From: Vallitalea pronyensis
GTDB lineage: Bacteria > Bacillota > Clostridia > Lachnospirales > Vallitaleaceae
Assembly (NCBI RefSeq): GCF_018141445.1
Contig: NZ_CP058649.1
Coordinates: 391,001 to 455,000, forward strand
Direction: 5' to 3'
DNA: 64,000 nucleotides
The notes below the pieces were generated by a model. The model made no database searches. It was not told where the DNA came from and worked only from the letters and a program-made list of their open reading frames with translations. Below, piece by piece: positions 1 to 64,000 of the stretch. The stretch's first letter is position 1, and each line of letters opens with the position of its first letter. Both the position numbers and the translations under genes were made by a program.

Positions 1-517
1 TGGGATGTGCTTTATTGGTTCGTGCTAAGAATGCTGGTATATTAATAACCGCATTATGTGCATACAACGCAATCCAGTTTAACATAATGGTGGATATAAC
101 TTCATTAATGCCAAACCTAGCTTTCAGATACCCTGCAATGGCGCCCCATACACCACCTGCTAAAGAAGCAAATAGGATAATAACGATTGGATGGATAATA
201 TAAGGTAGTTTTAGAAAATAGCCTAATAAAGAAGCGACAATGGTCCCTATGATAAATTGCCCTTCAGCTCCAATGTTGAATAATCCTGTTTTGAAAGCAA
301 AAGCTACAGATAATCCTGTTAGAATTAAAGGTGTGGATTTAATGATGGTATAGGATATGTATTTGGGTTTACTAAACACACCTTTTACAATCACATAGTA
401 TACCTGTAGAGGATTATAACCTGCTATGAATAAGATAATAGCGGTAATAATTAAACCAAAAAGGATAGATAAAAACGTCATCTTCGTACTATTTGAAAGA
501 ATTTTTCTCTTTTCCAT
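1..517 (-). CDS. Nucleoside-type ABC transporter permease, partial (N-terminal 172 residues)
   Basis: Inner-membrane permease of a BMP-family (nucleoside or purine) ABC importer. The gene starts with ATG at 517 and leaves the window at base 1, so only the N-terminal half is visible. After a basic start (MEKRKILSNS) there are hydrophobic segments and the motif FKTGLFNIGAEGQF, which is typical of BPD_transp_2 permeases such as YufP/NupP. The start is one base from the stop of the ATPase gene upstream, so the two are probably translationally coupled. The order lipoprotein, ATPase, permease is the usual one; a second permease would be expected outside the window. The substrate is inferred from family only. 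Confidence 0.88.
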   Translation of the reverse strand, partial: MEKRKILSNSTKMTFLSILFGLIITAIILFIAGYNPLQVYYVIVKGVFSKPKYISYTIIKSTPLILTGLSVAFAFKTGLFNIGAEGQFIIGTIVASLLGYFLKLPYIIHPIVIILFASLAGGVWGAIAGYLKARFGINEVISTIMLNWIALYAHNAVINIPAFLARTNKAHP

Positions 518-518
518 T

Positions 519-2057
519 TTATTTTTTGCCCCCTGCCATTTCGAGTCCTAATTTCATCTCTGTTGCATCTTTTTGATCCATGACACATACAATTTTTCCT
601 TCATAGATGACGGCAATACGATCCGCAACATTCATAATTTCATCTAACTCAAGTGAGATTAACAGCACACCTTTATTCTCATCTCTTTGTTTCACAAGTG
701 CCTTATGTACGTATTCGATTGCACCAACATCTAATCCTCTTGTTGGCTGGGTAGCGATTAAAATATCTGGATCATTCATAATCTCTCTGGCAATAATGAC
801 TTTCTGTTGATTACCACCTGACAAAGATTTTGCATGTGCTGTTTCATCGGTAGGCCGAATATCAAAGGTATTAATTAACTTCTTTGCATAATCAATAATA
901 GCGTCTTTCTGTAATATACCTTTCTTAGAGAATGGTTCGTTAATAAAGTTTTCCAATACCATGTTCTCATAAACGGTAAAGTCTAATACTAAGCCTCTTT
1001 TTTGTCTATCTTGTGGTATAGTCGATACTTTATTATCCATAACTTTTCGTGGTGAAAAGTTAGTAATTTCTTTTCCATTAACACATACTTGTCCACTCTC
1101 TGTTGGTCTAAGTCCTGTTAAAGCTTCTACCAGTTCACTTTGCCCATTACCATCTACGCCAGCTATACCAAGTATTTCTCCTCTTTTAACCTCTAGGGAT
1201 AAGCCATTAACAGCTACTAAGCCACGATTATCCTTAACAACCAAATCCTTAATAGATAACACAACATCTGTTGGCTGAGCATCATCCTTTGGCACTTTAA
1301 AAGTAACTTCTCTTCCCACCATCTTAGCCGCTAATTCTTCTTCTGTTACGTCTTCTACTTTTACGGAATCGATACACTTACCTCGTCTAATAATGGTACA
1401 TTGGTCAGCCACTTCCTTAATTTCTTTTAATTTATGGGTAATGATAATCACCGTTTTACCTTCTTTGGTCAAATTATCAATAATCCCGATTAAGTCTTTA
1501 ATCTCTTGAGGTGTTAACACAGCTGTGGGTTCATCAAGAATAAGAATATCTGCACCTCGATACAGCGCTTTTAGTATTTCTACACGTTGCTGCATACCTA
1601 CTGTTATATCTTCTATCTTATCATCAGGATTAACAAAAAGACCATATTTTTCCGATAATGCTTTCACATCATCCTTAGCCTTTTGCATGTTTAGTACACC
1701 CATGGACTTTGTTAATTCGCAGCCAAGAATAATATTTTCTACAACAGTAAAAGGCTCCACCAACATAAAATGCTGATGCACCATACCAATACCTTGCCCA
1801 ATAGCAATATTAGGATTGGTGACCTTTACCCGTTGGCCATGAATATAAATATCACCTTGTGTTGGTTCAATCATACCGTATAGCTGATTCATGAGTGTGG
1901 ACTTACCTGCACCGTTTTCACCAAGCAGGGCATGCACTTCACCTTTGTATACCGTTAAATCAATGTGGTCATTGGCAATAAATGGACCAAATTTCTTAGT
2001 AATACTCTTCATTTCGATAACTTTGGTTGAATAATCTACATTCTGCAAGTTACCCAT
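519..2057 (-). CDS. BMP-family ABC transporter ATPase with two ABC domains
   Basis: Energises nucleoside-type uptake with the adjacent permease and lipoprotein. The 512-residue protein has two tandem ABC domains, as in sugar and nucleoside ATPases of the YufO/RbsA kind. Domain 1 has Walker A GENGAGKST near residue 46 and Walker B ILILDEPTAVL. Domain 2 has a degenerate P-loop (GVDGNGQSE) and signature SLSGGNQQK followed by DILIATQPTRGLD, where the usual Walker B LDEPT reads ATQPT. This degeneracy of the second site is normal for the family. ATG follows an AGGAGAAAGG-type ribosome site. Upstream lies a hairpin separating it from the lipoprotein gene. Confidence 0.92.
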   Translation of the reverse strand: MGNLQNVDYSTKVIEMKSITKKFGPFIANDHIDLTVYKGEVHALLGENGAGKSTLMNQLYGMIEPTQGDIYIHGQRVKVTNPNIAIGQGIGMVHQHFMLVEPFTVVENIILGCELTKSMGVLNMQKAKDDVKALSEKYGLFVNPDDKIEDITVGMQQRVEILKALYRGADILILDEPTAVLTPQEIKDLIGIIDNLTKEGKTVIIITHKLKEIKEVADQCTIIRRGKCIDSVKVEDVTEEELAAKMVGREVTFKVPKDDAQPTDVVLSIKDLVVKDNRGLVAVNGLSLEVKRGEILGIAGVDGNGQSELVEALTGLRPTESGQVCVNGKEITNFSPRKVMDNKVSTIPQDRQKRGLVLDFTVYENMVLENFINEPFSKKGILQKDAIIDYAKKLINTFDIRPTDETAHAKSLSGGNQQKVIIAREIMNDPDILIATQPTRGLDVGAIEYVHKALVKQRDENKGVLLISLELDEIMNVADRIAVIYEGKIVCVMDQKDATEMKLGLEMAGGKK

Positions 2058-2094
2058 CCTTTCTCCTGCTAGTCATTAAAGGCATATACTAAAT

Positions 2095-2122
2095 TACAGC
2101 TCAGACTCTTGTCTGAGCTGTA
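2095..2122 (-). terminator. Intra-operon hairpin between the BMP lipoprotein and the ATPase genes
   Basis: A perfect 12-bp stem (TACAGCTCAGAC with its complement) and a 4-base loop sit in the 98-bp gap. On the minus strand the stem is followed by ATTTAG, which is not a real T-tract, so it is more likely a partial terminator or mRNA-stabilising hairpin that keeps the binding protein in excess over the transporter. That role is inferred. Confidence 0.55.
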
Positions 2123-2155
2123 CATGATTAAACTATGTATGAAAATCCCATATGC

Positions 2156-3301
2156 TTACTCTGGAAATTGTGCTTCATACTCTTCTTGTGTTCCAGGCAC
2201 TATAATTTTACCAGCAATAATGTCTTTTTCTAACTGGGCAACTTCTTCTAAAATATCTGCTGGCACTGCATCTGATGATGATGGTGCAATACCAACACCG
2301 CCTTCAGCTAAACCGTAAGTGATATTGGATCCACCTTCCCATTTACCATCTTTTAAATCTTTTGCTACATTAAAGATGGCTTGGTCAACACGCTTCATAG
2401 CAGAAGTAATAATTTCATCTTTACCTAATATAGCTTTTTGGTCAACGTCTACACCAATCACATATTTACCATTCTCTACAGCTGATTCAATAACACCTGT
2501 TCCTGTATAACCAGCAGCATGGAAGATAATATCTGCATCTTTTTGATACATTTGGTTAGCAATGGCTTTACCTTTTGCCGTATCACCAAAATCATTAGCA
2601 TATTGGATTTGAATTTCACAATCTGGATTAGCAGTCTTTACACCGGCTTTGAATCCATTTTCAAAACGCCAGATAACGTCAAAGTCCATACCACCTACAA
2701 AACCAACATTATTTGTCTTGGTCATTTTACCAGCAATGTAACCCACTAAGAAAGAAGGTTCTTGCTCTCTAAATGTAACGCCTAATAGGTTCTCTGGCGG
2801 AGCCGTTTCTGGATCAGCATCACTATAGAAAAAATCAATGGTTGCATATTTTTTATCTGGATTCGTTTTAGCAGCTTCTAAAACTGTATCCCCCATAAGG
2901 TAACCAATACCCCACATAAGATCATTACCTTGATCATATAAGTTTTCTAAGTTAGGTGCATAATCGGATTCTTGAGTGGACTCAAGGAAACCTACTTCGA
3001 TACCTAATTCAGATTGTGCCATTTCCAAACCTGCCCATGCAGATTGGTTAAAGGATTGGTCATTAATACCACCTGTATCCGTAACCATACTGATCATCAG
3101 ATCAGCCTTAGCCATTGTTTCTTGCTCTTTATTATCTTCTTCTTTATCTTCTTCTGCGTCTTTATCTTTTTCTGTACTATCTGAAACTTTGGCAGCATCG
3201 CCACCTGATGCCGGTTCATCGGATTTTTTCTCTCCACAGCCTGTTAAAAGTAATGATAATACCATGGTACACATTACTAAAATTGATAATACTTTTTTCA
3301 T
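2156..3301 (-). CDS. BMP-family substrate-binding lipoprotein (nucleoside type)
   Basis: Extracellular, lipid-anchored binding protein that delivers substrate to the neighbouring ABC permease. The chosen start gives MKKVLSILVMCTMVLSLLLTGC, a clear type II signal peptide with lipobox LLTGC. It is preceded by GGGAGGA at good spacing. An upstream in-frame ATG at 3394 has no ribosome site and would bury the signal peptide. After an acidic, low-complexity linker (residues 30-62) comes a BMP domain: MVTDTGGINDQSFNQSAW, then GVTFREQEPSFLVGYIAG, and DIIFHAAGYTGTGVIE. About 381 residues, the usual length. The ligand is probably a nucleoside; the sequence alone does not tell which. Confidence 0.92.
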   Translation of the reverse strand: MKKVLSILVMCTMVLSLLLTGCGEKKSDEPASGGDAAKVSDSTEKDKDAEEDKEEDNKEQETMAKADLMISMVTDTGGINDQSFNQSAWAGLEMAQSELGIEVGFLESTQESDYAPNLENLYDQGNDLMWGIGYLMGDTVLEAAKTNPDKKYATIDFFYSDADPETAPPENLLGVTFREQEPSFLVGYIAGKMTKTNNVGFVGGMDFDVIWRFENGFKAGVKTANPDCEIQIQYANDFGDTAKGKAIANQMYQKDADIIFHAAGYTGTGVIESAVENGKYVIGVDVDQKAILGKDEIITSAMKRVDQAIFNVAKDLKDGKWEGGSNITYGLAEGGVGIAPSSSDAVPADILEEVAQLEKDIIAGKIIVPGTQEEYEAQFPE

Positions 3302-3611
3302 ACAACAATCCTCCCAGATTAAACAAATTATATTGGCAACCGTCTCATGATTCATATAACTTTCTGAACATGTCCACATTAAAATCAAGCTCACTGTTTA
3401 AATGTTACCTTACCTTTTCATCTGAAGGTAGCAGTCTTTAAGACTAAATCTAACCATAAGCTTGGAAATATGACGGTGGATATGCTATATTCTATTCAGG
3501 AAGTTATGCCACGATGAAGCATGAACGTTATTGCCTTAGACTATTAACCCTATTCATTCCATACCATAACATGAACAGCTATTTGACCTATAATAACTGT
3601 CATGATAATAT

Positions 3612-3633
3612 AAACTTAGCTTATGCTAAGTTT
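3612..3633. repeat. 9-bp inverted repeat upstream of the BMP operon
   Basis: AAACTTAGC, a 4-base spacer TTAT, then GCTAAGTTT. It could be an operator or a leader hairpin for the BMP lipoprotein gene about 310 bp away. No regulator is assigned. Confidence 0.4.
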
Positions 3634-3747
3634 GAATGGCAAGAAATATAATATATGCAATAATCTTATACTTATATTATCACACAAACAAAAATTTGTC
3701 ATAAATTTTACTTAATTTAATTTAAAATTATGGTAATATTGAAAAAA

Positions 3748-3785
3748 ATGGTATAAGGAAAATTAAGACATTTTCCTTATACCAT
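3748..3785 (-). terminator. Rho-independent terminator of the fumarase operon
   Basis: A 16-bp stem (ATGGTATAAGGAAAAT with its complement) and a 6-base loop, followed on the minus strand by a run of seven T. It lies 56 bp past the stop of the membrane-protein gene at 3841, so it probably ends the fumarase transcript. Confidence 0.85.
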
Positions 3786-3840
3786 TTATATTTATTTCCA
3801 TTTTATTCCAAAGACTAAATATTATTAACTTATTGTAAGA

Positions 3841-4347
3841 TTAGCTTAATTTTCTATCTTTTATGATTTGTATAAAATCCTTCGATGGCTGAATCTCTAT
3901 AAAGTGGTTTTTATCATCTTTTTCATAAATACAATAATAGATTTCTAATCCTTTTAAATGTTTATTTAACTTTCTTTTTGTGGCATATTTTTGTTTGTAA
4001 TCCTTTATATATTCGGGTTTGTCAATGGTTTCTAACTTAACTATCTGATGCACATTAATATTGAGTAATAATTTTTCTTTGGAACCTGTTAACTCTTGTA
4101 TAATAAAATCATTTTCAATAAGCAAATACTTATATGACGTCATATATCTTCTGATAAACATATAAGCCATGGCACTTGCAAAAATTAATGTGACAGCATC
4201 AATAAAGCTGGTATTAACTTTACCTAATACAGTACTTGCTAAAGCATTAAATAAAATTAAAAATACAGCCGCAATCATAATAAGTAACAATAGTCTAATA
4301 CCTGATATTTTCTCTTTTTTAGTAATTTCTTGATGCATGGGATACAT
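3841..4347 (-). CDS. Small membrane protein of unknown function
   Basis: Not recognised. The 168-residue protein has two likely membrane helices near residues 16-40 and 48-66 (LLLLIMIAAVFLILF; DAVTLIFASAMAYMF). A charged cytoplasmic region of about 100 residues rich in Lys and Ile follows, in a layout resembling small PH-domain-like membrane proteins. The second Met (start 4338) sits about 8 bases after AGGGGA and may be the true start. It follows the fumarase beta gene by 39 bp and shares its terminator, so it is probably co-transcribed. No link to fumarase function is visible. Confidence 0.6.
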   Translation of the reverse strand: MYPMHQEITKKEKISGIRLLLLIMIAAVFLILFNALASTVLGKVNTSFIDAVTLIFASAMAYMFIRRYMTSYKYLLIENDFIIQELTGSKEKLLLNINVHQIVKLETIDKPEYIKDYKQKYATKRKLNKHLKGLEIYYCIYEKDDKNHFIEIQPSKDFIQIIKDRKLS

Positions 4348-4386
4348 CCCCTATCTCTCTATTTTATGTGATCGCTATATGTTGCA

Positions 4387-4950
4387 TTATACGTGCTCAA
4401 CACGACGATTATACTTTTCTTTTTCACTTTCATAAAGATTGTTGCCTTCACAATCAATCACAACAATAAGTGGTAAGTTTTCTACTTCCATCTTACGGAC
4501 AGCTTCTGTGCCTAAATCTTCATAAGCAATGATATCAACTTTTTTAATTTTATCTGCTAATAAAGCAGCTGCACCGCCTACTGCTGCAAAGTAAACTGCT
4601 TTATTTTGTTTCATACTCTCAATGACTTCTTTACTCCTATCACCTTTACCAATCATACCCTTTAATCCTTGATCAAGTAACGATGGTGCATAAGGGTCCA
4701 TACGATAGCTGGTTGTTGGTCCTGCTGAGCCGATAATGGCATCCTTTTTTGCAGGAGAAGGTCCTACATAATAAATCACATTATCCTCCATAGCAAAGGG
4801 TAATTCTTCCCCTTGTTCTAATTGGTCCATCATACGCTTATGAGCCGCATCACGAGATGTATAAACTGTACCTGATAAAAGTACTTGATCCCCTGCTTTT
4901 AACTTTTTTACCTTATCTTCTGTCAAAGGCAAATCTAATTGTATGGCCAT
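4387..4950 (-). CDS. fumB: Class I fumarate hydratase, beta (C-terminal) subunit
   Basis: Smaller subunit of the two-subunit, oxygen-sensitive [4Fe-4S] fumarase, which interconverts fumarate and malate. Recognised by LLSGTVYTSRDAAHKRM near residue 25, YYVGPSPAKKDAIIGSAGPTTSYRMD near 61, and the C-terminal KVDIIAYEDLGTEAVRKMEVENLPLIVVID. The 187-residue length matches the family. L(+)-tartrate dehydratase beta subunits are close relatives, so the substrate is not proven. ATG follows GGGAGGC. It lies 94 bp downstream of the alpha subunit in the same operon. Confidence 0.88.
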   Translation of the reverse strand: MAIQLDLPLTEDKVKKLKAGDQVLLSGTVYTSRDAAHKRMMDQLEQGEELPFAMEDNVIYYVGPSPAKKDAIIGSAGPTTSYRMDPYAPSLLDQGLKGMIGKGDRSKEVIESMKQNKAVYFAAVGGAAALLADKIKKVDIIAYEDLGTEAVRKMEVENLPLIVVIDCEGNNLYESEKEKYNRRVEHV

Positions 4951-5044
4951 ATTCTGCCTCCCTCAATTTAGTACATCATGTTAAATAAAAACCCTGTGTA
5001 AACGATAAAAACAAGTCATCGGCATAAACATTTGTTAACGCACA

Positions 5045-5887
5045 CTATAGGATACGTGAACAATGTCGTGTAGCATGACAACTGATATTAACAGCTACAG
5101 GTAAACCTGCAATGTGCGTCGGATACGTTTCAATAAAAACAGCTAATGCTGTGGTAAAACCACCTAATCCCCCTGGTCCAATTCCTAAACAATTGATGTC
5201 ATCTAACAGCTCTTGTTCCATTTCTTTTACATAGGGTACAGCTGACTGCTGGCCAACGGGTCTTAATAACGCTTTTTTAGCAAGAAAAGCAGCTTTCTCA
5301 AAGGTTCCTCCAATCCCAACACCTACAATCATAGGCGGACAAGCATTAGCACCTGCTTGTTCAACAATATCAATAATGGCTTTTTTAGCACCTGCCATAC
5401 CATCAGCAGGTTTTAACATGGCAATTTTACTCATGTTCTCACTACCAAATCCTTTGGGAGCTAATGTAAGCTTTATCTGATCACCTGGTACGATATCATA
5501 ATGAATAATTGCAGGAGTATTATCCTTGGTGTTTTCCCTAAAAAAAGGATCTTTTACCACCGATTTTCTTAAAAAACCTTCTTCATAACCTCTCCGAACC
5601 CCTTCATTAATGGCTTCTGTCAAAGGTGCACCTGTTACATGCACATCTTGCCCCACTTCACAAAAAACAACGGCCATACCCGTATCTTGACACATAGGCA
5701 TCATGCTATTCTTCGCAATATAAGCATTCTCTTCAATCTGCTCCAATATATTTTTACCAATAGGTGATGCTTCCACTTCTTTCTTCTCTTTTATAGCTTG
5801 CAATATATCCTGACTCACATGACAATTCGCCTCTATGCACATGTCTTTTATATGATCGATTATTTGATCCGCTAATATCTCTCTCAT
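5045..5887 (-). CDS. fumA: Class I fumarate hydratase, alpha (N-terminal) subunit
   Basis: Carries the [4Fe-4S] cluster of the two-subunit fumarase. Conserved cysteines appear in MPMCQDTGMAVVF, ANACPPMIVGVGIGGTFEKAA and the C-terminal NISCHATRH. The start at 5887 (MREILADQII) has GGGAGGAACT just upstream; an in-frame ATG at 5905 lacks a site. About 280 residues, normal for the alpha subunit. The pair with the beta gene is the common clostridial arrangement. Tartrate dehydratase alpha is the alternative reading. The region upstream contains repeat element A. Confidence 0.88.
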   Translation of the reverse strand: MREILADQIIDHIKDMCIEANCHVSQDILQAIKEKKEVEASPIGKNILEQIEENAYIAKNSMMPMCQDTGMAVVFCEVGQDVHVTGAPLTEAINEGVRRGYEEGFLRKSVVKDPFFRENTKDNTPAIIHYDIVPGDQIKLTLAPKGFGSENMSKIAMLKPADGMAGAKKAIIDIVEQAGANACPPMIVGVGIGGTFEKAAFLAKKALLRPVGQQSAVPYVKEMEQELLDDINCLGIGPGGLGGFTTALAVFIETYPTHIAGLPVAVNISCHATRHCSRIL

Positions 5888-5997
5888 AGTTCCTCCCATA
5901 ATCATGTTATCATATCCTATCTTAAAGGTTTAAACCCCATTCGTCAAGCTTTTGTATCCATTAAGGCTTTCCCTAAACTACCACAACAAATTAAATT

Positions 5998-6215
5998 CAC
6001 TAGCCAAGTAGATGGTGAGGTATCGAAAACCTGCGATTTTTAAATCATCGTTAGAAAACCTTAGTGAATGAAAAGATAACTTCTGTTAAGAAACTTAAGT
6101 GTCTGAGCTTGCGAGTTCTTAAGTTTTAAGAAGTTATCTTTTCATGAACTTAGGCTTTCTTCGATGATTTAACATGAGCAGTTTTTTGATACCTCACCAT
6201 CTACGTATGTCTTGC
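5998..6215 (-). repeat. Long-hairpin element, copy A
   Basis: An imperfect palindrome of about 218 bp. The outer arms start at GATGGTGAGGTATC and close at GATACCTCACCATC. On the minus strand it begins GCAAGACATACGTAGATGG, ends CTACTTGGCTAGTG, and has the apical core with AACTCGC and TCAGACA inside an AAACTTA/TAAGTTT stem. It shares ends and core with copies B-E. It fills the gap between fumA and the CAP-SLH gene. Flanks on the plus strand are C-rich (5941-6000: 16 C, 5 G; 6221-6280: 19 C, 6 G). Confidence 0.85.
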
Positions 6216-6254
6216 CCATTCTCAAAAAAAAGAACTCCCCTCCATCTATGCATC

Positions 6255-7601
6255 CTAATACACAAATCGAGGAAAAGCCCCATATTGTCTATATATCTCT
6301 AAAAAGTTCTTCATCACTTCTTTATATTCCTTCAACGATATCCCTTCTGTAAAGTTAACAGAAGTATCCTCAGAAACAAGTCCAATAGCATAAGCTTTAT
6401 TAAGATAAACAACCGCCCAACTACTAGCATGATAAAAACGCACATTATCTTTTTTAATGTCCAACTTATTCTGCCCTATCCGCTTTTCCAAAGCACGTAT
6501 TAACACGGTATACACTTGCTCTTTCGTTATATTTACATTTGGCCGGAATGTATTATCATGATACCCATTAATAAGACTATTATGATAAGCCGTGTAAATG
6601 TATTTGGCCAGTTCAGACTCTTTATCAATATCTTCAAACATGGTCTTAGGTATCAGTAGCTCATAATCTAAATCCTTAACTAAATGCTCCACTAGAATAC
6701 CCCTAGTCAAAGGTATATCTCTTTTTTCTGTAGAAAAATGCACCTCTATTTTATTCTGTTTATCTACTTTGGCATAACCATTACGAAATGTAAAATCAGC
6801 ATTTAATGTCAGTGCATAGGTGGTTTCTAAATCTAACGCTTCCAGGGGCAAAATCATTAAAGTATTGGTTAAATACTTATCATCTTGAGGCAAAATAACT
6901 TCTGTTTTCACTGGCTGATGGTCTGTTGTATTCACCAATGCCACATCCTGAACGTCCATGGTTTTTATTTTTTTACTATCTGAATAGTAGGTGATGGTAA
7001 TGGGCACACCTACTGCCCCTTTTACACCATCTACCTGACGGTAAGGATCTATTTTATAATTATTTTCCCATGAAATTGGCACATCTTCCATCTGATCATA
7101 GGGATAAACAGCTAATAATTTATCACCAGAAATATCCCTTGATTGTCCACCTAAATCGTAAGTATACATGTCTTTATAATTCCCCATACCAATGTGCTCA
7201 TACAGAGGGTCTAAAAAGGTTACTCTTGAATAAGGATTATTCATAAAATCTTGAATACCTTGCTGAATACTGTCTAACTGATTATGGATAAATTCTGTAA
7301 TAAAAGGATTGGAATAATAGAAATATGAAGCACGGTCCCAACTATACCGCCCCCGATAATAATGGTTACCATTTTCTTCAATCAAAGAAAAGCTGTTATT
7401 GACGGACATATATTTACTATGGGTATTAGCTGCCTGTTCCAACTTTGAGTTTTTTTCTAAAGGTTTAATACCCATGTCTTCACGTACTTGATTAATGGCC
7501 TTTAGGGCATGTCGACGATCATAATCTTCTGCAGAACTATGAATGCTGCAGAACATAACCATGATTACCAATAAACAAATACATCGTGCTAATTTTTTCA
7601 T
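6255..7601 (-). CDS. Secreted CAP (SCP/PR1) domain protein with C-terminal SLH domain
   Basis: An exported cell-surface protein of 448 residues. A Sec signal peptide (MKKLARCICLLVIMVMFCSIHSSA) is followed by a CAP domain (residues about 30-165) with AINQVREDMGIKPL, LEQAANTHSKYM and YEHIGMG. A middle region of about 150 residues is predicted to be mostly beta. An SLH repeat near residues 325-380 (YHNSLINGYHDNTFRPNVNITKEQVYTVL) would bind secondary cell-wall polymer; the last 60 residues look like a second, degenerate SLH repeat. GGAGGTGAATGCAGC precedes the ATG. CAP proteins are of diverse or unknown activity, so only surface location is inferred. Confidence 0.82.
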   Translation of the reverse strand: MKKLARCICLLVIMVMFCSIHSSAEDYDRRHALKAINQVREDMGIKPLEKNSKLEQAANTHSKYMSVNNSFSLIEENGNHYYRGRYSWDRASYFYYSNPFITEFIHNQLDSIQQGIQDFMNNPYSRVTFLDPLYEHIGMGNYKDMYTYDLGGQSRDISGDKLLAVYPYDQMEDVPISWENNYKIDPYRQVDGVKGAVGVPITITYYSDSKKIKTMDVQDVALVNTTDHQPVKTEVILPQDDKYLTNTLMILPLEALDLETTYALTLNADFTFRNGYAKVDKQNKIEVHFSTEKRDIPLTRGILVEHLVKDLDYELLIPKTMFEDIDKESELAKYIYTAYHNSLINGYHDNTFRPNVNITKEQVYTVLIRALEKRIGQNKLDIKKDNVRFYHASSWAVVYLNKAYAIGLVSEDTSVNFTEGISLKEYKEVMKNFLEIYRQYGAFPRFVY

Positions 7602-7681
7602 GCTGCATTCACCTCCACCAAGTTATGTCTCATATCAGATGATTTATACGTTATAATGCTTTTATTTACAAAACTGTTCTA

Positions 7682-7697
7682 TGATCATGCATGATCA
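7682..7697. promoter_or_regulatory. Perfect 16-bp palindrome upstream of the CAP-SLH gene
   Basis: TGATCATGCATGATCA lies about 80 bp before the start codon, where an operator could be. The binding factor is unknown, and a palindrome of this simple composition may be coincidental. Confidence 0.35.
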
Positions 7698-7844
7698 ATA
7701 GCATTCTAGGCCCTATCACCTATTTTATTATAACAGATGTACATGGCATTACTGTTACATGTATATTACAAGTTCCTTAAAAAAACCCTTAAAAAGTCAC
7801 AAAAATCGCCATGTTAATCTTTTGAGTAGATGAAAAATAAAAAA

Positions 7845-7884
7845 GCTGTTCTTATCAAGTATACCTAATACTTGATAAGACAGC
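7845..7884 (-). terminator. Rho-independent terminator of the gyrB-gyrA transcript
   Basis: Stem GCTGT, CTTATCAAGTAT with its complement; on the minus strand it is followed by TTTTTTATTTTT. It lies 20 bp past the gyrA stop. Confidence 0.88.
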
Positions 7885-7903
7885 CTGTTCACATTTTTTT
7901 TAA

Positions 7904-10456
7904 TTACACCTCTTGATCCGATTCCTCTTCTATTTCCATTTCCTCAGCTGTTTCTGCTTGTATCATCGCCTCTGCACCCTCTGTTTCATGCCCATCATCT
8001 TCTTCATGGGTATCTTGCTCTTTGATGCGCGCAATACCGGCTACACATATATCCCCATCTAAGTTCATTAATCTTACGCCAGATGTAATACGTCCAAATC
8101 GTGATATATCGCTGACACGTATACGAATAACAATGCCTTCTGTTGTAATCAACATCAGCTCATTATCCTCATTAACAGCCTTCATACCGACTACATTACC
8201 TGTTTTTTCGGTAATCTTATAGAATTTCACACCTTTACCGCCCCGTCGTTGGGTTGTAAACTCATTAATGTCTGTACGTTTACCAAGTCCTTTTTCGGAA
8301 ACAACCAATAAATCGGTACCTTGTGATGTAAGCTGCATACCAATGACTTCATCATCATCATTAATATTCATACCCCTTACACCCATGGATGTACGACCAA
8401 TAACACGGACATCTTCTTCACTGAATCGAATACACTGACCATATTTGGTACCTAAGATAATATCTTGTTCATTATCGGTTAACTTAACTTCAATCAGGTC
8501 ATCGTCTTCTTTTAGATTAATGGCTTGAAGACCACTCACACGAATATTGACATACTCCATAATGTTGGTTTTCTTTATGATACCTCTTTTGGTAGCCATT
8601 AATAAATAACGATCTTCTCTATACTTACTCAGAGGGATAACCGCTGTTATATGTTCACCTGCATCTAACTGTAAGAGGTTCACTAATGCGGTACCTCTTG
8701 CGGTTCTACTTGATTCTGGTATTTCATATGCCTTCAAACGGTATACTTTTCCTTTATTGGTAAAAAACAAGATAAAGTGATGGGTGGATGTGATAAATAG
8801 GTTTTGAATAAAATCTTCATCCCTTGTCTGCATACCTTTTATTCCTTTACCACCGCGATGTTGACTCTTATACGTATTGATGGGCATACGTTTAATATAA
8901 CCCAAGTGTGTCATGGTAATGACTGTAGGCTCTTTCTTAATAAGGTCCTCTAGGGAAATCTCACCTGCATCATAGGTAATCTCCGTTCTTCTCTCATCAC
9001 CATATTTTTCACGGATAATCATGATTTCTTCTTTGATGACACCATATAATAATTTTTCATCGGCTAAGATGGATTTTAAGTACTTAATTTTTTCCATGAG
9101 TTCTCGGTACTCATTTTCAATCTTTTCTCTCTCTAAGCCGGTTAAAGCACGTAGACGCATATCCACGATGGCTTGTGCCTGTATATCACTGAAGCCAAAA
9201 CGTTCCGTTAAGTTAATTTTTGCTTCAGCAGTACTCTTAGACCCTCTGATGATTTTAATAACTTCTTCTATAAAATCAAGTGCTTTTAGTAAACCTTCTA
9301 AAATGTGGGCACGATTTTCGGCTTTTTTCAGTTCAAACTGGGTTCTTCTTGTAACAACTTCCTTCTGATGGTTAAGGTAGTGGACAAGCATTTGCTTCAG
9401 GTTTAAGATTTTGGGTTCGTTCTTGACTAACGCCAGCATGTTGATACCAAAGGTTTCTTGCAGTTGTGTATGCTTATACAATTGATTGATGATTACATTG
9501 GCATTGGCATCACGTTTTAATTCAATGACAACGGACATACCTTTTCTATCGGATTCATCACGAAGGTCCGATATACCCTCAACCTTCTTCATCTTAACAA
9601 GATCAGCTATTTTTTCAATCAAACGAGCTTTATTCACCTGATAAGGTAATTCTGTCACAACAATCCGTTGTTTATTGTTACCCATGGGTTCAATATCCAC
9701 TGTTGCTCGAACTTTAACTTTACCTTTACCTGTACGATAAGCTTCTTTTATACCATTTTTCCCTAAGATTTTACCATAGGTTGGGAAATCAGGTCCTTTG
9801 ACGATTTCAATTAATTCTTCTATATCCGTGTCACGTTCTTCAACAACAATGTTGTCAATAATCTTCACGACACCATCAATGACTTCATTGAGGTTATGAG
9901 GTGGTATGTTGGTTGCCATACCCACAGCAATACCCGATGTACCATTCACTAATAGGTTCGGATACCTTGCTGGTAAAACCTCTGGTTCTTTTAACGATTC
10001 ATCAAAGTTTGGTTTATAATCAACGGTATCTTTTCCAATATCCGCAAGTAATTCCAGTGCCATTTTACTCATTCTTGCTTCTGTATAACGCATAGCAGCT
10101 GCACTATCACCATCCACAGAACCAAAGTTACCATGGCCATCTACCAAGAGATACCTTGTAGAGAAATCTTGCGCCATTCGTACCATAGCGTCATAAATGG
10201 AACTATCACCATGTGGGTGATACTTACCCATTGTATCACCAACGATACGGGCTGATTTACGATAAGGCTTATCTGGTGTTAAATTAAGCTCGCTCATAGC
10301 GTATAGAATTTTTCTATGAACAGGTTTAAGCCCATCTCTTACATCCGGTAATGCCCGAGATGCAATAACACTCATGGCATAATCAATATAGGATTTCTTC
10401 ATTTCATCCTGTAATTCAACGGATATAATTTGATCATATTCTTGTCTTTCGTCCAT
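7904..10456 (-). CDS. gyrA: DNA gyrase subunit A
   Basis: Breakage-reunion subunit of gyrase, which introduces negative supercoils with GyrB. The 850-residue protein has the catalytic Tyr124 in [11 protein letters not shown] and the quinolone-determining motif [17 protein letters not shown], with Ser85 and Asp89 at the positions of E. coli Ser83 and Asp87 (sensitive-type residues). The GyrA box QRRGGKG occurs in the C-terminal beta-pinwheel, which identifies gyrase rather than topoisomerase IV. It ends in a strongly acidic tail ([12 protein letters not shown] and on to DQEV). It lies 37 bp downstream of gyrB in the same direction. Confidence 0.98.
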
Positions 10457-10493
10457 TCTATTAATCCTCCCATATAACGATGCTTATCGGCAT

Positions 10494-12434
<1,941 letters not shown>

Positions 12435-12572
12435 TCAATGCTTTACTTAGGAGCTCTTGTTTAATATCCTCATGACAGTTTTTCTGCTGACTTCTGTCCA
12501 CTTGACTCACTAAGAATTAGAGGCATTTTTTACCATGTCTCGTATAAAGTCATGTTTATCCCTATTCTAACT

Positions 12573-12601
12573 ATTATATAATAAACTGTAAATTATTGCA
12601 A
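12573..12601 (-). promoter_or_regulatory. Promoter of gyrB-gyrA
   Basis: On the minus strand TTGCAA, a 17-bp spacer, then a perfect TATAAT. It lies about 170 bp upstream of the gyrB start, so it gives a long leader with no ORF. Confidence 0.65.
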
Positions 12602-12665
12602 ATTTGTCCCACGAAGCTTATATCGTACAAAAGGCCCACGATCTTTATCCTTTTCTCACATTCAT

Positions 12666-13760
12666 TTACGTATACAATCTTACATGGCCATCTGTGACTT
12701 CATAAAGTTTACCAATCTGCACTCGGTTTTTAATATAATCTTCGATACCCGTACATGTAATAATGGTTTGTATGTGGTTTAACGTATGCATTAAATACTG
12801 CTGCCGATGCTGATCAAGCTCCGATAAAACATCATCTAAAAGTAAAACAGGGGTATCGTCTATCTGGTCCATGACAAGTTGTATTTCTGATAATTTCAGT
12901 GAGAGTGCTGCTGTTCGTTGTTGCCCTTGAGACCCATATTTACGTATATCAATGCCATTGACTAAAAACATCATATCGTCCCGATGAGGTCCTACACTGG
13001 TGGAACCAAACTTAATGTCTTTTTTTAATTGTTGGGACAGTCTCTCTTTAAACCCATCCATGGTTACATTTTTCTCATAAATCATCTCAAGCTGTTCTGT
13101 CCCACCCGATATATCACCGTGTATCTTTTGTATGATGTGGTTTAAATCGTGTAAGAAAGCTTCTCGTTTTTCAATGATTTTGATACCATGACCAATCAAT
13201 TGATCATCCCATATACTTATAGTTTGGTCAATTTCTTGGAAATTTTTCACATTTTTTAGTAAATTATTTCTTTGTTTAAGTACCTTGTGGTATTGCTGCA
13301 GGTGGTAATAATACAGATGGTCTAATTGGCACAGTTCAATGTTGATAAAACGTCTTCGCTCTTTTGGACCATTTTTAATGAGACCAAGGTCCTCTGGCGA
13401 AAAAATAATCACATGAAGTAAACCCATTAATTCGTTTAACTTTTTAATAGGTATTTTGTTAATGGCAATGCCTTTTCGGTTATTTTTCCGAATGTGGATA
13501 TCAATGTCTTCATCCACGTCGTGTTTATTCACAGTCAATTTGACATGGGTAGCTTCTTCCCCCAATCGTATAAGTTCTTTATCACTACTTGTCCGATGGG
13601 ACCTGGAAGTTGCACACAGGTATATGGCTTCTAAGACATTGGTTTTCCCTTGAGCATTCTTGCCAAACAAGATGTTAATCCCCTCTGAAAAATGGATAAC
13701 ACCTTCCTCATAATTGCGATAATCTTTTAATGATAATGTCTTAATAAACATCTCCAACAC
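12666..13760 (-). CDS. recF: DNA replication and repair protein RecF
   Basis: SMC-like ATPase that helps load RecA at single-strand gaps. The 364-residue protein has Walker A GKNAQGKTN near residue 36, the ABC signature-like SVGPHRDD near 265 and Walker B VLLLDDVLSELD near 310. The start may be the ATG used or the internal Met four codons later (MFIKTLSLKDYRNY is the usual N-terminus). It lies between yaaA and gyrB, the conserved origin order. Confidence 0.95.
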   Translation of the reverse strand: MLEMFIKTLSLKDYRNYEEGVIHFSEGINILFGKNAQGKTNVLEAIYLCATSRSHRTSSDKELIRLGEEATHVKLTVNKHDVDEDIDIHIRKNNRKGIAINKIPIKKLNELMGLLHVIIFSPEDLGLIKNGPKERRRFINIELCQLDHLYYYHLQQYHKVLKQRNNLLKNVKNFQEIDQTISIWDDQLIGHGIKIIEKREAFLHDLNHIIQKIHGDISGGTEQLEMIYEKNVTMDGFKERLSQQLKKDIKFGSTSVGPHRDDMMFLVNGIDIRKYGSQGQQRTAALSLKLSEIQLVMDQIDDTPVLLLDDVLSELDQHRQQYLMHTLNHIQTIITCTGIEDYIKNRVQIGKLYEVTDGHVRLYT

Positions 13761-13873
13761 GCCTTTTTTCTATTTATCCACATGATGATAAACCCCAATG
13801 TATATTTATGCATCCTTATGCATTGAGGTTTAACTTATTGTTATAGACATCTTTTTAACGCGTCATAAGTGAA

Positions 13874-14086
13874 CTATTTGGTTACCTTAATTTCGCCAAA
13901 ACCTTTCACCGATACGTGGTCTTCAGGGTATATTTTTTTTCCTCTTTGGGTCATGACTTGTCCATTGACACGAACTTCTTCGTTCATGATTAATATTTTT
14001 GCATGAACACCTGAATCGGCTATACCAGCAAGTTTTAATAATTGGCCAAGTTTAATGTATGCTGTATCAATCGCAATATTTTCCAT
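13874..14086 (-). CDS. yaaA: S4-domain RNA-binding protein YaaA
   Basis: A 70-residue protein consisting of a single S4 fold: IKLGQLLKLAGIADSGVHAKILIMNEEVRVNGQVMTQRGKKI. The family sits between dnaN and recF in most Firmicutes and is thought to act in 50S ribosome assembly. It is 11 bp downstream of dnaN and surely co-transcribed. Confidence 0.93.
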   Translation of the reverse strand: MENIAIDTAYIKLGQLLKLAGIADSGVHAKILIMNEEVRVNGQVMTQRGKKIYPEDHVSVKGFGEIKVTK

Positions 14087-14097
14087 CTTTTTCTCCT

Positions 14098-15204
14098 CTA
14101 AGCCCTGATTCTAATGGGTACTATGAGATATTTATAGTCATCACCATCTTCTGGTAAAATCATACAAGGACTGTGGGGATTGGTAAATTGTAAATGGATA
14201 TAATCATCATCGATTACTTTTAAAGCATCCATAAAATATTTGGGATTAAAGGCAATCTCCAAGGGGTTTCCCTCTTTTTCAATATCAATTTCTTCATAAA
14301 CATCCCCAAGCTCTGTATTGGAAGTAATGATCATGCTATTATCTTTGATGGTCATTTTTATAGGGTTCTTCTTACTTTCTCTAGAGATTAACGCTGCTCG
14401 ATCAATACTCATGAAGAGTTCTTGTTTATTGATTTTTACCAGTGTATCATAGTCTTTGGAGAAAAATTGTTCATATTTTGGGAAGTCCCCTTCAAGTAAT
14501 CTTGATACAATGATACTGTCTTCTAATTCAAAGAGAATGTGTTTGTCTGAAAAGTAAATCTGTACGTCTTTTTCATCGTCTGCATCAAGAATCTTACTGA
14601 TTTCACTTAATGTTTTTCCTGGAACCACCACTACCATGTTTTGAAGGGCGGATTCGAAATCCATTTTTCGAATAGAAACCCGATGAACATCAAGGGATAC
14701 CATGTTGAGCTCATTGTCTTTGAATTCAATCAGTTCGCCTGTTAAGATAGGGCGGATTTCTTCAAGTGCAATGGAAAAAATGGTTTGGCGTATCATCTCT
14801 CTCAGTTTGAATTGTGAGATGAGGATACCATTCTCTTTTGGTACATTCGGTAATTGAAGAAATTCTTCTCCTGATTGCCCGGATATATTGAACTTAGATT
14901 TTTCACACTTAATGGTGGTGTAGCTTTTTTCATCCACTGTTATGTGCACGTCATTATCAGGTAATTTCTTTACAATCTCTGAAAAAATTCTAGCCTTTAA
15001 TGCAACTGTTCCTGTTTCCTCTATAGTTGCTTGTACATTACTTTCGATACCAAGTTCCAAATCATTACTAATGAGTTTAAACCCATCAGTGGTTGCTTGT
15101 AATAAGATACATTCTAGAATAGGTAACGTTGTTCGTGTTGATACTGCTTTTAGAACGGTATTTACACCATTTAATAAATCACTTTTTTGACATGTTAATT
15201 TCAT
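14098..15204 (-). CDS. dnaN: DNA polymerase III sliding clamp (beta subunit)
   Basis: Homodimeric clamp that tethers polymerase III to DNA. 368 residues with the three-domain beta-clamp pattern: MKLTCQKSDLLNGVNTVLKAVSTRTTLPILECILLQA at the N-terminus and YLIVPIRI at the C-terminus, where the usual ending is PMR(L/I). ATG follows GAAAGGAGTTATAAAC. It lies 324 bp downstream of dnaA; the gap contains a second cluster of imperfect DnaA boxes. Confidence 0.97.
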   Translation of the reverse strand: MKLTCQKSDLLNGVNTVLKAVSTRTTLPILECILLQATTDGFKLISNDLELGIESNVQATIEETGTVALKARIFSEIVKKLPDNDVHITVDEKSYTTIKCEKSKFNISGQSGEEFLQLPNVPKENGILISQFKLREMIRQTIFSIALEEIRPILTGELIEFKDNELNMVSLDVHRVSIRKMDFESALQNMVVVVPGKTLSEISKILDADDEKDVQIYFSDKHILFELEDSIIVSRLLEGDFPKYEQFFSKDYDTLVKINKQELFMSIDRAALISRESKKNPIKMTIKDNSMIITSNTELGDVYEEIDIEKEGNPLEIAFNPKYFMDALKVIDDDYIHLQFTNPHSPCMILPEDGDDYKYLIVPIRIRA

Positions 15205-15528
15205 GTTTGTTTATAACTCCTTTCACACGCATATATATAATATATATAGTTTTTTCTAGTAAAGATAATAATAGGGCTTGTTAATATGTTAATAAGTGTT
15301 ATGAACCCCGATAATCTAACCCTGTCAATAAGTATAATAACCCTGTGAATAGTTCTGATATTTTTTTATATTAATCCACAGAACATAAGGGGCCCTTATC
15401 CTTAAAAAAGTTTTACACAGGTTATGCATAGGCTCTTCACATGCCCTTGTTGATAACTTATTAGCTTCAAAAAAATTATAATGCATGGTAGCGATGGACG
15501 TCCTTGGCATTATAATTTTTAAGGTGTT
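15205..15528. other. dnaA-dnaN gap, possible second part of a bipartite origin
   Basis: No ORF supported. Two near-match DnaA boxes occur (TAATCCACA at 15372-15380; TGTTGATAA at 15448-15456, each one mismatch). A pure A/T alternation at 15231-15248 next to dnaN is a candidate unwinding element. Bacillus oriC is bipartite around dnaA, so the same may hold here; this is inferred. Confidence 0.4.
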
Positions 15529-16902
15529 CTATTTTCCTGTAATCTTCTTGGTGAGAATCTCAATGGTATTTTTTAAGGCACTGTCTTTTGTAATATCTTT
15601 GCTGATCTTTTCATAACCATGTATGATGGTTGTATGGTCTCGTTTACCCAGAATTTGTCCTATCTTAGGTAGTGAAAGATCCGTTAATGTTCGGGATAAA
15701 TACATGACAATCTGTCTTGGATAAGCAATGTCCCGAGGCCTTTTTTTGGAAACGATATCCATTGGATTCAGGTTGTAATGCTCTGCTACAATTTCTAATA
15801 TAAATTCTGGTGTGATCTCTTTGTTTTTTTCTGGTGTGATGAGATCTTTCAGTGCATCTTCCGCTAATTCTTTCGTTAAATCTTTATGTACTAAGGTTGA
15901 ATAAGCTATAATTTTATTAATAGCCCCTTCAAGTTCTCGAATATTTGATTTTATGTTGGTGGCCACATATTGTATAACATCATCGGGTAGGTCTAAGTTT
16001 TCTAATTCGGCTCTTTTCTGTAAGATGGCCATCCGTGTTTCATAATCTGGCGGCTGAATGTCTGCGATTAAGCCCCATTCAAACCTGGAACGCAAACGTT
16101 CTTCTAAGGTCTCAATTTCTTTTGGTGGGCGATCACTGGAGATGATTATTTGTTTTTTGGCTTCATACAGTGTATTAAAGGTATGGAAGAATTCTTCCTG
16201 TGTACGTTCTTTTCCAGCAATAAATTGAATATCATCCACTAATAAAACGTCTATATTTCGATATTTCTGGCGGAATTCTTCATTTTTATCTTCACGAATT
16301 GAATTAATGAGCTCATTGGTAAATTTCTCTGACGATACATATAATACCTTGGAACGGCTATTCTCCGATAGAATAAAATGTGCAATGGAATGCATCAAGT
16401 GAGTTTTTCCAAGACCTACGCCTCCATATATAAAAAGTGGGTTATAAGCTTCGGCAGGTGATTCTGCTACGGCAAGTGAAGCAGCATGAGCCAGCTTATT
16501 GTTGTTACCTACGACAAAGGTGTCAAATGTATAACGGGAATTGAGGTTATTATATTGACTATTGTTTGTTGTCGTATTATGGGTACTATTATTAGTAGAA
16601 CTTTTTTTTGAGGACCCTTTTTTATCTTTGTTTTCTTTCTCTAATTCGTTAGGTAACATGAATTTTATTTCATATATTTGGCCTACAATTTCTCGAATAG
16701 CGATGATAATGGAACGGCTGTACTTTCTTTCAATGTAGTCCCGTCCAATTTCATCATCTGTTTTAATGATAATGGTGTCATCATGTACTTTAACAGGTTG
16801 CAAATTTTCAAGAAATGTCTTATAGGATATTTTTGAGATATCAGATTCGTCTCTTAGAAGAGCTTGTACCTTATCCCAATTTTCGATTACGGAATGACTC
16901 AT
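15529..16902 (-). CDS. dnaA: Chromosomal replication initiator protein DnaA
   Basis: AAA+ initiator that binds DnaA boxes and melts the origin. 457 residues: N-terminal DnaB-interaction domain, a Ser/Asn/Thr-rich linker near 97-125, Walker [11 protein letters not shown] near 160, Walker [10 protein letters not shown], sensor arginine region [21 protein letters not shown], and the C-terminal helix-turn-helix with the DnaA signature [17 protein letters not shown] follows AAAGGAGGACATAGG. It is the first gene of the leftward replication cluster. Confidence 0.98.
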
Positions 16903-17668
16903 CCTATGTCCTCCTTTTTCATTTTTTCAAGGTATAATCATTTCATAGGACAAGAAAAGATTCTTAGGCATCATAAAATGAGCTCCAAAAAAATAACCTT
17001 AAGGAACAATTTGATGGTATACCTTGGCCAGAATCATGTGGTGTTGGCTATGAAACTATCATCGTCATATCAATTATATATACCTGTGAATAAACCAATT
17101 CATACAAGCTTATTCAACTATATAATGTATATATTACTCTATAAAAGCTTAATTTTCAATGCTAGAATATGACTATGTGGATAAAAAGTGTGGATAAGGT
17201 GGATAGTTTGTTGTGTTAATATTGTTGATAACTTCATGTTATATGTATTTATCCACATTATGCCCATGACATGAATATACAGGCTGTTAATAGCTTTAGT
17301 TGTGCATAGAATTTATGGATAAAGGACATTGTAAAAAAATGTAAAATTCGTAAACTACCCTATGTTATCCACAAAAAAAGGTCTTGCTGTGGATAAAAAG
17401 TTTTTAACAAATTATCCACAAAATGTGGAAAAAGTGCCTAAAAAATGTGGATAAGATTTATAAAAATTTTTTACTTGACTCAGAAGTAGTTTTTTAATAT
17501 AATTGAAATAGTGCTTTAATATTAAAATGACAAGAAGCACGTATGTTTTTTATAGGGTAAATGAAAGTATTTTATTAGTGCTAAAAGCATTAAAAAAGTA
17601 CAAGTTATTTAATAGATGACGACACTGTCGTATCTTTTAAGAAGTCATTATTAAAGGAGGTGCTTTTA
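16903..17668. other. oriC: Chromosomal replication origin (oriC)
   Basis: The 766-bp gap between divergent dnaA and rpmH. Seven perfect DnaA boxes (TTATCCACA or its complement) occur at 17176-17184, 17189-17197, 17249-17257, 17365-17373, 17388-17396, 17412-17420 and 17446-17454, with near matches at 17424-17432. Two sub-clusters of three or more boxes are separated by about 100 bp. An AT-rich tract follows the last box (17455-17475). Genes are transcribed away from this point on both sides. The single-strand unwinding site cannot be fixed from sequence alone. Confidence 0.92.
17475..17503 (+). promoter_or_regulatory. Promoter of rpmH (and probably rnpA)
   Basis: TTGACT, a 17-bp spacer, then a perfect TATAAT, about 165 bp upstream of the rpmH start and directly after the last DnaA box. 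Initiator binding and transcription could interfere with each other. Confidence 0.7.
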
Positions 17669-17803
17669 GTGAAAAGAACATATCAACCTAAAACAAGACA
17701 AAGAAGTCGAGAACATGGATTTAGAAAAAGAATGAGTTCAACAGGTGGTAGAAGCGTTATAGCAAGAAGAAGAGCAAAAGGTAGAAAAAAATTATCAGCT
17801 TAA
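17669..17803 (+). CDS. rpmH: 50S ribosomal protein L34
   Basis: A 44-residue basic protein: [14 protein letters not shown], then [16 protein letters not shown] and ending [10 protein letters not shown], the L34 signature throughout. The start is GTG at 17669, 8 bases after AAAGGAGG; there is no ATG in a suitable place. It is the first rightward gene after oriC, as in most bacteria. It is too short for many ORF finders. Confidence 0.96.
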
Positions 17804-17824
17804 GGCCCCGTTTAGTGGCCTTTT
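17802..17824 (+). terminator. Weak terminator after rpmH
   Basis: AAGGCC, a 9-base loop and GGCCTT followed by TTAT. It overlaps the rpmH stop codon. The short stem suggests partial read-through into rnpA, which has no obvious promoter of its own. Confidence 0.5.
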
Positions 17825-17994
17825 ATACTATCCTCCAAAAGTTGATGAATGGCTTAAGATTTACATCACAAGGTTTTACATGTTATAAGCATACTTGTGC
17901 ACGGGTAGCGTGTCATGAGACCTTATCTTTAGAGAGAGATGACCAAGGATTAAGGAAACATGCATGCCTTGTGACGTATAGGAGGAGTTTCTGA

Positions 17995-18342
17995 ATGCAG
18001 CAGACAGAATCGTTAAAAAAACGAAAAGATTTTAAGACAGTATATCAAAAGGGGAAATCCCTTGCCAATAAGCATTTAGTTATGTATATTTATAGTAATG
18101 GAGATACAATCAACCGTTTGGGTATCTCTGTAAGTAAAAAAGTTGGTAATAGTGTGGTAAGACACAGGCTTACAAGGTTGATTAAAGAAAATTATCGGTT
18201 AAAAGAGAATCGGATAAAGTTTGGATTTGATATTGTAATCATTGGAAGAGTAAAAGCATCTGAGGCTACTTATAAAGACATAGAAAAAGCATTGATGCAT
18301 TTATTGGAAAGACACCATTTATTAAATGAAAATGAAAAGTAG
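17995..18342 (+). CDS. rnpA: Ribonuclease P protein component
   Basis: Protein cofactor of RNase P, which trims the 5' leaders of tRNAs. 115 residues with [16 protein letters not shown] and the RNA-binding RNR-like helix region [32 protein letters not shown] is 8 bases before the ATG. It overlaps yidD by one base. Confidence 0.95.
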
Positions 18343-18569
18343 TGATGACAATGCAATTATTTAAAAAGGCAGCACTTGGCCTTATTGTGTTTTATAGAAA
18401 ATATATTTCACCTATGAAACAGCCTTCATGCATTTATACGCCATCTTGTTCGGCGTATACCTATGAAGCCATTACAAAATATGGCTTTATGAAGGGAGCA
18501 TGGTTAGGTGTTAAAAGAATATGTCGATGTCATCCATTTCATAAAGGTGGTTACGACCCAGTACCATAA
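18342..18569 (+). CDS. yidD: Membrane protein insertion efficiency factor YidD
   Basis: A small amphipathic protein that sits beside YidC. It has the family's invariant Cys-rich core: [26 protein letters not shown] and [23 protein letters not shown] at 18342, ATG at 18345 and ATG at 18351 are all possible starts; overlap with the rnpA stop suggests coupled translation. Confidence 0.93.
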
Positions 18570-18590
18570 ATTATAGGAGGAACTTAGTAC

Positions 18591-19565
18591 ATGTTATCGA
18601 ATATTTTTGTTCTAACCCAGAGTACTACCCCCATAACTGGCCCTATTGCCAAGGTTTTTGGGATGATTATGAATACCATTTATCAGATGTTTAGTTCAAT
18701 TGGTATAGAATCTTTAGGCATAAGTATTATACTATTCACTGTTATTATACGGATATTAATGTTACCTTTAGCTTTTAAACAACAAAAGTCCATGCTTGGT
18801 ATGCAAGCCATACAGCCAAAGCTAAAGAAGATTCAAGATAAATATAAAAACAAAAAAGATGCAGAATCTCAGAATAAGATGCGTATGGAAATGTCCACTT
18901 TATATCAAGAAAACAACGTGAGCCCATTTGGCGGTTGTTTACCGTTGTTGGTTCAATTTCCCATTATTATGTCCTTATTCGCCGTACTTAGAAATATTCC
19001 AGCCTATATTGTCAACATTAAAAATATCTACTTAGGTATTATTGCGACAATCAAAGGTGTACCGGATTATACAACCCTCATAACCAGTGTTAATGAGGCT
19101 TCAAAAACACCTATTAGAAATTTTGACCCCATGGTTGATGATAAAGTGGTTGATTTGTTAGGATCCTTTAGTTCAGATAAATGGGTTGACTTTCAAAATA
19201 CATTTAGTTCAGTTGCTGATAAAGTAGAACCCATGGTAAATCAGTTATCAGATGTTAATTATTTTTTTGGTATCAATTTAGCAGATAACCCTGACTTAAT
19301 GTCCATTGGTCTTTTGATTCCTTTATTAAACCTTGTTGTCCAATTCTTAGTCATGAAAACATCCCAAGCACGTAGTGCTGGTAAAATGGATCAAAAGCAA
19401 GCCACAACTAATAAAACAATGATGTATACCATGCCACTTATTACGGTTTTCTTTGTTTTATCCATGCCTGCTGGATTAGGTCTTTACTGGTTGACAAGTA
19501 GTTCATTCCAGTTCGTTCAACAAGTGATTATTAATAATCATTTAGACAAAGATAAAAAAAAGTAA
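18591..19565 (+). CDS. yidC: Membrane protein insertase YidC/SpoIIIJ
   Basis: Inserts and folds membrane proteins with or without SecYEG. 324 residues. The Gram-positive short form lacks the large periplasmic domain. Segments: an N-terminal hydrophobic stretch without lipobox, TM helix GISIILFTVIIRILMLPLAF ending in the charged cytoplasmic hairpin (QPKLKKIQDKYKNKKDAE), FGGCLPLLVQFPIIMSLFAVL, and C-terminal helices (MPLITVFFVLSMPAGLGLYW). The Arg in IIRILMLPL corresponds to the conserved groove arginine. It lies 21 bp after yidD and 107 bp before jag; in spore formers this pair serves the SpoIIIA channel. Confidence 0.95.
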   Translation: MLSNIFVLTQSTTPITGPIAKVFGMIMNTIYQMFSSIGIESLGISIILFTVIIRILMLPLAFKQQKSMLGMQAIQPKLKKIQDKYKNKKDAESQNKMRMEMSTLYQENNVSPFGGCLPLLVQFPIIMSLFAVLRNIPAYIVNIKNIYLGIIATIKGVPDYTTLITSVNEASKTPIRNFDPMVDDKVVDLLGSFSSDKWVDFQNTFSSVADKVEPMVNQLSDVNYFFGINLADNPDLMSIGLLIPLLNLVVQFLVMKTSQARSAGKMDQKQATTNKTMMYTMPLITVFFVLSMPAGLGLYWLTSSSFQFVQQVIINNHLDKDKKK

Positions 19566-19672
19566 GGTTTAAGCATTAACTTTTAAGGGACTTAGAATGA
19601 ACCACCATGGACTTGACTAGAATGGTTAACCCGTAGAAGTTAATCGGATAATTTAAGGAGGGAAGTTCTGAT

Positions 19673-20302
19673 ATGAATTATATTGAAAAAACTGGTAAAA
19701 CTGTAGACGATGCTATTACAGAAGCCCTGATAGCTCTTGGCACAACAAGTGATAAAGTGGATATTGAAGTCCTTGAAAAGGGACCTAGTGGGTTTTTAGG
19801 ATTATTTAGTTCAAAATTAGCAAAAGTGAAAGTGACTAAAAAAATAAATTTAAATGATATAGCCACAGAATTTTTAGAAGACATATTCCGAATCATGGAC
19901 CTTAAGGTGGATATCAACTTACAAATAAAAGATCAAAACATGGATATTGAGTTAAGTGGCCCAAGTATGGGTGTGCTGATTGGTAAGAGAGGACAAACCC
20001 TCGATTCCCTTCAATATTTAGTGAGTTTGGTTGTGAATAAAGAATCGGATAAATACATTCGTATTAAACTTGACACGGAGAATTACCGTGAGAGGCGAAA
20101 AGAAACCCTTGAAAATTTGGCTAAGAACTTAGCCTATAAGGTGAGAAAAAATAATCGTAAGTTTAGCTTAGAACCCATGAATCCTTATGAAAGAAGAATA
20201 ATTCACTCCACATTGCAGAATGATAAATATGTAGAAACCCATAGTGAGGGTGAAGAACCTTATAGAAAAGTTGTTATTACACCAAGTAATTATAAAAAAT
20301 AA
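19673..20302 (+). CDS. jag: RNA-binding protein Jag/KhpB
   Basis: RNA-binding protein with Jag-N, KH-II and R3H domains. Jag-N: EKTGKTVDDAITEALIALGTTSDKVDIEVLEKGPSGFLGLF. KH-II: GVLIGKRGQTLDSLQYLVSLVVN near residue 102. R3H: NPYERRIIHSTLQNDKYVETHSEGEEPYRKVVI at the C-terminus. The 209-residue length is usual. GGAGGGAAG precedes the ATG. The neighbour yidC (spoIIIJ) gives the name spoIIIJ-associated gene. Confidence 0.95.
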   Translation: MNYIEKTGKTVDDAITEALIALGTTSDKVDIEVLEKGPSGFLGLFSSKLAKVKVTKKINLNDIATEFLEDIFRIMDLKVDINLQIKDQNMDIELSGPSMGVLIGKRGQTLDSLQYLVSLVVNKESDKYIRIKLDTENYRERRKETLENLAKNLAYKVRKNNRKFSLEPMNPYERRIIHSTLQNDKYVETHSEGEEPYRKVVITPSNYKK

Positions 20303-20382
20303 TGAGCGTGGGGAATAAGGTTCCCGTCGCATAAAAAGACCCATGCTTATCAGCCTGGGTTTTTTATGATTCCCCGCTAATA
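20303..20382 (+). terminator. Terminator-type double hairpin between jag and mnmE
   Basis: Inner stem CATAAAAA, ACCC pairing with GGGT, TTTTTATG, with an outer stem GGGGAAT/ATTCCCC and GAGCG/GCT. It ends the jag operon or attenuates mnmE; the T-tract lies within the inner stem. Confidence 0.6.
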
Positions 20383-20394
20383 AGGAGTTTTACC

Positions 20395-21777
20395 ATGTTA
20401 GATCATACAATAGCAGCTATATCAACTTCTCTATCTGCATCAGGTATCGGCATTGTACGTATAAGTGGTGATGAAGCTATAGCTATTGCAGACCGATTAT
20501 TTCAGTCCCACAAGAAAAAACAGTTAAAAGATCAAAAAACCCATACACTCCATTATGGTCATATTGTTGACCCAAAAGAAGATGAGATTGTAGATGAAGT
20601 GTTGGTCTCCATTATGCGAGGACCTGATACCTATACAAAAGAAGATATCATCGAGATTAATGGTCACGGTGGGGTTATTGTCATGCAAAGAATTCTTCAA
20701 TTGGTACTTACCCATGGGGCAACATTAGCTGAACCCGGTGAATTTACCAAGCGGGCTTTTTTGAATGGACGTCTTGATCTATCTGGAGCGGAAGCTGTCA
20801 TTGATATTATCAATGCCAAAACCAATCTTGGTTTAAAAAGTTCCATGCATCAATTAAAGGGTGCTGTTTATTATCATGTGGAAGAAGTACGTAGGGAGAT
20901 ACTGGAGCTGATGGCCCACATTGAGGCTTCCATTGATTATCCGGAATATGATATTGAGGAATTAAGTGATGACCATGTTATGGGTAAGTTGGAGAGAATC
21001 GCAAAAGGTATCCATAAAATGATTCAATCCTCTGAAGTGGGTAAAATGATTCGAGAGGGCATTAAGACGGCTATTGTTGGCAAACCTAATGTAGGTAAAT
21101 CTTCTCTTTTGAATGCCTTATTAAAGGAAGATCGGGCTATTGTAACGGATATAGCAGGTACCACACGGGATGTCTTAGAGGAATACATGAATCTATTAGG
21201 GATACCTGTTCGAATCATGGATACGGCAGGTATCCGTCAAACAGATGATGAAGTGGAAAAGATTGGTGTGACGAAATCAAAAGCTGTGGTGGAAGATGCG
21301 GACCTTGTGATTATGATGTTGGATGCATCACAGAAAATCACCAAGGAAGATCGGTATATTCTTGATTTGGTAGTGGATAAGCAAGTGATTGTGTTATTGA
21401 ATAAGATTGATTTATCCATGGAAATTAAGGAGGACGATATTAGGGCGTTGATTGAAGGTGTGACGGTTATTCCAACGTCTGTTGTTGATGAGAGAGGGTT
21501 GGAAGAGCTTCAAAAGGTGATTAAGGATATGTTTTTGCTTGGGGATATTGCCATGGATGATGGGTTGTATATTACCAATGTAAGGCATAAGGTTTCACTT
21601 GAGCGTGCCCTTAAGAGTGTGGAGGCGGTTAAGGCATCTATTCAGATGGGGATGCCAGAGGATTGTTGGTCCATTGATTTGAAGAATGCTTATGGTGATT
21701 TGGGGGAAATTACGGGGGATCATGTAAGTGATGATTTGATTGAGGAGATATTTAGTCAGTTTTGTTTGGGGAAATAA
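20395..21777 (+). CDS. mnmE: tRNA modification GTPase MnmE
   Basis: With MnmG forms the complex that adds carboxymethylaminomethyl groups to U34 of certain tRNAs. 460 residues: N-terminal folate-binding domain (DTIAAISTS, GEFTKRAFLNGRLDLSGAEAV), G domain with P-loop GKPNVGKSSLLNAL and switch DIAGTTRDVLEE, NKIDL, and the catalytic C-terminal FCLGK. The last 350 bp are conspicuously G-rich and C-poor on the coding strand (GGG, GTG, TTG, GAG codons) compared with the first half, and this grades into repeat element B. Confidence 0.97.
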   Translation: MLDHTIAAISTSLSASGIGIVRISGDEAIAIADRLFQSHKKKQLKDQKTHTLHYGHIVDPKEDEIVDEVLVSIMRGPDTYTKEDIIEINGHGGVIVMQRILQLVLTHGATLAEPGEFTKRAFLNGRLDLSGAEAVIDIINAKTNLGLKSSMHQLKGAVYYHVEEVRREILELMAHIEASIDYPEYDIEELSDDHVMGKLERIAKGIHKMIQSSEVGKMIREGIKTAIVGKPNVGKSSLLNALLKEDRAIVTDIAGTTRDVLEEYMNLLGIPVRIMDTAGIRQTDDEVEKIGVTKSKAVVEDADLVIMMLDASQKITKEDRYILDLVVDKQVIVLLNKIDLSMEIKEDDIRALIEGVTVIPTSVVDERGLEELQKVIKDMFLLGDIAMDDGLYITNVRHKVSLERALKSVEAVKASIQMGMPEDCWSIDLKNAYGDLGEITGDHVSDDLIEEIFSQFCLGK

Positions 21778-21817
21778 ATTTTGTGATGTAGTCACGGATT
21801 AAAAGTTGATGGGTGGT

Positions 21818-22033
21818 GCAAGACGGCGTAGAGGATGCTATGGCTAAATGCAGCTTATGCTAAAGCGTTGAAGAAAAACTAAGCGCGCTGTGACCGATCT
21901 TACTAAACCTTAAAACTCCCATTGGTCAAACACTTAAGGTTTTTAACGTAAGATCAGTCACAGCTTGCTAAGATTTTCTAACAACGCTTTAGAAGTCGCT
22001 GCATTTAGCCATAGCATCCTCTACTGGGCTGGT
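21818..22033 (+). repeat. Long-hairpin element, copy B
   Basis: About 216 bp, imperfect palindrome. Begins GCAAGACGGCGTAGAGGATGC and ends GCATCCTCTACTGGGCTGGT. Arms pair over about 95 bp (GGATGCTATGGCTAAATGCAG with CTGCATTTAGCCATAGCATCC). Core stem AAACCTTA/TAAGGTTT encloses AACTCCC and GGTCAAACA. It separates mnmE from mnmG. The 50 bases after it (22031-22080) contain 21 G and 1 C. Confidence 0.87.
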
Positions 22034-22254
22034 GGTTGGGCTAGTTGGTTATTGTAGGTAGAGGTAAGGTATTAGGTAAGTTAGTATAAGGAAGTATTCA
22101 TTTTGAGATGGGCATTCTTAGTACTTATAGTTATTTTGGAATGGGTACTTGTGATAAGATAGAATTAGGATGAAAAGTAATGAAGGTAATAGGGTTATAT
22201 AGATGGAAGAAATAGTCGATATGTCGAATGGATCTATGGTTAGGAGAATGATAG

Positions 22255-24138
22255 ATGAGTTATATGGAAGGCAAGTATGATGTGGTGGTGATTGGTGCTG
22301 GTCATGCGGGGTGTGAGGCTGCGTTGGCGGCCGCTCGGTTAGGGCTTGAGACGGTTGTTTTTTCGGTGAGTCTTGATAGTATTGCGATGATGCCTTGTAA
22401 TCCCAGTATTGGGGGCACATCCAAGGGGCATCTTGTTCGTGAGATTGATGCTCTGGGTGGTGAGATGGGTAAGAATATTGATAAGACCTATTTACAGTCT
22501 CGGATGTTGAATACGGGAAAGGGACCAGCTGTTCATTCTCTAAGGGCACAGGCGGATAAGACAAGTTATTCCAAAGAGATGAAGATGGTGCTAGAGCAGA
22601 CGGAGCATTTGACGATTAAGCAGTCGGAAGTTGTTGAGATTATGGTTGAGGGGAATAGCGTTACGGGTGTAAGGACTGTATCAGATGCCATCTATGCATG
22701 TGAGGCCATTGTCATTGCCAGTGGTACGTATCTGAAGTCCAAGTGTATCTATGGTGATGTGAGTATTGCTAGTGGTCCTAATGGGTTGCTTGCGGCCAAT
22801 GAATTATCAGGGTCTTTAATGGAGCATGGCATCGAGCTATATCGGTTTAAGACAGGGACACCTGCTCGGATTGATGGTAATACGGTTGATTTTTCTAAGA
22901 TGGCCATTCAAGAAGGGGATCAGAAGATTGTGCCTTTTTCTTTTTTAAATCGTATGGAAGATATTGAGAGGGAGCAGATTCCTTGTTGGTTGACGTATAC
23001 CAATGAGCAAACACATGAGGTTATTGACAATAACTTGAGTCGTTCGCCCCTATATAGTGGTGTAATTGAGGGGACAGGGCCAAGGTATTGCCCATCCATT
23101 GAGGATAAAGTTGTTCGTTTTAGGGATAAAGAGAGGCATCAAGTGTTTTTAGAGCCTGAAGGTGAATGTACTACGGAAATGTATGTTCAAGGGATGTCCA
23201 CGTCTTTACCTGAAGATGTTCAGAGGGATATGTTAAGGACGTTGCCTGGTCTTGAAAATTGTACGATTATGCGTCCAGGCTATGCTATAGAATACGATTG
23301 TATTAATCCCACCCAACTAAAGGCTACTTTAGAGTTTAAGACCTTATCGGGTTTGTATAGTGCAGGGCAATTCAACGGAAGTTCTGGTTATGAGGAAGCA
23401 GCAGCTCAAGGCTTAATAGCAGGGATGAATGCCAGCTTAAAAATACTAGGGAAAGAGCAAGTTGTATTGGACCGTTCGCAGGCTTATATTGGTGTGCTGA
23501 TCGACGACTTGGTAACAAAAGGCACCAATGAGCCTTATCGCATGATGACTTCTAGAGCGGAATACCGTTTGTTACTACGTCAGGATAATGCAGATTTACG
23601 TTTGTCAGCCATTGGTCATAAGGTTGGTCTTATTTCAGATAAACGATATGCAGGTGTTGTCTTGAAGGAAGAACAGATTGAGAAAGAAGTTCAACGTCTT
23701 AAGAAAACCACCATTGGTGCAACAAAGGAAGTGAATGCTTTTCTAGAAAGATGGGAGAGCACACCTCTTCGTTCAGGTAGTTCATTGGCTGAACTTTTAA
23801 AAAGACCAGAAATAGATTATGAGAAACTTGCGGAGATTGATAAGAAGCGCATGCCTCTAGCTGCAGAGGTAATCGAACAAGTGAATATATCCATTAAATA
23901 TGAAGGGTATATCAACAGGCAGATCAAACAGGTAAATCAGTTTAAAAAGCTGGAGAAGAAGTACTTATCTGAAGACTTAGATTATGAAGCCATAAAAGGT
24001 TTAAGGATTGAAGCCATGCAAAAGTTAAAGGCGATTTGTCCACGGTCTATTGGACAAGCGTCAAGGATTTCAGGTGTTTCCCCAGCAGATATTTCTGTGT
24101 TGTTAGTGTATCTTGAACAATTAAGAAGGAAAAAATAA
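22255..24138 (+). CDS. mnmG: tRNA uridine 5-carboxymethylaminomethyl modification enzyme MnmG
   Basis: FAD enzyme, partner of MnmE. 627 residues. FAD-binding [19 protein letters not shown] near residue 11, [28 protein letters not shown] near 48, and the GidA signature [11 protein letters not shown] near 277. C-terminal helical domain interacts with MnmE. AGGAGA is 8 bases before ATG. The first few hundred bases use G-ending codons far more than the rest of the gene; codon use relaxes by about 23.2-23.5 kb, consistent with the halo around element B. The large gap from mnmE (477 bp) is unusual for this pair and is caused by the element. Confidence 0.97.
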
Positions 24139-24147
24139 GCAGTTAGG

Positions 24148-24873
24148 ATGATGACAGTGAAACATATAAAGATGCTTGCTGAAGGTGCATCAAAACTTGG
24201 GTACCATCTAACCCAACATCAAATAAGTCAATTTGAAGCATATTATGAGATGCTCATCCATTGGAATGAAAAAATGAATTTAACAGCCATCACAGAAGAA
24301 AAAGAAGTAATCATTAAACATTTCCTTGATAGCATTGCTATTCATCAGGTCATGCCTTTAACCCATTACCATCAGGTCATTGATCTGGGAACAGGTGCAG
24401 GTTTTCCAGGTATTCCATTAAAGATTGTGTATCCTCATATAAAGCTCACACTGGCTGATTCACTGAATAAACGTATTCAATTTTTAACAGCAGTTGTCAA
24501 TGCATTGGCATTAAGGGATGTTCAGTGTATGCATGGAAGGGCTGAGGATTTGGGCAGTTCCCCCTTGTATCGAGAGCAGTATGATGTATGTGTGTCAAGA
24601 GCAGTAGCAGACCTTTCTATCTTAAGTGAATATTGTATGCCTTTTGTACGAATGGGAGGCTATTTTATACCTTATAAGGCAAAGGATTCTCATGAGGAAT
24701 TAGAAGGTTCAAAGAGAGCCATAGAAACACTTGGAGGTTATCAAGAAAGTGTTAAGAGCGTCCAGATACCCCAGTCGGATATTGAACGTATTTTTGTCAT
24801 GATTAAAAAAGAGGGTATAACCCCAAAGAAATACCCAAGGAAAGCTGGGAAACCGAAAAAGAACCCTTTATAA
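24148..24873 (+). CDS. rsmG: 16S rRNA (guanine(527)-N(7))-methyltransferase RsmG
   Basis: SAM-dependent methyltransferase modifying G527 of 16S rRNA. 241 residues with NEKMNLTAITEEKEVIIKHFLDS, the SAM motif VIDLGTGAGFPGIPLKIVYP, and VSRAVADLSILSEYCMP. It follows mnmG by 9 bp. A basic C-terminal tail (KKYPRKAGKPKKNPL) is usual for the family. Confidence 0.96.
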   Translation: MMTVKHIKMLAEGASKLGYHLTQHQISQFEAYYEMLIHWNEKMNLTAITEEKEVIIKHFLDSIAIHQVMPLTHYHQVIDLGTGAGFPGIPLKIVYPHIKLTLADSLNKRIQFLTAVVNALALRDVQCMHGRAEDLGSSPLYREQYDVCVSRAVADLSILSEYCMPFVRMGGYFIPYKAKDSHEELEGSKRAIETLGGYQESVKSVQIPQSDIERIFVMIKKEGITPKKYPRKAGKPKKNPL

Positions 24874-24876
24874 ATT

Positions 24877-24890
24877 ATTACCCAGGAAAT
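24877..24890. promoter_or_regulatory. NBS-like sequence (possible Noc-binding site)
   Basis: ATTACCCAGGAAAT matches the Bacillus Noc-binding consensus ATTTCCCGGGAAAT at 12 of 14 positions and lies just downstream of rsmG, upstream of noc. Use as an autoregulatory or nucleation site is inferred; the match could be chance. Confidence 0.35.
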
Positions 24891-24938
24891 AATCATGGGT
24901 TGGAGTGGTCATCCACTTAGAAGTTATCCAAGAATATG

Positions 24939-24967
24939 TTTCAATTTGTATTATATTTTGATATAAT
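24939..24967 (+). promoter_or_regulatory. Candidate promoter of noc
   Basis: TTTCAA, 17-bp spacer, TATAAT. The -10 is perfect and the -35 weak. About 205 bp lie between it and the start codon. Confidence 0.4.
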
Positions 24968-25175
24968 AAGAGGTAAGGTATATGAAAAATATCTCCTATT
25001 AATCATGTTTCTTTAATTTTTTAGTGATTATATATGGTTACATCCATGATCATAGCATAATAAAGATACGTTTGAATAGAATAGTCACTTAGGTGATGAT
25101 AAAATAGATAGTTCCTTAAGTATAACCTATATACTTTTTATATAAATACTAAAGAAGAGAGGAATCGTTAACGTT

Positions 25176-25967
25176 ATGATTAATGAATATAAAATTACGT
25201 TCATTTCTGTGAATAATATAAGACCTAATCCTTATCAACCTAGAAAAATCTTTGATAAATTGATGTTAGATGAATTAGCTAATTCCATCAAAGAGTTTGG
25301 TGTGATGCAACCCATTAGTGTACGCCCCATCAACCAAGAGTACTTTGAACTTATTGCAGGTGAGAGACGACTAAGGGCTACAAAACTTGCAGGACTTACG
25401 GAGATTCCGGCTATTATTATTGATGTCAATGATAAAGACAGTGCGGTCATAGCTTTAATTGAAAATCTACAAAGGGAAAACCTGAATTACATAGAAGAAG
25501 CCGAAGGCTACTATAACTTAATTCATGATTATGATCTGACCCAAGAAGAAGTGGCTAAACAAGTAGGAAAGAGCCAGTCAACCATTGCCAATAAACTTAG
25601 AATTCTCAAACTAAGTGATCAGGTTAAGAAAATATTATTGGATCATCATTTATCGGAAAGACATGCTAGGGCTCTGTTGAAATTACCCAGTGAAGCGTTA
25701 CAACTCAGTATATTGAATAAGGTGATTGAGCAAACCCTTAATGTGAAGAAGACGGAAGAGTTAATTGAGCGTACCTTAAATCGCATGATGGAAGAGAACA
25801 AGAAGGACCAAAAAAAAGTGAAGCGTTACATGAAAGACATTCGTATATTTACCAATACCATTAAGCAGGCAGTAGATATGATTGAAAGTTCGGGTGTGGA
25901 CGTGGATTATAAAGTAAAAGAAGTAGACGATGCCTATGAGATAAGTATTGTTATTCCTATGAATTAG
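25176..25967 (+). CDS. noc: Nucleoid occlusion protein Noc (ParB paralogue)
   Basis: CTP-dependent ParB-fold DNA-binding protein. 263 residues: N-terminal NIRPNPYQPRK and AGERRLRATKLAG (CTP-binding GERR at 62-65), then the helix-turn-helix with SQSTIANK (133-140) and ERHAR (161-165). In the true ParB of this window the same positions read SRSAIANS and SGHGR; the Q, K and R substitutions match those known to switch ParB specificity from parS to the Noc site. Location after rsmG is the Bacillus noc position. The N-terminal amphipathic helix of Bacillus Noc is missing: the protein starts directly at the CTPase domain, and an in-frame stop lies just upstream. Confidence 0.82.
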   Translation: MINEYKITFISVNNIRPNPYQPRKIFDKLMLDELANSIKEFGVMQPISVRPINQEYFELIAGERRLRATKLAGLTEIPAIIIDVNDKDSAVIALIENLQRENLNYIEEAEGYYNLIHDYDLTQEEVAKQVGKSQSTIANKLRILKLSDQVKKILLDHHLSERHARALLKLPSEALQLSILNKVIEQTLNVKKTEELIERTLNRMMEENKKDQKKVKRYMKDIRIFTNTIKQAVDMIESSGVDVDYKVKEVDDAYEISIVIPMN

Positions 25968-26030
25968 CAGGCTGTCATGTATAGGATTGTTTAATGGATT
26001 CATAGATTGATGGTGTGAGAGGGAAAAAAT

Positions 26031-26480
26031 ATGATATCAGCAAGTTATAGTGAAGGTTATGATGCCATGAAAGATGTCTTGCCTATAAGAGAGCTTGTTT
26101 TTGTTAATGAGCAGGGCATGCACAGAGATGATGTAACGGATGCATTGGATGATGTAGCTATTCATGTGGTGGCTTATGAAGGTCATCAACCGGTAGGTGC
26201 TGGTCGACTGATACCATCTCCCCAAGGGTACAGCATTGGTAAAATTGCTGTTATAAAAGAAAAACGAAAAAAGTATTATGGTGATTTAATCGTACGTATG
26301 CTGATTCAAAAAGGTTTTGATCTTGGTGCCAAAACCATTATGGTCCATGCGCAACACCAAGCCATACCCTTTTATGAGACAATTGGATTTGAAGCGGTTG
26401 GAGAAGTCTATGAAAGACAAGCAATGAAGTGTAGAGATATGATACTAAAAAAAGATAAGATAAGAAAAAAATGCCATTAA
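26031..26480 (+). CDS. GNAT-family N-acetyltransferase
   Basis: A 149-residue acetyltransferase of the ElaA/YjcF type. VRE-like start PIRELVFVNEQGMHRDDVTDALDDVAIHVVAYEG, then GAGRLIPSPQGYSIGKIAVIKEKRKKYYGDLIVRMLIQKG, the acetyl-CoA-binding region, and VHAQHQAIPFYETIGFEAVGEVYERQAM. The substrate is unknown. It lies 63 bp after noc and has its own terminator. Confidence 0.83.
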   Translation: MISASYSEGYDAMKDVLPIRELVFVNEQGMHRDDVTDALDDVAIHVVAYEGHQPVGAGRLIPSPQGYSIGKIAVIKEKRKKYYGDLIVRMLIQKGFDLGAKTIMVHAQHQAIPFYETIGFEAVGEVYERQAMKCRDMILKKDKIRKKCH

Positions 26481-26492
26481 ATGATCATCAAG

Positions 26493-26519
26493 AGATACCT
26501 TTTAGGAGGTATCTTTTTT
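26493..26519 (+). terminator. Rho-independent terminator after the GNAT gene
   Basis: AGATACCT, short loop, AGGTATCT followed by TTTTT. It separates the GNAT gene from the germination operon. Confidence 0.88.
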
Positions 26520-26692
26520 AGTGGGCAAAGTAAGCGTATTGTTTTACTCAAGAATAGATGAACATGTTGTGTAGGGTTTGGTAGAGAGGCATCAAACATA
26601 TAGTAGGTATTATAGGATTATATTGCAGGATATGGAATAATTTTCACAAGGAATTCAAAGAATAGCTATATAAAAACTTAAGGATGAAAGCT

Positions 26693-28243
26693 ATGAACCG
26701 ATTTTTTCGTCAATTAACTAAGAAAAAAATAAGTCATGCATCAAAAGAAGATCAAGTGAAAAACCCAAAGAGAATAACGAAAGACTTAGCAAGTAATATA
26801 AAGGTTATAAAAGGTCAATTAGGCACTTCTCATGATATGATCTATCGTGAGATGACTATTGGGAGAGAACGTGGTCTTTCAGGGATTTTGATATTTATTA
26901 ATGGTCTAACAAGGCAAAATGTGTTAGATTTTAATGTGCTGAAAAGAGTCATGTATGAAGATATGCATGATCAAAAGCATCTCATGCATTATATGAAAAA
27001 AAACATTTTGACAGTAGCCGACATAAAAGAGGTAGCATGTGTGGAAGATGTCATTAAAGCCGTATTAATGGGTAAGTCTGTTTTACTGGTTGATGGGTTT
27101 GATAGTGCCTATGAAATGGATACACGAGAATGGAAAGACCGAGACGTTAAGGAGCCTATAACGGGTTCTGTGGTTAGAGGACCACATGAGGCTTTCACAG
27201 AAACCTTATTGACAAATACAGCTTTGATTCGTAGAAGAATAAAGTCAACAAAATTGACCTTTGAACTGATGACGGTGGGTCAATACACCCAAACAGATCT
27301 TGTTATTGCCTACATAAAAGGCATAGCCAAGGATAAAATTATTAAAGAAATAAAAAAAAGATTAAAAAAGATTTGTATCGATGGCATCATTGATTCAGGG
27401 TATATTGAACAATTCATTGAAGATGAACCATTTAGTTTATTCCCTACTATTGGAAACACAGAAAAGCCTGATGTAACAGCTGCCAAATTATTAGAAGGGA
27501 GAGTTGCCGTAATCGTTGACGGTTCTCCTATTGTATTAACCATACCTTATTTATTTATTGAAAACTTACAATCCAGTGAGGATTATTATACACGTCCATG
27601 GTATGCTTCTTTTTTAAGAGGCATTCGTGTATTATCACTTTTTATTGTTATTTTCTTACCAGGGTTTTATATATCGGCTCAAACCTATAATCAGGAAATG
27701 CTTCCAACCCATCTATTTATCACCATGGCAGCAGCTAAAGAAGGCGTTCCATTTCCAGCATTTGTGGAGATATTTATCATGTCTATCTTTTTTGAAGTAT
27801 TTAAGGAAGCAGGCATCAGAATGCCAAAGTATATTGGTCAAGCAGTGAGCATTGTGGGAGCACTTGTTCTAGGAGAAGCTGTAGTAGAGGCAGGGTTTGT
27901 GAGTAATCCAGCTATTATGATAACAGCTTTAACAGGCATTGCAACCTTTGTTATTTACTCACTGAATGATTCTATCACCATTCTTAGGTTTACTTTTATG
28001 ATATTAGGCGCTGTTGGTGGTCTATTCGGCATATTAGTTGGAACCATTTTTTTATTGTTACACATGGTCAGTATCAAATCTTTTGGTGCACCTTATATGT
28101 CACCTCTTGCACCAAGATCTCATGAAGGTTTGAAAGATACACTCATGCGATTTCCACTATGGTTGATGAGAGATAGACCGGGTATTATCAGTAATAATAA
28201 GAAAAGATTAAATAATAAGGACAAGAAAAACACATCCATCTAA
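26693..28243 (+). CDS. gerA: Spore germination receptor subunit A (GerA family)
   Basis: Inner-membrane A subunit of a germinant receptor in the spore. N-terminal soluble half (about 300 residues; SHDMIYREM, KSVLLVDGFDSAYEMDTREWKDRDVKEPITGSVVRGPHEAFTETL, RIKSTKLTFEL) followed by at least four membrane helices and the conserved EVFKEAGIRMPK and VSNPAIMITALTGIATF motifs. The ATG at 26693 has AAGGATGAA at good spacing, so I prefer it to 26684. First gene of a three-gene operon. Expression is expected from a forespore sigma factor, but I cannot point to a clear SigG promoter. Confidence 0.93.
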   Translation: MNRFFRQLTKKKISHASKEDQVKNPKRITKDLASNIKVIKGQLGTSHDMIYREMTIGRERGLSGILIFINGLTRQNVLDFNVLKRVMYEDMHDQKHLMHYMKKNILTVADIKEVACVEDVIKAVLMGKSVLLVDGFDSAYEMDTREWKDRDVKEPITGSVVRGPHEAFTETLLTNTALIRRRIKSTKLTFELMTVGQYTQTDLVIAYIKGIAKDKIIKEIKKRLKKICIDGIIDSGYIEQFIEDEPFSLFPTIGNTEKPDVTAAKLLEGRVAVIVDGSPIVLTIPYLFIENLQSSEDYYTRPWYASFLRGIRVLSLFIVIFLPGFYISAQTYNQEMLPTHLFITMAAAKEGVPFPAFVEIFIMSIFFEVFKEAGIRMPKYIGQAVSIVGALVLGEAVVEAGFVSNPAIMITALTGIATFVIYSLNDSITILRFTFMILGAVGGLFGILVGTIFLLLHMVSIKSFGAPYMSPLAPRSHEGLKDTLMRFPLWLMRDRPGIISNNKKRLNNKDKKNTSI

Positions 28244-28291
28244 GAAACTCCAACACCATTAAATCAGCTAAAATATAAGAGGAGATTTTTA

Positions 28292-29458
28292 ATGATGAAA
28301 AAAAAACCGTTGTTAATCGTATTAATCTTAGTTCAAATATGTTTACTTTCTGGCTGCTGGAGTAAAAAAGAATTAGATGAAATATCCATTTTATCAGGAG
28401 TAGGTATTGATGTTGGAGAAGAAAAGCAGTTACGATTAACCATGCAAGTCATTCTTCATAGAGAAATGAAAATTGAATCTCAAAGTGGAAAAAGAGGAGG
28501 AGAAGAAAAACCGACACAAAATGTGGTGGTAGAAGGTAATTCTCTCATTGATGCTAACAGAAATTATATACTTCAAACAGGTCGAAGAGGGTATTGGTCA
28601 CATATCAATGTTCTCATAATTGGTGAAGAATTGGCTAAAAAAGGTATTTCTCCAATTTTAGATGTATTAGAAAGAGATCAAGAAGTAAGGCGCAGAACGT
28701 ATTTGCTTGTGGCAAAGGGGAATGCAAAAGAGATTCTTGACGCGGAAACCATTGATTTAGAAATTATACAAGCTTTTAATATCAGTGATATGGTTAAGCT
28801 ATCAGAATCAAATGGTAAAAATGTGATGGTTGATTTACATCGCTATTTTTTGAGGGCATCTAAAAATTTCAATAATGCTTTTATGACAGGTATAGGTATC
28901 ATTGATAAAGGATGTACGAATAATTTAGAGTTAATGGATACAGCTATTTTTAATGAAAATAAATTAGTAGGGTGGTTTGATAACATTGAAACAAGAGGTC
29001 TATTATGGGTATTAGGCGAGATACAGAGTTGCATTATTGAAGTTCAATACCCTTTGGAAAAAGGATTGTATGTTTATATAGATAATTTACGTGCAAGCAG
29101 TAGTATAAAACCTGTTATTCGTGATAATACCTTAGAAAAATTGATTGTCAATATTGCATCGGAAGGTAAGGTGGCTGAATCCAACACGGAAGTGGATTTA
29201 TCAAAAGGTGACATTATAAAAAAGCTGGAAGAGGATACAGCAAAAGTTATTGAGGAAGAAGTGTATAAAGCTATAGAAAAGGGTAAGGAATTAGAAGTGG
29301 ATATTTTTACTTTTGATGAGGCTATTAATCGAGAAAATCCTAAACTATGGAAAGAAATAGAAGATTATTGGTTGGATATCTTTCCATCTGTACCCGTAGA
29401 AGTGAATGTGGATATGACAATAAGACGAACGGGGTTAATTACAAAATCCAATGAATAA
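28292..29458 (+). CDS. gerC: Spore germination receptor subunit C (GerC lipoprotein)
   Basis: Lipoprotein C subunit of the receptor. MMKKKPLLIVLILVQICLLSGCWSKKELDEISILSGVGID: lipobox LSGC and the family hallmark CWSKKELDE. The rest (388 residues) is the three-domain GerC fold; C-terminal ENPKLWKEIEDYWLDIFPSVPVEVNVDMTIRRTGL is typical. AGAGGAGATTTTTA precedes the ATG. Between gerA and gerB here, i.e. order A-C-B. Confidence 0.93.
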   Translation: MMKKKPLLIVLILVQICLLSGCWSKKELDEISILSGVGIDVGEEKQLRLTMQVILHREMKIESQSGKRGGEEKPTQNVVVEGNSLIDANRNYILQTGRRGYWSHINVLIIGEELAKKGISPILDVLERDQEVRRRTYLLVAKGNAKEILDAETIDLEIIQAFNISDMVKLSESNGKNVMVDLHRYFLRASKNFNNAFMTGIGIIDKGCTNNLELMDTAIFNENKLVGWFDNIETRGLLWVLGEIQSCIIEVQYPLEKGLYVYIDNLRASSSIKPVIRDNTLEKLIVNIASEGKVAESNTEVDLSKGDIIKKLEEDTAKVIEEEVYKAIEKGKELEVDIFTFDEAINRENPKLWKEIEDYWLDIFPSVPVEVNVDMTIRRTGLITKSNE

Positions 29459-29470
29459 GGAGGTATATGC

Positions 29471-30559
29471 ATGCTTGAAGATGGAAAAATATCATATAAA
29501 TCGACGGTTGGATTAATCATCACAACGATTGCCCCAACGGCCATCCTATACCTCCCGACAATGACCTATTTTGAGGCTAAGCAAGATGGATGGATTTCTG
29601 TTTTGGTGATTACCGTATTTGGTATTGTGGTCGCTTACATGTTAACCAGTTTAGGCTTGATGTACAAGAATAAAACCATCATACAATATAGTTCAGATAT
29701 TGTTGGTAAGATTCCTGGTAAAATAATTGGTTTGATTTTTTGCTGTTATTTTATCCATATCAATGCGGTTATTATTAGAGAATTTGCAGAATTACTCTCA
29801 GGACCTTTTATGCCGGAAACACCTATGTTATTTTTTATTATTGGTATTATCCTACCATCTATATATGGTGTGTATAAAGGATTTGAAGTAATCGTAAGAA
29901 CCAATAGGATTATTTTTCCTATTTTCATGCTCTCCATTCTTGCTATACTGCTGTATGCAGCAAAAGATATGGATTTTAGAAGACTACTACCTGTATTTGC
30001 AGATGGAATGGAGCCTGTGTTAGTAGGCGCTTATCGACATATTATTTGGTTTAGTGAAACCGTTGTTATTACCATGTTTATACCTTATATTGATAAACCT
30101 ACTAAGGTAAAAAAAATGTTGTTTCTGGCCATTATCATTGTAGGTATATTGGGTGTGTTGGTTAACATTAGTATTGTAACGACTTTTGGTGGGGATACAC
30201 TTTATTTAACGTATCCATACTTATCACTTGCCCGTTATGTCAGCGTTGGGTTTGTTGAAAGGCTGGATTCCATTATTATGTTTATGTGGATTGGTGGTGT
30301 ATTTATTAAAATTGCTGTTTTCCATTATTGTGCTGTACTTGCCTTAGCCCAATGGTTAGAATTAAAAGATTATCGGGTTCTATCGGCGCCTGTTGGTGTT
30401 GTACTTGTTATCTTATCCTTCATATTGTGGGGGAGTCTTACTGTCTTAAAACAGCAAATTACCTATGTTCTTGTTATCCCGTACATTATTGTACAAGTAT
30501 TCATTCCACTCTTACTGTTTGTCATTGCAAAGATAAAAAAGAAAGTATCCAATCGTTAG
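29471..30559 (+). CDS. gerB: Spore germination receptor subunit B (GerB permease)
   Basis: Ten-helix membrane protein of the APC superfamily that binds the germinant. 362 residues, hydrophobic throughout, with ISYKSTVGLIITTIAPTAILYLPT at the start and YGVYKGFEVIVRTNRIIFPIF in the middle. GGAGGTATATGC precedes the ATG; 12 bp follow gerC. The germinant type cannot be read from sequence. Confidence 0.92.
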   Translation: MLEDGKISYKSTVGLIITTIAPTAILYLPTMTYFEAKQDGWISVLVITVFGIVVAYMLTSLGLMYKNKTIIQYSSDIVGKIPGKIIGLIFCCYFIHINAVIIREFAELLSGPFMPETPMLFFIIGIILPSIYGVYKGFEVIVRTNRIIFPIFMLSILAILLYAAKDMDFRRLLPVFADGMEPVLVGAYRHIIWFSETVVITMFIPYIDKPTKVKKMLFLAIIIVGILGVLVNISIVTTFGGDTLYLTYPYLSLARYVSVGFVERLDSIIMFMWIGGVFIKIAVFHYCAVLALAQWLELKDYRVLSAPVGVVLVILSFILWGSLTVLKQQITYVLVIPYIIVQVFIPLLLFVIAKIKKKVSNR

Positions 30560-30635
30560 TTTTATGAAACATCAGCCAATTATAAGACTACGATATAATA
30601 TTGCACATAGGAATAGAGTGTGTTATATTAGTAGG

Positions 30636-30657
30636 TGACAAGACACATGACAAGACA
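30636..30657. promoter_or_regulatory. Direct repeat upstream of nadA, possible operator
   Basis: TGACAAGACA occurs at 30636-30645 and 30648-30657, a 12-bp period, with a further TTGACAATG at 30659. A repressor of NAD synthesis (for example NiaR) would be expected to act near here; I infer a site but cannot assign the protein. Confidence 0.35.
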
Positions 30658-30658
30658 A

Positions 30659-30694
30659 TTGACAATGCTATGATAACCATTGCATTGTCGTTTT
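30659..30694 (+). terminator. Hairpin after the ger operon
   Basis: GACAATGC and GCATTGTC with a 13-base loop, followed by GTTTTC. It is a weak terminator for gerB or part of the nad leader. Confidence 0.45.
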
Positions 30695-30757
30695 CTATCC
30701 TTAATAGCATTTATAGTTATAGGAGAAATGCAGTACAGCTAATAGGAGAGTGGTAAA

Positions 30758-30835
30758 TTGAATAAATTGGTACTTGAACATAGCAGAAGGATAATTAAAA
30801 TGGTTATAAAAGCGGAGGGACAGGTGATAGCATGA
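30758..30835 (+). CDS. Possible 25-residue leader peptide coupled to nadA
   Basis: A short frame starts with TTG at 30758, 8 bases after AGGAG, and reads MNKLVLEHSRRIIKM then VIKAEGQVIA. Its TGA overlaps the nadA ATG as ATGA, so ribosomes could re-start at nadA. No homologue is known to me. The coupling geometry and ribosome site support it; the length is too short for a composition test, and the nadA gene also has its own weak site (CAGGTG). Confidence 0.35.
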   Translation: MNKLVLEHSRRIIKMVIKAEGQVIA

Positions 30836-31737
30836 TAGAAGATTTACAGCATCAAATTATGAAGTTGAAAAAAGAAAAAAATGCGTGTATTGTTGCCCAT
30901 CATTACCAAACAGAAGATATTCAGCAAATAGCGGATTTTGTAGGCGATTCACTGGCTTTGTCCAAAATTGCCAAACAGATAAAAGAAGATATGATTATCT
31001 TCTGTGGTGTGAAGTTCATGGCTGAAACAGCCAAAATACTTTCACCTCACAAGAAGGTAATCCTTCCTGTTATGGAAGCAGGATGTCCCATGGCAGATAT
31101 GGTAACCCCAGAGCAATTGCGTTTGGTAAAAAAACAGTATCCACATGCAGAAGTGGTATGCTATGTGAATTCATCAGCAGAAGTCAAAGCAGAAAGTGAT
31201 ATATGCTGCACGTCATCCAATGCAGTTTCCGTTATCAATCATTTGGATGCAAAACAGATTTTATTTGTGCCGGATCAACATTTAGGTGCATACGCAGCCA
31301 GTCAGGTGAAAGATAAGGATATTATTTTATGGCAGGGATATTGCATTGTGCACCATCAATTAAGAGAAGAGCAATTATTACATATAAAAGAAAAATACCC
31401 TAACGCACCTATACTGGTCCATCCTGAATGTCGACCACACATTGTTCGTCATGCAGATTTTGTAGGAAGTACAGCGCAAATCATAGATAAAGCCAGATCC
31501 ATAGAGCAGAAACAAATAATCATCGGAACGGAAAGGGGTGTATTATATACCCTAAAAAAACAAAACCCTCATAAGGAATTTATTCTTCTATCGGAGCGTT
31601 TAACGTGTCAGAATATGAAGAAAACAACCCTTGAACATGTAAGAAATGCCTTAGTAAACGAAACCCATGTTGTGGACGTTGATGAGAACATTCGTCAGAA
31701 AGCCAATAGGGCATTGGAAAGAATGATTTCATTGTAG
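30832..31737 (+). CDS. nadA: Quinolinate synthase
   Basis: [4Fe-4S] enzyme condensing iminoaspartate with dihydroxyacetone phosphate to quinolinate. 301 residues: VAHHYQTEDIQQIADFVGDSLALS at the N-terminus, three cluster cysteines in FCGVKFMAETAK, CCTSSNAV and HPECRPHI. Length and motif order fit the shorter Gram-positive type. First of the nadA-nadB-nadC operon. Confidence 0.96.
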   Translation: MIEDLQHQIMKLKKEKNACIVAHHYQTEDIQQIADFVGDSLALSKIAKQIKEDMIIFCGVKFMAETAKILSPHKKVILPVMEAGCPMADMVTPEQLRLVKKQYPHAEVVCYVNSSAEVKAESDICCTSSNAVSVINHLDAKQILFVPDQHLGAYAASQVKDKDIILWQGYCIVHHQLREEQLLHIKEKYPNAPILVHPECRPHIVRHADFVGSTAQIIDKARSIEQKQIIIGTERGVLYTLKKQNPHKEFILLSERLTCQNMKKTTLEHVRNALVNETHVVDVDENIRQKANRALERMISL

Positions 31738-31752
31738 ATAGCAGGTGATGTA

Positions 31753-33285
31753 GTGAGAGAATATGTTATACCATTTGATACAGCCCATATCCCTAAGAAA
31801 TATGCAGATGTGGTGATTATAGGCAGCGGCATTGCTGGATTATATACTGCATTAAGGCTACCATCCCATATGGACATCCTACTTGTGTCAAAAGGGTCTT
31901 ATAAAGAAACCAATTCTTATTTGGCACAAGGTGGCATCGCCACATCTTTTGGTGAAGGCACCCATGAACAATTTTATAAGGATACCATGATATGTGGAAA
32001 AGGTGAGTCAGATACACGAGCTGTATGGGCCATGATACACGGTGCAAGTGAAAATATCGGGGCGCTAGAAGCATTGGGTGTACCCTTTGATAAAGATGAA
32101 AAGGGGCAGTTTCTCTTTGGTAAAGAGGGGGCACATCGTGTCTCAAGGATTATTCGTTCAGGTGATCATACAGGTAAGTCCATCATGGACGTTTTATATC
32201 ATCGAGTGAAAGAGAAGGATAATATTCATATACTGGATAATGTCTTTGCCATTGATCTATTAACCCAGAATCAACAATGCATGGGTGTCCTCATCATGAA
32301 TAAGGGTAAAGTCTCTGCCATTTATGCAAGAGCTACCGTGTTAAATACAGGAGGCATTGGTAACTTATATGCACACACCACCAATGCGAAGGGTATTCAA
32401 GGTGATGGTATAGCCATGGTGTTAAGAGCTAAAGGCCAAGTTAAAAATATGTCCTATACACAATTTCATCCAACCGTATACTATAACCCTCATCATAGGC
32501 AAAAGCAAAGTTTTCTTATATCTGAAGCCGTTAGAGGTGAAGGGGCATTATTATACAATGAAAAAGGGGAACGCTTTATGGAAAACGTTCATCCGATGAA
32601 AGAATTAGCACCAAGAGATATTGTTTCAAAGGCCATTATGGAACAGCTTAGGAAGCAAAAAAAACCTTATGTTGATTTAGATATAACCCATCTTCAGGAA
32701 GAGCAGCTTAAAGAAAGGTTTCCAACAATATTTTCGTTTTTAAAAGGGTATGGTATCAATATGGCCACCGATTATATCCCAGTAGCCCCCAACATGCATT
32801 ATTTCATGGGGGGAATCAAAGTGAATATAGATGGGCAAACATCCATTCATCATTTATATGCCTGTGGTGAATGCGCTTGTACAGGTGTCCATGGTAAAAA
32901 TCGGCTAGCCAGTAATTCGTTATTGGAAGCCATTGTGTTTGGCAATCGTATTGCTAAGGGGATACATACATGGTGGGATAAGGAGCCTATAGCATTTAAA
33001 GACATAAGGTGTACAGCATTTCATTCTAATCATGCAATCATGGAAAGCCAAGAAACTATATCCTATTGGATGGAACACTATTTTAGTCTTAACAGGTCCA
33101 TGGAACATGTGGAGCACCTACAAAAGCAAATAAATGGATTAAACCGTTCAAATAAAAATAAACTAACCGTGGAAGACATAGAGAAAATGAATGCTGTTTT
33201 GGTTATACAAGCCATGATAAAAGATGATATGCAAAAAAGAGAGAGTTTGGAGGGGATGACATATGGTACTACAGCAAAAAGTTGA
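31753..33285 (+). CDS. nadB: L-aspartate oxidase
   Basis: FAD enzyme that makes iminoaspartate for NadA. 510 residues. Dinucleotide fold VVIIGSGIAGLYTALRLP near residue 20, NSYLAQGGIATSFG, RIIRSGDHTGKSIMDVL, TQFHPT and GEGALLYNEKGERFM, and the active-site region GECACTGVHGKNRLASNSLLEA. Start GTG with AGGTGA. It overlaps nadC by 23 bp, so translation is coupled. In anaerobes fumarate can be its electron acceptor. Confidence 0.95.
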   Translation: MREYVIPFDTAHIPKKYADVVIIGSGIAGLYTALRLPSHMDILLVSKGSYKETNSYLAQGGIATSFGEGTHEQFYKDTMICGKGESDTRAVWAMIHGASENIGALEALGVPFDKDEKGQFLFGKEGAHRVSRIIRSGDHTGKSIMDVLYHRVKEKDNIHILDNVFAIDLLTQNQQCMGVLIMNKGKVSAIYARATVLNTGGIGNLYAHTTNAKGIQGDGIAMVLRAKGQVKNMSYTQFHPTVYYNPHHRQKQSFLISEAVRGEGALLYNEKGERFMENVHPMKELAPRDIVSKAIMEQLRKQKKPYVDLDITHLQEEQLKERFPTIFSFLKGYGINMATDYIPVAPNMHYFMGGIKVNIDGQTSIHHLYACGECACTGVHGKNRLASNSLLEAIVFGNRIAKGIHTWWDKEPIAFKDIRCTAFHSNHAIMESQETISYWMEHYFSLNRSMEHVEHLQKQINGLNRSNKNKLTVEDIEKMNAVLVIQAMIKDDMQKRESLEGMTYGTTAKS

Positions 33286-34105
33286 TGAAATCATTGTGTT
33301 GGCTTTAAAAGAAGATATGCATTATGGTGATATTACCACAGATATTTTAATGGATGACATGAAACAAAGTAGAGCTCAGTTAGTGGCTAAAGAAAAAGGA
33401 GTACTGGCAGGATGTGACATCTTTGCAAGGGTTTTTTTATTGTTAAATCAAAACATGGCATTATCCTTCTATAAACATGACGGAGATCATGTGAAAAAAG
33501 GTGATGTCATAGCAGAGGTCAGCGGCCAAACAAAAACCCTGTTAAAAGCAGAAAGAACGGCCTTAAACATCATTCAAAGGCTTTCTGGTATTGCTACCAT
33601 GACCAATCAGTTGGTTAAAGAAACAGAAGGCATTCCTGTACGTATTGTGGATACAAGAAAAACAACCCCAGGGTTGCGGGCTTTGGAAAAATATGCCGTG
33701 CGGGTAGGAGGCGGCTATAATCATCGGTTTAACCTTTCTGATGCCGTGATGATTAAAGATAATCATATTCATGCAGTGGGTAGTATCAAAAAAGCAATTA
33801 CCATGGCAAAAGCCCAAATACCCCATACCATGAAGGTTGAGATAGAAGTAGAGAATCTCCATCAATTACAGGAAGCACTAGAAGCCCAAGCAGATATCAT
33901 TATGTTAGATAACATGACAATAAGCCAGATGAAAGAAGCTGTATCCATGGCCCAGGGGAAGGCTATATTGGAAGCCTCTGGTAATATAACCAAGGACACC
34001 ATAAAAGAAGTTGTCCATACAGGTGTTGACGTTATTTCAGTGGGTGCTATTACCCATTCTGTAAAAGCATTGGATATTAGTTTAAGGTTCACGACAGGGT
34101 TGTAA
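33263..34105 (+). CDS. nadC: Nicotinate-nucleotide pyrophosphorylase (carboxylating)
   Basis: Converts quinolinate and PRPP to nicotinate mononucleotide, the third step of de novo NAD synthesis. 280 residues: ALKEDMHYGDITTDIL, RTALNIIQRLSGIATMT, RIVDTRKTTPGLRALEKYAVRVGGGYNHRFNLSDAVMIKDNH, and EASGNITKDTIKEVVHTGVDVISVGAITHS. GGAGGGG is 6-8 bases before ATG inside nadB. Upstream steps are encoded just before it. Confidence 0.96.
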   Translation: MVLQQKVDEIIVLALKEDMHYGDITTDILMDDMKQSRAQLVAKEKGVLAGCDIFARVFLLLNQNMALSFYKHDGDHVKKGDVIAEVSGQTKTLLKAERTALNIIQRLSGIATMTNQLVKETEGIPVRIVDTRKTTPGLRALEKYAVRVGGGYNHRFNLSDAVMIKDNHIHAVGSIKKAITMAKAQIPHTMKVEIEVENLHQLQEALEAQADIIMLDNMTISQMKEAVSMAQGKAILEASGNITKDTIKEVVHTGVDVISVGAITHSVKALDISLRFTTGL

Positions 34106-34114
34106 CCCATAGAA

Positions 34115-34167
34115 GGGGGCTGTCTCAAAAGCAATATAGATTATAGTGTACTTTTGAGACAGCCCCT
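34115..34167. terminator. Bidirectional hairpin between nadC and the alpha/beta hydrolase gene
   Basis: A 16-bp stem, GGGGCTGTCTCAAAAG with its complement, around a 19-base loop. It lies between convergent genes. The T-tract is weak on both sides, but this stem sequence is a common clostridial intergenic terminator type. Confidence 0.65.
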
Positions 34168-34174
34168 CATGTAA

Positions 34175-35119
34175 TTAATGGTCAAAATAGATGTGACAGA
34201 TATCCATCACCTCTGTAGGATGCTCCAGATGGGGTAATTCTTTGGTATGACTCAAGCGTGAGTATTCGATAGCTGGATTAATGGCTAAATACGTATCAAG
34301 AATCTCTTCAGCATGAGGAATATCTCCCATAACAATGTAGATGCTGTTATTAATACTTGCTAAAGCCTGTCTGGTGGATACATTCAAGTACTTACAACAC
34401 TGTGATGCGAATAAGTATTTATTATTTGAACCTTGTAGGTGACTTGCCTCATGATACATATCAATTATTTTTGAACGCATATTTCTTTTGTTATAATAAA
34501 AATCTCTTTTAAACTTAGCTTTTAGCATATATTTTGAACAGGCCATGTTATAAATGGTTGTTCCGATAATAGGCGATTCCAAGATAACTTTAAGTACTTT
34601 ATCACGTTTACCAGGATTGCGATATAAGGTTGCAAGTGAAGTAGGCGTAATGAATAATAGTTTTTTGAAGATATCAGGTTTTTGGTAGCATGCCATGGTG
34701 ACATACGCTGAACTTGACGACGAAGCAATAACATCCGTCTTTTGTTTAATCACCTCGTTAATAAAATCGGAGATCAATTGCACATATAAAAAAGCAGTAT
34801 ACGTAATCTTCGGTTTATCTGAACGACCAAATCCAATCAGGTCTACTGTATATACCGTATGTTTTGTAGCTAAATATTTAATTAACCGTTTATATTCCCG
34901 TTCTGAACTTCCTCTATAGAAGCTATGAATAAGTAGAATCGGTGGTCCTTCCCCTTGAATGGTATAAAAGATTTTACCAAATTTCCATTGATAGTAGTAA
35001 CTGTTACAAGAATGCAGGTTATTTTTTATAGAGGATGTAATAAAGATGACTTTATTGATAATCGCTATTGCCATGATGGATAACAAGCAATAAAATAAAT
35101 TCCTCGTTTGCTTTTTCAC
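34175..35119 (-). CDS. Alpha/beta hydrolase, membrane-anchored
   Basis: 314 residues. An N-terminal hydrophobic segment (LFYCLLSIMAIAIINKVIF) likely anchors it outside. Then a classic core: GPPILLIHSFYRGSSEREYKRLIKYLATKHTVYTVDLIGFGRSDKP (oxyanion region), the nucleophile elbow ASSSSSAYVTMA near residue 135, and a C-terminal HLEHPTEV with a plausible catalytic His. The elbow reads ASSSSS instead of GxSxG, so activity is uncertain. The substrate is unknown. The minus-strand gene stands alone between nadC and a 560-bp gap. Confidence 0.75.
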   Translation of the reverse strand: MKKQTRNLFYCLLSIMAIAIINKVIFITSSIKNNLHSCNSYYYQWKFGKIFYTIQGEGPPILLIHSFYRGSSEREYKRLIKYLATKHTVYTVDLIGFGRSDKPKITYTAFLYVQLISDFINEVIKQKTDVIASSSSSAYVTMACYQKPDIFKKLLFITPTSLATLYRNPGKRDKVLKVILESPIIGTTIYNMACSKYMLKAKFKRDFYYNKRNMRSKIIDMYHEASHLQGSNNKYLFASQCCKYLNVSTRQALASINNSIYIVMGDIPHAEEILDTYLAINPAIEYSRLSHTKELPHLEHPTEVMDICHIYFDH

Positions 35120-35679
35120 ACATTTATCTCCCTTCTATTATAGAATGATTCTATAAATATGAATCGGTTATTTAGTTAAATCAGATCACAGCATATAATA
35201 ATAAACTATATCTGTTACTTAAGAACTATTCATTTATTTATATTGTGGCTCATAAAAGTTTATTTAAGACGGTTATTCCTTTCATTGTAGCAAAAGATAT
35301 TTTTCAAAGGAATAGAACTATATGATTATTAATATGGGTATTACCGTCTACTATCTATTATGTCGTAAAGTCATAAAAAATTCAATAGCTTAATGAAGAA
35401 TTTATAAAAAAGCTCATAAATATATGCGTTAAATTGAATGGAAATAATCATTATATAAATAGAATTTATTACATATTCGTCCATTTAAAGGAAAAAATAA
35501 TGTCTAATTTTAGAATAATAGATAAATTCATATAAATTATATTTGTTATTTTGGTGTATTATTTTGACTCCTAAGATAGTACTAATATGCGTAATTTGCT
35601 TGTATTATAATATACTTTAATGATATAATAATATGACTGAAAGAAAGTGTTATATTTTGTCAATAAGGTGTCTGATAAT
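35120..35679. other. AT-rich divergent gap, with a candidate kinase promoter
   Basis: 560 bp with no supported ORF. Toward the right end TTGTAT (35600-35605), an 18-bp spacer and TATAAT (35624-35629) make a plausible promoter for the sensor kinase. The rest is AT-rich without visible repeats. Confidence 0.45.
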
Positions 35680-36846
35680 ATGTATGAAGATATAGTAAAA
35701 AAGTTAAATCGAATTGTCGATGAGACGAAAGAAATCATAAAAGAGAGAAATAAGGAAATTCTTGAAATAAGTTCTTATATTAATAAAAAATATGTAGAAT
35801 TAGAAGATAAGTTCCTTGTGCTTAAAGATGAGACAGCAGAAATCATGCAGCATGTTGAGCAATTAGAAAATAAGCTGAGCATTAGCAAAACTAAATTATT
35901 GACAATTAATAAGAACTATAAGCTTTATACAGAAGAAGAAATGAAATCTGTGTATAAGGAAACAGAGGACATTCGAAAGCAATTATCCACGGAATATGAG
36001 CATGAAATGCACATTGTCAATAAGCGAAATTCTTTAGAAAAAGAACTCAAAGCCATTCGACAATTGGCAGAAAAATCGGATTATATTAGCAGTAATTTCG
36101 ACTTTGCTTATGGTATCCTCTCAGGAGAATTGAATGAAATTAATAACGATGCGAACACCATGAATTCTAAAGAAATATGGGGTTTAAAAGTCATCAAAGC
36201 CCAAGAAGAAGAGCGGGCACGTATATCAAGAGAGATGCATGATGGTCCATCTCAGAATCTATCCAATCTCATTTTGAAAACGGAGTTATGTATTAAATTA
36301 CTTGATAAGGACCTTGAACGCACAAGATTAGAACTTCAGTCATTAAAAGCCATTATTCGAACCACCATCAATGAAACCCGAAGGATGATCTATAATCTTC
36401 GACCAATGGCTTTGGATGATTTAGGTTTGGTACCTACTTTAGAACGATACATTGATAAAATAAGGAATGAAGTCAACTTTAATATATTTTTTGAAGTGTT
36501 AAATATGGAAGATGATGTGAATTCAATCATTTCATTAACCTTGTATCGTATTGTTCAGGAAGCTCTTAACAATGCTAATAAATACTCCAATGCACTCAAT
36601 GTGACAATAAAACTATTCTATAATCCTGAATTCATTGAACTAAAAATTAATGATGATGGAGATGGATTTGACATAAATAACGTTAAACTAAATATGGAAA
36701 ATAACAGAGGTTTTGGTATTTCAATGATGAGAGAAAGATCTCATTTATTAATGGGAGAATATAAGCTAAAATCAGTGATAGGCACAGGCACCGAAATCTA
36801 TGTTAAAATACCTATTTTAGAAAGTAAGGAGGATACTCATGAGTAG
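35680..36846 (+). CDS. DegS-like sensor histidine kinase
   Basis: Cytoplasmic sensor kinase. A long coiled-coil sensor region (residues 1-165; heptad-like NRIVDETKEIIKERNKEILEI and QHVEQLENKLSISKTKLL) leads to a HisKA_3 domain with the phospho-acceptor His187 in SREMHDGPSQNLSNL and a HATPase with NANKYSNA and DDGDGFD, GFGISMMRER. No membrane segment is visible. The layout matches Bacillus DegS. The ATG at 35680 follows AAGGTG; GTG at 35647 is possible. It overlaps the response-regulator gene by 8 bp. Confidence 0.88.
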   Translation: MYEDIVKKLNRIVDETKEIIKERNKEILEISSYINKKYVELEDKFLVLKDETAEIMQHVEQLENKLSISKTKLLTINKNYKLYTEEEMKSVYKETEDIRKQLSTEYEHEMHIVNKRNSLEKELKAIRQLAEKSDYISSNFDFAYGILSGELNEINNDANTMNSKEIWGLKVIKAQEEERARISREMHDGPSQNLSNLILKTELCIKLLDKDLERTRLELQSLKAIIRTTINETRRMIYNLRPMALDDLGLVPTLERYIDKIRNEVNFNIFFEVLNMEDDVNSIISLTLYRIVQEALNNANKYSNALNVTIKLFYNPEFIELKINDDGDGFDINNVKLNMENNRGFGISMMRERSHLLMGEYKLKSVIGTGTEIYVKIPILESKEDTHE

Positions 36847-37492
36847 TAGTATAAAAATACTTATAGCAGATGATCATTCAATGGTAAGAGAAGGTTTAAA
36901 GCAGTTAATTGAGTTAGAAGATGACATAGAAGTCATCGACCAGGCTGGAAATGGATTAGAGGCAGTTAAGAAGATTGTGGAATGCAACCCGGATGTGGTA
37001 TTGTTAGATATTAATATGCCAAGAATGAACGGGTTAGAGGTGTTGAAGTACTTGAATGAAAACAATATCGTTACAAAGACCCTGCTCTTAACGATTCATA
37101 ATGAGGTGGAATACCTTTACAAAGCTTTTGAGATTGGTGTTCAAGGATATGTCTTAAAAGATTCAGAGTCAGATGTGCTCATTAAAGCCATTCGCACCAT
37201 TTATAATGGTGAATCTTATATTCAACCCAATATGGCATCGTTACTCTTTAAGCGTATGAATAATACAAAAGAAGAAAAAGAGATGGGCTTTAATAAATTA
37301 ACCAAACGTGAAATTGAAGTACTTAAGCTGATTACAGAAGGTATGCTTAATAAAGAAATTGCGCATAACTTATGCATTAGCGAGAAAACAGTTAAAAATC
37401 ATGTTTCCAACATCTTCAAAAAAATTAATGTATCTGATCGAACACAAGCAGCAGTCTTTGCCATTAAGAATAGCATTGTTGATATATTTTAA
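36839..37492 (+). CDS. NarL/DegU-family response regulator
   Basis: Receiver plus LuxR-type helix-turn-helix, 217 residues. Receiver ILIADDHSMVREGL with phospho-acceptor Asp57 in VVLLDINMPRMNGLEV, and Lys in GYVLKDSESD. The C-terminal DNA-binding part has LTKREIEVLKLITEGMLNKEIAHNLCISEKTVKNHVSNIFKKI. Surely the partner of the upstream DegS-like kinase, with overlapping genes. Targets are unknown; DegU homologues control motility, exoenzymes and biofilm genes. Confidence 0.92.
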   Translation: MSSSIKILIADDHSMVREGLKQLIELEDDIEVIDQAGNGLEAVKKIVECNPDVVLLDINMPRMNGLEVLKYLNENNIVTKTLLLTIHNEVEYLYKAFEIGVQGYVLKDSESDVLIKAIRTIYNGESYIQPNMASLLFKRMNNTKEEKEMGFNKLTKREIEVLKLITEGMLNKEIAHNLCISEKTVKNHVSNIFKKINVSDRTQAAVFAIKNSIVDIF

Positions 37493-37576
37493 ATCTACAT
37501 AGAGGATCATGATTAATCCTTACTTATACTAGACAAATAGCCGTATTTCATGTATAATTTTTAATGATTGATGTAT

Positions 37577-37606
37577 AAACTCTCGTCACTTAGACGAGAG
37601 TTTTTA
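37577..37606 (+). terminator. Terminator after the two-component pair
   Basis: AAACTCTCGTC, short loop, GACGAGAGTTT followed by TT and AATA. It separates the response regulator from argS. Confidence 0.85.
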
Positions 37607-37667
37607 ATAATAGAAAAAGCCATATCAAGTGTATATGTATAATACGTAACGAAAGGAAGTCTTGCTT

Positions 37668-39362
37668 ATGGAGTTTAAAAAAATAATTGTAGACCTGTTG
37701 TCAGACGCTATAACTGAGTTATCGGCTCATGACATTGAAGAAATGATTGAAATTCCCTCTAATACTGAAATGGGTGATTACGCATTTCCATGTTTTAGAC
37801 TGGCAAAGGTATTTAGAAAAGCGCCTAATATGATAGCCAATGAGATTGGTGAGAAAATGGGTGAGTCTGCTTATATTTCTAATATAAAAGTTGTGGGTGC
37901 TTATGTCAATTTTTATGTGAATAAGGAAAAATATGTAGAGAAAGTTTTGTCAGCAGGAAGTAACGAAATATGTAAAAAAATGGAAGATGGCATCGGAAAA
38001 ACCATCGTCCTGGATTACTCCTCACCTAATATTGCAAAACCCTTCCATATAGGTCATCTTAGAACGACCATTATTGGAAATGCATTGTATAAGATATTTG
38101 AACAGTTAGGGTATACATGTGTTGGTATTAATCATTTAGGTGATTGGGGCACCCAATTTGGTAAATTAATTGTGGCGTATAACAAATGGGGGTCCAAAGA
38201 AGAAATTGAAAAGCATGGTATTCATGAACTCATAAAGATTTATGTAAAGTTTCATGAAGAAGCGGAAAAAGAGCCGTCACTCAATGATGAGGCAAGAGCG
38301 TGGTTTACTAAAATGGAGAATGGCCATGATGAAGCTTTAGCTCTATGGCAGTGGTTCAAGGAAATCAGTATGAAGGAATTTAAACGAGTGTATAAGATGT
38401 TAGATATTGAATTTGATTCTTATGCAGGTGAGAGCTTTTATAATGACAAAATGGAGCCTGTTATTGCATCTCTTGAAGATAAGGGACTCATAGAAGTGAG
38501 TGAGGGTGCTAAGATTGTTACCCTTGAGGATGAGAACATGCCACCATGTCTGATTACAAAAAAAGATGGTAGTACGCTATATGCTACAAGAGATATTACA
38601 GCAGCTATCTACCGTAAGGAGACATATGATTTTGAAAAGTGTGTATATGTAACAGCATTCGATCAAAATCTTCATTTTGCTCAATGGTTTAAGGTTATTG
38701 AGAAAATGGGCTTTAAGTGGGCAGATAAACTTGTTCATGTACCTTATGGGTTAGTTAGTATGGAATCAGGTAAACTTTCATCTCGAAAGGGTCAGATCAT
38801 TTATTTGGAAGAGCTATTAAATGAGTCTATTGATAAAACGAGACAAATTATTGAAGCGAAGAATCCTGATTTGGAAAACAAAGAGGAAGTTGCTAAGGCT
38901 GTTGGTATAGGAGCCATTGTCTTTAATGATTTATACAATAACCGTATTAAGGATGTTGTTTTCTCTTGGGATAAAGTGTTAAACTTTGAGGGAGAGACAG
39001 GACCTTATGTTCAATATACATATGCGCGAGCATCAAGTGTATTAAGAAAAGCGGAAGATATTGAAATAAGTGATGATGTGGATTATACACGGTTAACGGA
39101 TGATTTAACTTTCCAAGTGATTAAGACCATACAACGTTTTCCAGATGTCATTCGGTTAGCGGCAGAGAAATTAGAACCTTCATTTATATCCCGTTATGTG
39201 GTTGATCTGTCCCAGGCATTTAATAGTTTTTATCATAACAATAAGATTATTGTTGAGGATGAGGCTTTGCGTGATGCTAGGTTGATGGTGGTGAAGTGTG
39301 TGAAGGATGTTATTGAGACGGCTTTAGGGTTGATTGGTGTGAAGGCGCCGGAGAAGATGTAA
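37668..39362 (+). CDS. argS: Arginyl-tRNA synthetase
   Basis: Class I synthetase charging tRNA-Arg. 564 residues with the Arg-tRNA N-terminal domain, the HIGH-type motif SSPNIAKPFHIGHLRTTIIGNAL near residue 115, and a KMSKS-like region SMESGKLSSRKGQIIYLEEL, plus the C-terminal anticodon-binding domain (GPYVQYTYARASSVLRKAE). The ATG at 37668 is 8 bases after GAAAGGAAG; an upstream TTG is less likely. The last 100 bp shift to G-rich, C-poor codons as the gene approaches element C. Confidence 0.96.
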   Translation: MEFKKIIVDLLSDAITELSAHDIEEMIEIPSNTEMGDYAFPCFRLAKVFRKAPNMIANEIGEKMGESAYISNIKVVGAYVNFYVNKEKYVEKVLSAGSNEICKKMEDGIGKTIVLDYSSPNIAKPFHIGHLRTTIIGNALYKIFEQLGYTCVGINHLGDWGTQFGKLIVAYNKWGSKEEIEKHGIHELIKIYVKFHEEAEKEPSLNDEARAWFTKMENGHDEALALWQWFKEISMKEFKRVYKMLDIEFDSYAGESFYNDKMEPVIASLEDKGLIEVSEGAKIVTLEDENMPPCLITKKDGSTLYATRDITAAIYRKETYDFEKCVYVTAFDQNLHFAQWFKVIEKMGFKWADKLVHVPYGLVSMESGKLSSRKGQIIYLEELLNESIDKTRQIIEAKNPDLENKEEVAKAVGIGAIVFNDLYNNRIKDVVFSWDKVLNFEGETGPYVQYTYARASSVLRKAEDIEISDDVDYTRLTDDLTFQVIKTIQRFPDVIRLAAEKLEPSFISRYVVDLSQAFNSFYHNNKIIVEDEALRDARLMVVKCVKDVIETALGLIGVKAPEKM

Positions 39363-39508
39363 GGATTTATTGGTTTGTGTAGGGTGTTTGAAGATATGAA
39401 TGGTGATTAATTGATATGGGGTAGAAGAGGTTTTGCATCTTATGGTGTGGGGCTTCTTTTTTTTGTTATGGTATTTAGTGATTTCATTAGGTTAGGTTTA
39501 GGATGTTC

Positions 39509-39601
39509 GTATATGGTGATGTGGTTAATAGGAGTTGCTTTTAAGACTCTTGTATATGGTGATGTGGTTAATGTGGGTTGCTTTAAGGTTTCCGTATATG
39601 G
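39509..39601 (+). repeat. 43-bp tandem repeat at the left edge of element C
   Basis: Two units (39509-39551 and 39552-39593), both starting GTATATGGTGATGTGGTTAA and containing GTTGCTTT, plus an eight-base start of a third unit that runs into element C. Confidence 0.7.
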
Positions 39602-39800
39602 ATAGGTATAGATAATCAGTTCATGTTAAATAATCGAAGAAAATCTAAAGAGCATGGAAAGATAGATTCCTAAAACTTAAAACTCGCAAGCTCAGACAAT
39701 TAAGTTTTTTAACGGAATCCATCTTTCCATGCTCTAAGTTTTTCTAACGCTTATTTAAAAATCACTGATTATCTATACCTATCCATATACTGGGCTGATT
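39590..39800 (+). repeat. Long-hairpin element, copy C
   Basis: About 211 bp. Arms: GGATAGGTATAGATAATCAG pairs with the matching end before CTGGGCTGATTGG. Inner arms GAGCATGGAAAGAT and ATCTTTCCATGCTC. Core AAACTTA/TAAGTTT around AACTCGC and TCAGACA. The 5' end conserved in A, B, D and E is replaced by the tandem repeat. Right flank 39801-39840 has 21 G and 1 C. Confidence 0.85.
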
Positions 39801-40361
39801 GGGGGGTAGAGGTGTATTAGGGATATGGGCGATTAGGGGTGAGAGACATGGTTACATAAAAATATATTATGTGTTAGTGGGTCTAGGAGAAGAGAGAAGA
39901 GCTTTTAATCTAACGTGTATTATAGCAATTGATATATAATTTCCCATTATATAAGGGTTATTTTATTTTGTTACCCTTACATGGTTAGCCACTGGATTAT
40001 TTTAGCGTATGAAGTATCCTTGATTAATAAGTAGATTAGTCAATTCTATATTTAATCTTCTCTTGTAAAGAAAGATTATTGGGAATTGGTATGACGCTCC
40101 CATAAATGCCATATTTCTAATTTTTTCTATTGGCTAGAGATTCGTATGAGGTATTCTAGGTGTGATTTTGCTTTTAGTTAATCATCATAATTAAAGGGAA
40201 GCCCAAATTACCCACTATCCATGATTCTATTGATGTTTCACTCTTAAAATGCCATACTTTCTATTTCCACTCTATTGTTACCTAAAACCTTTAACATTAC
40301 TTAAATGAATGCAAAATACATTTCCTTCATCTTCACTTATATTAATATGCCACTAGCCCAA

Positions 40362-40590
40362 CAACTAGCCTAGTAGATAGGAGAATGGGTATTATAAAGT
40401 CGTGATTTTTAAAAGAGTCTTAGAAAAGGTTGGTGAACGGAAGAGGTATTTCCGTATAAAAGCTTACTTGTCTGACCGTAGGGAGTTGTAAGCTTTAGGA
40501 AATACCTCTGGAGTGAACCTTATCTTTTCTTAGGCTCTTTTAAGTTGAACAACTTTATAATACCCATTCTCCTATCTACGAATGTCTTGT
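40362..40590 (-). repeat. Long-hairpin element, copy D
   Basis: About 229 bp, in the opposite orientation to C. On the minus strand it begins CAAGACATTCGTAGATAGG and ends CTACTAGGCTAGTTG. The outer arm GATAGGAGAATGGGTATTA pairs perfectly over 25 bp. Core stem AAGCTTAC/GTAAGCTT around AACTCCC and GGTCAGACA. The plus-strand flank on its left is C-rich. Confidence 0.87.
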
Positions 40591-40740
40591 ACTCACTTAT
40601 TATTAACACAAAATGTTTCTTTCATGGCAATAAACAGGGGAAGAGCACCTAATACTATGCTGATTATAGTTACAGCTACACTTGAACAAACAATATTGTG
40701 ACTTATTAATACATCTTTGAGGCGTTTGATTGTTTTGAGA

Positions 40741-40756
40741 TGTTTCACGTGAAACA
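40741..40756. promoter_or_regulatory. parS: parS site 1
   Basis: TGTTTCACGTGAAACA, the perfect 16-bp ParB loading site, about 200 bp upstream of parA. Confidence 0.95.
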
Positions 40757-40786
40757 ATAGACCAATGATAGGTGTTAAATAAAATA

Positions 40787-40802
40787 TGTTTCACGTGAAA
40801 GA
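40787..40802. promoter_or_regulatory. parS: parS site 2 (imperfect)
   Basis: TGTTTCACGTGAAAGA, two bases off the palindrome at its right end; 46 bp after site 1. Confidence 0.85.
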
Positions 40803-40821
40803 TACTAGGGGGGAGGCCAAT

Positions 40822-40837
40822 TGTTTCACGTGAAACA
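40822..40837. promoter_or_regulatory. parS: parS site 3
   Basis: TGTTTCACGTGAAACA, perfect, 35 bp after site 2 and about 120 bp before parA. Clustered sites allow efficient ParB spreading. Confidence 0.95.
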
Positions 40838-40919
40838 TTTTGTAAGCCATAAGAACCAGAAAAAATAGTGTTTCTATCGGATAAGTTAAAAAAGCATAGA
40901 TTCAAAAAATAGAATATGA

Positions 40920-40925
40920 TATAAT
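40920..40925 (+). promoter_or_regulatory. Probable -10 element of parA-parB
   Basis: TATAAT in an AT-rich stretch about 35 bp before the parA start. No good -35 is visible at 17 bp. Confidence 0.4.
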
Positions 40926-40958
40926 GAATTAAAACCATAAGCGAAAGAAGGGGAAAGA

Positions 40959-41729
40959 ATGGCAAGAATCATAGCAGTTGCCAATCAAAAAGGTGGTGTT
41001 GGAAAAACGACCACTACCGTCAATTTATCAGCTTGTTTGGCGGAAAAAGGGAAAAAAGTGCTTACGATTGATATTGATCCTCAGGGAAATACAACTAGAG
41101 GGTTTGGTATAGATAAGAGAAAGCTCAAAAACACAGTTTATGAGCTATTATTGGGACAAGCTAGTACTAAAAAATGCATTATTAAAAGGGTCTTTAAGAA
41201 TATATCCCTTATTCCAGCAGATGTGGAGTTAGCTGGAGCTGAGATTGAGTTGGTTCAGTTAGAGGATAATAGTTTTGTATTAAAAAAGTACATAGATGAA
41301 ATAAGAGATAATTACGATTATGTTATTATAGATTGTCCCCCTTCGTTAAGTACATTAACGGTTAATGCGTTAACGACGGCTGATACGGTTCTTGTACCGA
41401 TCCAATGTGAATTCTTTGCATTGGAAGGATTGTCTCAGCTTATGTATACTATAAATCTTGTTAAAAAGCGATTGAATCCTAATTTGGAGATTGAGGGTGT
41501 CGTGTTTACCATGTATGATGCACGAACGAATCTGTCATTACAAGTGGTGGATGAAGTAAAGAAAGAGTTGAAGCGAACGAATATTTACAAAACCATTATA
41601 CCTAGAAATGTTCGCCTTGGTGAGGCACCAAGTCATGGATTACCCATTAATATCTATGATACCCATTCTAAGGGTGCAGAGAGTTATCGTTTATTAGCAG
41701 ATGAAGTTATTAATAGGAAGGAAGAATAG
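40959..41729 (+). CDS. parA: Chromosome partitioning ATPase ParA/Soj
   Basis: Deviant Walker A ATPase (ANQKGGVGKTTTTVNLS near residue 8) that works with ParB and parS in origin segregation and regulates DnaA. 256 residues; DYVIIDCPPSLSTLTVNAL and IQCEFFALEGLSQL are Soj signatures. GGGGAAAGA precedes the ATG. parB begins 3 bp after its stop. Confidence 0.95.
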   Translation: MARIIAVANQKGGVGKTTTTVNLSACLAEKGKKVLTIDIDPQGNTTRGFGIDKRKLKNTVYELLLGQASTKKCIIKRVFKNISLIPADVELAGAEIELVQLEDNSFVLKKYIDEIRDNYDYVIIDCPPSLSTLTVNALTTADTVLVPIQCEFFALEGLSQLMYTINLVKKRLNPNLEIEGVVFTMYDARTNLSLQVVDEVKKELKRTNIYKTIIPRNVRLGEAPSHGLPINIYDTHSKGAESYRLLADEVINRKEE

Positions 41730-41732
41730 ATT

Positions 41733-42614
41733 ATGGCGGCAAAAAGAGGGTTAGGCAAAGGGTTATCAGCATTAATTACAGATGATTTGGAACAAGAAAT
41801 TAGTGATAATAAAAAAGGCGTTATGAAGTTAAAAATAAAAGACGTAGGTCCTAATAAAGATCAACCTAGAAAACGGTTTGACGAAGATTTATTACAGGAA
41901 TTAGCGGATTCCATTAAGCAATATGGTATTATACAGCCCCTCATTGTTATTAAAAAAGATGATTTTTACGAGATTGTAGCTGGTGAACGACGGTGGCGTG
42001 CAGCAAAGATGGCTGGATTAAAGGAAGTACCTGCTATTCTAAAAGGTTATACAACCAGAGAAATACTGGAAGTATCACTTATTGAAAATATTCAGAGAGA
42101 AAATCTAAATCCTATTGAGGAAGCTATTGCTTTTAAGAGACTTATTAAAGATTTTAAATTAAAGCAAGATGATGTAGCGGAAAAGGTTTCTAAAAGCCGT
42201 TCTGCTATTGCTAATTCCATGCGCTTATTGAATTTAGATGAAAGAGTTCAGCGTATGATCGTTGATGAAATGGTTTCAAGTGGTCATGGGAGAACGCTAT
42301 TAGCTTTGGAAGAAGGAGATATGCAGTATCAGCTAGCTAATCGTATATTTGATGAAAACCTAAGTGTTAGAGAGACAGAAAAACTCATCAAGAGTATATT
42401 GAATCCAAAAGAAGAAAAGAAGGACACTAGTGAAGATGCGTTGACGCCTATCTATAAAGAAGTAGAGGACCGTTTTAAAGAGATCTTTGGTACAAAGGTT
42501 AATATTCAAAGAAAGAGTAAGAAAAAAGGTAAAATTGAAATTGAGTATTATTCAAGTGAAGATTTAGAGCGTCTTATTGAGCTTATAGGAACCATTAAGA
42601 ACAGTCATGTATAA
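41733..42614 (+). CDS. parB: Chromosome partitioning protein ParB/Spo0J
   Basis: CTP-switch clamp that loads at parS. 293 residues: N-terminal ParA-activating KRGLGKGLSALI, CTP-binding GERRWRAAKMAG (GERR 84-87), helix-turn-helix with SRSAIANSMRLL (155-166) and SGHGR, the parS-specific forms of residues that differ in Noc. It differs from the noc copy at 25176 in these positions, so the window holds two functionally distinct ParB-fold proteins. Confidence 0.95.
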   Translation: MAAKRGLGKGLSALITDDLEQEISDNKKGVMKLKIKDVGPNKDQPRKRFDEDLLQELADSIKQYGIIQPLIVIKKDDFYEIVAGERRWRAAKMAGLKEVPAILKGYTTREILEVSLIENIQRENLNPIEEAIAFKRLIKDFKLKQDDVAEKVSKSRSAIANSMRLLNLDERVQRMIVDEMVSSGHGRTLLALEEGDMQYQLANRIFDENLSVRETEKLIKSILNPKEEKKDTSEDALTPIYKEVEDRFKEIFGTKVNIQRKSKKKGKIEIEYYSSEDLERLIELIGTIKNSHV

Positions 42615-42761
42615 TCCGACATGGCAGAAGAAAACTATTGTCATGACGTTTACATATTGTGGGTTAATTATGCTGATTATCCTATGTAGGATTGTGCCAT
42701 AGGTTAAGATGGTGTGTTTACAGTAAAGGTGACTTAACAGAATAAAAGGAAGGTTGTATGA

Positions 42762-43262
42762 ATGGATATCATAAGGGATTTTATTACCGACAACACAGTT
42801 AATATAATACTAGGTTTATGTGTATTCAGCCTATTCATGTTTATATGTGTTGTGGTGAATGCATTTAAGAGTAGAAAATGGAAAAAACGCTATTACAGAT
42901 TTATGCAAGTGAAAGAAGCTTTCAGTATTGAAGATGTGCTTAAGCAAAATATTGAAGATATTGATGATTTGAAAGATCATCTACACAAACAACAGCTTGA
43001 TATGAGGGAATTAGAGAAGCATGTACGATTATCAATTGAGAAAGTTTCTTTAGTCAAATACAATGCACTTGAGCAAATGGGTGGAGAGGTTAGCTTTGTC
43101 GTTGCCCTCATTAATCAAAAAAATACAGGTTTGTTAATTAATGGTATTCATAGTCGAGAAGGCTGCTATACATATGTAAAAGAAATTGTTAGAGGCAAGT
43201 GTGACAAGGCTCTTTCCAAAGAGGAAAAAGAAGCTTTAGAAAAAGCCATGAAACAAAGATAG
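42762..43262 (+). CDS. DUF4446 family membrane protein
   Basis: 166 residues. One N-terminal membrane helix (TVNIILGLCVFSLFMFICVVVNAF) then a basic stretch, coiled-coil-prone helices (EDVLKQNIEDIDDLKDHLHKQQLD) and a compact C-terminal domain with KVSLVKYNALEQMGGEVSFVVALI. I recognise this as DUF4446, a family that often follows parB in clostridia. The function is unknown. AAGGAAGG precedes the ATG. Confidence 0.8.
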   Translation: MDIIRDFITDNTVNIILGLCVFSLFMFICVVVNAFKSRKWKKRYYRFMQVKEAFSIEDVLKQNIEDIDDLKDHLHKQQLDMRELEKHVRLSIEKVSLVKYNALEQMGGEVSFVVALINQKNTGLLINGIHSREGCYTYVKEIVRGKCDKALSKEEKEALEKAMKQR

Positions 43263-43367
43263 GTATTCAACGTTTATTTATCATGTCCTTTACAAAAAGG
43301 ATGCTTAATCTATCATAAATTAACATGTCCTGGTAATACTAATATTATTACTAGGAGGTGTTATGTT

Positions 43368-43655
43368 ATGACGATATATGTACAGGAAGAGTTGGATAGA
43401 CTTTATGATTATTTAAAAAATAGAGGTTATCATGTCATTAATGGCTCAATGGCAAATGCTCATGATATCTATATATATGCCAGCTCATCTTATAGAGGCC
43501 TATACAATGAAATACTTAACAACGATATGTATAATGCTGCAACAACTAATAATGTTCTGATGATTAATGCGAGTGGTAAAAGTTTTAGTGACATTGAGGC
43601 AATTATTAACAGTAGAAAATACAGCAGACTATTTGAAAGTGAGGGCTTTTTTTGA
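43368..43655 (+). CDS. YkuS-family (UPF0180) protein
   Basis: 95 residues resembling the YkuS/UPF0180 family: VQEELDRLYDYLKNRGYHVI at the start, a Tyr-rich centre and VLMINASGKSFSDIEAIINSR at the end. The function is unknown. AGGAGGTG precedes the ATG. The TGA overlaps the TTG start of the next gene by four bases, so the pair is translationally coupled. Confidence 0.72.
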   Translation: MTIYVQEELDRLYDYLKNRGYHVINGSMANAHDIYIYASSSYRGLYNEILNNDMYNAATTNNVLMINASGKSFSDIEAIINSRKYSRLFESEGFF

Positions 43656-44452
43656 AATACAAAATGATTGTTTTAGATTTGGATGATACATTACTGAATG
43701 ATCACTTAGTGGTGTCTGATGATAATATAAAAGCTTTAAAAGAGGCACATGATGCAGGTATGATCATTACGTTATGTTCTGGACGGGTAAGTCAGTCCAT
43801 TGCAAGAATCATGAAGGATATTGGCTTACATACAGATACGGATTATTATATTTCGTATAACGGTGTCATCATTAATAATGGACAAGATGATCGGATATTT
43901 TATAAACCTCTTGAAGGACAGATTTTACAAGAGTTTATTGAGCTGGGAAGACAATATGATGTGGATATTCAGTTATATAAAGGTGACGATGTGGTTGTGG
44001 AAAAATACACACCAAGAACCAAGGCTTATGAGAACATGAGTCAAATTAAGGTGAAATTGGTTGATGATTTTAAGGTGTATGATGATACCATCAAGGTATT
44101 GTACAATGGTGATAACATAGAAGCCCTAGAAGAAATGAAGACACATATTCAGAGAAAATATGACGATCAAGTACATGTTTTTTTCTCCAAGCCTACATAT
44201 TTAGAGGTCATTAATAAAGAGGCCAATAAAGGGCTTGCACTAGCGTATCTGGCTGACTACCTTCAGATTAAACAAGAAGAAATCATTGCAGTAGGCGACA
44301 GTATGAATGACATTTACATGATAGAATATGCAGGTATGGGTGTAGCGGTTAGAAATGCTCGTGAGGAAGTAAAAGAAATTGCTAATTATATAACAAAGTC
44401 CACAAACCATGAGCATGCTGTATCCGAAGTCATTCACAAGTTTGTTTTATAA
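43652..44452 (+). CDS. Cof-type HAD phosphatase
   Basis: Haloacid-dehalogenase hydrolase, class IIB, 266 residues. Motif I VLDLDDTLLNDHL, motif II TLCSGR, the Cof cap domain, Lys in motif III and motif IV IAVGDSMNDIYMIEYAGMGVAV. Substrates of this family are small phosphorylated metabolites, not predictable here. It starts with TTG at 43652, with GAGGG upstream, overlapping the YkuS gene. Confidence 0.9.
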   Translation: MKYKMIVLDLDDTLLNDHLVVSDDNIKALKEAHDAGMIITLCSGRVSQSIARIMKDIGLHTDTDYYISYNGVIINNGQDDRIFYKPLEGQILQEFIELGRQYDVDIQLYKGDDVVVEKYTPRTKAYENMSQIKVKLVDDFKVYDDTIKVLYNGDNIEALEEMKTHIQRKYDDQVHVFFSKPTYLEVINKEANKGLALAYLADYLQIKQEEIIAVGDSMNDIYMIEYAGMGVAVRNAREEVKEIANYITKSTNHEHAVSEVIHKFVL

Positions 44453-44548
44453 TAAACAATGGATACGCGTATAGAAATGAAGGTTTATGTAAGAGCGTGT
44501 TGGACGGTGAGAAGTAATAGTTAAAACAAATAATAAAAGAGAGATAAC

Positions 44549-44580
44549 AAAAAAGAAGGAAATGGCAGCCCTTCTTTTTT
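44549..44580. terminator. Bidirectional terminator between the HAD gene and adhE
   Basis: AAAAAAGAAGG, a 10-base loop and CCTTCTTTTTT. The T-tract is present in both directions, which fits convergent genes. Confidence 0.9.
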
Positions 44581-44596
44581 GCTTTGTGCATCTATA

Positions 44597-47203
44597 TTAT
44601 TTTCCGTAGTAAGCTTTTTTGTATAAGTCTACAAGTTCTGTAATAAGCGGCATTCTTGGGTTTGCTGGTGTACACTGGTCTTCAAATGCCTTATCAGCAA
44701 GGTAATCAAGTTTACTTAGATATAGTTTTTCATCAATATCACATGCTTTAACTGTCATAGGCATATCTAATTCTTTCATGAGTGTACGTACTGCATTTGC
44801 TAATGATTGTACACCTTCTTCTGATGTACTAGAAGGTAATCCAATATGTCTAGCAATCTCAGCATATTTTTCAGGAGCAATAAATTTTTCGTATTTAGGG
44901 AATGAAGCAAATTTAGTTGGTGTAGTGGAACCATTATATTCAATAACATGTGGTAATAAAATGGCATTGGCTGCACCATGAGGTACATGGAACTCTCCTC
45001 CTAATTTGTGAGCAAGGGAATGGTTAATACCTAAGAATGCATTGGTAAATGCCATACCTGCAATACAAGAGGCGTTATGCATTTTTTCTCTTGCTTCAGC
45101 ATCATTTCCATTTTTATAAGCTCTTGGAAGATACTTAAATACCAGTTCAATGGCCTTCATAGCCAATGCATCCGTATAATCAGAAGCCAGTACAGATACG
45201 AATGCCTCTATAGCATGTGTCAGTACATCCAGCCCTGTGTTCGCTGTGACACGAGCGGGGACAGACATAACAAAGTCAGGGTCGATGATGGCAACATCGG
45301 GTGTTAACTCATAATCTGCTAAGGGGTACTTAATGCCTTTTGTTTTATCGGTAATAACAGCAAAGGATGTTACCTCAGAACCTGTTCCTGAAGTTGTTGG
45401 AATGGCAACAAACTTTGATTTTTTACCCATTGCAGGGAACTTGTATACACGTTTTCGAATATCCATGAACTTAAGAGCCATATCGCTAAAACGCGCTTCT
45501 GGATGTTCGTAGAATAACCACATACCTTTAGCCGCATCCATTGGCGAACCACCACCCAGTGCGATAATAACATCTGGGTCAAAGTTTTGCATCATTTGTG
45601 CACCCTTTTTAACGGTTTCAATGCTGGGATCAGGTTCAACATCACTGAAAATTTCGCAGTGTACATAACCGTGTCTATTTCTTAAATGATAGAGCACTTT
45701 GTCCACATAGCCAAGTTTAACCATGTAGGGATCTGTAACAATAAATGCTTTTGTAATATTTGGCATTTTACTAAGGTATTGCACGGAACCAGGCTCAAAG
45801 TATATTTTTTCTGGAATCTTAAACCACTGCATGTTCACTCTTCGGATCGCCACCCTTTTCTTATTAATCAGGTTGATTGCTGTTACATTAGAAGTGGTGG
45901 AGTTCTTACCGTATGAACCACATCCTAACGTAAGGGATGGCATATTTGTATTATAAATATCACCAATAGCACCATGGGTTGAAGGAGAGTTGATAATAAT
46001 ACGGCCTGTCTTTAAGCGATCAGAAAAAGCATGAATAACGTCATCATCATTAGAATGTACCACAGATGAGTGGCCAAGACCGCCGATTTCTACCATCTTT
46101 TCACTTAAAGCAATACCTTCTTCAACATCCTTAGCTTTAATAATAGCTAAGACAGGTGATAATTTTTCTTTTGATAGGGGATACTTATCACCAACACCAC
46201 CTATTTCACAACACAGAATCTTTGTATTTTCCGGTACATCAATACCTGCTAACTTTGCAATTTCTACTGGGGATTTACCAACAATAGCTGCATTAACCAT
46301 ACCTTTTTCAAGATTCATGACAACGCCTTCCACTCGCTTCGTTTCAGCTTTTGTTGTAAAATAGCAATGGTGTTTCTTCATATAATCTGTAAAGGCTTTG
46401 TAAATAGGTTCTTCAATAATTGCAGCTTGCTCAGACGCACAAATCATACCATAATCAAAAGCTTTTGATAGAATGAGGTCTGTAGCAGATCGTTCAATAT
46501 TAGCTGTTTTCTCAATAAAGCATGGTACGTTACCAGGTCCCACACCAAGGGCAGGTTTTCCTGTTGAGTAAGCCGCCTTCACCATGCCTGATCCACCTGT
46601 AGCTAGGATAAGGGAAACACCAGGATGGTTCATTAATGCACTTGTAGCTTCTAGTGAAGGTGTTTCAATCCATTGAATACAATCTTCTGGTGCACCTGCT
46701 TTGACAGCTGCATCTCTTAGAATTCTTGCAGATTCAGCGGAACACTTTTGAGCAGATGGATGAAAAGCAAAGATAATGGGGTTTCTTGTTTTTGTGGAAA
46801 TAATAGCTTTAAACATGGTTGTTGAAGTAGGGTTTGTAACAGGTGTTACACCAGCTACTACACCAACAGGTTCAGCAACCTCCATGTAATCTTCTTCTTC
46901 ATTTTTATCAATGACACCAACTGTTTTTTCATATTTGATACTATGATAGATATACTCTGTAGCAAAGAGGTTCTTTGTAATTTTATCTTCGTATACGCCT
47001 CTACCCGTTTCTTCTACTGCCAGTTTGGCAAGATACATGTGTTGGTCCACACCAGCAAGGGACATTTCCTTGATGATATTATCTATTTGCTCCTGATCCA
47101 GGTTCATGTAAGCTTCAAGAGCCTTGTTTGCTTTTGATACCAATGTATCCACCATCTTGGTTACATCCATATCATTTGTTTTTGTAACTTTTTGATTTGC
47201 CAT
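44597..47203 (-). CDS. adhE: Bifunctional aldehyde/alcohol dehydrogenase AdhE
   Basis: Reduces acetyl-CoA to acetaldehyde and then to ethanol, re-oxidising NADH in fermentation. 868 residues from the ATG at 47203 (MANQKVTKTND), which follows GAAGGAGGTAGAACTT; the upstream in-frame ATG overlaps this site. N-terminal CoA-acylating aldehyde dehydrogenase with the catalytic Cys in FDYGMICASEQ, linker, then iron-dependent alcohol dehydrogenase with GGGSPMDAAKGMW and metal-binding His in NHSLAHKLGGEFHVPHGAANA. Regulated by redox through a Rex-like site at 47262 (inferred). Confidence 0.96.
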   Translation of the reverse strand: MANQKVTKTNDMDVTKMVDTLVSKANKALEAYMNLDQEQIDNIIKEMSLAGVDQHMYLAKLAVEETGRGVYEDKITKNLFATEYIYHSIKYEKTVGVIDKNEEEDYMEVAEPVGVVAGVTPVTNPTSTTMFKAIISTKTRNPIIFAFHPSAQKCSAESARILRDAAVKAGAPEDCIQWIETPSLEATSALMNHPGVSLILATGGSGMVKAAYSTGKPALGVGPGNVPCFIEKTANIERSATDLILSKAFDYGMICASEQAAIIEEPIYKAFTDYMKKHHCYFTTKAETKRVEGVVMNLEKGMVNAAIVGKSPVEIAKLAGIDVPENTKILCCEIGGVGDKYPLSKEKLSPVLAIIKAKDVEEGIALSEKMVEIGGLGHSSVVHSNDDDVIHAFSDRLKTGRIIINSPSTHGAIGDIYNTNMPSLTLGCGSYGKNSTTSNVTAINLINKKRVAIRRVNMQWFKIPEKIYFEPGSVQYLSKMPNITKAFIVTDPYMVKLGYVDKVLYHLRNRHGYVHCEIFSDVEPDPSIETVKKGAQMMQNFDPDVIIALGGGSPMDAAKGMWLFYEHPEARFSDMALKFMDIRKRVYKFPAMGKKSKFVAIPTTSGTGSEVTSFAVITDKTKGIKYPLADYELTPDVAIIDPDFVMSVPARVTANTGLDVLTHAIEAFVSVLASDYTDALAMKAIELVFKYLPRAYKNGNDAEAREKMHNASCIAGMAFTNAFLGINHSLAHKLGGEFHVPHGAANAILLPHVIEYNGSTTPTKFASFPKYEKFIAPEKYAEIARHIGLPSSTSEEGVQSLANAVRTLMKELDMPMTVKACDIDEKLYLSKLDYLADKAFEDQCTPANPRMPLITELVDLYKKAYYGK

Positions 47204-47261
47204 AAGTTCTACCTCCTTCATTATTCTTATCTTATTTTTACCAATGCATAACCATTAAATT

Positions 47262-47279
47262 ATGTTAAATGTTTCACAA
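47262..47279. promoter_or_regulatory. Rex-like operator of adhE
   Basis: ATGTTAAATGTTTCACAA matches the Rex consensus TTGTGAAATnTTTCACAA at all but two specified positions. It lies between the adhE promoter and start codon, where bound Rex would block elongation. AdhE is a common Rex target; no rex gene is in this window. Confidence 0.65.
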
Positions 47280-47318
47280 ATCTTACTAAAAAAATAATGA
47301 AAATCTTTCGTCGAGGAT

Positions 47319-47347
47319 ATCGTAACAGATTGATAAATAATTGTCAA
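47319..47347 (-). promoter_or_regulatory. Promoter of adhE
   Basis: On the minus strand TTGACA, 17-bp spacer, TACGAT. The start of transcription would be near 47312, about 110 bp before the start codon and just upstream of the Rex-like site. Confidence 0.6.
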
Positions 47348-47564
47348 TCCCTTATACCAAAAAACACAGCCAATATGTGTACATAATAACGATAAATACA
47401 GTATACAAGCTGTATGAATGCCTATATATAAACACGGTTATCATATATTGTTTGTGCAAAATTGCCATAAAATAAATGCTTCTTTTGACAAGCAAACCTA
47501 CTTAAGTATGTAATACCACATAAAATAGTTAAAATTATAACAAAGTTACTATTTTATAATGGAC

Positions 47565-47605
47565 AAAAAAAACCTGCGTTTCAGGGGGGGAATAAAACGC
47601 AGGTT
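47565..47605 (-). terminator. Strong terminator with C-rich loop
   Basis: An 11-bp stem, AACCTGCGTTT with its complement, and a 13-base loop with seven C on the transcribed strand, followed by eight T. Confidence 0.85.
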
Positions 47606-47764
47606 GAGGGGGGTATTAGATGATGTACCATGTTCATGAGGCTTATTGACTAAACCTAATTCCTCATAAATATAATATTGTAAATAAATGGTACATTAAT
47701 AATCATTGCCAATATAAGTCTTTTTATTCATTTATTTTAATTTTAATTGAAGAGATGCTGAAAA
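47565..47764 (-). ncRNA. Candidate C-rich small RNA upstream of adhE
   Basis: On the minus strand a promoter (TTGATT, 16-bp spacer, TATAAT, 47771-47798) is followed about 200 nt later by a strong terminator (47565-47605), with no convincing ORF between. Before the terminator the RNA could fold GTACCA with TGGTAC and ATGAG with CTCAT, followed by a CCCCCC run (47608-47613); the terminator loop carries a second run of seven C (47584-47590). C-rich loops pairing with G-rich ribosome sites are known for Firmicute small RNAs such as FsrA and RoxS/RsaE. The function is inferred; it is upstream of the adhE promoter and so not its leader. Confidence 0.5.
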
Positions 47765-47770
47765 AGTGAT

Positions 47771-47798
47771 ATTATAATATCGATTAACCTTTAATCAA
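47771..47798 (-). promoter_or_regulatory. Promoter of the candidate small RNA
   Basis: TTGATT, 16-bp spacer, TATAAT on the minus strand. Confidence 0.5.
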
Positions 47799-48196
47799 AA
47801 AGAGCTTTCTACATTAAATAGACACAAGTTGTATTGATGGTAAAAATAAAGGCAGGATTGTATGTATATTTTTTTAACATTTGTAGGCTGTTTCATGACA
47901 CATGTTATATGATTGTTCAGATAGGGACTGTGCGATAATATGACCAATGGCAGTATATAAATGGTAACAAAGCATACTTTTTTGTTCATATATTTTTGGC
48001 TGAATATAGGCAATCAGAGTTTTTGGACGTTAATCATCACAACGTTTTTCTTGGTTGAAAATATATAGGAATATAGAATGTGTTCGTTAAAAAAAGTATA
48101 ATAATAGGGCAATTATACTTCATTGTAGGGATGATAACGAAATTAACATATGATAGATGTTAAAACATGTTTTATAATTCCATAGGTGGGATAATT

Positions 48197-49258
48197 ATGA
48201 GAAGAGTACTGATCGACAATCTAAAAGGAAATGAGATTGTAGCTCGTCCAGTTTATTCAGTGAATGGTAGCTTTCTCTTATCGAAAGGAATTCATATAAA
48301 AAGATCTTATATGACACGATTAAGAGAACTTGGAGTAGATTACATATATATTGAGGATGAACTATCGAAGGGTGTGGAACTCAATGATTTCATTGAGGAC
48401 AAGACACGTGAGAATTGTAAAAAAGAAGTGAAGAAAGTATTAGAGGTGTATAGCACCCAAGGGCATTTGGAGTTAACCAATGTTGTTAATGCTGCTCATG
48501 ATATTGTTGATGATGTTTTATCACAACGCAATATTATTGTTAATCTAGTGGATATACGTCGAAAAGATGAATATACATATGCTCATTCGGTTAATGTATG
48601 TGCTTTAGCAGTCTTGATGGCCATTAAGTTAGGCTATAATAAAAACAAAGTCAAAGACATTGCTGTTGGCGCCCTATTGCACGATCTTGGTAAAGTGCTT
48701 ATACCAGAAGAAATACTAAATAAGCCCGATAAACTCAGTGAAAAAGAAAATGAGATGATTAAAAAGCATGTTATTTATGGCTATGAAGCTTTGTCAGAGG
48801 CTTCATGGATTAGCTCTATATCGAAAGTGATCATTTTAACCCATCATGAAAATATAGATGGTTCAGGATATCCTTTTGGATGGAGCGGCAATAAAATTAA
48901 CAATGCCACAAAAATCATTTCTATTTGTAATGTTTTTGATGCGATGGTTACAAGGAATGCCCAACGTGACGCTTATAAGATATATGAAGTTATTGAATAC
49001 CTTGTTGCGAATAAGAATCGCTTATTTGATGCTGAACTTGTGGATGTGTTTATTAAATACATTGCTGTTTATCCTTCTGGTATGGGTATCATAACCAATG
49101 ATGGAAGAAAAGGTATTGTGCTTAAACAAAATAATGGGTTCACGACCAGACCCATTATACGGATATTAGAAGATGAACATGGTAAGTGTGAAGACTGGAT
49201 TGAAATTGATTTATTGGAGAATAAAAAAATCTTTATTGTAGATACTTATGAAATATAA
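48197..49258 (+). CDS. HD-GYP domain protein (probable cyclic-di-GMP phosphodiesterase)
   Basis: 353 residues. N-terminal region of about 100 residues resembling a DUF3391-type cap (RVLIDNLKGNEIVARPVYSVNGSFLLSKGIHI), then a full HD-GYP domain: YAHSVNVCALAVLMAIKLG, HDLGKVLIPEEILNKPDKLS, and HHENIDGSGYPFG with the intact GYP motif. The metal-binding HD and GYP residues are present, so phosphodiesterase activity is plausible. Start ATG at 48197 follows AGGTGGG; the in-frame ATG at 48167 has no site. It is divergent from adhE across a gene-poor gap of nearly 1 kb. Confidence 0.88.
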   Translation: MRRVLIDNLKGNEIVARPVYSVNGSFLLSKGIHIKRSYMTRLRELGVDYIYIEDELSKGVELNDFIEDKTRENCKKEVKKVLEVYSTQGHLELTNVVNAAHDIVDDVLSQRNIIVNLVDIRRKDEYTYAHSVNVCALAVLMAIKLGYNKNKVKDIAVGALLHDLGKVLIPEEILNKPDKLSEKENEMIKKHVIYGYEALSEASWISSISKVIILTHHENIDGSGYPFGWSGNKINNATKIISICNVFDAMVTRNAQRDAYKIYEVIEYLVANKNRLFDAELVDVFIKYIAVYPSGMGIITNDGRKGIVLKQNNGFTTRPIIRILEDEHGKCEDWIEIDLLENKKIFIVDTYEI

Positions 49259-49339
49259 ATAAAAATCATTGAAATATAAAATCATATGGATTATAATAAA
49301 TAAAAGAATTGCTATGATGGAAAATAAGATTGCCTTCGT

Positions 49340-49536
49340 TTTTAAGAGAGTCAGTGGTTGGTGAAAACTGATAAAATGAAACAATCTGTCCACTTCCGGA
49401 GTAACTGATGATGAATCAGAGGTTAGTCACCTTTATCAAACTATACAAGAGATTATAGCCCAATGGGCTGTAATAATTTGGGTGGCAACGCGGAGATACC
49501 TTTCGTCCCATGATTTCATGGGATGGAAGGTTTTTT
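49340..49536 (+). promoter_or_regulatory. T-box riboswitch upstream of serS
   Basis: T-box leader: an AG-rich 5' start (AAGAGAGTCAGTGG), a stem I arm, the T-box sequence TTTGGGTGGCAACGCGG at 49477-49493 and a terminator (CCTTTC, TCCCATGA and complements) ending in TTTTTT at 49531-49536. Uncharged tRNA-Ser should pair with the T-box and free serS transcription. A specifier UCC in the CTTCCGGAGTA region is a guess. The stem I arm is rather short. Confidence 0.88.
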
Positions 49537-49573
49537 AGTAGGAAAAAATAAATACATGTAAAGGAGTGTAGAT

Positions 49574-50860
49574 ATGTTAGATTTAAGATTTTTACGAGAA
49601 AACCCGGATATTGTAAAGCAAAATATGAAAAACAAATTTCAGGATAGTAAGTTAGAGTTGGTGGATGAAGTAATAGCGTTAGATATAGAGCGACGAACCA
49701 CCCAACAAGAAGCGGACCAGCTAAGGGCTAAGAGGAAAAAACTTTCAAAGCAGATTGGCGGGCTCATGGCGAAGGGTGAAAAGGATGAAGCAGAAGAGGT
49801 TAAACGACAAGTAGCGGCAGGTTCTGAACGCTTAGTGGAATTAGAGGAAAAAGAAAGAGTACTGGCAGAGCAAGTAAACAAGATCATGATGGTTATTCCC
49901 AATATCATTGACAAAAGCGTCCCTATTGGTAAAGATGATAGTGAGAACGTAGAGGTAGAACGGTATGGGGACCCTGTGGTACCCGATTTTGAGATTCCGT
50001 ATCATACTGATATCATGAAGCGATTCAACGGTATTGATTTAGAGAGCGCTAGAAAAGTTGCTGGTAATGGTTTTTATTATCTCATGGGTGATATGGCTCG
50101 CATTCACTCGGCGGTCATTTCCTATGCGCGAGATTTTATGATTGATCGTGGTTTTACCTATTGTATTCCGCCGTACATGATTCGTAGTGACGTGGTTGCA
50201 GGTGTTATGAGTTTTGCTGAAATGGAAGCCATGATGTATAAAATAGAAGGTGAAGATCTCTTTTTAATTGGTACAAGCGAACATTCCATGATCGGTAAAT
50301 ACATTGATACGATTTTACAAGAAACGTCATTACCACATGCTTTAACAAGTTATTCACCTTGTTTTAGAAAAGAAAAAGGGGCTCATGGTATAGAAGAAAG
50401 AGGTGTTTACCGGATCCATCAATTTGAAAAACAAGAAATGATTGTGGTGTGTAAGCCTGAAGACAGCATGGCGTGGTTTGATAAGTTATGGCAGAACACA
50501 GTGGATCTATTTTGTTCCATGGATATACCTGTCAGAACATTAGAATGCTGTTCAGGGGATCTTGCAGACTTAAAAGTGAAGTCCATTGACGTAGAAGCTT
50601 GGTCGCCTAGACAGAAAAAGTATTTTGAGGTAGGCAGTTGTTCTAACCTAGGGGATGCACAGGCAAGGCGCTTAAAAATCCGAGTAGTCGGAGAAAGCGG
50701 CAAGTTCTTTGCACACACCTTAAATAACACAGTTGTTGCGCCACCACGTATGCTCATTGCTTTCTTAGAAAATAACTTAAATGAAGACGGTTCTGTAAAT
50801 ATTCCTGTTGCTTTACGGCCTTATATGGGTCACCAATCCGTCATTAAACCTGTTAACTAG
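49574..50860 (+). CDS. serS: Seryl-tRNA synthetase
   Basis: Class II synthetase charging tRNA-Ser. 428 residues. The N-terminal coiled coil (residues about 25-105: QQEADQLRAKRKKLSKQIGGLMAKG to VELEEKERVLAEQVNK) binds the long variable arm of tRNA. The catalytic domain has motif 2 FRKEKGAHGIEERGVYRIHQFEKQEM, and a motif 3-type region near the C-terminus (NNTVVAPPRMLIAFLENN). Controlled by the upstream T-box. Confidence 0.96.
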   Translation: MLDLRFLRENPDIVKQNMKNKFQDSKLELVDEVIALDIERRTTQQEADQLRAKRKKLSKQIGGLMAKGEKDEAEEVKRQVAAGSERLVELEEKERVLAEQVNKIMMVIPNIIDKSVPIGKDDSENVEVERYGDPVVPDFEIPYHTDIMKRFNGIDLESARKVAGNGFYYLMGDMARIHSAVISYARDFMIDRGFTYCIPPYMIRSDVVAGVMSFAEMEAMMYKIEGEDLFLIGTSEHSMIGKYIDTILQETSLPHALTSYSPCFRKEKGAHGIEERGVYRIHQFEKQEMIVVCKPEDSMAWFDKLWQNTVDLFCSMDIPVRTLECCSGDLADLKVKSIDVEAWSPRQKKYFEVGSCSNLGDAQARRLKIRVVGESGKFFAHTLNNTVVAPPRMLIAFLENNLNEDGSVNIPVALRPYMGHQSVIKPVN

Positions 50861-50879
50861 TTTCACAGGATAATATAAT

Positions 50880-50921
50880 AGAGTGCCTATCCATCTTTTG
50901 TAGATGATGAGCACTCTTTTT
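50880..50921 (+). terminator. Terminator of serS
   Basis: AGAGTGC, CATC, loop, GATG, GCACTCT followed by TTTT, 20 bp after the stop. Confidence 0.85.
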
Positions 50922-51006
50922 GCTATAAGAAAGTGTTGATGCATACTTTCTTTGGCACTTTAGCTTCCCTGAGGGAAGTTATTACGAAGACGCTATTCTT
51001 GTGTAA

Positions 51007-51285
51007 TTATTCATCAAATAAAGACGTTACAAGATCGATGGCGATTTGATTGACTACTTTATATTTTATTTCAAGTCCGTTTCGTTCACCAACAATAATA
51101 CCAGCTGACTTTAATTTTGCAAGATGTTGGGAGACTGTTGATTGAGGTATATTTAGACAGCTCTGCATGAATGAAACATTACAGCCTTTATTTCGAAGTA
51201 ATCCGTTGACAATACACAGCCTAACGGGGTGTCCTAATACTTTTAGAAGCTCAGCTACTTCGTAATAGTTATTGATATCTTCCAT
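51007..51285 (-). CDS. ArsR-family transcriptional regulator
   Basis: 92-residue winged-helix repressor: VAELLKVLGHPVRLCIVNGLL, recognition helix region NIPQSTVSQHLAKLKSAGIIVGERNGLEIKYKV. Cys24, Cys35 and Cys43 could bind metal or thiols, but the CxC metal motif of ArsR/SmtB proteins is absent. It is divergent from metY with 294 bp between, so it may regulate that gene. Confidence 0.88.
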   Translation of the reverse strand: MEDINNYYEVAELLKVLGHPVRLCIVNGLLRNKGCNVSFMQSCLNIPQSTVSQHLAKLKSAGIIVGERNGLEIKYKVVNQIAIDLVTSLFDE

Positions 51286-51353
51286 TTGATAATCCCCCTA
51301 ATAAGTCCTTACCCTTAGCTTTTCTCTTAATGGCTTTCAATATTCTATATTTT

Positions 51354-51382
51354 ATTGTAGCAAACATATTTAGGGATGTAAA
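51354..51382 (-). promoter_or_regulatory. Promoter of the arsR-type gene
   Basis: TTTACA, 17-bp spacer, TACAAT on the minus strand. Confidence 0.5.
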
Positions 51383-51502
51383 CCTATAGATTTAAAAAAG
51401 ACGCAGAATTAAAAAAATTATATGAGTAAGGCTAAGCATGCAAGTTGAAGGGCATCAACATGTAAAAAAATAGTATCATGGCACAATAGGAACACCTTTT
51501 CA

Positions 51503-51531
51503 TTGAATTTTTATACATTCTATTTTATAAT
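51503..51531 (+). promoter_or_regulatory. Promoter of metY
   Basis: TTGAAT, 17-bp spacer, TATAAT, about 48 bp before the metY start. Confidence 0.6.
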
Positions 51532-51579
51532 ATATACAATATTTAAAGTCGGTACATCCATAAGAAGGAGGTCATTAAC

Positions 51580-52854
51580 GTGGATAATAAGTGGCGTATA
51601 GAAACAACAGCCGTACAAGGCGGTTATGAACCAAAAAGTGGTGAACCCAGAGTCTTACCTATTTATCAAAGCACAACCTATAAATATGATACTTGTGAAC
51701 AGGTAGCAAAATTGTTTGATCTGGAAGCCCCAGGACATATGTATACAAGAATCAGCAATCCAACATTAGAGGCACTAGAAAAGAAAATGGCAATGATGGA
51801 AGGTGGTATAGGTGCTATGGCCACGTCATCTGGACAAGCAGCGACGATGATAGCCATTATGACCATCTGTTCATCTGGAGAACATATCGTAGCAGCCAAT
51901 ACCTTATATGGAGGTTCTTTTTCTTTATTGAAGACAACCTTTGAAAAATTTGGCATTGATGTCACATTTGTTGACCCTGAATTAAGTCTGGAAGCCTTAA
52001 AAAGCTATATTCAACCCAATACTAAAGCGGTATTTGCAGAGACCATTGGGAATCCTTTACTAAATATCTTAGATTTTAATAAGTTTGCCATGTTAGCCCA
52101 TGACAACCAACTACCCCTAATTGTTGACAATACATTTGCTACACCTTATCTATGCCGTCCCATTGAGCATGGAGCGGATATTGTCATACATTCTTGTACG
52201 AAATATATCGATGGGCATGCCACAAGTGTTGGTGGTATGATCATTGACAGTGGCCAGTTTGATTGGACCAATGGTAAGTTTCCAGAAATGACATCTCCTG
52301 ATGCCAGTTATCACGGTGTGGTATATGTAAGAGACTTTAAGGAAGCAGCCTACATCACCAAAGCAAGAGTGCAATTATTACGGGATATGGGTTCAACCAT
52401 GAGTCCTTTTAATGGGTTCTTAATGAGTGTTGGATTAGAGACTTTGCCACTCAGAATGGAGCGGCATAGTGAAAACGCATTATCCATTGCTAAGTGGTTA
52501 GAGCAGCATGACCAGATTGAATGGGTGGTATATCCTGGTCTAGATAGTCATCCTAGTCATGCTTTAGCTAAGGAGTACTTGCCTCTAGGATGCAGTGGTG
52601 TTTTAACCTTTGGTGTAAAAGGTGGTCGAGAGGCAGGGGAAAAGCTCATTAATAACCTCAAAATGATTGCCTTAGTGGTTCATGTGGCAGACACACGGTC
52701 TTGTATGCTCCATCCAGCAAGTACAACCCATCGTCAGTTAACCGAAGAGGAGCAATTGGCATCAGGGGTAAGACCGGATTTAATACGGTTTTCTGTTGGT
52801 ATTGAAAACATAGAAGATATTAAGGCGGACATCGAACAAGCACTACGCCAATAA
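51580..52854 (+). CDS. metY: O-acetylhomoserine sulfhydrylase (MetY)
   Basis: PLP enzyme of the Cys/Met metabolism family. It likely joins O-acetylhomoserine with sulfide to homocysteine. 424 residues: VLPIYQSTTYKYD, YTRISNPTLEALEKKMAMMEGG, PLP lysine in HSCTKYIDGHATSVGG, then GKFPEMTSPDASYHGVVY, an insert diagnostic for MetY, and DTRSCMLHPASTTHRQL. Methionine gamma-lyase is a relative, but the SYHG insert favours MetY. GTG start 8 bases after GGAGGTC. No SAM riboswitch is seen. Confidence 0.87.
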   Translation: MDNKWRIETTAVQGGYEPKSGEPRVLPIYQSTTYKYDTCEQVAKLFDLEAPGHMYTRISNPTLEALEKKMAMMEGGIGAMATSSGQAATMIAIMTICSSGEHIVAANTLYGGSFSLLKTTFEKFGIDVTFVDPELSLEALKSYIQPNTKAVFAETIGNPLLNILDFNKFAMLAHDNQLPLIVDNTFATPYLCRPIEHGADIVIHSCTKYIDGHATSVGGMIIDSGQFDWTNGKFPEMTSPDASYHGVVYVRDFKEAAYITKARVQLLRDMGSTMSPFNGFLMSVGLETLPLRMERHSENALSIAKWLEQHDQIEWVVYPGLDSHPSHALAKEYLPLGCSGVLTFGVKGGREAGEKLINNLKMIALVVHVADTRSCMLHPASTTHRQLTEEEQLASGVRPDLIRFSVGIENIEDIKADIEQALRQ

Positions 52855-52875
52855 TCAATCATAGGTCAAATAAAG

Positions 52876-52945
52876 GCTATCTGGGTTATGCTAAAGAGAA
52901 GAAACGAAGGATAAACGTTTCCTCAGCTTTGCAGCATAATTTGGG
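52876..52945 (+). terminator. Imperfect hairpin after metY
   Basis: Arms of about 30 bases, including TTATGCT and AGCATAA and GAAACG with CGTTTC, with several G-U pairs possible in RNA. No T-tract. It may weakly terminate or stabilise the metY mRNA. Confidence 0.35.
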
Positions 52946-53143
52946 TAGCTTCTTTGTGGATATTTCTAATGGATAAAGCTAGACAATTAGTGCATTGAAT
53001 GATACTATAGTTCTAGTTACACTTATATGATGCATAACGACAAGATGAAAAAGATGAAGGAACTCTTTAAGTCAAAGAGCAACTATATAGCGCGTTACAT
53101 CATGATGATTTGACTTATTAAAGCTAAAAGAGTGGTGAATAGG

Positions 53144-54019
53144 ATGGAAAAGTACTTAAGCGCAATTGGCTTTAAAGGATATGCCAATAAAGAACAAATA
53201 AAAGAGCTAGTCAGAGATATCATTCAAAACCCAACAGAGAAGTATATATCTAATTTTGGCAAGGAAAAGCTAAAGGTAGAATACCATAAAAAGTATCAAG
53301 AAGAATTGGGCATCATGGTTCGAGGAGAATTAGACGACCAGGAAGAGATAAAAGTTTCATCCGTGCTACCCTATAAGAAAGGTACAATTCCCATGGATGT
53401 AGGTGAGATTGATGTGATAGAAGCTGATTTTGGTAAAGATGAGTATTATGGTTTTTTTGAAGATGATAAAACAGGTAATGCCATGACTTTTTACTTGCAA
53501 AATCTAGTGGATTACTTTGATATTGGTGAAGAAAGAGATGTCTATATACGTTGCCTTCGATTGGTTGCTTTTTCCATAGAAGGAACGGTTATATTACCCA
53601 TAAGTAAAGATGAAGTGGATATCATGGTGGAAGAAGAAGAGGAAAAATGGCGGGCATCCCTATTGGAAATGGCAAAAGATGGTGATGAAGAGGCTATCTC
53701 CTTGTTGGAAATCGATGCAGAGCAAACAGAAGAGCTGTTTCAATACCGGACAAGACATGAAGATTTATTAACCATATTAGAAGGTTATTTTATACCCCAT
53801 GGGTTTCATGAATCGGAATATTCCCTTCTTGGTACCATATTGGATTCTCGTATGGTCCGTAATACCATGACAGGTGAAGAGGTTTATATCTTAGATTTAG
53901 ATTGTCTTAATTTTCGCGTAGAGGTGTGTATTAATAAGAAGGATTTAATGGGTATACCCTCAAAAGGCATGCGCTTTAAAGGCGTCTGCATGATACAAGG
54001 ACATATTGAATTTGTTTAA
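53144..54019 (+). CDS. DUF3881-like protein, function unknown
   Basis: 291 residues, acidic and cytoplasmic. N-terminus MEKYLSAIGFKGYANKEQIKELVRDII resembles clostridial DUF3881 proteins (not a certain call). A central helix is highly acidic (VDIMVEEEEEKWRASLLEMAKDGDEEAISLLEIDAEQTEELFQYR). The C-terminal half has VEVCINKKDLMGIPSKGMRFKGVCMIQG, an OB-like beta pattern. The ATG at 53144 has GAGTGGTG upstream; GTG at 53132 is the alternative. It stands alone and has its own terminator. Confidence 0.65.
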   Translation: MEKYLSAIGFKGYANKEQIKELVRDIIQNPTEKYISNFGKEKLKVEYHKKYQEELGIMVRGELDDQEEIKVSSVLPYKKGTIPMDVGEIDVIEADFGKDEYYGFFEDDKTGNAMTFYLQNLVDYFDIGEERDVYIRCLRLVAFSIEGTVILPISKDEVDIMVEEEEEKWRASLLEMAKDGDEEAISLLEIDAEQTEELFQYRTRHEDLLTILEGYFIPHGFHESEYSLLGTILDSRMVRNTMTGEEVYILDLDCLNFRVEVCINKKDLMGIPSKGMRFKGVCMIQGHIEFV

Positions 54020-54022
54020 ATA

Positions 54023-54064
54023 ATGTGGCTATGGCATTAAAACATGTGTTTGATGCCATAGCCT
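54023..54064 (+). terminator. Terminator after the DUF3881-like gene
   Basis: GGCTATGGCAT, 15-base loop, ATGCCATAGCC then TTTT, directly after the stop. Confidence 0.9.
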
Positions 54065-54098
54065 TTTCATTGTTCTTTAGGAAAGTCCTCTGAATTTA

Positions 54099-54195
54099 GC
54101 ATATGAAATAAAAGTGTTTTCATATGCGTCCAGGAAACTTGCCTAACGCAACAACGTGCTTCGCAAGACGCGACGAAGTCGCTTCGTTCTGGACG
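54099..54195. other. Structured spacer: hairpin and possible three-way junction
   Basis: A 10-bp hairpin (GCATATGAAA with TTTCATATGC, 54099-54127) adjoins a compact fold: outer stem CGTCCAG (54127-54133) with CTGGACG (54189-54195), inside which CTTGC pairs with GCAAG and GCGAC with GTCGC. GC content is far above that of its surroundings. It lies just past the stop of the M28 peptidase gene. Role unknown. Confidence 0.45.
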
Positions 54196-54203
54196 GTGAA
54201 TGC

Positions 54204-55544
54204 CTATGCTGTCAATGGGTGTAAGAGGTTTCTCTCAATCCATCGTGCTCCAGTAACAGATAAGGATACATCCTCATGGCGTCGGAACATGTTCCCATCA
54301 TGATGGATAATAAAATCATATAGAACATCTACAACACGATTCATATAATCATAGTCAACGATATCAACGGTATCTTCAGGCGTATGAATGCTAGTCGTGT
54401 CGTTTTCGCCAAAAACTTCTCCTTGACCAATGGTTACACCGGGAACATTCATCCGATTAAAAGAGTAGTGGTCACTTAAACCATAAAATTGGTCGGTTAC
54501 CGGTATATCACTTTCAGAAAAATGATTAAATAAGGCTTCTTGTAATTTTTTATTGAGAAGCAATTCTTCTCGTTGGCTATTAACGGCTAGATCACCGCCA
54601 TCTTTTTTTCCAATACAGTCCATATTGATGTTGTATAGAAAATGATAGTGCTCTTTGATGCTTGGGACAAAAGCTTTACTGCCCATAAGGCCATATTCCT
54701 CACCATTAAGGGCGGCGAATACAATATCCATGTCAAAAGGTTCTTCAAGGGAGCGTTTTTTAAGACGTTCCGCTAATTCAAGAAGAATGGCAACACCTGA
54801 CGCGTTATCAATGGCTCCTCGAAAAATCGTATCTCCTGCAAAGCCAACATGATCAAAATGGGCAGATAAAACAAGGGCATGGGTTGAATCCTTTCCTTTA
54901 AGAATGCCTATCACATTGTTAACCTCTTTTTCTTCTGTCGATACGTTATCTTTATAGGTAACATAGTCCACATCTTTTGACATGAGATCATCATATAGCG
55001 TGTTGGTAATCTCAACGGAGAATTTATCATCGCTTCTAACGTGGTTTGATTTAAACAATACATCAGTTTTCTTAAACCGGCCAACAGCATTTGATTGTCG
55101 AAAGTTAAATGCAGGAGTATGTTCATCTACGATAATTATCTTGTCATCTAAATCATGGATATCTGTTGTTATCTGGGTTTTGACAGATGTATCTTCGATC
55201 ATGGAACCTAGAAAATCTAAGCCATAAACATAGCTTTTTTGCGTACCATCTTTGTAAAAAACGGTTAACTCTTGTGTTGCAGTAGCTGGATCATAGGTAG
55301 ATTGTTTGTAGTGGTGATAATATTGATCATTGTAGGTATCCAGTTCAAAGGTTTTATATTGGTCAGCAATATAGGATGCAGCAAGCTGATTACCTTCTGT
55401 TCCAGTTGAGCGTCCCATGCATTCGTCAGATGTCAAAAAGGTAAGACTGCTTTCCAGTGTATGTAAGTCTTTATCTTGTTGGGCACAAGAGGTCATCATG
55501 GTCAGTATGAGAATTGTGTGAATAAAGTGTACCATCTTTTTCAA
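54204..55544 (-). CDS. M28-family metallopeptidase lipoprotein
   Basis: 446-residue secreted aminopeptidase-like lipoprotein. Signal MKKMVHFIHTILILTMMTSCAQQ with lipobox MTSC. PA-like insert in the middle (residues 95-210), then the zinc peptidase domain: VLSAHFDHVGFAGD (H and D ligands), GAIDNASGVAILLELAERL, ALNGEEYGLMGSKAFV (catalytic Glu), DCIGKK and LSDHYSFNRMNVPG. All five metal-ligand motifs look intact. The substrate is likely peptides outside the cell. Confidence 0.88.
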   Translation of the reverse strand: MKKMVHFIHTILILTMMTSCAQQDKDLHTLESSLTFLTSDECMGRSTGTEGNQLAASYIADQYKTFELDTYNDQYYHHYKQSTYDPATATQELTVFYKDGTQKSYVYGLDFLGSMIEDTSVKTQITTDIHDLDDKIIIVDEHTPAFNFRQSNAVGRFKKTDVLFKSNHVRSDDKFSVEITNTLYDDLMSKDVDYVTYKDNVSTEEKEVNNVIGILKGKDSTHALVLSAHFDHVGFAGDTIFRGAIDNASGVAILLELAERLKKRSLEEPFDMDIVFAALNGEEYGLMGSKAFVPSIKEHYHFLYNINMDCIGKKDGGDLAVNSQREELLLNKKLQEALFNHFSESDIPVTDQFYGLSDHYSFNRMNVPGVTIGQGEVFGENDTTSIHTPEDTVDIVDYDYMNRVVDVLYDFIIHHDGNMFRRHEDVSLSVTGARWIERNLLHPLTA

Positions 55545-55696
55545 GGTTAATCCCTCCTTTACAGGCTACAAATGTAGTCTGTATATAGTATAGCATATGA
55601 TGGCAATATCGTCATTACTACATGATATTATATGAAAGAAGCGAATAAAATAATGCTCAAGATAAATACTAATGTTAATATAAAGTAGGTGAAAGC

Positions 55697-56656
55697 ATGC
55701 ATATACAATTGGGCTACGTAGCTCTGGCACTTGGTTTAGAGAAAGTAACGTCTTCAAGTACGGTTACTTATCGGTATTATAAAGGTTTAACCAGTGAACA
55801 AAAAATAAATAAGCTTAAACAGGTCACAGCATCCAATATACGAGACTTAGAAACCATACTTCAATATAATGACGCACATCACATTCACTTTTACCGATTA
55901 ACCTCCTCTTTAGTACCCCTTGCAACCCATGATGAGGTAATCGGTTGGCCTTATCGACGGTTGTTTAAAGCAGATTTTGAATACATGGGCAGATTAATCA
56001 AAGATTTAGGTCTTCGCGTAGATGTTCATGCGGACCAATTTAATGTCATTAACAGTACCAATCCAAAGGTGGTTGAGAATACCATTCGTAATCTTCTCTA
56101 TCTGGCCTATATGTTAGATGATATGCTCTACTCAGAAGGGAAAATTATCATACATGTAGGGAGCACTCAAGGAGGAAAACAAGCATCATTAGAACGGTTT
56201 GTTACGCATTTTGAATACTTCCCAAAAGCCATAACCGATAAAATCATTATTGAAAATGACGATAAAAGTTTTGATATGCTGGATGTGTTAGGCCTTTGTC
56301 ACCGCTTGAAGGTACCCATGGTACTGGATGTCCACCATCAACATTGTCATAATCGAGGAGAAAACCTCCATGATTATATAGAAACCATTTTCAACACTTG
56401 GCAAGGTGATCCATTCATCCCCAAAATTCACTATTCCAGTCCAAAAAATACACCCATGGATAGACGGCATAGTGATTTTATTGATGCAAAGGCTTTTGTG
56501 GCTTTTATAGAGAAAACGAAGGCATATACAACCCATGATTATGATATCATGCTAGAAGCCAAAAAAAAGGATTTGGCTTTATTTCAATTAGTGGAAGATA
56601 TAAAAACCATGGATCTTTCATGGGGGTTTCTGGATGAAACCACCATAACATTATAG
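55697..56656 (+). CDS. uvsE: UV DNA damage endonuclease UvsE
   Basis: TIM-barrel nuclease that nicks 5' of UV photoproducts. 319 residues: LGYVALALGLEKVTSSSTVTYR at the start, FYRLTSSLVPLATHDEVIGWPYRRL, IIHVGSTQGGK, IIIENDDKSF, VPMVLDVHHQHCHN and KIHYSSPK, with metal ligands in each barrel strand. GTGAAAGC precedes the ATG. splB follows 48 bp after, so both UV-repair genes are probably in one operon. Confidence 0.93.
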   Translation: MHIQLGYVALALGLEKVTSSSTVTYRYYKGLTSEQKINKLKQVTASNIRDLETILQYNDAHHIHFYRLTSSLVPLATHDEVIGWPYRRLFKADFEYMGRLIKDLGLRVDVHADQFNVINSTNPKVVENTIRNLLYLAYMLDDMLYSEGKIIIHVGSTQGGKQASLERFVTHFEYFPKAITDKIIIENDDKSFDMLDVLGLCHRLKVPMVLDVHHQHCHNRGENLHDYIETIFNTWQGDPFIPKIHYSSPKNTPMDRRHSDFIDAKAFVAFIEKTKAYTTHDYDIMLEAKKKDLALFQLVEDIKTMDLSWGFLDETTITL

Positions 56657-56704
56657 AAAACAGTCATAGTGAAAAGGGAAAGACTTGGCTTAAGGAGGCA
56701 CATC

Positions 56705-57718
56705 ATGTTTAATCCAGCAAGAGTTCTTATTGAAAAAGAGGCGTTGACCTATGAACTTGGTCAAACATTGTATAAACAGTTCCAAGATAATGGAACCGAC
56801 ATTATTTTATTAGAAAGCAGCCGAACCAAAGGTATTCCAGGTACCAGTAAAAAAGAAAAATACCAGGAAGGAAAAAATACCCTTGTGATTGGGGTACGAA
56901 AAAGTCTCGATTTTCAGACCTGTAAACCGTCAGCACATTTCCAATTACCACTGGTTACAGGATGTATTGGTCAGTGTGAATATTGTTACCTCAATACACA
57001 ATTGGGGGATAAGCCTTATACAAGAGTATATGTCAACATTGACGCCATATTGGAACGGGCTAAAACGTACATGGATAATGGGGAAGAGGTGATTGTGTTT
57101 GAAGGCGCAGCGACATCAGACCCGCTACCCGTTGAACCTTATACCCATGCTTTAGAAAAAACCATTACTTTTTTTGCCCACGAACCAAGAGGTCGATTTC
57201 GATTTGTGACCAAGTACACCAATATAGACGATCTATTAACCTTAGATCATAGAGGTCATACGACCATTCGCTTTAGTATCAATACCGATAAGGTTATCAA
57301 AAGCTATGAGCATCGAACGCCTTCCATGGCAAACCGTATAGCCGCTGCATCAAAAGTCATTGACGCAGGCTACCCAGCAGGATTCATCATTGCACCTGTA
57401 TTCTTATATGAACAGTGGAAAACAGACTATAAACAGTTGATAAAAGCTCTGGCAGAAGCCATTCCTGTGGATAAACATGGAGGCTTAACCTTTGAAATCA
57501 TATCCCATCGGTATACTACCAAAGCCAAAAACCGTATTAGGGATGTTTTCCCTGACACAACTCTGCCTATGGAGGACGAACAGCGTAAATTTAAATATGG
57601 GCAATTTGGCTACGGTAAGTATGTGTATGATAAAGACCAACTCCAAGAATTAAAAATCTTTTTTCAGGAGCAATTGGGACTCTATTTTTCTAGGAGTGAC
57701 ATTAAGTATATCATTTAA
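56705..57718 (+). CDS. splB: Spore photoproduct lyase
   Basis: Radical SAM enzyme that reverses the spore photoproduct (5-thyminyl-5,6-dihydrothymine) during germination. The [4Fe-4S] motif is TGCIGQCEYCYLNTQ (Cys-x3-Cys-x2-Cys). 337 residues from the ATG at 56705, which follows TAAGGAGGCACATC; an upstream GTG at 56669 has no site. C-terminal KYGQFGYGKYVYDKDQLQELK is typical. It overlaps the convergent helicase gene by 4 bp. Confidence 0.95.
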   Translation: MFNPARVLIEKEALTYELGQTLYKQFQDNGTDIILLESSRTKGIPGTSKKEKYQEGKNTLVIGVRKSLDFQTCKPSAHFQLPLVTGCIGQCEYCYLNTQLGDKPYTRVYVNIDAILERAKTYMDNGEEVIVFEGAATSDPLPVEPYTHALEKTITFFAHEPRGRFRFVTKYTNIDDLLTLDHRGHTTIRFSINTDKVIKSYEHRTPSMANRIAAASKVIDAGYPAGFIIAPVFLYEQWKTDYKQLIKALAEAIPVDKHGGLTFEIISHRYTTKAKNRIRDVFPDTTLPMEDEQRKFKYGQFGYGKYVYDKDQLQELKIFFQEQLGLYFSRSDIKYII

Positions 57719-60700
57719 GTCATGTCAAATAAGGCTCGTATTTCCTTCTCATCTAGCTTCGTTAACAGGGTTTCCCCAGGTTTAATCACCGCATCAATCA
57801 TGGATTTCTTTCGTTGTTGAAGCTGATAAATACGTTCTTCAATGGTGCCTGCTGTAATGAGCTTAAAGACTTGCACAGATTTATGTTGCCCAATACGATA
57901 TGCTCTATCGGTTGCTTGATCTTCAACAGCCGGATTCCACCATGGGTCATAATGAATCACCATATCTGCACCTGTTAAATTAAGACCTGTACCTCCAGCT
58001 TTTAATGAAATCAAGAATACACTGGTATCGTCTGTATTGAAGTGACGAACCATATCTCGACGTTCTTCTGCTGGTGTTGAGCCATCCAGATAATACTGTG
58101 AGATTTGGTACTGATCTAATAAATCCCTTATGATACGCAGCATGCTGGTGAAGCCAGAAAAAATTAAAATTCGGTGGCCGCTTTCAACAGCATCCGTAAC
58201 CAATTCTAAAAGCAACTGTAATTTACCGCTATCACCCGTGTACCCATCAATAAACGTATTTGGATGGCAGCAGATTTGGCGAAGTCTTGTAAGGGCTCCC
58301 AATACTTTTATGGTGCTTTGATTAACCCCTTTATCCTTGAAGGCAATGGCCAAATCTTTTTTAATTTGCTGCAGGTAGCCAAGATATATTTTTTTCTGAC
58401 TTTCTGTCAATTCTGTGGTCATCTTGGTTTCAATTTTAGGTGGCAATTCGGTCAATACATCTTGCTTTAATCGCCGTAGAATAAAAGGACGTATCTGTGT
58501 ATTTAATTGCTGTAGGGCATGTTGGTCTTGATGCTTAATAATAGGTCGTTCATAGTGAAGAATGAATTTTTTGTGACTTAACAAATAACCAGGTAGAATA
58601 AAATCAAAAATGGACCATAATTCGGTCAATGAGTTTTCGATAGGGGTACCTGTTAAAGCAAAGCGCACTTTAGACCGTATCTGTTTAACAGCCTTGGCAT
58701 TAAGAGAGCTAGGATTTTTAATGTGTTGGGCTTCATCAATAAAACAATATTCAAATATATGCTTATTATAGTCCTCAATATCCCGTTTAAGAAGGCCATA
58801 GGAGGTAACAATCACATGGCTATCTTTTATGGCTTCAAATAACGTTTCACGGTCTTTTCTAGGTCCTGTAATGACTAATACCTGCATATCAGGAGCGAAC
58901 TTGTTAATTTCTTCTTCCCAGTTATAGACTAAGGATGTGGGAGCAACCACTAATGATGGTTGTTTAGAGGCTGTTGATTGGATAAGAGCAATGGATTGCA
59001 ACGTTTTCCCAAGCCCCATATCATCTGCCAGTATACCACCAAAGCCATAGTGAGCTAAGGTTCGTAACCATTTAAAGCCTAGTTTTTGATAGTCCCTTAA
59101 AATATTTGCCAAGTTGTCAGGTGGTGTAAAATGCATATCACCTGGTTCTTTTATATCACTGACTAATTTTTTGAAGCTTTGATTACGATGAAATACTTTT
59201 ATCTGTTTGTCACGTAGAAGGGCATCCATGTATAAAGCCCTGTATTTTGGTACTTCAATCATGGTTTTATCAAAATCTTTTGCTGATACGTTCAATTCAC
59301 GAATTAAGGTTCCTACATGTTCTGTTTCTTCATTATCCAAAGGCAAAAAGCCGCCGTTTTTAAGCTTATAATAACGCTTTTTTTCTTGTAGGGATTGCAT
59401 AATGGCGGATAACTCGGATGGGTCAATGCCATCAATATTAAAGGTGAACTCCAGCATGTTGGAGGTTTCATTCAGCTTAATACCACCACTCATGGCGTAT
59501 TTTTCTTTGATATGGATATTCTTAAAGTTTTCAGAGTAATAAATGGTAGCCATATCTTGTAACTGTGGAAGATAATAATAGATAAAATCATACAGGGCAT
59601 CTTCCTGGTCAATGGTGAAAAAATCCTGATCTTCTTTTTGAATGCATGAAGCTTCTGCTAATAAGGCTAATATATTGGATTCCTTTTTTATATCTTGAAC
59701 CAGTATTAAGTCTGGTGGTAAGTCCGGTGTTGAAACGGGTATAACGCCTACTTTATAATTGCCGTAGTTAAAGGTTACGGTACCTTTTACCGTGTTAAAA
59801 TACTTATCCAAATGAATATCACATATCAAGTCTTCTGTATAGAGCTTTTGTTTGATTTCTGTGTCCATGGATACCGTACCCATTTCCTTTAAAACAGGAA
59901 GTATGGATGAAACAAATTTATGTTTGTACTGTTCACTCAGCTCAATGGATTTGGTATCGTTGTTAAAGGCTTTATAGATCACCTGAAAGAGATGCTGCTT
60001 TTCTTGGTCTAATTGATATATATGGTCGTCATAGAAAACATATTGGCAATCTTTCGTCAGGGGAAAGAAGTTGAGATAGTCTTTAATGGATATACGAATC
60101 CAATGTTCTGTTTTGGTCACATCAAAAACCATACGGATATCTGTTTGTATACGACAATCTCTAAATATAATATCATGATAACTCATATGAAAGGAACGAT
60201 CTTCTAAGATGGATAAGGTCTTTTTAATATAGATTTCGGGCATAGCTAAGTTGTTCTTATTAGATGAACTTAAGCTAGAGTGGGTTTGTTCTTGCTTAAT
60301 AAAAGCTTCCATTTGGAAATAGTCGCCTAAGGTATTTAAAAACGTATTGTCAATGTCGTTAAAATAGTGATAAGAGGCATCATACGTAAATTCCTTACCA
60401 AAATTGATACGACCTTTTTTGTATTGTTTATAAAATTCATCAAAATGTTTTAAGGCATACAAACGTTTCTCACCAATTCTTAATTTATATGATGAGGTCA
60501 CATAGCGGTTGGTAACATCCACAGGAAAGAATGTGATTTCTAGATTCACTCTTGTTTTAGCTTGGTGTTTCCAGATACCTTTTGTAAGGGCATCGGAAAA
60601 ATTATCGATGATATGGTCGTAGGATTTTACAACGGCATCTTTATTAAATTGCTCTTTTTTATAGAGAATGGTCAGCAGTGCTGCCACAATATGTTTACAG

Positions 60701-60936
60701 ACGCCTGTATATTGATGGTAAGCTTTGCAGTTACATTCGGTATAGTTTATTTTTCCTGTTCGTTGGTCGAATTCTATCAGCACATCATAGAGGTCGCTGC
60801 CTTGGACCTTCACTTCAAAAAAATCATGATAAAATTGAATGTCGACCACATGACCTTTGTTATAGTATTTAACACCTCGCATAAAAATGGTATCATTACA
60901 TAATTTTCGAATATCAACGAGAGAATATTGAATCAT
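57715..60936 (-). CDS. SNF2-family helicase with SWIM zinc finger
   Basis: 1073 residues. N-terminal SWIM zinc finger CNCKAYHQYTGVCKHIVAALL near residue 58 (CxC and CxH), a bacterial SNF2 linker region of about 500 residues, then the helicase core: ILADDMGLGKTLQSIALI (Walker A), VVAPTSLVYNW, DEAQHIKN (motif II), ALTGTPIENSLTELWSIF, FILRRLKQDVLTELPPK, and in the C-terminal lobe YYLDGSTPAEERR, KAGGTGLNLTGADMVIHYDPWWNPAVEDQATDRAYRIGQ. Such proteins are ATP-driven DNA translocases; the role in bacteria is ill-defined. The position next to uvsE-splB does not prove a repair role. Confidence 0.92.
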   Translation of the reverse strand: MIQYSLVDIRKLCNDTIFMRGVKYYNKGHVVDIQFYHDFFEVKVQGSDLYDVLIEFDQRTGKINYTECNCKAYHQYTGVCKHIVAALLTILYKKEQFNKDAVVKSYDHIIDNFSDALTKGIWKHQAKTRVNLEITFFPVDVTNRYVTSSYKLRIGEKRLYALKHFDEFYKQYKKGRINFGKEFTYDASYHYFNDIDNTFLNTLGDYFQMEAFIKQEQTHSSLSSSNKNNLAMPEIYIKKTLSILEDRSFHMSYHDIIFRDCRIQTDIRMVFDVTKTEHWIRISIKDYLNFFPLTKDCQYVFYDDHIYQLDQEKQHLFQVIYKAFNNDTKSIELSEQYKHKFVSSILPVLKEMGTVSMDTEIKQKLYTEDLICDIHLDKYFNTVKGTVTFNYGNYKVGVIPVSTPDLPPDLILVQDIKKESNILALLAEASCIQKEDQDFFTIDQEDALYDFIYYYLPQLQDMATIYYSENFKNIHIKEKYAMSGGIKLNETSNMLEFTFNIDGIDPSELSAIMQSLQEKKRYYKLKNGGFLPLDNEETEHVGTLIRELNVSAKDFDKTMIEVPKYRALYMDALLRDKQIKVFHRNQSFKKLVSDIKEPGDMHFTPPDNLANILRDYQKLGFKWLRTLAHYGFGGILADDMGLGKTLQSIALIQSTASKQPSLVVAPTSLVYNWEEEINKFAPDMQVLVITGPRKDRETLFEAIKDSHVIVTSYGLLKRDIEDYNKHIFEYCFIDEAQHIKNPSSLNAKAVKQIRSKVRFALTGTPIENSLTELWSIFDFILPGYLLSHKKFILHYERPIIKHQDQHALQQLNTQIRPFILRRLKQDVLTELPPKIETKMTTELTESQKKIYLGYLQQIKKDLAIAFKDKGVNQSTIKVLGALTRLRQICCHPNTFIDGYTGDSGKLQLLLELVTDAVESGHRILIFSGFTSMLRIIRDLLDQYQISQYYLDGSTPAEERRDMVRHFNTDDTSVFLISLKAGGTGLNLTGADMVIHYDPWWNPAVEDQATDRAYRIGQHKSVQVFKLITAGTIEERIYQLQQRKKSMIDAVIKPGETLLTKLDEKEIRALFDMT

Positions 60937-61507
60937 CTTATCACCAGCTTTCTGTTAGAGCCTCGTAGATGCATGAAATTGCGTTATCTATTATTATATC
61001 ATTTATTGGGTAGGTGTAAAACAGTTTAGTGGATTTAAATGTGTTTCTTTTTTAAATGGCTTAGATAATGGTTGTGGGTATGAAATTGTGGGATGGGGTT
61101 AGACTAGATGTAAGGATGTACAGAGTTAGTCAAAGGCTATTGCATGAAAAGATGCAGAATAATATGGTATGTGCAAGACGGCCGTAGTTAGATAGGTATC
61201 GTTAATCTGTTCAGGTTAAAGAATGCGAGAAATACTAAGCAAACGGTAAGCTGAATGCCTAAAACTTATAACTCGCTGACGCTCAGACACATAAGTTTTT
61301 TTACGGCATTCAGCTTTCCGTTTACTAAGAATTTCTATGCATTTTTTAAACATCACAGATTAACGATACCTATCGACCTACTAGGCAAGTGTGAAGGGGC
61401 TAGGGGTAAACGGTGGGTATACGAGTGATGGAATGGTATTGAAGGTTGTGGGTATATGGTGTATAATTTTTTAGAGCGAATTATATTATGAAAGGATGGT
61501 ATAAAGC
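60937..61507. other. Gap between the SNF2 gene and pgmB
   Basis: 571 bp with element E in the centre. Both flanks are G-rich on the plus strand (for example 61391-61440: 22 G, 3 C). No ORF is supported. A promoter for pgmB should lie between 61390 and 61500 but is not clear. Confidence 0.5.
61173..61390 (+). repeat. Long-hairpin element, copy E
   Basis: About 218 bp. Begins GCAAGACGGCCGTAGTTAG, ends CTACTAGGCAAGTG. Outer arm GATAGGTATCGTTAATCTGT pairs with ACAGATTAACGATACCTATC without mismatch; inner arms pair over about 50 more bases with few mismatches. Core AAAACTTAT/ATAAGTTTT encloses AACTCGC and CTCAGACAC. The clearest copy. Confidence 0.9.
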
Positions 61508-62158
61508 ATGAGTCAATATAAATGTTTTATTTTTGATATGGATGGTGTTATTACGGAAACCAGTGAACAGCATTATCAGGCGTGGAAGCAATGTGCTGAT
61601 GAGTTAGGTATTGACATTGATCGTACGTTTAATGAGAAATTAAAAGGTGTTTCAAGGATGGATTCTTTAGAGCGTATTTTGGCATATGGTAATCGGAGTC
61701 ATGATTTCACGGCGGAGGAGAAAGCAGAACTGGCTTATAAGAAAAATGAGAATTACAAGGAAATGATTCTTAAGTGTACGGAAGATGATTTGTTTGAGGG
61801 TGTGAAAGAGCTTTTTGAAGGGTTGAAGGAGAAGGGTATTAAGATTGCTATTGGAAGTGCTTCAAAAAATGCACCGACTTTGGTTAATCTATTAGGCATT
61901 AAGGATTACATTGATTATATTGTTGACCCTGCATCTGTTGAAAAGGGAAAGCCAGCACCAGATATCTTCTTAAAGGCTGCTCATGATTTAGGGATAGACC
62001 CTTCGGCATGTGTAGGTGTTGAAGATGCTGAAGCAGGAGTAGAAGCCATCAAGTCAGCAGGTATGTTAGCAGTTGGTATTGGTGAAGCCTCTGTTCTTCA
62101 TCAAGCGGATATGGTGTATGCGCATACAAAAGACATTCAATTAGCAGATATTTTATAG
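61508..62158 (+). CDS. pgmB: Beta-phosphoglucomutase
   Basis: HAD-superfamily mutase that interconverts beta-glucose 1-phosphate and glucose 6-phosphate. 216 residues. FDMDGVITETSEQHYQAWKQCADELGI (motif I, with Asp nucleophile and acid/base), LKGVSRMDSLERIL in the cap (the pgmB-specific substrate loop), GSASKNAPTLVNLLG, GKPAPDIFLKAA, GVEDAEAGVEAIKSAGM. No maltose or trehalose phosphorylase gene is nearby. The first 300 bp are G-rich relative to the end of the gene. Confidence 0.9.
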   Translation: MSQYKCFIFDMDGVITETSEQHYQAWKQCADELGIDIDRTFNEKLKGVSRMDSLERILAYGNRSHDFTAEEKAELAYKKNENYKEMILKCTEDDLFEGVKELFEGLKEKGIKIAIGSASKNAPTLVNLLGIKDYIDYIVDPASVEKGKPAPDIFLKAAHDLGIDPSACVGVEDAEAGVEAIKSAGMLAVGIGEASVLHQADMVYAHTKDIQLADIL

Positions 62159-62283
62159 ATAAGAAGCTTCGGAGAGGTTATATGGATTAGGATTACGTGT
62201 TATTTCAAAAAGTGAATCTTAGTAAGCTGGACAAGTTGATCAGGTAAAACCAGCTGTTGAACATCATATAGATATTGATTAAA

Positions 62284-62309
62284 GGTGGATTGTGAAATCC
62301 ATCTTTTTC
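62284..62309 (+). terminator. Terminator after pgmB
   Basis: GGTGGATT, 4-base loop, AATCCATC then TTTTTCT; one G-T pair in the stem. Confidence 0.7.
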
Positions 62310-62432
62310 TATGTGTATCATTAAACTTGGCAAATTGTATGTTAATATTTGTTTAGATAATTAATGAATAACCTTTTTTGTAGTGGACAATGGGTTTATG
62401 ATATAGGATATAAAAAATAAATAATATTATCC

Positions 62433-62461
62433 TTGACTTTTCAATTATACAATTGTATAAT
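62433..62461 (+). promoter_or_regulatory. Promoter of blaI-blaR1
   Basis: TTGACT, 17-bp spacer, perfect TATAAT. The first operator dyad overlaps the spacer and -10. Confidence 0.8.
62445..62460. promoter_or_regulatory. BlaI-type operator 1
   Basis: TTATACAATTGTATAA, perfect 16-bp dyad over the -10. BlaI/MecI repressors bind TACA-type dyads in the same way; occupancy would block polymerase. Confidence 0.75.
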
Positions 62462-62470
62462 GAAATCATA

Positions 62471-62486
62471 TTATACAATTGTGTAA
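62471..62486. promoter_or_regulatory. BlaI-type operator 2
   Basis: TTATACAATTGTGTAA, one base off the dyad, centre 26 bp from operator 1. Two sites fit cooperative or double BlaI dimers. Confidence 0.75.
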
Positions 62487-62503
62487 TTGAAAAGGAGTGG
62501 AGT

Positions 62504-62893
62504 TTGTTGACAAAAGAAGCTAAGCGATTATCCGATGCAGAACTTGAAATTATGCTGGTTATATGGCATTCAGAACAACCTGTAAGCGCTTCTTATATAT
62601 TAGAAGCCTTGAAAGGCAAAAGAAAGTGGGCATTACCTACCCTTATGACAGTCCTTACACGATTAATCAAGAAAGAATTTTTGATTTGTGAGAAGAAAGG
62701 GCGAAATAACTTTTATCGTTCTATTGTTGACGAAAATACCTATAAGGAAAAGGAAGGTAAATCCATATTAGAAAAATTGTATGGTAATTCTTTTAAAAGT
62801 TTTGTTACAGCCCTCTATCAAAGCAAGGCCATAAGTGAAAAGGACCTTGATGAATTGAGAGAATTCTTAGACAAGGCTCATAAGGAGGTATGA
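62504..62893 (+). CDS. blaI: BlaI/MecI/CopY-family repressor
   Basis: 129-residue winged-helix repressor (from TTG at 62504; TTG at 62507 also fits AAGGAG upstream). LSDAELEIMLVIWHSEQPVSASYILEALKG and WALPTLMTVLTRLIKKEFLICEKKGRNNFY are family motifs. Cleaved by the partner BlaR1 in Staphylococcus on beta-lactam binding. It is not known whether the role here is beta-lactams or another envelope signal. The stop overlaps the ribosome site of the sensor gene. Confidence 0.88.
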   Translation: MLTKEAKRLSDAELEIMLVIWHSEQPVSASYILEALKGKRKWALPTLMTVLTRLIKKEFLICEKKGRNNFYRSIVDENTYKEKEGKSILEKLYGNSFKSFVTALYQSKAISEKDLDELREFLDKAHKEV

Positions 62894-62896
62894 TAA

Positions 62897-64000
62897 GTGT
62901 TAGGGTTTATCACTTCTTTATTTGAAGTATCATTAGGTTGTAGTATCGTTATTGTTGGATTAATGTTGCTATCACCCATGATACAGAAACATTATGGGGC
63001 TAAGTGGAAGTATTGGATTTGGTTATTATTAGCTCTTCGGCTGTTATTACCTTTTGATACGCCTATTCTGGAGGGATATGACATTGAATTACCTAAGATA
63101 ACCATGATAAGGAATTCTCAAGCTCAACAAGTAAGCCCATTTAATGCAGGGCAATCGGGAATGCCTTTTCAGATAGTGGATTCCCACATACAGAAAACTA
63201 CCGTGAATCATCAGACCTTATACACTAAATCCGAACCTATCACGATAAAAGAAGTGTTGCTCTATATCTGGGTTGGTGGCATGTTGTTATATATGCTATA
63301 TCATCTTATGGCATACCGTTATATGCGTCATCAAGTACTAAGATGGAGTCGACCGATTACCAATGGCTGTATGTTGGAAGAAATTGATAAGGTGACGACC
63401 CATATGCATATAACCAAACATATACCTTGCTATATTTGTGAAAAAGTTTGGACACCCATGATGATTGGTTTTATAAAACCTGTCTTACTATTTCCTAAGG
63501 GAGATTATAATAAGACCCAGTTACATTATATCATGAAGCATGAATACATGCATTATAAGCGTCATGATGTGTGGTATAAGTTATTGTTACTCATGGTGAA
63601 TGGATTACATTGGTTTAACCCTTTGGTCTATATCATGCGTCAACATGCCACGAAAGACATAGAGTTATGTTGTGATGACGATGTGGTAAAAGGGTGTACC
63701 TTTGAACAACGCATACAATACGGCAAGACCATACTTGCATCCATATCGGAACAACAAAAGTATCCCATGGCTTTATGCACATACTTTAATCAAGGAAAGA
63801 AAATGGTAAAAGACCGATTAGGAGGTATTATTAATATGAAAAAAAGAAGAAATGGCATGGTTTTGTTTGGTGCTTTTGGTATATGCACCCTTGTGATCAG
63901 TGGATTATTGACATTTGATCATGTAACGGCAAAGCAAATGGATATTGACATCATGCCTGAAAAAAAACCTGTAGCTACAACCACAGATGATACGGCCACA
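62897..64000 (+). CDS. blaR1: BlaR1/MecR1-type M56 membrane metalloprotease, partial
   Basis: The first 368 residues are visible; the gene runs past the window end. GTG start follows TAAGGAGGTATGATAA. Membrane helices at the N-terminus (SIVIVGLMLL; WKYWIWLLLALRLLLPF) and near residue 120, then the M56 zinc protease with KHEYMHYKRHDVWYK (HExxH) and ELCCDDDVV; another helix near residue 320. The presence of a penicillin-binding sensor domain lies beyond the window, so antirepressor versus sensor cannot be settled. It pairs with the repressor upstream. Confidence 0.85.
   Translation, partial: MLGFITSLFEVSLGCSIVIVGLMLLSPMIQKHYGAKWKYWIWLLLALRLLLPFDTPILEGYDIELPKITMIRNSQAQQVSPFNAGQSGMPFQIVDSHIQKTTVNHQTLYTKSEPITIKEVLLYIWVGGMLLYMLYHLMAYRYMRHQVLRWSRPITNGCMLEEIDKVTTHMHITKHIPCYICEKVWTPMMIGFIKPVLLFPKGDYNKTQLHYIMKHEYMHYKRHDVWYKLLLLMVNGLHWFNPLVYIMRQHATKDIELCCDDDVVKGCTFEQRIQYGKTILASISEQQKYPMALCTYFNQGKKMVKDRLGGIINMKKRRNGMVLFGAFGICTLVISGLLTFDHVTAKQMDIDIMPEKKPVATTTDDTAT

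Follow-up and report, generated by a model that had tools for sequence, protein, structure and literature searches.

The described systems closest to the element reported here are the REP, REPIN and BIME repeats with their RAYT genes (REPtron, TIRtron), which are interspersed intergenic palindromes, form inverted dimers and hairpins that keep certain mismatches, and fall into species-specific families. In excerpts of PMC3733652, REP is defined as a small palindrome of 20 to 40 bp, and long, partly self-complementary TIRs are reported around RAYT-like genes. MITEs are likewise short, non-coding, multicopy, recently duplicated and hairpin-forming. Intergenic stem-loops of about 100 to 200 nt, such as ERIC, YPAL, Bcr1, Efa-1 and other stem-loop repeats, appear in excerpts of PMC2267715 as families defined by their sequence, each within its species. 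Finally, hairpins have been proposed to arise and persist through template switching, which can generate compensatory changes, as set out in excerpts of PMC8794818; the quasipalindromes corrected in this way show matched two-sided changes and no wobble intermediates, although the term denotes a mutational process rather than an element.

The stretch of DNA analyzed here (64 kb, referred to as the window) contains five hairpins, A to E, of about 198 nt each, with the apex AACTC..TCARACA held constant and the stems changing coordinately (Table 1). The element works like a REPIN or a MITE, that is, as a non-coding foldback unit, and its distinguishing feature is a conserved apex carried on unrelated stems. 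We consider it probable that copy E is an interspersed, non-coding and recently mobile foldback DNA element, with arms kept complementary by template-directed copying and an apex that is read by a trans factor.

Table 1. Hairpin copies in the window and parts of copy E
Feature	Position	Strand	Remarks
Copy A	6008..6204	-	Between fumarate hydratase gene and ORF of uncertain family
Copy B	21828..22024	+	Between mnmE and mnmG; site empty in 5/5 congeners
Copy C	39594..39790	+	Downstream of argS; inverted relative to D
Copy D	40373..40579	-	Faces C; upstream of parA/parB-like genes
Copy E, 198-nt hairpin	61184..61381	+	Feet GTAG (5') and CTAC (3')
Conserved 5' edge GTGCAAGAC, copy E	61171..61179	+	Column conservation; near the similarity start in several near-identical copies
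Left side, conserved asymmetric loop 1 (TTCAGGTTAAA)	61210..61220	+	
Left CTAAG	61235..61239	+	Pairs at 4/5 positions with right CTAAG; central A·A mismatch
Apical module AACTC-GCTGACGC-TCAGACA	61270..61289	+	AACTC 61270-61274, TCAGACA 61283-61289
Right-arm TTTACGG, opposite CCTAAAA	61300..61306	+	Partly unpaired; TTAACGG in most copies
Right CTAAG	61325..61329	+	
Conserved 3' edge TAGGCAAGTG, copy E	61382..61391	+	Consensus TaGGcTAntG

Folded as RNA, positions 61170-61395 reached -96.8 kcal/mol (z -12.3), and none of 200 shuffles did as well. The GTAG at the foot of copy E can pair with CTAC in this fold, and both sides stand out in the column conservation (50 rows, 2 of them spurious). Conserved asymmetric loops were found where GTTCAGG lies opposite AAAATCAC, where CTAAA lies opposite TTAACG below the apex, and at the apex itself. 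An earlier note on this DNA had described the constant apex (AACTC and TCAGACA, the latter reading TCAAACA in copy B) and the stems that change around it, AAACTTA/TAAGTTT in A and C, ACTTAT/ATAAGT in E, ACCTTA/TAAGGT in B and AGCTTAC/GTAAGCT in D, all of which are indeed present. It was also right that CTAAG recurs on both arms, but not that the two copies of this motif cannot pair and so make a conserved internal loop: C-G, T-A, A-T and G-C pairs form at four of the five positions around a conserved single A·A mismatch, and the asymmetric loops lie elsewhere. Among 67 aligned copies, the columns involved were paired in 66 (30-136), 67 (31-135), 66 (35-133) and 66 (36-132).

A covariance model of 153 positions and 43 pairs, built from 38 copies, detected at least 56 full-length copies in the 6.3-Mb genome that holds the window (122 to 159 bits), a number that may be a lower bound since 150 of the 4,094 first-look candidates were scored. 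Across the model these 56 copies were nearly constant in length (152 to 157 nt); the other matches in the same genome were antisense and scored at most 61.5 bits. BLAST searches of this genome missed copies A, B and D. The copies are nearly all intergenic, as judged with a simple ORF caller on 48 of them. No Rfam family matched at the element in the window or at 19 loci of other genomes, near-matches to microRNA hairpins being far below their gathering scores, and sequence look-ups were negative for phages and plasmids alike. Sequence and descriptive searches of open-licence full texts found no description of the hairpin family, which may be published elsewhere.

Several observations argue for recent spread. 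Seven pairs of copies (the artifact L077 left out) share cores that are 94 to 97% identical, at unrelated loci and with mostly unrelated flanks. Within such pairs, similarity sets in at the GTAG foot or up to about 16 nt outside it, frequently at GT(G/A)CAAGAC, and stops about 10 to 25 nt past CTAC, often at CTACTAGGCTAGT; column conservation gives similar edges. These outer edges vary, with some pairs beginning right at the hairpin foot, and pair L004/L007 has weaker shared patches further out. At the one site examined for occupancy, that of copy B, mnmE and mnmG are adjacent without the element in all five congeners. The basal stems of three near-identical pairs differ in matched blocks, with no mismatch in five of the six arm pairs and one in the sixth. 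L086 and L094, for example, are identical at 149 of 155 positions with three adjacent foot base pairs swapped on both arms, and L019 and L067 agree at 147 of 155 with basal stems that are quite different yet fully paired. Such near-identical cores on different basal stems could also reflect gene conversion between old copies instead of new insertions. The recent multicopy spread of a non-coding unit that is typical of MITEs is seen here, with gene conversion as a partial alternative. Unlike in MITEs, the hairpin is enclosed by the edges instead of making up the ends. No autonomous partner was found in the Y1 and reverse transcriptase searches or among the 25 largest protein clusters beside the motif. 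Nor did a target-site duplication come to light; at the single empty site, the DNA between the genes has diverged too far to show a junction.

Two side observations concern these sites. In two of the congeners, the mnmE-mnmG intergenic region (L351 in G005, L352 in G004) carries an unrelated hairpin of about 150 nt, CTCAACTTTCCCAC...GTGGGAAAGTTGAG, which may represent another hairpin family or mark an insertion hot spot. L077 is a contig end at which a hairpin copy has perfect palindromic flanks, probably an assembly artifact caused by the element.

Besides its own genome, the covariance model found relatives in 10 of 58 genomes. Matches were strong in four congeners (G001, G002, G004, G005) and in a member of another family (G055); G003 had a single weak match, and weaker matches were obtained in G020, G042, G046 and G027, of which those inspected have different stems and an identical apex. 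When the apex pattern was searched in 147 genomes of the class, 339 matches were obtained against 13 for a backwards control, 48 of the 339 coming from the own genome, which was included. At least three matches occurred in 17 of these 147 genomes, again counting the own one, with a maximum of 89 (G161). In 18 genomes of other loci, chosen for holding the motif, the corresponding numbers were 366 and 3. The apex pattern was present in at least 119 stretches, whose named records, among the matches listed, include Lachnospiraceae, Selenomonas, Fusobacterium, Halanaerobium, Flavobacterium, Variovorax, Marinobacter, Stenotrophomonas and others. Random windows fold too, 158 of 630 having at least 25 enclosing pairs, so stricter cut-offs were applied: at least 45 enclosing pairs surrounded 59 of 126 apex matches (the other 67 fell short) compared to 15 of 440 random windows. 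The apex sits at the tips of hairpins in many copies, in bacteria of several phyla and on unrelated stems, and the expectation that the loop is conserved in other genomes was confirmed, even across phyla, by both the model and the apex-pattern searches. The distribution is patchy between and within genera. An apex common across phyla on unrelated stems sets the element apart from REP, and the sharing of the apical module only sets it apart from ERIC, YPAL, Bcr1 and Efa-1 as these are characterized in excerpts of PMC2267715.

The likeness to REP raises the alternative that we are dealing with a giant REP/REPIN-like element moved in trans by a RAYT (HUH Y1) transposase. Multicopy intergenic palindromes with a GTAG foot would be expected of such an element, as would inverted dimers, and copies less than 400 bp apart do form seven neighbor pairs (0.2 expected), six of them inverted and five of those with their 3' edges facing. 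Long TIRs at RAYT-like genes are in print (excerpts of PMC3733652), and a RAYT-like gene exists in the own genome and is matched in 83 of the 147 genomes of the class. However, RAYT matches were not associated with the element, occurring in 11 of the 17 carriers (at least three apex matches) and in 72 of the 130 other genomes (p 0.61), which rejects RAYT as a necessary mobilizer. G161, with its 89 apex matches, has neither a RAYT nor a reverse transcriptase match, and the carriers G001 and G002, both 94% complete, lack a Y1 match. None of eight RAYT loci had an apex within about 3 kb (leaving out one loose-pattern match with AACTT instead of AACTC), none of these eight genes is flanked by the hairpins, and in G172 the nearest RAYT lies about 26 kb from an apex among the 14 of 15 RAYT matches listed. 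The hairpin moreover measures 198 nt instead of 20 to 40 bp, and its GTAG is paired at the foot rather than forming a tag outside the stem. Since size, free GTAG tag and RAYT link all failed, we do not file the element under REP and regard mobilization by RAYT as unlikely.

Other candidates fared no better. Reverse transcriptase showed no association: of the 13 carriers and 12 non-carriers tested, seven in each group gave a match. Tolerance of the hairpins through missing SbcCD was rejected, with SbcD above its cut-off in 9 of the 17 carriers and in 57 of the other 130 genomes. No mobilizing gene beside the motif was found among the 25 largest protein clusters shown; in this set, clusters of non-viral loci were ABC transporters or a translated repeat, and those shared by viral loci look phage-like.

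No sign of a functional RNA is rated higher than covariation, and a structured non-coding or cis-regulatory RNA with a selected fold has to be weighed on this ground. We aligned 71 matches, 67 of them distinct (62 loci supplied), from the own genome, its genus and G055. In this alignment, which was fitted to the model structure and leans towards it, 96.8% of 2,879 cells were paired, compared to 73.5% (sd 0.5) in shuffles and 31 to 54% in a control with slid partners; 39 of the 43 pairs changed on both sides (25.1 in shuffles), and the covariation score was 0.586 (0.143 in shuffles). None of 500 shuffles reached any of the five covariation measures. The covariation claimed in the earlier note is thus far above chance in 67 distinct copies. 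The accompanying claim, that the fold is selected or copied as a fold, survives only in part, because G·T is no commoner than A·C. Compensatory two-sided cells numbered 634, against 7 in which one side changed with the pair kept; among the 2,879 cells there were 30 G·T (one slipped column pair contributing 19), 28 A·C and 63 other mismatches, independence predicting about 191 for G·T and for A·C each. This indicates Watson-Crick pairing only, as in DNA rather than in folded RNA. Similarly, G·U made up 57 of the 3,670 RNAfold pairs of the copies (1.6%) but 1,862 of 12,494 (14.9%) in random stretches of the window; the cross-phylum set was less extreme (267 of 5,405, 4.9%). An RNA-maintained helix should tolerate G·U, which the observed helix barely does, and the covariation is therefore no proof of a selected RNA fold. 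It would suit an RNA that unpaired motifs are conserved and that, in 32 of 48 copies, the gene upstream runs in the direction of the element, yet all gene orientations occur, Rfam has no family for the element and related genomes without it are common, so that an RNA reading appears improbable to us.

The low G·U content agrees with a hairpin of DNA, or with copying from arm to arm at the DNA level. Among copies at least 85% identical (86 row pairs), 226 two-sided changes from one Watson-Crick pair to another were found versus 156 one-sided changes, in addition to 31 two-sided changes that were not Watson-Crick on both, and many of the two-sided changes were transversions without a wobble intermediate. 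An excess of matched two-sided over one-sided changes, many of them transversions, is what arm-to-arm copying in DNA predicts, although ordinary selection on a DNA hairpin is a possible source of the compensation. Unlike in the quasipalindromes of PMC8794818, as far as its excerpts go, some mismatches and bulges are here conserved against the process.

We return to the foldback DNA element that we favor. Its unit would span about 200 to 240 nt and consist of the edge GTGCAAGAC, the 198-nt hairpin and the edge TAGGCTAGTG, the working form presumably being a hairpin of DNA, either single-stranded or cruciform. Once one arm has mutated, DNA synthesis templated by the other arm through template switching would restore the pairing; stems would in this way drift as matched pairs while selection holds the unpaired contacts. 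A factor provided in trans may make its contacts at the apical module and at those asymmetric loops that are conserved. It seems to us most likely that the DNA hairpin is read by such a factor, and recognition by a protein is plausible.

For the arrangement of copies relative to genes, two spurious rows were removed, leaving 48 copies with usable flanks, whose flanking-gene orientations were ++ in 25, -- in 10, +- in 7 and -+ in 6. When the parS-like/parAB locus is taken as oriC, 39 of the 56 copies in the own genome point with the fork (p 0.005); this bias was most pronounced in G161, where 71 of 89 do so (p 1e-8) if oriC is assumed to lie at the contig start. The bias may just follow gene direction. 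A host-maintained DNA site selected in place, for replication restart, nucleoid organization or as a recombination signal, and spread mainly by gene conversion would explain this bias and the homogenized core of copies with different basal stems, but the confounding of orientation with gene direction, the patchy occurrence between and within genera, the empty site in congeners and the near-identical copies at unrelated places make it hardly probable.

Two direct pairs of copies at 1.6 kb enclose ordinary-looking genes. At 40740-40844 of the window, three TTTCACGTGAAA-type sites lie directly upstream of ParA- and ParB-family genes; we take TTTCACGTGAAA to be the core of the parS consensus, and this region is likely an origin-proximal partition locus.

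Taken across genomes, the hairpins point to mobile DNA of a type that is widespread and little described. It is conceivable, though we hold it only tentatively, that they form a pan-bacterial class, each member having one long hairpin with AACTC-miniloop-TCARACA as a universal apical address, interchangeable stems rewritten arm to arm by DNA synthesis, and a machinery other than RAYT or reverse transcriptase to move it. If the apex were such a shared address, one factor would serve hairpins in several phyla, and the origin of many unexplained intergenic palindromes would become testable. A large family with textbook covariation that still bears the marks of DNA-level copying is also a natural test case for separating such copying from a functional RNA.

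In many copies, such as L112, L138 and L172, the apex has CGNAG on its bottom strand, and d(GCGNAGC) forms a DNA mini-hairpin of exceptional stability. The apical loop is a different one of 2 to 4 nt in other copies, so CGNAG is not universal. At some Bacteroidetes loci (L179, L180, L113, L128), a small stem with a CTTGAT/CTTGAC-type loop, followed by ATCAAG/GTCAAG, precedes the hairpin, and, as judged by eye, a CTTGAT/ATCAAG-type pseudoknot could form upstream of the hairpins in some phyla. In counts this signal was weak, TCAAG[AGT]C being found upstream in 17 of 125 cases against 5 at random.

Of 92 viral stretches with the apex motif, 80 were read, and many did not look like hairpins by eye. 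Hairpins occur among them only in part, chiefly of the L230 type; in one large group the motif lacks flanking hairpin arms, and another is, from its proteins, presumably filamentous-phage-like. In one group of related viral contigs, matched pairs distinguish copies that apparently occupy one and the same site. In the viral contigs L230, L231, L234, L242, L246, L254 and L307, as well as in a Rodentibacter copy (L174), the CTAAA/TTAACG loop has its left and right sides exchanged with respect to the apex, as if the apex and the sub-apical loop were independent modules.

Elsewhere in the window, a T-box leader (Rfam RF00230, 105 bits) was found at 49305-49513. A near-perfect palindrome at 62437-62494, with 25-nt arms that are 96% complementary, directly precedes a gene of the penicillinase-repressor family (PF03965) and one for a BlaR1-type M56 peptidase (PF05569), and is likely an operator.
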